The position numbers and the translations under genes are program-made. The notes beneath the pieces are model-generated. The model was given only the letters and a program-made list of their open reading frames with translations. It was not told the origin of the DNA and ran no database searches. From positions 1 through 19,777 of the forward strand of contig CADBQC010000019.1 of the NCBI GenBank assembly GCA_902796745.1: a DNA stretch of 19,777 nt, in the 5' to 3' direction. This DNA comes from an uncultured Pseudomonadota bacterium (GTDB taxonomy: Bacteria; Pseudomonadota; Alphaproteobacteria; RUG11792). Positions 1-19,777 of the stretch are shown here, piece by piece. Each line of letters opens with the position of its first letter. Position 1 is the first letter of the stretch.

Positions 1-185
1 ATTGTCGATTTTTGAAATAGGAGCAAGTCCTTAGTCTCATAATGGCTACCATTGCAGACTACGAGGTATTGTTACTCGACGAAATCATTGCTTCCCTCGG
101 CCAAAAAAACCTCCGCACTAGTTATGAACATCGCACACAATATAGCAAAACAAGACAACAAAGTGTGCTTGGCAATAACGCACAT
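1..185 (-). pseudogene. Broken secreted-protein gene, partial at left edge
   Basis: A minus-strand ATG at 183-185 opens a frame with a typical export signal: a lysine at residue 6, a hydrophobic core LLSCFAILCAMF, and a likely cleavage site after FITSA. The frame meets TAA at 72-74 after 37 residues, then stays open for another 24 codons to the window edge. This suggests one gene with a nonsense mutation, continuing to the left. I see no Shine-Dalgarno sequence before the ATG and do not recognise the protein. The plus-strand reading of the same bases (ATG 42-44, about 55 codons) has no recognisable features. The call rests only on the signal peptide and the open frame, so it is weak. Confidence 0.3.
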
Positions 186-396
186 GCGATGATGTTTTAC
201 GCACACTGAAGCCCACCAATCCGTATATTTTTTGTTGCAAAATCACGGGTTTTTATTATGACATCAATTGAGTGGAGCATAGCCAGAGCATATGAAGACA
301 AATGTCATTTATTCCTGCGTAACTTATAAAACCAACATAAATTCGCGATGCTCTACAAGAGTAGTAGTAACACAGAATTAAGAATCTTCAGATTAC

Positions 397-1263
397 TCAG
401 TGTTGAATAGAGGCTAGTAACAAATCCAAACGCCTTTTTGTTTTATCTGACGCCATGGTGAGAGGTAATCGCAATTCATTGTCTATCAATTTCATTCTAG
501 ATAAAGCGTATTTCACTGGAATTGGATTAGGTTCCACGAACATTGCTTCACTAACTGGAGCAAGCATATTTGCTATTTTTTGCATATTGTCTATGTCTCT
601 ATTTTGCCAAGAGGTCAATAATTGCTTTACCAATCGAGGGACAATATTAGCAGTTACTGAAATACAACCATCGCCACCGTGCGCCAAATAGCCTGGCAAA
701 GTTGGATCATCTCCTGAAAATAATTTCAGTTTTGGAGCTTGATATTTCAAAAAATTAACTCTTGCCAGGTTGGTATTTGAATCCTTAAGCCCCACAACTC
801 TAGGCAATTTCGCTATTTCTGCAACTGTATCTATTGTCATGTCGATCGCACACCTTCCAGGATTGTTGTAAGCAATAATCGGAATGTTGGTGCTATTATG
901 CACTGTTTTGAAATGTTCGATAATGCCATTCTGTGTCGGTTTGACGTAGTATGGAACAATTAGCAAGACCCCATCAGCTCCTAATTTTTCAGCTTGACTT
1001 GTTAGCTTTATAGCGTCATCAGTCCAGCAAGAACTACATCCAACAATGATAGGTATTCTTTTGTTTGCGATTTCAATTGTTTTTGCTATAACTTGATCTC
1101 GTTCCACATCTGACAACAGTAGCCCTTCACCAGTTGAACCGCACACTAAAATAGCATCCGTGCCGGAACTAATATGAAATTCTACCAATTTTTTAAGCGC
1201 GACATAATCAATCTTTCCTGCGCAAAATGGGGTAACAAGGGCTACTATCGAACCAGCAAACAC
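397..1263 (-). CDS. dapA: 4-hydroxy-tetrahydrodipicolinate synthase
   Basis: DapA condenses pyruvate with aspartate semialdehyde, the first committed step towards diaminopimelate (peptidoglycan) and lysine, in the cytoplasm. The 288 residues cover the whole TIM-barrel family length. Visible catalytic residues are Lys160 (Schiff base, in VGLKDSN), Tyr132 (in IIAYNNPGR), Arg137, Tyr106, and the GSTGE loop at 42-46. In that loop the usual first threonine is serine (Ser43) while Thr44 is kept. The start is GTG at 1261-1263: the frame meets a stop a few codons upstream, and the protein begins with the family-typical MFAGSIVALVTPF. It is a single gene with its own promoter. No other lysine-pathway gene lies nearby. 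The NAL/DapA superfamily also holds aldolases, but the DapA-type residues and the N-terminus favour DapA. Confidence 0.93.
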   Translation of the reverse strand: MFAGSIVALVTPFCAGKIDYVALKKLVEFHISSGTDAILVCGSTGEGLLLSDVERDQVIAKTIEIANKRIPIIVGCSSCWTDDAIKLTSQAEKLGADGVLLIVPYYVKPTQNGIIEHFKTVHNSTNIPIIAYNNPGRCAIDMTIDTVAEIAKLPRVVGLKDSNTNLARVNFLKYQAPKLKLFSGDDPTLPGYLAHGGDGCISVTANIVPRLVKQLLTSWQNRDIDNMQKIANMLAPVSEAMFVEPNPIPVKYALSRMKLIDNELRLPLTMASDKTKRRLDLLLASIQH

Positions 1264-1297
1264 AACACTTACTCATAATCTCTTCATCATAAATAAA

Positions 1298-1326
1298 ATT
1301 ATAGATATTTTTCTAAATTTTCTCAA
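1298..1326 (-). promoter_or_regulatory. Sigma70-type promoter of dapA
   Basis: On the minus strand a -35 box TTGAGA (1321-1326, 5 of 6 matches) is separated by exactly 17 bp from a perfect -10 box TATAAT (1298-1303). Transcription would start near 1291, giving a leader of about 28 nt before the dapA GTG. There is no room for a lysine riboswitch, so dapA looks constitutive. Confidence 0.65.
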
Positions 1327-1536
1327 AATTTGTGAGTAAGAGCGCTTTAGCAAAGCAATATCATCAGGTCAGGTGAATCCTTGTTTTATCGGAGCTTTCA
1401 TGGAACTGAAATATTTGAATCGTGGATGTACAGGGGCATGTAAGGATAAGAACCATTGAAAATCTAACAATTGCCGAGGTGTTCGTTGTTAAATTTTATG
1501 TCCATTGTTCATCGGTAAATTAGTTGTGTTGTGTTC
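1327..1536. other. Gene-free stretch, nothing recognised
   Basis: Together with the dapA promoter this makes a gap of about 330 nt without a coding frame I can support. I see no tRNA or other structured RNA here. A short hairpin (gcttt-agc-aaagc, near 1343-1357) is too small to interpret. Confidence 0.4.
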
Positions 1537-1579
1537 CCAACATGAATCTCCTGTAATAAAAGGAGATGAGGTATGTTGG
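1537..1579 (+). promoter_or_regulatory. Imperfect hairpin before the broken secreted-protein gene
   Basis: Two stacked perfect 7-bp stems. The outer pair is ccaacat (1537-1543) with atgttgg (1573-1579). The inner pair is atctcct (1546-1552) with aggagat (1561-1567). They are separated by an asymmetric internal loop (2 nt and 5 nt), and the apex loop is 8 nt. The inner right arm is a Shine-Dalgarno-like AGGAGA, 12 nt before the next ATG at 1591. It could be an RNA control element or the remnant of a palindromic repeat. Its function is not known. Confidence 0.45.
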
Positions 1580-1590
1580 TAGGGTTGCAT

Positions 1591-2478
1591 ATGATATCTA
1601 GAAAGATCTGTATATTTGGAATAACCTTGTTGTGTGCAGGAGCGGATGCCATAAAAGTAAATGATTACAGCATTACGCATTACTAATGATCCTAAGCTGA
1701 ATAAGCTATATGAATATAGGACTATGGCATCTGAAATTTTGTTGTAGCATTATAACGCACACATGGCCAAGGTTAGGATGAAAAATAAGTCCCATTTAAC
1801 TAGGTGGAGTAATGGGAAATACAATAAATCAGTTTATGATTTACACCCAACACCGCAATAGCTCGTTGCTTTTTCAAAATCACGAGCGACGTGGTGACAT
1901 ATAACCAGTTTGATGGAAAAATGATCGAATGTGTTGGTACTGATCCTTCACGATATACCAGTACAAATTGGTACTGTGTCTTCTTGGTCAATCTAATAGA
2001 CGAATTTATGGCGAATATAATAAATGTTTTCCATGATAGTGTGTACAAAACACTTTTTGTTCAAGCCCTAAATGACAAAAAAACAGTAATACTTGAAGCT
2101 GAGAAAAACAATTGATACATGTGTAATTATGCCATATATAAAAAATATATAGAAGAAGCTTATAGTGATATTACAAAATATTGTTCTCAATTGCAGTTAT
2201 CTGATTACTTAATAGAACTGATGCAAGCAAGGTTCAAACGTGTAGACATAAAATATAGCTAAATAAACAATAGAGTTGCCGAACAAAAACAATACAAAGA
2301 TTTCGTACAAACGAACGAAGAAGGACAAAAGGGCATGATGAACAACACATGGATGAGAACGGTATTAAGTCTGAATGGGGCGCAATTCATAGACTACACA
2401 AAAAGAATATTAGAAGACAATACCAAGAAGCTCGAGTTAGTCAATGCGGTATTCCTAACCAATTATGGAATAAAGTAA
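1591..2478 (+). pseudogene. Degraded gene for a secreted protein of unknown family
   Basis: Starting at ATG 1591, the first 31 codons encode a signal peptide (basic SRK, then ICIFGITLLCAGADA) and stop at 1684-1686. The coding frame then appears to shift by +1 (residues NDPKLNKLYEYRTMASEILL; TAG at 1745-1747 and 1859-1861). It shifts back between 1840 and 1858 and runs in the first frame to TAA at 2476-2478, broken by TGA 2113-2115 and TAA 2260-2262. The last part is lysine- and asparagine-rich with no motif I recognise. The final 26 nt lie inside the left inverted repeat of the IS1 remnant, so the insertion probably cut the gene's 3' end. I infer one original secreted protein of at least 290 residues. 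The frameshift reconstruction is my reading and not proven. The longest surviving piece (1891-2115) has only a GTG start. Confidence 0.5.
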
Positions 2479-3191
2479 TTTTTCATTAAATAACAAAAGT
2501 AAAGAGGCGGATACCATATCGATTGCCTAGGAATAACAAATTGTTCTTCCGTGAAATCCTGCTAATCGCCTTCGTATTATTGAACTTTTACTTTCAACCA
2601 GACAAGTTTATGACTTACTTATTACATGTTTATTAGATAATTTTATCTTTTTATAAGCAAAATTTTCGCCAGTACATAATATATTTAGTTTAAATTTTGT
2701 CTTAATTTTTAGAGCTAACCGCCTATACGCCTACAAATATCGTGTCTCTGTTACCTCAAAATCAACAGTAGAATCATTTAGCGTATAAAAATCTCATCCA
2801 TCTCCAGTATCGCAACGTTTTTTATTGTTTCTGCAACTGTAGCTTTTGCGATTAATTTCTTTAAAATTTTAGAATAATTTCTAATCCATTTTATTATTAA
2901 CGGATTGGGTACACCCGTAAGTCGTTCCAATGCCATGATACCGACGCCATCCAAATAGCCTTTTAATACCCTCAATAGAGTACTTATGCTATACTTGTAA
3001 CACTGATCATTTTCTCTAGCAGTACGTTTACATTATTTACATTTATATCGCTGTTTACTTTTTGCCACCCCATCTTTACATAATTCTTCGCTCCAGCAAT
3101 GCCTACATTTTATCATAAACTTATCTCCATTTTGCCATATCTGATTCAGATTTTGGCATACTTTTCTCAAAATTACTACAATGGGTTAGGA
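2453..3191 (-). mobile_element. IS1-family insertion sequence remnant
   Basis: The element is bounded by imperfect terminal inverted repeats. The left end, tcctaaccaattatgg (2453-2468), matches the reverse complement of the right end (3176-3191) at 13 of 16 positions, the first eight being identical. The resulting 739 bp is close to the roughly 770 bp of IS1. The whole interior is a broken transposase on the minus strand whose stop codon lies inside the left repeat, as is common in compact elements of this kind. I could not find a convincing target-site duplication in the flanks (…tgcggtat and gcgcccaa…), so exact ends may differ by a few bases. Confidence 0.7.
2455..3116 (-). pseudogene. IS1-family transposase, frameshifted and with four stops
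   Basis: Read from ATG 3114-3116, the N-terminal part shows a zinc ribbon (CRHC, then CK-stop-C) and the helix-turn-helix segment LLRVLKGYLDGVGIMALERL, ending in the catalytic-aspartate segment LEMDEIFIR. The C-terminal part continues in another frame: VDFEVTETRYL, ILCTGENFAY, TCLVESKSSIIRRRLAGF, then AIDMVSASLLLLFNEKLL. This order is characteristic of IS1-type InsAB transposases. Breaks are TAA 3033-3035, a frameshift near 2760-2780, TAG 2731-2733, TAA 2608-2610 and TAG 2527-2529. The second catalytic aspartate, normally in a CTD motif, is glycine (CTG). The gene cannot make an active enzyme. The family call rests on motif order and element size. Confidence 0.8.
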
Positions 3192-3322
3192 GCGCCCAAT
3201 TTTTCCCACGGAAATATAAATTTGCTTCCACATTAAGCTTATTCCAGAATGCGTAAAATGTTCATATCAAGGCATTTATGGAATTTATTCTCATAATTTA
3301 TCAGGTATATTGGATAACAAAA
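3192..3322. other. Non-coding flank between IS1 remnant and terminator
   Basis: Short frames only. The plus-strand continuation of the frame that entered the IS from the left stays open for 14 codons and then stops. It could be the displaced end of the secreted-protein pseudogene, but that is too short to claim. Confidence 0.3.
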
Positions 3323-3360
3323 CACTCAAGGTCTTTCCTGGACTAGCAAGACCTTGAGTG
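3323..3360 (-). terminator. Intrinsic terminator of the Q-rich secreted protein gene
   Basis: A perfect 13-bp stem, cactcaaggtctt (3323-3335) pairing with aagaccttgagtg (3348-3360), with a 12-nt loop. It begins 11 nt after the stop of the minus-strand gene. On that strand the stem is followed by ttttgtta, a short U-rich tail, so it acts on the minus strand. Confidence 0.8.
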
Positions 3361-3370
3361 CATCATCTTT

Positions 3371-4048
3371 TTAGTGAGTTGGTTGTACCGTCTTCGATCT
3401 TCTCAAACTTGGCAACTTTGGAAGTTTCTTTTTCAGATTTGAGAATTTATTTTTGATACCTGTAAAAATCTGACCAGCTTGCTTTTGAATGTTTTCTTTC
3501 ATCTTAGCTGCTTTGAGTTTAAAACGTGTTGATGATATCTGTTTGTCTATGTTTTTCATCTGCGCTTTTTGTTTAGCTTCTGCTTGATTTAATTGATTCC
3601 GCAACATTTTTATTTGCTGTTCGTTTTCAGCAAGGCTTTGCGCCCTTTGAAGTTCCAGCATTTTTTCTTGCTGTTGCAAATTAGCTGAATTACTGAGTTT
3701 TTGTGACATACTTCTTCTTAGTTGCGCATTTTCTTGTGCTAAACGTTGTTGTCCTGCTTGAAGTTGTTGTTGTATTTGCTGAGATTGCAAAGTTTTTTGG
3801 ATAGCATTGCCAGTATTCTGCACTCCTTGCATAATGTTATTCAAATCTTTTTGAGACACATTATTCATTGGTATGCCATTTGACGCAGTATTGCTTTTCG
3901 AAGTTGCATTGTTCCTGGAATGAAACCATCCTTTGATTTTTCCAAAGCAATACCCATCACTTGCAGAAAGGGCGAGCACCAGCAATATACTCACACATCC
4001 TCCTATGGAACTTATTCTCTTCATAGCTACAAACCATACTTTAATCAT
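3371..4048 (-). CDS. Secreted glutamine-rich coiled-coil protein, unknown family
   Basis: The 225-residue protein has an export signal (MKRISSIGG then CVSILLVLALSASDGYC) and a mature part that is mostly charged and helical. Residues about 70-175 are rich in Gln, Leu, Lys and Ala with heptad-like spacing, so a long coiled coil is likely. The last 50 residues are strongly basic (KNKFSNLKKKLPKLPSLRR). No catalytic motif is visible and I do not recognise the family. The start could be the ATG at 4048 or, better for the signal peptide, the ATG at 4024 (residue 9). A TATAAA box at 4062-4067 on this strand would leave too short a leader for the upstream ATG, which also favours 4024. It is divergent from recG and has its own terminator. 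Function unknown; a structural or surface role is only a guess. Confidence 0.85.
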   Translation of the reverse strand: MIKVWFVAMKRISSIGGCVSILLVLALSASDGYCFGKIKGWFHSRNNATSKSNTASNGIPMNNVSQKDLNNIMQGVQNTGNAIQKTLQSQQIQQQLQAGQQRLAQENAQLRRSMSQKLSNSANLQQQEKMLELQRAQSLAENEQQIKMLRNQLNQAEAKQKAQMKNIDKQISSTRFKLKAAKMKENIQKQAGQIFTGIKNKFSNLKKKLPKLPSLRRSKTVQPTH

Positions 4049-4134
4049 TCATACTTCAGAGTTTATACTGTAGAAATTAAAAAAAAGTTAATGCCAGAGA
4101 CTTTGATGCTAAAATACGGAAGAATGGAGAAATT

Positions 4135-6156
4135 ATGATATTTGATAGCATAGAGCTCTGTATACCTCGATATTACAAACCTCGTGAAAAACTATTTAAA
4201 AACTTGATGGGCAAGCGGATTATTGATGCCTTACTGCATATGCCCTTGTATACGATTGAAAAAAGAAGAACCAACGAAATTTCACAAGAGGATATAGGGA
4301 AAATAATCACCACTAAAATTAAAGTTGATTGCATAGATGTGAATTATCGAGCTTCTAGCCCAGCTGTCGTTTATGGAAGAAATGGCTCGAACATTATTGA
4401 AATCGTGCTTTTTAATTACCCTAAAAAATACATAAGGAGTGCATATCCTATGGGGCAGGAAATAGGAGTTTCTGGAAAACTTACTATTTCTTCATCTGGT
4501 TCTATGCAATTCATCAATCCGGAAAAATTTGTCATTTCACGAATTAACGAAAATTCCGGATTATTCAATATTTATCCACTCACGACTGGACTAACTCAAA
4601 ATGCAGTTTATTCCGTCATTAAAGGAGCATTCGCGATATTAGAACAAGAATCAATTGAAGAGTGGCTTCCAGAAAATTTGCTAAACAAAAATGAATTCCC
4701 TTCCTTTAAGGAATCATTGAGAAATATTCATTTTCCAAAAACTATTATGAATAATCCACAACACAATTCGTATCTTCAAAGACTGATTTTTGACGAGCTC
4801 TTGGCTGAACAAGTGAACATATATTTTTTAAATCAACGAACACAAAATGGCTATGTCATAAGCAACAATAAGACATATATTGAAAAACTTTTAGGGCTTC
4901 TTCCATTCCCTCTAACAAATTCACAAAATAAGGTCATTTCTGAAATATTTCAAAACTTGCAAAGCGGATACCCTATGTTTCGACTTTTACAGGGAGACGT
5001 TGGTTCTGGAAAGACTATAGTCGCTTTAATTAGTGCGCTTTACGTAATCGAAAGTGGGTTCCAGTGTGCGCTTTTAGCCCCTATTGAAATTCTCGCTCGC
5101 CAACATTATCAAAAAATTCAACAATATTTTGCCAAGCTCGGACTTTCAGTAGAAATTTTAACTGGCAATGAAAAGGGCAAAAAACGTTCTCAAATACTTG
5201 ATGCACTGGCGTCCGGCAAAATAAATCTACTTATCGGTACTCACACAATAATTACGGAAAAAGTTACGTTTCATAATCTTGGTCTCGCTATCATAGACGA
5301 GCAACATCGTTTCGGAGTCAATCAACGTAAGCAACTAGTCAATAAGGGCATTACTCCTCATGTTTTAAGCATGAGTGCAACCCCTATCCCACGGACGATG
5401 GTTATGTTACTTTATGGCGATATTGATGTTTCTACTATTACAGAAAAACCAGCGAATAGATTGGAAATTTTGACGCGTTCCATTTCAATGAAACGCATAC
5501 CAGAAATTGTTGAACGTCTGAAAAATATTATAAATTCAGGGCAAAAAGTTTATTGGATTTGTCCTCTGATTGAAGACAGTGAAAAGCTACGATATACGTG
5601 CGTAACAAACAGATTTGAGTTTTTAAAAAAACATTTTGGAGATGAAGAAGTTGAAATGCTTCATGGAAAAATGAAAACTGCGGAAAAAGATGCAGTTTTT
5701 GAAAATTTTAAAAATGGCAATTGCAAAATACTCGTTTCGACCACTGTAATCGAAGTTGGCATAGATGTTCCAGAGGCGACTGTCATCATTATCGAAAATG
5801 CTGAAAAATTTGGTCTATCTCAACTACATCAGCTTCGCGGTCGAGTAGGACGTGGAGACAAACAATCGTACTGTCTGTTGCTGTTTGATGAAATATTGTC
5901 CAACGTTGCAAGGCAGAGATTACAAACTATTTGCAATAGCTCGGATGGATTTCAAATAGCAGAACAAGATCTTAAATTGCGCGGTGGTGGGGATGTTATT
6001 GGCATACGACAAAGCGGAGAAAAACAATATAAAACGTTTGATATCAATGATCCTGAGATTCAGGAAATTTTGCCAAAATTTCTTAACCAAATTCCCCCAA
6101 TCTCAAAAAAATGTGACCAGAATGCGCCATTATTGCAAGTGTTTCAAAAGTTATGA
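4135..6156 (+). CDS. recG: ATP-dependent DNA helicase RecG
   Basis: RecG is a double-strand DNA translocase that remodels stalled replication forks and branched recombination intermediates. The 673 residues match the family length. The N-terminal OB-fold wedge domain (about 60-160) includes ISGK-like VSGKLTISSSGS. Helicase motifs follow in order: Walker A GDVGSGKT (287-294), DEQH box (388-391), SATPIPRT, TTVIEVGIDVPEA, and QLRGRVGRG (566-574) of motif VI. The C-terminal FKIAD-like part is present and ends normally. ATG 4135 is preceded by a good Shine-Dalgarno sequence (tggag, 6-10 nt upstream). The gene stands alone, divergent from the Q-rich secreted protein gene, and shows no damage. The DEQH box and wedge domain separate it from Mfd and PriA. 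Confidence 0.96.
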   Translation: MIFDSIELCIPRYYKPREKLFKNLMGKRIIDALLHMPLYTIEKRRTNEISQEDIGKIITTKIKVDCIDVNYRASSPAVVYGRNGSNIIEIVLFNYPKKYIRSAYPMGQEIGVSGKLTISSSGSMQFINPEKFVISRINENSGLFNIYPLTTGLTQNAVYSVIKGAFAILEQESIEEWLPENLLNKNEFPSFKESLRNIHFPKTIMNNPQHNSYLQRLIFDELLAEQVNIYFLNQRTQNGYVISNNKTYIEKLLGLLPFPLTNSQNKVISEIFQNLQSGYPMFRLLQGDVGSGKTIVALISALYVIESGFQCALLAPIEILARQHYQKIQQYFAKLGLSVEILTGNEKGKKRSQILDALASGKINLLIGTHTIITEKVTFHNLGLAIIDEQHRFGVNQRKQLVNKGITPHVLSMSATPIPRTMVMLLYGDIDVSTITEKPANRLEILTRSISMKRIPEIVERLKNIINSGQKVYWICPLIEDSEKLRYTCVTNRFEFLKKHFGDEEVEMLHGKMKTAEKDAVFENFKNGNCKILVSTTVIEVGIDVPEATVIIIENAEKFGLSQLHQLRGRVGRGDKQSYCLLLFDEILSNVARQRLQTICNSSDGFQIAEQDLKLRGGGDVIGIRQSGEKQYKTFDINDPEIQEILPKFLNQIPPISKKCDQNAPLLQVFQKL

Positions 6157-6171
6157 AAATCTCCTGATATC

Positions 6172-6432
6172 CTACGACAGCGGGACAATAAGAGGGCAAG
6201 GCAGTTCATTCAGCTCTTGTTTCACTTTCTGTGACAGCCTTTTAGGTAAATCTTCGATTAAATGGTATGACTACGTTTCACAAAGAAAACGCCCTAAATC
6301 ATTATCAAAAAAGCCCAGAGAATTCATGCCAATGATACCGACTATGCTAAAATTAGTCCCATTCCATTTCAAAAATAGCTGGTATCTTTGATGATTGCGA
6401 TCGTATGAATTCAATCTTATTACTTCCTTCAT
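6172..6432 (-). pseudogene. Small broken ORF of unknown family
   Basis: From ATG 6430-6432 a minus-strand frame encodes 53 residues (beginning MKEVIRLNSYDRNHQRY; later FSIVGIIGMNSLGFFDNDLG) and stops at TAG 6271-6273. It then stays open for 32 more codons (including LIEDLPKRLSQKVKQELNEL) to TAG 6172-6174. The composition on both sides of the stop looks protein-like, whereas the plus-strand frame over the same bases does not. I read it as one gene of about 86 residues with a nonsense mutation, ending just beyond recG. There is no Shine-Dalgarno before the ATG. I do not recognise the family. Confidence 0.4.
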
Positions 6433-6822
6433 GGAAACAATATTAGGTTTTTAACGTCTCATAGGGCGTATAATCGGGCGTTTACAACTCTATTCCTGGA
6501 CACAGACTTTGCTGTTCGCACTACTACTATACCTAACAGCTACATCGCAAATTATATGGTATAAAGCTCGTTTAATTTGCTTCATTTTCACGCCAATATT
6601 ACCTGTAATTCATCATAAATTCTCTTCAAAATCTTGCTCCATATCATACGTTCGTTAATCTCACTATATGTTCTCAGAGCCTGCCTTGTTTTTTAGGAAG
6701 TATGCAAGTAAATATTTGAAGGAGCCGATATGCCGGTTACCCCAGTATTTGCCTAGGAGGACTAGAAAAGTATCGTATGTTGAGCTAGATTAAATATAGA
6801 TCTTGCTTGTTGTGAGAAATTT
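6433..6822. other. Gene-free stretch, possible further gene debris
   Basis: No intact gene. Minus-strand fragments such as TYSEINERMIWSKILKRIYDELQVILA (about 6605-6685, one stop on either side) look protein-like but I cannot assign them. On the plus strand two strong Shine-Dalgarno-like sites (gaaggag near 6718, taggagga near 6755) precede only tiny frames. No RNA gene is seen. Confidence 0.3.
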
Positions 6823-8082
6823 ATGTTTGCAAAATTTTGTATCTTTTTATTTATGTTTTGCATTTCTTCAGTTTTTGGTAGCGTGCCAAATCTAGATTTT
6901 CAAGTGAATCGTAATATTTCGTTATTTTATCAAACTTATTTCGAAAATTTAATGGATGAGGAATACAAGAATTTACGTGAAGAACTAGAAAGCGCATTTG
7001 CAGAAAATGAAGTAGATGCTCAAATGAAAGAAGATTTCATTATAGATTTGTCCAAAATAAAACATTTAAAATACCGGCATAAATTTATGACGCCGACCTT
7101 TATGTCTTTATGGGATAAAGCTTGCGAAAAATATGATAGGCAATTTGATAATGATATGGAGATTTTAAACAACAGAAAATTAGAATTAAAACAGTATTCT
7201 AATGAAGTTTTTGGTAAAAAGGCGTTAAATTTTGCTCCAGTTTTTAACTTTTATGACAGTAAAATAGATAAACATGATAAATTCAGGGTATTTATATGTT
7301 CATCACAAAACAATATGCAAAGTTTTGCTCGAGCATTTGGCACTAATGTTGTTTTAAAATTTAATTATGCGCATCACGTTGCAGATACTTGCGCGGTATT
7401 AGAACAAATTTGCTGTTCTTTATTCTCTGCAATGAATTCGAACACTCGAGCATTGCTTAAAAATTATTTTTACGAACACAAATCACAAAACGCCTATGCT
7501 TCTTACAATCTTTTGAATGAAGTTCTTGCATATAGCATAGGCAAATTATGGGCTTTCGAAAAATTACCAGAACCAAAGGATTCTTCAGTTGATAGTGCCA
7601 CAGATGACAAAATAGCGGAAATAGCAAAGGCTATCTTGCCCACTGTAAAAAAATATCTTAAAGATAATAAAAAAATTGATATCAAATTTATAGAAGAATA
7701 TATAAAACAGGTTGATTTACACTATCCGAAAGCATATCAGAATTATAAAATTACAATGCGGAGTATTTCTCTGATTGTCGAAAATGGAATAGATTATACA
7801 GAATGTCAAAAAATCATCAAAACGAGATTTGGTACTAGAGAAGTGATAAGCGAACCTGGAAGTTTTACAACAGTTTTTATAGGTAAGAATTTGGGGCATC
7901 CAGCACTAAACGGACTACAGGATAAACTTCCGAAGCAAAACGCAGATTATATGTTTATCAAATTGCATAAGGGAAAATTATTTTTTGTATTTAATACGAA
8001 CGATCTCAAAAAAGTAAAACAAGGGCTGAACAAATTAACCGAACAGCCACCACTATCTGGAGGCATCACTTTTAATTTGTAA
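6823..8082 (+). CDS. Secreted protein of unknown family, possible zincin-like fold
   Basis: The 419-residue protein begins with a signal peptide (MFAKFCIFLFMFCISSVFG, cleavage near residue 20). The mature protein is lysine- and asparagine-rich with no transmembrane segment. I do not recognise the family. Residues about 160-250 have the layout of a small zinc-metalloprotease core: a beta-strand-like stretch (FRVFICSS), a second strand (NVVLKFNYA), a helix starting HHVAD where an HExxH helix would sit, then a helix with LNEVLAYSIGKLW. The HExxH motif itself is missing, so if the fold is right the protein is not a normal zinc protease. That is inference from layout only. ATG 6823 follows a modest Shine-Dalgarno (tgtgag). 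It stands alone upstream of the HEPN/MNT pair, 84 nt away. Secretion suggests an envelope or host-directed role. Confidence 0.85.
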   Translation: MFAKFCIFLFMFCISSVFGSVPNLDFQVNRNISLFYQTYFENLMDEEYKNLREELESAFAENEVDAQMKEDFIIDLSKIKHLKYRHKFMTPTFMSLWDKACEKYDRQFDNDMEILNNRKLELKQYSNEVFGKKALNFAPVFNFYDSKIDKHDKFRVFICSSQNNMQSFARAFGTNVVLKFNYAHHVADTCAVLEQICCSLFSAMNSNTRALLKNYFYEHKSQNAYASYNLLNEVLAYSIGKLWAFEKLPEPKDSSVDSATDDKIAEIAKAILPTVKKYLKDNKKIDIKFIEEYIKQVDLHYPKAYQNYKITMRSISLIVENGIDYTECQKIIKTRFGTREVISEPGSFTTVFIGKNLGHPALNGLQDKLPKQNADYMFIKLHKGKLFFVFNTNDLKKVKQGLNKLTEQPPLSGGITFNL

Positions 8083-8166
8083 GGATCGGTATTAAAATGT
8101 TTTTATCTTTTCGATAAGTGGCATTACACTAAGGATTAGTCACGGGAAAATGCATGAAAGCTTGCT

Positions 8167-8586
8167 ATGCAAAGTAAAATCAATACGGAGTATCTGGATA
8201 AATGTCTTCAAACGCTACAAAAGTCGTATGAGATGATAAAGCAAGCTAATCAAAATACCGTTGAATATGAAATGTATAGGAATTCTCTAGTAAAAAGTTT
8301 TGAAATGACGTTAGAACAATGCGGTAAACTTTTGAAAAAGAAAATTTTGCCATTCTTTGCATCAAAGAGAGAAGTTGATAAGCTAACATTTAAGGACGTT
8401 TTTAGGCACGCATTTAAACATTCACTAATAGACGAACCAGCCGTTGTTAGATGGATGAAGTACAGAGATAATAGAAACAATACATCACACGACTACGGGC
8501 AAGAGTTTGCAGATGAGACATTGTCTCTCATTGAGAGTTTTATATGCGATGCACAGAAGCTGAAAATAATTATTGAAAATGCTTGA
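8167..8586 (+). CDS. HEPN-fold toxin, nucleotidyltransferase substrate-binding (HI0074-like)
   Basis: A 139-residue all-helical protein of the NTase_sub_bind (HI0074) type. Typical segments are KSFEMTLEQCGKLLKK (about 44-59), the stretch FKDVFRHAFKHSLIDE, then WMKYRDNRNNTSHDYG. The last contains the RX4HXY motif of HEPN toxins: Arg103, His108, Tyr110. In characterised HEPN/MNT pairs the HEPN protein is an RNase toxin and the partner MNT enzyme silences it by adding AMP to the tyrosine of this motif. That mechanism is family knowledge, not shown here. The gene overlaps its MNT partner by 8 nt, so the two are translated together. Start ATG 8167 has only a weak Shine-Dalgarno (gaaag). Confidence 0.88.
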   Translation: MQSKINTEYLDKCLQTLQKSYEMIKQANQNTVEYEMYRNSLVKSFEMTLEQCGKLLKKKILPFFASKREVDKLTFKDVFRHAFKHSLIDEPAVVRWMKYRDNRNNTSHDYGQEFADETLSLIESFICDAQKLKIIIENA

Positions 8587-8881
8587 TTTAAACACAAAAT
8601 ACATTTCAATCCTGAATCAAATTTTTGATACTTATTGTAAAAATGCTGAAATTTGGGCTTATGGTAGCAGAGTAAACGGAGATTGCCACAACGGTAGTGA
8701 CCTTGACCTTGTAGTAGTAAGTTATAACGAACCTGGCAAAAATTTAAGTGAGCTGAAGCGGTTAATCAACGAAAGCGACATTCCAATTTTAGTAGATATA
8801 TCTGAATTCGATGCATTACCGAAATCATTTCAGAACGAGATACAAAGAAATAAAATAATAATTTATGGAAATCCTACATAA
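8579..8881 (+). CDS. MNT-type minimal nucleotidyltransferase antitoxin
   Basis: A 100-residue minimal nucleotidyltransferase of the HI0073/MNT type. Its GSX10DXD active-site motif is exact: Gly29-Ser30 in YGSRVNG and Asp41-x-Asp43 in SDLDLVVV. A further acidic residue, Asp in ILVDISEFD, fits the third metal ligand. In HEPN/MNT (type VII) toxin-antitoxin modules this enzyme AMPylates and neutralises the HEPN toxin encoded just upstream. I chose ATG 8579, which gives an ATGCTTGA overlap with the end of the HEPN gene. A TTG two codons earlier (8573) is possible but unnecessary. Both catalytic motifs are intact, so the pair is probably functional, or was until recently. Confidence 0.9.
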   Translation: MLDLNTKYISILNQIFDTYCKNAEIWAYGSRVNGDCHNGSDLDLVVVSYNEPGKNLSELKRLINESDIPILVDISEFDALPKSFQNEIQRNKIIIYGNPT

Positions 8882-9200
8882 TTTTTACTTCTTATGCGAA
8901 GAGAACATCAAGTTGAGTAAATTGGCACAGAAAATATCGACTCCAATAAAGCAATTTTCTAAAGATGATTTGCTACAATGGGAAATTAAGCAAAAAGCTC
9001 AATTACAGCAGACAGTACTGCGCAGTTATTCCACCGTGCCAACTTCTTCGTTATACATATCGCGTTTACCTGAGCGGGTAAAGTTTCCTAGATTTTTGAA
9101 ATGTATTGTGAGGATTATGCCTGTTTTGGGTTTTATGTCTTTGTGTCTGAAATTAGTTCTAAAAATTCCGAAATCCAGTTTGAAACATTCATCAGAATAA
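8865..9200 (+). CDS. Doubtful small ORF after the HEPN/MNT pair
   Basis: A 111-codon frame whose ATG overlaps the end of the MNT gene by 17 nt. Its first 55 residues lie in sequence not used by another gene and are amphipathic and lysine-rich (ENIKLSKLAQKISTPIK). The remaining half runs antisense through the 3' end of lptD. It has no Shine-Dalgarno and no known domain. It may be chance, or the start of a third gene in the module whose true end was lost next to lptD. I give it little weight. Confidence 0.2.
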   Translation: MEILHNFYFLCEENIKLSKLAQKISTPIKQFSKDDLLQWEIKQKAQLQQTVLRSYSTVPTSSLYISRLPERVKFPRFLKCIVRIMPVLGFMSLCLKLVLKIPKSSLKHSSE

Positions 9201-11263
9201 CTTGCAAATATCGAATGAGCCAGATTATGTTTCCCTCCATGTGATGTCAGGTTGACTATTTGTGACGCTGAGATTTTCCAGAATTCATTAAACTTGTATC
9301 CGCAGTTTATCCCTAATTGAGATATCCCCTTTTCCTGAGTAAAGTTTATATTCTTGTCATACATATAGGTAATGCCAGCAGTAATTTTGTGATACTTGCC
9401 CGTCACACCAGTTTCAAATTGACGTATATCCTCCAGAATTGGTATGCCGACAAATCTTGTCCTTAGTGAAAAAATCTCATTTGGTTTTAAAACGGCACGC
9501 CCAACAATACTATCTCGACCTTTAAATCGCTCATCATCGCCGTTTGATGTGGCAAACGATTTTCCGACATAAAAGTTCAGCCAGCGACGTTTTGTGTTAT
9601 ACGTTGAATTCTCTATTCCGATGGATAGGCGTTCTCCGCGCTCTACCGAATCGTATCCACCAAATCTGCGTATTGAATGTAGATTTAAATCACTAAAATT
9701 GTCGAAAACGGAATCTTCTCGTTGTTTGATGTTAGCTCTCTTAGATGAAGTTTGGACACTGCTAAATGAAATTGTTGGATTCCATATCGACATTTGACTG
9801 TTAAATTTGCTTTCTAGTGGTGCGGATAAAGATATTTGATTTTCAAATATAGGAAACGTTTTTTGAACTTTATTGTTTTTGTCAGTCTCTTCATTCGTTT
9901 TGCTGATGTCGAATGTATCTGTTCTGATGGCGGAGTTAAAGTCGAGCAAAAATGGAGCAAAGTTAGTTAATTTCTGCCATTTTAGTGTGTTGGATGATCT
10001 AAAAAATTTTTCCGCACAAATTTCAGTTTTCTTTTCATTTCTGGTCAAATACATCGTGTCGCTATCAAATGATATTTCTCCACCAAGTGCATTCCCTCTG
10101 GTATTAAAGTTTATGTGAGGGAAAACCGCAGGGGCTGTTTCTTTTTCATCTGTTTGATACACATGTGCTTCTGTCGTTAGAAAATAATTTTTATTATAAA
10201 AATCTAAAGTTACGTGCGAATCATTGTATTTTTTTTCTGTATAAATGGATTTATGATGTGAGTGCATAACTGGATATTTGGATTTATAAGTCATATCGCT
10301 CGCGCGATTTAGTCTAATTGTTACACGTTTATTTTCTAGTTGGTGAGATTTTATAAGTGCATCTACATGCCATCTAGTGTGTCTTTCACGACGCTCTATT
10401 TCTTCTTTTGCTTTTTTTTCTTCATCAGTAAGTTCGCCATTTATTGATTTTTTTTTGCCCTTTGACAAAAAACTTGATGAAAATTCAAAATCAGCTTTTT
10501 CAAAAAGTTGCTTATATTCCGCAAGGCTAAAAAAGCGTCGCTTAGAATTTAGAAATGGGGTAAATTTCAACGATCTATCTGGACTAATGGCGATATATAA
10601 TGGAAATCCCATCAAAAATCCGATATCGCTATTTCTTCGGAAAACTGGAGTTAAAAAACCGGTTTTTTGCTTTACCTCAAAAGATGGATGTTCAAAATAC
10701 GGAGAAAATAAGATACTTTGCCCTTTTATCCTGAGTTTTACGTTTTTGTAAATGAATTTTTTCTTCTCACTGTCATATACAGCCTTGTCTGCAACCAAAT
10801 CCCACAGTGGGCGCGAGCAAGATGTTTCCCTGCAGGGAGAGTATGAGACGTTATCAAACGTATAAAGGTTGGAAGACTTTTTGCCTTTTTTGGCTTTTAT
10901 TTTTGATGAATCTTTCAAAACAACAATCAAAGTTTCTGCAATGGCGTCTTTAAATTTTTTCCCAAGGATTATATTTTTGGCGGTCAAAACATCACCATTA
11001 GGTTCCTTCATAATTGAATCCCCATAAAGGATTATATCCCCTGTTTTCTTGTTGTATTCGATGCTATCTGAATAAAGCTCTCTGGTTTTTATACTGTTCT
11101 CGAAAGTTTGAGTGACATGAACATCGCCGTGTGCCTTAACTATTCCACTTTTCGGATCATATGATACTCCGCTGGCTTCCAACACAATTTCTGCCCTTAG
11201 ATTAAAGCATGCGTTGCAAACTAAACAGATAATAAAAGTACACGATGTTCTATTCAAACGCAT
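9026..11263 (-). CDS. lptD: LPS-assembly outer-membrane protein LptD
   Basis: LptD forms, with LptE, the outer-membrane translocon that inserts lipopolysaccharide into the outer leaflet. The 745 residues show a signal peptide (TSCTFIICLVCNACFNLRA), an OstA/LptA-like beta-jellyroll (about 27-140: VSYDPKSGIVKAHGDVHV, ILYGDSIMKEPNGDVLTAKNI), and the LptD hallmark YSPCRETSCSRPLWDLVAD with Cys144 and Cys149. Next come SPYFEHPSFEVKQKTGFLTP and a long C-terminal beta barrel. Two further cysteines near the C-terminus (GINCGYKF, SDECFKL) could pair with the N-terminal ones, as the disulfides of E. coli LptD do. The usual surA/pdxA/ksgA neighbours are absent. The gene is alone on the minus strand, divergent from nusB. 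The start ATG 11263 lacks a clear Shine-Dalgarno but puts the signal peptide at the right place. Confidence 0.93.
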   Translation of the reverse strand: MRLNRTSCTFIICLVCNACFNLRAEIVLEASGVSYDPKSGIVKAHGDVHVTQTFENSIKTRELYSDSIEYNKKTGDIILYGDSIMKEPNGDVLTAKNIILGKKFKDAIAETLIVVLKDSSKIKAKKGKKSSNLYTFDNVSYSPCRETSCSRPLWDLVADKAVYDSEKKKFIYKNVKLRIKGQSILFSPYFEHPSFEVKQKTGFLTPVFRRNSDIGFLMGFPLYIAISPDRSLKFTPFLNSKRRFFSLAEYKQLFEKADFEFSSSFLSKGKKKSINGELTDEEKKAKEEIERRERHTRWHVDALIKSHQLENKRVTIRLNRASDMTYKSKYPVMHSHHKSIYTEKKYNDSHVTLDFYNKNYFLTTEAHVYQTDEKETAPAVFPHINFNTRGNALGGEISFDSDTMYLTRNEKKTEICAEKFFRSSNTLKWQKLTNFAPFLLDFNSAIRTDTFDISKTNEETDKNNKVQKTFPIFENQISLSAPLESKFNSQMSIWNPTISFSSVQTSSKRANIKQREDSVFDNFSDLNLHSIRRFGGYDSVERGERLSIGIENSTYNTKRRWLNFYVGKSFATSNGDDERFKGRDSIVGRAVLKPNEIFSLRTRFVGIPILEDIRQFETGVTGKYHKITAGITYMYDKNINFTQEKGISQLGINCGYKFNEFWKISASQIVNLTSHGGKHNLAHSIFASYSDECFKLDFGIFRTNFRHKDIKPKTGIILTIHFKNLGNFTRSGKRDMYNEEVGTVE

Positions 11264-11309
11264 TGGAGCATTAGAGGCATATCATTCAGTCTAGTTGATT
11301 TCTGCTGGT

Positions 11310-11338
11310 TTGTAAAATTTCATTAAACAAGGTATGAT
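11310..11338 (+). promoter_or_regulatory. Putative promoter of the nusB-holC-tsaD operon
   Basis: A -35 box TTGTAA (11310-11315, 4 of 6) and a -10 box TATGAT (11333-11338, 5 of 6) are separated by exactly 17 bp. Transcription would start near 11345, about 26 nt before the nusB GTG. It lies in the 107-nt gap shared with the divergent lptD. Confidence 0.45.
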
Positions 11339-11370
11339 GAATGGTATAGTTCTTACAGATATATAAAACA

Positions 11371-11817
11371 GTGGCTAAATCTTTAGGGGTATTTTCGAAA
11401 AGGTTAGCGCGAACTTTAGCTGTTCAGTTTATGTATCAGTTGCAAATGAAGGATATTCAATCTGTTTCTGATATAGAAGTTGATGATTTTATAAATACTT
11501 ATGCTAATGATAATGTAAATACTAAATTTTTTAAGAAGCTTGTTGCTAATTTTCAAAAATGCACGCACTTAGATGAGATGATCGAAAACGTACTTGAGGA
11601 TGGCAAAACGGTTTTGAACTCGCCTCCTGTTGAAATTTGCATCATCAAAACAGCATTAACAGAGATGATTTTTGAAAAAACTGATATTCCTGTGATAATT
11701 AACGAGTATGTTGAAATAGCTAAGGATTTTCTGGATGAAAAAAGTGCAAAATTTATTAATGCTCTTCTTGATAAAATTTCCAAGAAAGTTGAAAGAAAAT
11801 GTCTGAAAGAAGCGTAG
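11371..11817 (+). CDS. nusB: Transcription antitermination protein NusB
   Basis: NusB binds boxA RNA with S10 (NusE) and supports antitermination of rRNA transcription. The 148-residue all-helical protein has the family N-terminus (RLARTLAVQFMYQLQ, residues about 11-25), a middle helix ending NSPPVEICIIKTALTEMIF, and the conserved C-terminal block IPVIINEYVEIAKDFLDEKSAKFINALLDKI. The RNA-binding arginine-rich start is kept. Translation starts at GTG 11371: the frame is closed by TAG at 11347-11349, with no ATG in between. There is no clear Shine-Dalgarno. Its end overlaps the start of holC by 19 nt, so the two are co-translated. Nothing is missing. Confidence 0.93.
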   Translation: MAKSLGVFSKRLARTLAVQFMYQLQMKDIQSVSDIEVDDFINTYANDNVNTKFFKKLVANFQKCTHLDEMIENVLEDGKTVLNSPPVEICIIKTALTEMIFEKTDIPVIINEYVEIAKDFLDEKSAKFINALLDKISKKVERKCLKEA

Positions 11818-12263
11818 TGTTTTATGGGATTCAGACGGATTTTTGTCCGATAGCGTATAAACTAATTGAAAAAATGTATGCCTTGGGTGAACGGGTTTTG
11901 TTTCTCTGTAACAACGAAGATGAAGTGAATTTTTATAACTCGAAACTTTGGACTTCTGTGCAACTTTCGTTTATTCCAAGTGGAAATAAACGTACTATTT
12001 TGCCAGAGGATGCACAGTTTTGTTATGTTTGGTTTGCGACTGAAATCACACTTCTGAACACCCCAACTTGTCTTTTGCATAATGGACTAGATATTTCGAA
12101 TATGTCCGAACTTGAGCGATTTCAAAAAATTATTGATATATTTAATCTTGACGCAAAAAGTAGTGCAAAATCGCGAGCGCAGGTATATCTCCAAAATGGC
12201 TTTACAGATCAGAAATTTTGGTACCACAATGCTGGTACTTGGACACAAGGGAGTTTGGAATGA
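11799..12263 (+). CDS. holC: DNA polymerase III chi subunit
   Basis: Chi (HolC) joins the clamp loader to single-strand binding protein at the replication fork. The 154 residues show the family pattern: a first strand VVFYGI, a helix CPIAYKLIEKMYALGERVLFLCNNEDEVNF split by a turn, then YNSKLWTSVQLSFIPSG. The last matches the usual LD-x-x-LWT…SF-x-PHG, with serine replacing histidine. After a variable part come VWFATEI and LHNGLD. The ATG at 11799 lies inside nusB (19 nt overlap), and the stop overlaps the tsaD start as ATGA (12260-12263). In many proteobacteria holC lies beside pepA; here it sits between nusB and tsaD. Assignment rests on motif pattern only; chi proteins are weakly conserved. 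Confidence 0.85.
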   Translation: MSERSVVFYGIQTDFCPIAYKLIEKMYALGERVLFLCNNEDEVNFYNSKLWTSVQLSFIPSGNKRTILPEDAQFCYVWFATEITLLNTPTCLLHNGLDISNMSELERFQKIIDIFNLDAKSSAKSRAQVYLQNGFTDQKFWYHNAGTWTQGSLE

Positions 12264-13249
12264 AAGTCCTTGGCATTGAATCGAGCTGTGACGAAACAGC
12301 AGCGGCGGTAGTTTGTGATGCCCCAGAGCCTGAAGATCGCATCTTGTCGAACATAATAAATTCGCAAATACAACTGCATGCAAAGTATGGAGGTGTAGTC
12401 CCTGAGTTCGCAGCAAGAAGTCATGCAAAGGTGATTGATAAAGTCATAAATGAGGCATTATCACAAGCGAACTGCACACTTGACGATATTGATGTCATCG
12501 CTGCGACGGCAAGCCCGGGGTTAATCGGTGGGCTGTTGGTTGGGACTGTTTGTGCGAAAACCATATCAGCGCTTACCAACAAGCCATATATGCCGATAAA
12601 TCACCTTGAGGGACACTTACTTACATGTTGCTTGTGCAACAATATCGATTTTCCCTTCATGGCATTATTGACGTCCGGTGGTCATTTCTTCTTCGTTGAA
12701 GTTTTAGGAGTTGGTGAATATAAAATCCTAGGAAAAACATTGGACGATGCGGCAGGCGAATGTTTTGATAAAGTCGCTAAGATGCTCGGCTTCGAATACC
12801 CAGGCGGTATTGCTATCCAAAAACATGCCAAGTCAGGAGATCCAAATCGTTTTCAGTTTCCTATCCCACTGCAGAGAAGACCTGGGTGTGACGTTTCATT
12901 TTCTGGACTGAAAACGGCAGTGAAAAATCTCATAAGTTCTTTTGATAATCTGTCATATCAGGACAAATGCGACATTTCTGCTAGTTTTCAAAAAACTGTT
13001 GTGCACTTTATCATCAAGCAGTTGGGAAAGGCATTGAGAATGAGCTCGCATCATCCAAAAACACTGGTCGCTACAGGTGGAGTTGCTGCTAATTCTGAGC
13101 TTCGTGGCGCACTCACGGCGTTCTCATCGCAACATAATCTCCATTTCTACGCACCTCCGCTACCTCTGTGCACAGATAATGCAACCATGATAGCATGGGT
13201 AGCCATCGAACATCTGTCCTCCGGCTACCCCATCATACCTATCCTGTGA
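12260..13249 (+). CDS. tsaD: tRNA N6-adenosine threonylcarbamoyltransferase TsaD
   Basis: TsaD, with TsaB and TsaE, transfers the threonylcarbamoyl group to A37 of ANN-decoding tRNAs (t6A). The 329-residue protein has all ASKHA-fold blocks: VLGIESSCDETAAAV at the start, GGVVPEFAARSH, the metal-binding NHLEGH, SGGH, the stretch CFDKVAKMLGFEYPGG, then DVSFSGLKTAV, LVATGGVAANSELR, and LPLCTDNATMIAW. The usual SGGHT reads SGGHF, and the C-terminus is about ten residues shorter than in most homologues. Both are mild oddities. The start is ATG 12260, overlapping the holC stop (ATGA), with gggag eight nt upstream. A longer frame from 12218 would add 14 unrelated residues. It ends the nusB-holC-tsaD operon, converging with the USP-like gene 25 nt away. 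Confidence 0.95.
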   Translation: MKVLGIESSCDETAAAVVCDAPEPEDRILSNIINSQIQLHAKYGGVVPEFAARSHAKVIDKVINEALSQANCTLDDIDVIAATASPGLIGGLLVGTVCAKTISALTNKPYMPINHLEGHLLTCCLCNNIDFPFMALLTSGGHFFFVEVLGVGEYKILGKTLDDAAGECFDKVAKMLGFEYPGGIAIQKHAKSGDPNRFQFPIPLQRRPGCDVSFSGLKTAVKNLISSFDNLSYQDKCDISASFQKTVVHFIIKQLGKALRMSSHHPKTLVATGGVAANSELRGALTAFSSQHNLHFYAPPLPLCTDNATMIAWVAIEHLSSGYPIIPIL

Positions 13250-13274
13250 ATAATTTAGTTTAGCTGGCTGTGTC

Positions 13275-16205
13275 TCACGAAATTTGCTCGTAGAATATAA
13301 CTGTTGGAGCTTTAGCCATTTCTGTTGTTGAGTTATATAATTCCTGAGCGTTGGAAGCTGTTACATCTCTGCTCACATCGTTTATAGTGCTAAATCCTTG
13401 ATTTGTTAGCATTACAGGCTTATAGTGACCAGCAGTTGAGACAACTCCAGATACAAATGAATTTAGACGATATGTCTTCCGACCTTGTTCGTCTTGTAGA
13501 TAAATTATTTTAGGTAAATTCATATCGTTCAATTGAAGCTTTTCTAGCCCTGTTATCTTACTTCCTTCATATGCGTATACCAACACTTGAGGTAGCTGTT
13601 TGACAGAAATACCAGAATTCTTCAAAGAATTAAAATATGTGTTATTGAAGTCGGGCAACGATTTTATGTTGTGGGGCATCATAATCCTCCCATAACGTTC
13701 ATGTCCAAGAGCTATACCCAAAGATTTATTGCGTTGATCAGCATTGGAAAAACTGGATTCATCCATTGGTTGAATCTGTAAGGGAATACCATATGTCGCT
13801 CCTGTTGGAGGCTGTACTCCACAATTTGCCATCTGTTCTTGCAGAGGGTATAATATATCAAGTATGAAGGTCACTGCAGAATATCCGTCTTGCCTTTTAT
13901 CAACTTGGACATAAAAATCATTTAATAGATGGTCACGGGCTGGGTTAACAGTATTCTTAAAGTTATTCAGTGCCGCTTTGTAGAGTTCACTCCATGGTTT
14001 CGCTACTCCATTTTTATTCTCTATGTCAACTGAATCATACACCCTTGCATCGAAAATTACTTGGTAGTTCATTAAAGCGTCATATAGTTCCCTTACGGCT
14101 TCGTCATATTTCATCGCAGCTTGCAGCGAAACATTCGGAGCCTGTGAAAGAGTATATGCCATAGAGCCATCTCGACAAGCTGTTAGAAATTTGAACATCG
14201 CAGATATCAAGTGCGCATCAGGCGTTTTGTTTTTTGGTTGATTGTTGAAGCTTTGCTGTACAGCTGAATATATTAAATTCAGATTTGCTAGACACTGCAT
14301 AGTAGAGTTAAAATAGCACTTATTGACGGTGGTTTGTATGGTTCCATCTTCATTATAAAAACTATGTGTCAAATTATGTATTTCGTTCATGTTTCGTAGT
14401 GTTGGTACTGCATTTATTGATGTGAGCGCCTTCATTTGTCTAGACACCCCTACCCACCATCTAGGCGTACCTATGTTCGTTGCCCTCTTCATTGTCATTT
14501 GGTTCGGCATGTTCATGTTCACGAAGTTGTTCATGCTCATTGGCATATTTTGTGGAGGATTTTGATGGAAGTTATTGTTCTGGTTCATCCCCATGTTGTT
14601 CCGATTATTCCCGAAATTCGCATTCTGCATATTATTGTTTGGAACAAATCTATTGTTCATTTGAAACTGTCCCTGGAAGTTGTTGTTCTGGTTATTCATT
14701 CCAATGTTCGACCTTTGATTTAAATTCTGGAAAGTCATATTATACATATTATTATTTTGAACCAATTTCTGGTTCATTTGAGATCGTACCTGGAAGTTAT
14801 TCATGTTGTTGTTCATGCCCATCCCTATATTTTGTTGTGGATTTTGGGAGAAGTTGTTTTGAGTAGGCCCGAAATTCCGATTGTTGTTCTGGTTATTCAT
14901 CCTCATGTTCTGCGCTTGGAAGTTGTTCATACCCCCCACCGCATTCTGTGGTCTGCCGCTGTTCATCCCCACATTCTGCGCTCTGTTATTCATGTTATTG
15001 CTTGTATTCTGGTTAAGTACTTGGTTTACTCTTGATTTATTACTACTCTTTTGGTTGAGTTTGTCGTACTCAGCCTTCGACATATGTTTATTGTATCCGG
15101 TATTAGTCGGCATATTCATCTTATACGAATTTTCACTGATAATGTCATTCTTAACTTCATTCTTAATTTCATTCTTTGCTTTTTCCTGAACTGCATAGAA
15201 TTTATCACTATATTGTTGGTACAAATCTTGACCAATTGTTTCGGAAGATGCCGTGTCATTATCTACTACGTACATTGTGTGGATGTCTAGGGAGTCCATC
15301 TGCATCGTCGTATCTGTTCTCGTCACAATGAATTTCCCACAGTAACGCCCTACCTGACCTCTTCCACCAGGAATCTTATGATATTTTCCACCTACTGGAA
15401 TGAGCACCCGCGGAGGCATAAATTGACCTACATCTTTATTGTTGCGTGATTTTTCTAGGTCTGCTAGGTAATCATCTAGTCCTAACTCATTTACGTATCT
15501 CTTTATATCCTGTCCAGCTAGTTCTATTAGTTTGACAGCACTCTCTTGTTGTTCTCGCGGCACAAAGTTCGCTATGTATTCCTTGGTAGCATTGCGCACA
15601 ATGTGATCTATTATCCAATTCACCCTATTTTGTTTGTCAAAGGCTACAGCTTCACCTGTATAATTTAATGTATAATTTAAATAGTTATACAGCACAAACG
15701 CATTCCAGTTTTCTCTGGTATAATTCACATCTTTCGGGGAGACGCCGAATGTTACAAAGTGGTCGCTAAAGTATTGCCACTCCACCAAATATTGATTTTC
15801 TTTGTGAGTATCTTGCTTAACTTGGTCAATTTTTGGTTGATGCGTATCCCAGAACTTTTCAAACTCATTTCTCTTCTGGAAGCAATCAGCTATCGCTTTG
15901 GATATTACATTTAAAATCGAATCGTGATAGAAACCTTTTTTATAATCTTTTGCTATAAATTTTCCGAAATTTTCTGGATTTTCCATCTCCTCCAAAGCTT
16001 TTGCTTGCCAACTTTTTGTGATCATAAAGTGTTCAAAACCTTTTATACCTCTGTAAGGAAGCCTCTCTACATTTACAGAACGATTCGACGCACTGACCGG
16101 CTCAACCAAAACGGCCAAAGCCCCAGCAAGACACAACATTTTCATACTAGAATTCATAAAACATAAACTCATTAACGCATCACCACTACTAATAGTATAT
16201 CGCAT
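13275..16205 (-). CDS. Secreted USP-like (C19) deubiquitinase with N/M/Q-rich linker
   Basis: A 976-residue exported protein. A signal peptide (core MLCLAGALAVLVEPVSA) probably ends at residue 39. Later starts at residue 12 or 17 (ATG 16172 or 16157) would give a more normal signal length. Residues about 40-380 form a lysine- and tyrosine-rich domain I do not recognise. Residues about 386-571 are an Asn/Met/Gln-rich linker. From about residue 600 on, the order of a USP protease is seen: Cys box NKCYFNSTMQCLANL with nucleophile Cys630, Gln/Asp box RQDGYSAVTFILDIL (Gln772), a segment LPQVLVYAYEG then LPKIIYL, and the His box YRLNSFVSGVVSTAGHYKPV with His927. Asp943 in STINDVSRDV fits the third catalytic residue. 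In USPs this triad cleaves ubiquitin from lysines. Bacteria have no ubiquitin of this kind, so I infer a host-directed effector. The enzyme activity and its route out of the cell are not shown. Confidence 0.85.
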   Translation of the reverse strand: MRYTISSGDALMSLCFMNSSMKMLCLAGALAVLVEPVSASNRSVNVERLPYRGIKGFEHFMITKSWQAKALEEMENPENFGKFIAKDYKKGFYHDSILNVISKAIADCFQKRNEFEKFWDTHQPKIDQVKQDTHKENQYLVEWQYFSDHFVTFGVSPKDVNYTRENWNAFVLYNYLNYTLNYTGEAVAFDKQNRVNWIIDHIVRNATKEYIANFVPREQQESAVKLIELAGQDIKRYVNELGLDDYLADLEKSRNNKDVGQFMPPRVLIPVGGKYHKIPGGRGQVGRYCGKFIVTRTDTTMQMDSLDIHTMYVVDNDTASSETIGQDLYQQYSDKFYAVQEKAKNEIKNEVKNDIISENSYKMNMPTNTGYNKHMSKAEYDKLNQKSSNKSRVNQVLNQNTSNNMNNRAQNVGMNSGRPQNAVGGMNNFQAQNMRMNNQNNNRNFGPTQNNFSQNPQQNIGMGMNNNMNNFQVRSQMNQKLVQNNNMYNMTFQNLNQRSNIGMNNQNNNFQGQFQMNNRFVPNNNMQNANFGNNRNNMGMNQNNNFHQNPPQNMPMSMNNFVNMNMPNQMTMKRATNIGTPRWWVGVSRQMKALTSINAVPTLRNMNEIHNLTHSFYNEDGTIQTTVNKCYFNSTMQCLANLNLIYSAVQQSFNNQPKNKTPDAHLISAMFKFLTACRDGSMAYTLSQAPNVSLQAAMKYDEAVRELYDALMNYQVIFDARVYDSVDIENKNGVAKPWSELYKAALNNFKNTVNPARDHLLNDFYVQVDKRQDGYSAVTFILDILYPLQEQMANCGVQPPTGATYGIPLQIQPMDESSFSNADQRNKSLGIALGHERYGRIMMPHNIKSLPDFNNTYFNSLKNSGISVKQLPQVLVYAYEGSKITGLEKLQLNDMNLPKIIYLQDEQGRKTYRLNSFVSGVVSTAGHYKPVMLTNQGFSTINDVSRDVTASNAQELYNSTTEMAKAPTVIFYEQIS
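14490..15050 (-). repeat. Degenerate Asn/Met/Gln-rich repeat tract within the USP-like gene
   Basis: Codes for residues about 386-571 of the USP-like protein. It is made of loosely repeated units around MNNQNNN, FQNPxQN and NNMGMN, mostly Asn, Met, Gln, Phe and Pro with few charges. The DNA shows many near-copies of gttgttcat, gttattcat and ctggtt on the plus strand. The units differ too much to be recent copies. The same low complexity makes long but meaningless cysteine/serine-rich frames on the other strand. Confidence 0.75.
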
Positions 16206-16405
16206 TTGGTGCCTAACACTAACAAATAATTAACAACATATGGATATAGCGCTATTTCACTCCACCGTTCGTTTTTCCTTGATTTTTATTGCACTTTTTG
16301 CAGATGTCCCGTTGTTTTTTATCCATTTCGTTCACTTTTGATACAAATAATTTTCCAAATTTGCTGATCTCTTCTTGTGCAAATAGTTGATAATTGGAGT
16401 AACCT
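16206..16405. promoter_or_regulatory. Divergent intergenic region with palindrome
   Basis: The 200 nt between the USP-like gene and the symporter must hold both promoters. I see a perfect 10-bp palindrome atagcgctat (16246-16255), a possible operator half-way between them. On the minus strand TATACT (16194-16199, inside the first codons of the longest USP-like frame) could be a -10 box, which would favour one of the later start codons. No good -35 box is seen. Confidence 0.3.
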
Positions 16406-17653
16406 ATGGCACAATGTATCGGTATTGAGAAACAATTGCGTTTTTGCAAAAATATGTCATTGGACACAATTTTGAGAAAGTTTTTAAATCTTCCATTTTT
16501 GGTATTAGGGTTATTTGTGTCTGTATTGATATTCGGGGATTCTGTAAGTTTGTTAGTCAAGGAGCAGGCTTACGCTATCAGCCTATTTTTAAAGGATGTG
16601 ATAGTGTTTGTTTTGCCTTTGATAATTTTTTCATTTGTGTTAAATGGAATTTTGAGTTTGAAAAATGAGTCTGTAAAGGTAGTTTTGTGCTTGATCCCAC
16701 TAGTCTGTCTGTCAAACTTTGCTGGTTTTTGGACGTCCTATATATTTACTTCGCCGATCTTAAAAACTGGCATTGTCACGATTTCAAAATTAGCCCCTCA
16801 GAATAACTTATCTCCGGCGTGGCATGTGGAACTTGTTCCGCTCATAAAGAATGACATTGCATTGATTTCAGCTGTTGTGATTGGAATTATCGGTAATTTT
16901 ATTAAAACAAATACACTAGACAAACCTAGTTTGTTTCTGAACAATATTGCAAATTTTGTATTAAAAAAGATCATTTGTCCAGTTTTGCCCTTATTTGTGT
17001 TGGGATTTATAATTAAGATGCAATATGAGGGAACGTTGAAATTAATAATTCGTGAATATGCTATGTTGCTTGGAATTGTAGCCATTCTAGCATATGGCTA
17101 CATGTTTACTCTAATGTTTTTCCTGTCTGAACGGAATTTAAAAAAGACGTTACAGAAATTTAAAAATTTATTACCTAGTGTCCTGATTGGATTATTCAGT
17201 ATGTCGAGCGCAGCCGCTATTCCAACAACTATTGAAGCTAGTCAGAAAAATTTACAAAACAAGAATTTAGCAAAATTTGTTGTTCCTGCGACTGCAAATA
17301 TGCACTTACTCGGAGACTGTTTTGCTATACCGATTATAGGATTAGCGTTAATGATATCGTTTGGATACGGATTTCCAACTATTGGGCAATATTTTATATT
17401 TACTATATATGGCGTAATGGCAAAATTTGCTGCTGCTGGAATACCCGGAGGCAGTGCACTAATTTTTGTGCCGATATTCGAAAATGTATTTGGATTTACC
17501 CCAGAAATGCTTACAGCTATCACAGCAATTTATGTGCTATTTGATCCAATTGCAACATCTTCAAATGTTTTTGGTCACGGAATGTTTGCAATACTTTTTG
17601 AAAAAATTTACATCAAATTTTTTAAACAAACAGAATTGAAGCACAAAATCTGA
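16406..17653 (+). CDS. DAACS-family (SDF) cation:solute symporter, atypical
   Basis: A 415-residue inner-membrane carrier with about eight hydrophobic segments plus two re-entrant loops, of the dicarboxylate/amino acid:cation symporter (GltPh-like) fold. Family blocks in order: serine-rich loop FSMSSAAAIPTTIEA (264-278), the TM7 site NMHLLGD (298-304), hairpin-2 loop AAAGIPGGSALIFVP, and the TM8 site DPIATSSNVFGHG (380-392). Several substrate and sodium residues differ from acidic amino acid carriers. Aligned to GltPh, Asp312 is His300, Arg397 is Ala383, Asp405 is His391, and Asp390 is Tyr376. Asp394 and Asn401 equivalents (Asp380, Asn387) are kept. I therefore infer a different, probably non-acidic substrate and altered ion coupling. 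Start ATG 16406 has a good Shine-Dalgarno (ttggag); ATG 16454 has none. rmuC follows closely. Confidence 0.88.
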   Translation: MAQCIGIEKQLRFCKNMSLDTILRKFLNLPFLVLGLFVSVLIFGDSVSLLVKEQAYAISLFLKDVIVFVLPLIIFSFVLNGILSLKNESVKVVLCLIPLVCLSNFAGFWTSYIFTSPILKTGIVTISKLAPQNNLSPAWHVELVPLIKNDIALISAVVIGIIGNFIKTNTLDKPSLFLNNIANFVLKKIICPVLPLFVLGFIIKMQYEGTLKLIIREYAMLLGIVAILAYGYMFTLMFFLSERNLKKTLQKFKNLLPSVLIGLFSMSSAAAIPTTIEASQKNLQNKNLAKFVVPATANMHLLGDCFAIPIIGLALMISFGYGFPTIGQYFIFTIYGVMAKFAAAGIPGGSALIFVPIFENVFGFTPEMLTAITAIYVLFDPIATSSNVFGHGMFAILFEKIYIKFFKQTELKHKI

Positions 17654-17704
17654 CAATGCCCTGTGTGATAAAATGTGGAAGTAATTTTTTTCTTGAATGA
17701 ACAC

Positions 17705-18865
17705 ATGTTTGATATAGGCATATCCGATATTTTAATATTTTGTTTAGCAATATTACTATTTGGGGTTATTCTGTTTTTGATTAGGAAAAATATTAATCTG
17801 AAATATAAATTACAAAACAATCAAGATTTATTGCATACTAAAGCAAGTATGGAAACATCATTTAAAATGATCGCTAATGAAATTCTTTTAAAGAATCATC
17901 AAAATTTTTTAAATATAGCAAAAGAAACATTCGATAAGGTGTTGCATGTTGAAAAAGCAGAACTCGACAAAAAAGAAAATAATTTTTTTAACTTGATAAA
18001 TCCAATAAAAAGTGCCTTGGAAAATTTTGAAAACAAAATTACACAGATTGAAAAAGATCGAGTAAATTCATACAGCGATTTACGACGCCAGGTGCAAGAT
18101 ATGATGGTATTTCAGCAGGAATTGCAGAAAGAAACATCTGCTCTGAACAAAGCCCTTTCGTCACCAAACATGACAGGACAATGGGGAGAGATGCAACTGC
18201 GTCGCGTCGTTGAAATTGCCGGAATGGTTTCTCATTGCGATTTTTTTGAGCAACAACAGGAGGAAAATTCCCGTCGACGTCCAGACATGGTCATACGTCT
18301 GCCAAATAAACGCAATATTGTTGTTGATGCAAAGACTCCAGTTAATGCATATATGCAAGCAGTGAACACGGGAGATAAGGAATATTATAAATCACATACA
18401 GAGGCAATAAAGAAACATATCAGGATGCTTTCCCAGAAAGCGTACTGGGAACAATTTTCCCCAACCCCGGAATTTGTAATTATGTTTCTTCCTGGGGAGT
18501 CATTTTTCAGTTCTGCTATGAAAATTGATCCCACATTAATAGAATTTGGTGCACATGAAAAAGTAATCATAGCTACTCCTATAACGTTAATTGCTTTACT
18601 CAAAACGATAGCATTTACCTGGCAACAGGAAGCTATAACGCAAAATGCAAAGAAAATTGGAGAAGTCGGGAAAAATGTTTATAAATATCTAGAAGAGCTC
18701 ATAGGATACACGAAGGATTTCGAGCGCAGACTACAAAAAAATAATGACGAATTTAGTAAAATTAGTTCGCTAATCGAAAAAAGGATAGCTCCTGCAACGT
18801 TAAAATTAAAAACCCTTGGAATTGAGATAAAACCAGAATTGCCAGACCAACCCGAAGGGGAATAA
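17705..18865 (+). CDS. rmuC: DNA recombination protein RmuC
   Basis: RmuC is a membrane-anchored protein with a nuclease-like core, known from E. coli to limit inversions at inverted repeats. About 386 residues are visible: an N-terminal membrane anchor (ISDILIFCLAILLFGVILFLI), a coiled coil to about residue 150, and then the conserved core. The core blocks are GQWGEMQLRRVVEIAGM, PDMVIRLPNKRNIVVDAKTP (PD-(D/E)xK-like D and DAK), FVIMFLPGESFFSSAM, and TPITLIALLKTIAFTWQQE. I prefer ATG 17705. GTG 17675, only 22 nt after the symporter stop, would add ten residues; neither has a clear Shine-Dalgarno. It is probably co-transcribed with the symporter. RmuC function in this lineage is inferred from the family. 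Confidence 0.93.
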   Translation: MFDIGISDILIFCLAILLFGVILFLIRKNINLKYKLQNNQDLLHTKASMETSFKMIANEILLKNHQNFLNIAKETFDKVLHVEKAELDKKENNFFNLINPIKSALENFENKITQIEKDRVNSYSDLRRQVQDMMVFQQELQKETSALNKALSSPNMTGQWGEMQLRRVVEIAGMVSHCDFFEQQQEENSRRRPDMVIRLPNKRNIVVDAKTPVNAYMQAVNTGDKEYYKSHTEAIKKHIRMLSQKAYWEQFSPTPEFVIMFLPGESFFSSAMKIDPTLIEFGAHEKVIIATPITLIALLKTIAFTWQQEAITQNAKKIGEVGKNVYKYLEELIGYTKDFERRLQKNNDEFSKISSLIEKRIAPATLKLKTLGIEIKPELPDQPEGE

Positions 18866-19043
18866 TTATGGGCTCTTTTGAATCGCATTATCTACGACAG
18901 TTCACATTGCAACAAAATCTGTGTATTGACTGTTGTTGTTCCAAAAAACATCGATTAAAGCGCCTCTCGATGCACTAGAGCCGGTGGCTTCGCCTTACTT
19001 GCTTGATTTTAGCAACGTTTCTGCGTACTTTGTACAACAAGCT

Positions 19044-19777
19044 TTATTGGTTTTTCAATTCATTTGTTCTGTTTCGCACATTATATATATCCTCGTCATC
19101 GCTGTATTCGCCCTCAGCGATATCGTTATCTTCTTGTTTGCTGTAGCCGTCGTTATTCTGTGCATCCTCATCCGCCCACTTTATAAACATCTCTTCATCA
19201 GGTAAGGTGACCAATCCTCCCCATCGATCAAGTAGCCAGCCACCATACTTTTTCAAATCAGCTGGGTCATAAACCGACATTGAATTGCGATTCTTCTTCC
19301 AATTTCCACTGCCATCTTCCGCAGTTTGTGTCCAAGTTTCTTCAAATATCTTTATGCTGGTAATATACAGCTTGCCATCGTAATATCTGAAGGTTGGCAC
19401 GTACTTTTGACGCTGGTCAGAACCTGCATCTAAAAAGAATGATGCGTAATATTTAAACGCTCTACCATCATCATCACTACTAATATTCACCTTAGGTGCT
19501 ATGTACAAAATAGAACTCGTGTTCTTATATTGCTGTTTATTTGTCCTAAACTCGTATAAATCTTCATATAGGGAAAGAGCATCCACATATTTTTGTATAT
19601 CATTAACAGCATCATCCAGATTTTTCTGGAGTGAATCTATCAATTTATAAGCTTTATCATTTTTGATGTGTTTTCTTTTGATGTATTCTCTGATGTATTC
19701 TCTATAGTAATTTTCATAATGCGTCTTTATTCCATTAAGTTTATTTTTCAATACTTGATTTACAGTTGCAACTTCAG
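19044..19777 (-). CDS. Unknown protein, 5' end beyond the window
   Basis: The frame is open to the right edge, so the start lies outside the window. A TTG at 19749-19751 is an internal codon or poor start, since in-frame codons continue upstream (EVATVNQV). About 243 residues are visible. The N-terminal 70 are basic and helical (YREYIREYIKRKHIKNDKAY). The middle is beta-rich with many Tyr, Phe and Asp, including SILYIAPKVNISSDDDGRAF and FRYYDGKLYITSIKIFEETW. The tail is strongly acidic (SKQEDNDIAEGEYSDDEDIY). I do not recognise the family. Whether it has a signal peptide cannot be seen. It converges with rmuC, with 178 nt between them that hold no gene I can support. Confidence 0.8.
   Translation of the reverse strand, partial: EVATVNQVLKNKLNGIKTHYENYYREYIREYIKRKHIKNDKAYKLIDSLQKNLDDAVNDIQKYVDALSLYEDLYEFRTNKQQYKNTSSILYIAPKVNISSDDDGRAFKYYASFFLDAGSDQRQKYVPTFRYYDGKLYITSIKIFEETWTQTAEDGSGNWKKNRNSMSVYDPADLKKYGGWLLDRWGGLVTLPDEEMFIKWADEDAQNNDGYSKQEDNDIAEGEYSDDEDIYNVRNRTNELKNQ

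Follow-up and report, generated by a model that had tools for sequence, protein, structure and literature searches.

We analyzed a window of 19,777 nucleotides from a bacterium that has a very small genome and counts rumen bacteria among its relatives. A minus-strand gene at 13275..16205 (an ORF of 976 aa beginning with ATG) probably codes for a cysteine isopeptidase that belongs to the USP family and is exported. With this protein, a host-associated alphaproteobacterium would strip the proteins of a eukaryotic cell, which may be a gut protist, of ubiquitin or of a relative ending in Gly-Gly; an effector that edits host ubiquitin is the reading that we infer as the best. The domain order is a signal peptide, a helical module, an intermediate stretch, an Asn/Gln/Met-rich linker (residues 345-590, 14436..15173, minus strand; 73 Asn, 28 Gln and 26 Met in 246 residues) and a USP/UCH-type catalytic domain (residues 591-976, 13278..14435, minus strand), the last assigned by a PF00443 match together with USP fold matches. 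By the tests made, the protein is a USP, and it belongs neither to the zinc-Fingers subtype nor, by its N-terminal domain, to the TssM family.

A sequence-only reading had already proposed a USP-type protein, and profile search, fold comparison and sequence all bear this out. The check suggested for the C-terminal region was run: residues 591-976, searched alone, match PF00443 (UCH) with 35.6 bits (E 1e-8) over profile positions 6-254 of 254, against a curated cut-off of 23.9 bits. The whole 976-aa protein gave nothing against the UCH profile at E<=10, probably because of its Asn/Gln-rich linker; a UCH match is also absent from full-length P0003, and a six-frame search of the bacterium's own genome recovered profile positions 6-59 only (22.3 bits, under the cut-off). 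The related domain L029 clears the cut-off with 30.4 bits, and L030 falls narrowly under it (23.4 vs 23.9). In structure comparison the predicted domain resembles the USP fold in its Thumb and Palm and is classed with it, the model being middling (mean pLDDT 54.6, pTM 0.58, domain residues 158-252 below 50) and built on an alignment in which 7 of 10 rows are classical USPs that may steer the predicted fold. Foldseek against USP1 gave low TM-scores (0.35/0.39, rmsd 13.8), and three AnkX chains came close to the USPs in the search with profile A4 (E 0.028-0.035). Eukaryotic USP30, USP46, USP12, USP1 and USP7 share the predicted fold and the order of catalytic motifs, with 12-17% identity in the rows shown.

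The motifs singled out in the sequence-only reading are present in USP order: KCYFNSTMQCL with Cys630, LPQVL (871) and GHYKP with His927. Cys630, the predicted nucleophile (14316..14318, minus strand), and His927, the predicted general base (13425..13427, minus strand), occupy the sole invariant columns among the 19 UCH domains of alignment A1, each being conserved in 19/19 rows. The triad as first drawn ended in Asp943, which is most likely one residue off: Asn942 (13380..13382, minus strand) fills the USP Asp/Asn column in both a ten-row and a four-row alignment, lies 15 residues past His927, and is predicted here to be the third catalytic residue. Across the four subfamily members the 942 column reads N, N, N, D and the 943 column D, S, D, D, with Ser in P0003. 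The spacing equals that of His442 and Asp457 in TssM, the third residue being Asp in TssM and Asn in the window protein (PMC10719079). Of the Gln/Asp box claimed earlier, RQDGYSAV (from 771) is indeed USP-like in the window protein, while the subfamily as a whole keeps GYS and not QD. Directly after the His, Tyr928 occupies the site equivalent to the aromatic gatekeeper position that one account describes for deubiquitinases (PMC7391069). Cleavage would proceed through Cys630-His927-Asn942, residues assigned from the alignment, and Tyr928 would restrict substrates to Gly-Gly ends.

The same domain departs from classical USPs, those of eukaryotes included. CxxC pairs are absent from the window domain and from L029 and L030, the three members checked, whereas two or more are found in 14/19 A1 rows and one in 2; the presumed Fingers part, modeled with pLDDT <50, holds no such pair. 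Five residues before the Cys, the window protein has Thr625 (T, T, T, I across the four subfamily members), while Asn, which we take to be the oxyanion residue, stands there in 14 of the 15 other A1 rows where the position is readable, L017 having Trp and L026 being left out of the count as too short a piece. Both marks of the zinc-Fingers subtype – two CxxC pairs and Asn at Cys-5 – are missing from the window domain. The subfamily (window, P0003, L029 and L030) also forms a divergent, separate clade on long branches with support of 100/99. These departures, along with the lack of a conserved Gln/Asp box, would suit a USP-fold protein of altered or lost chemistry, one that binds ubiquitin or a ubiquitin-like protein uncut or that is specific for another modifier. 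However, 4/4 members, 29-41% identical to the window, keep the Cys, the His, the aromatic residue after the His and the D/N, conservation that an inactive enzyme would not require, and we judge such a change of chemistry unlikely. As an active isopeptidase without zinc-type cysteines, the protein may have its own mode of gripping ubiquitin, as TssM has; Fingers are lacking in TssM according to its description (PMC10719079). A Littlefinger loop that binds ubiquitin is another mark of the TssM family.

The earlier statement that USP-like proteins are rare in bacteria holds in the phylum sample and fails in this order. In an even phylum sample of 398 genomes, 0/397 besides the bacterium's own had a USP domain, whereas PF00443 matched at E<=1e-4 in 17/35 genomes of the order, 16 of them above the cut-off. 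At E<=0.01 the profile matched in 18/96 genomes, comprising 17/35 of the family (own genome included) and 1/61 of other families in the class. Among the members of this family are MAGs from goat rumen and from roe-deer rumen and one with the title Holosporales (Cd354_bin10), and two of the genomes (G001 and G004) are of the same genus as the window genome. One genome of ~0.8 Mb (G023) has nine PF00443 matches; in it, one ORF of 1366 aa (G023:C15) holds two USP domains and another of 1720 aa (G023:C7) holds three. A scan of named genomes returned ten loci: two with rumen titles, RGIG3458 (goat) and RGIG4847 (roe deer), one from RUG11420 (an uncultured proteobacterium), three from Holosporales/Holosporaceae, and one each from Dependentiae, Deltaproteobacteria, Cardinium and a Cytophagaceae bacterium. 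Judging from knowledge of the family, a eukaryotic origin of the USP domain is plausible.

Other bacteria also have described or predicted USPs. Simkania has several USP-type deubiquitinases in one intracellular bacterium, SnUSP1-3, which its report gives as three active bacterial USPs, Cys-dependent with Ub-PA; they are large, with hydrophobic regions, and the phrase "signal peptide" is absent from the main text (PMC10643670). Amoebophilus is credited with predicted USPs at two per genome (PMC8831229), against up to nine matches in the window's family. The Cardinium (L054) and Dependentiae (L050) records hold predicted USPs as Amoebophilus does, and these bacteria include symbionts of protists and insects.

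Export had also been proposed beforehand, and the signal is there: residues 17-39 (MNSSMKMLCLAGALAVLVEPVSA; 16089..16157, minus strand) read as a probable Sec signal peptide, with a hydrophobic core and a V-S-A end. A like hydrophobic stretch precedes the module in 19/29 module ORFs of other loci with enough sequence, and in 0/33 of the interior controls. The true start is probably Met17 (nt 16157), because L030 and L034 have FMN...KMLCLA in common from there. The signal peptide would lead the protein into the periplasm, and a secretin-based, type-II-like system, for which genes are present, would probably carry it across the outer membrane. A secretin gene occurs in 18/21 family genomes examined, own included, and GspF in 32/35 genomes, although it was not found in the own genome, which is 77% complete; VirB4 was found in 0/21 family genomes. 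At the secretin locus of the own genome (L104, G000:C5), GspE lies upstream and the T6SS genes VasE/TssK and DotU/TssL downstream, and the matching region of G003 (L105) has an IcmF gene. Sec followed by a type-II-like step would, from these genes, be the simplest route, and type VI a possible other one.

The closest described counterpart is TssM of Burkholderia, a bacterial effector with a USP-type catalytic domain like that of the window protein; its source describes it as type II-secreted, with a non-catalytic N-terminal domain on a flexible linker, a layout also found here (PMC10719079). By that description, the two would be alike in being exported and in combining a non-catalytic N-terminal domain, a flexible linker and a USP domain, but the N-terminal domain is Ig-like in TssM and an all-helical module in the window protein (PMC10719079). 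An exported protease could also have its targets in the envelope of the bacterium itself or in other bacteria, without a host ubiquitin target, and the large size of the paralogous module family would fit such a role. Ubiquitin, however, is a eukaryotic substrate, relatives bear classical USP domains with zinc-type cysteine pairs (at least two CxxC pairs in 14/19 A1 rows), and USP domains are absent elsewhere in the phylum sample; we consider an envelope or bacterial target improbable and retain host ubiquitin as the favored one.

The gene sits on the bacterial chromosome, because it shares its contig with tsaD (+) on one side, a dicarboxylate symporter and then rmuC (+) on the other, and further bacterial genes (holC, nusB, lptD, recG and dapA). 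USPs are a mainly eukaryotic family and rumen samples hold protists, as would favor host or dietary eukaryotic DNA mis-binned into the genome, but the place between tsaD and the symporter on one contig, a signal peptide that looks bacterial, an N-terminal module common to many bacterial genes, and the recurrence of module plus USP in other genomes leave this explanation with next to no weight. Elsewhere in the window, overlapping plus-strand genes at 8167-8586 and 8573-8881 encode NTase_sub_bind/HepT-like and Pol-beta nucleotidyltransferase proteins, a pair (8167-8881) that is possibly toxin-antitoxin-like. The ORFs at 6823-8082 (+, 419 aa) and 3371-4048 (-, 225 aa) have no family match above cut-off, the latter showing many weak coiled-coil-type matches.

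The N-terminal module (residues 64-250; 15456..16016, minus strand) is predicted to be all-helical and is common to many paralogues, scoring 117.7 bits in a leave-one-out HMM; the sequence-only reading of this gene touches neither on it nor on its paralogues. Nine helices make up its AF2 model (pLDDT 78.8, pTM 0.80), in which no strand reaches three residues, and comparison with the PDB gave no clear match. There are 23 module matches in the own genome, including the gene itself, and at least 40 in one relative, and the combination of module and USP recurs across several genomes. In the many proteins of the lineage that have it, the module may play one common part, in delivery, anchoring or host binding, with the Asn-rich linker acting as a flexible tether for the protease. 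Between P0001 and P0002 the catalytic part is identical (341/341 last aligned columns), 160/200 columns are alike in 101-300 and the linkers differ by insertions, a pattern that could stem from module selection, recombination or chimeric assembly. A degenerate copy with a broken frame at 1855..2217 (+; A5 match at E 7.1e-11 with one TGA, more stops around) is, to judge by its sequence, a relic of another member of the module family. In another family of the class (G058, L012), a classical USP is preceded by sequence that matches the module weakly (17.6 bits) and may be distantly related to it.

Many module genes carry poly-G tracts near their signal peptides. Within the 210 bases that precede the module, 40/88 distinct module genes have a run of at least six G, as do 0/55 control stretches of 200-216 bases taken past the module (Fisher P 6e-11). 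The 88 come from loci of six genomes, and each includes the module's first part and no fewer than 150 bases of upstream sequence, the count leaving out seven short-upstream genes, four repeated rows and matches without the module's first 30 positions. By genome, tracts were found in 9/16 genes in the own genome (G000), 9/20 in G001, 4/15 in G002, 10/20 in G003, 8/13 in G008 and 0/4 in G018. Run length varies from 6 to 16 G, with some copies in frame and others out (L067, L068, L070, L072, L073 and L074 in the own genome; L117, L118, L150, L154, L161, L087, L090, L092 and others elsewhere). For the 32 tracts of the window's genus, an ATG picked by a simple rule shares the module's frame in 15 and is out of frame in 14, with no ATG in the other 3, and the G run begins 24 bases past the ATG in 13/29. 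The window gene has no G run upstream of its module and one G6 in the linker, at 14932-14937; among USP-bearing genes, L081 has a poly-G run. G runs before the module, with copies both in and out of frame, make phase variation likely, and suggest that the module family is phase-variable, tract lengths being those of assembled metagenomes. Taken together, module and poly-G tracts suggest a large family of effector-like proteins, of which the literature searched yielded no description. Three things are new here: the lineage, the USP subfamily, and the module together with its many paralogues.

A broader proposal, which we advance tentatively, is that the family's rumen and related alphaproteobacteria possess a system of secreted effectors that is specific to the lineage and partly phase-variable. 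Dozens of copies of one new helical module per ~1-Mb genome would carry changing payloads, USP-type deubiquitinases among them, and members would be switched on and off by poly-G tracts close to the signal peptides. Such bacteria may live inside the cells of gut protists as true symbionts or parasites and would need to control host ubiquitin. A 2018 rumen study, in the part drawn on here, gives no endosymbionts as reported for ruminal ciliates, finds alphaproteobacteria nearly exclusive to the ciliate-associated fraction in two monocultures, and mentions neither Holospora nor Rickettsia nor the window's group (PMC6079354). The putative exported ubiquitin proteases of rumen alphaproteobacteria offer a genomic handle on this ciliate-endosymbiont question, within one small order in which 17/35 genomes have USP domains and a ~0.8 Mb genome has up to nine matches. 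The subfamily also tests the minimal needs of a USP, because it has neither CxxC pairs nor, at its usual place ahead of the Cys, the Asn.
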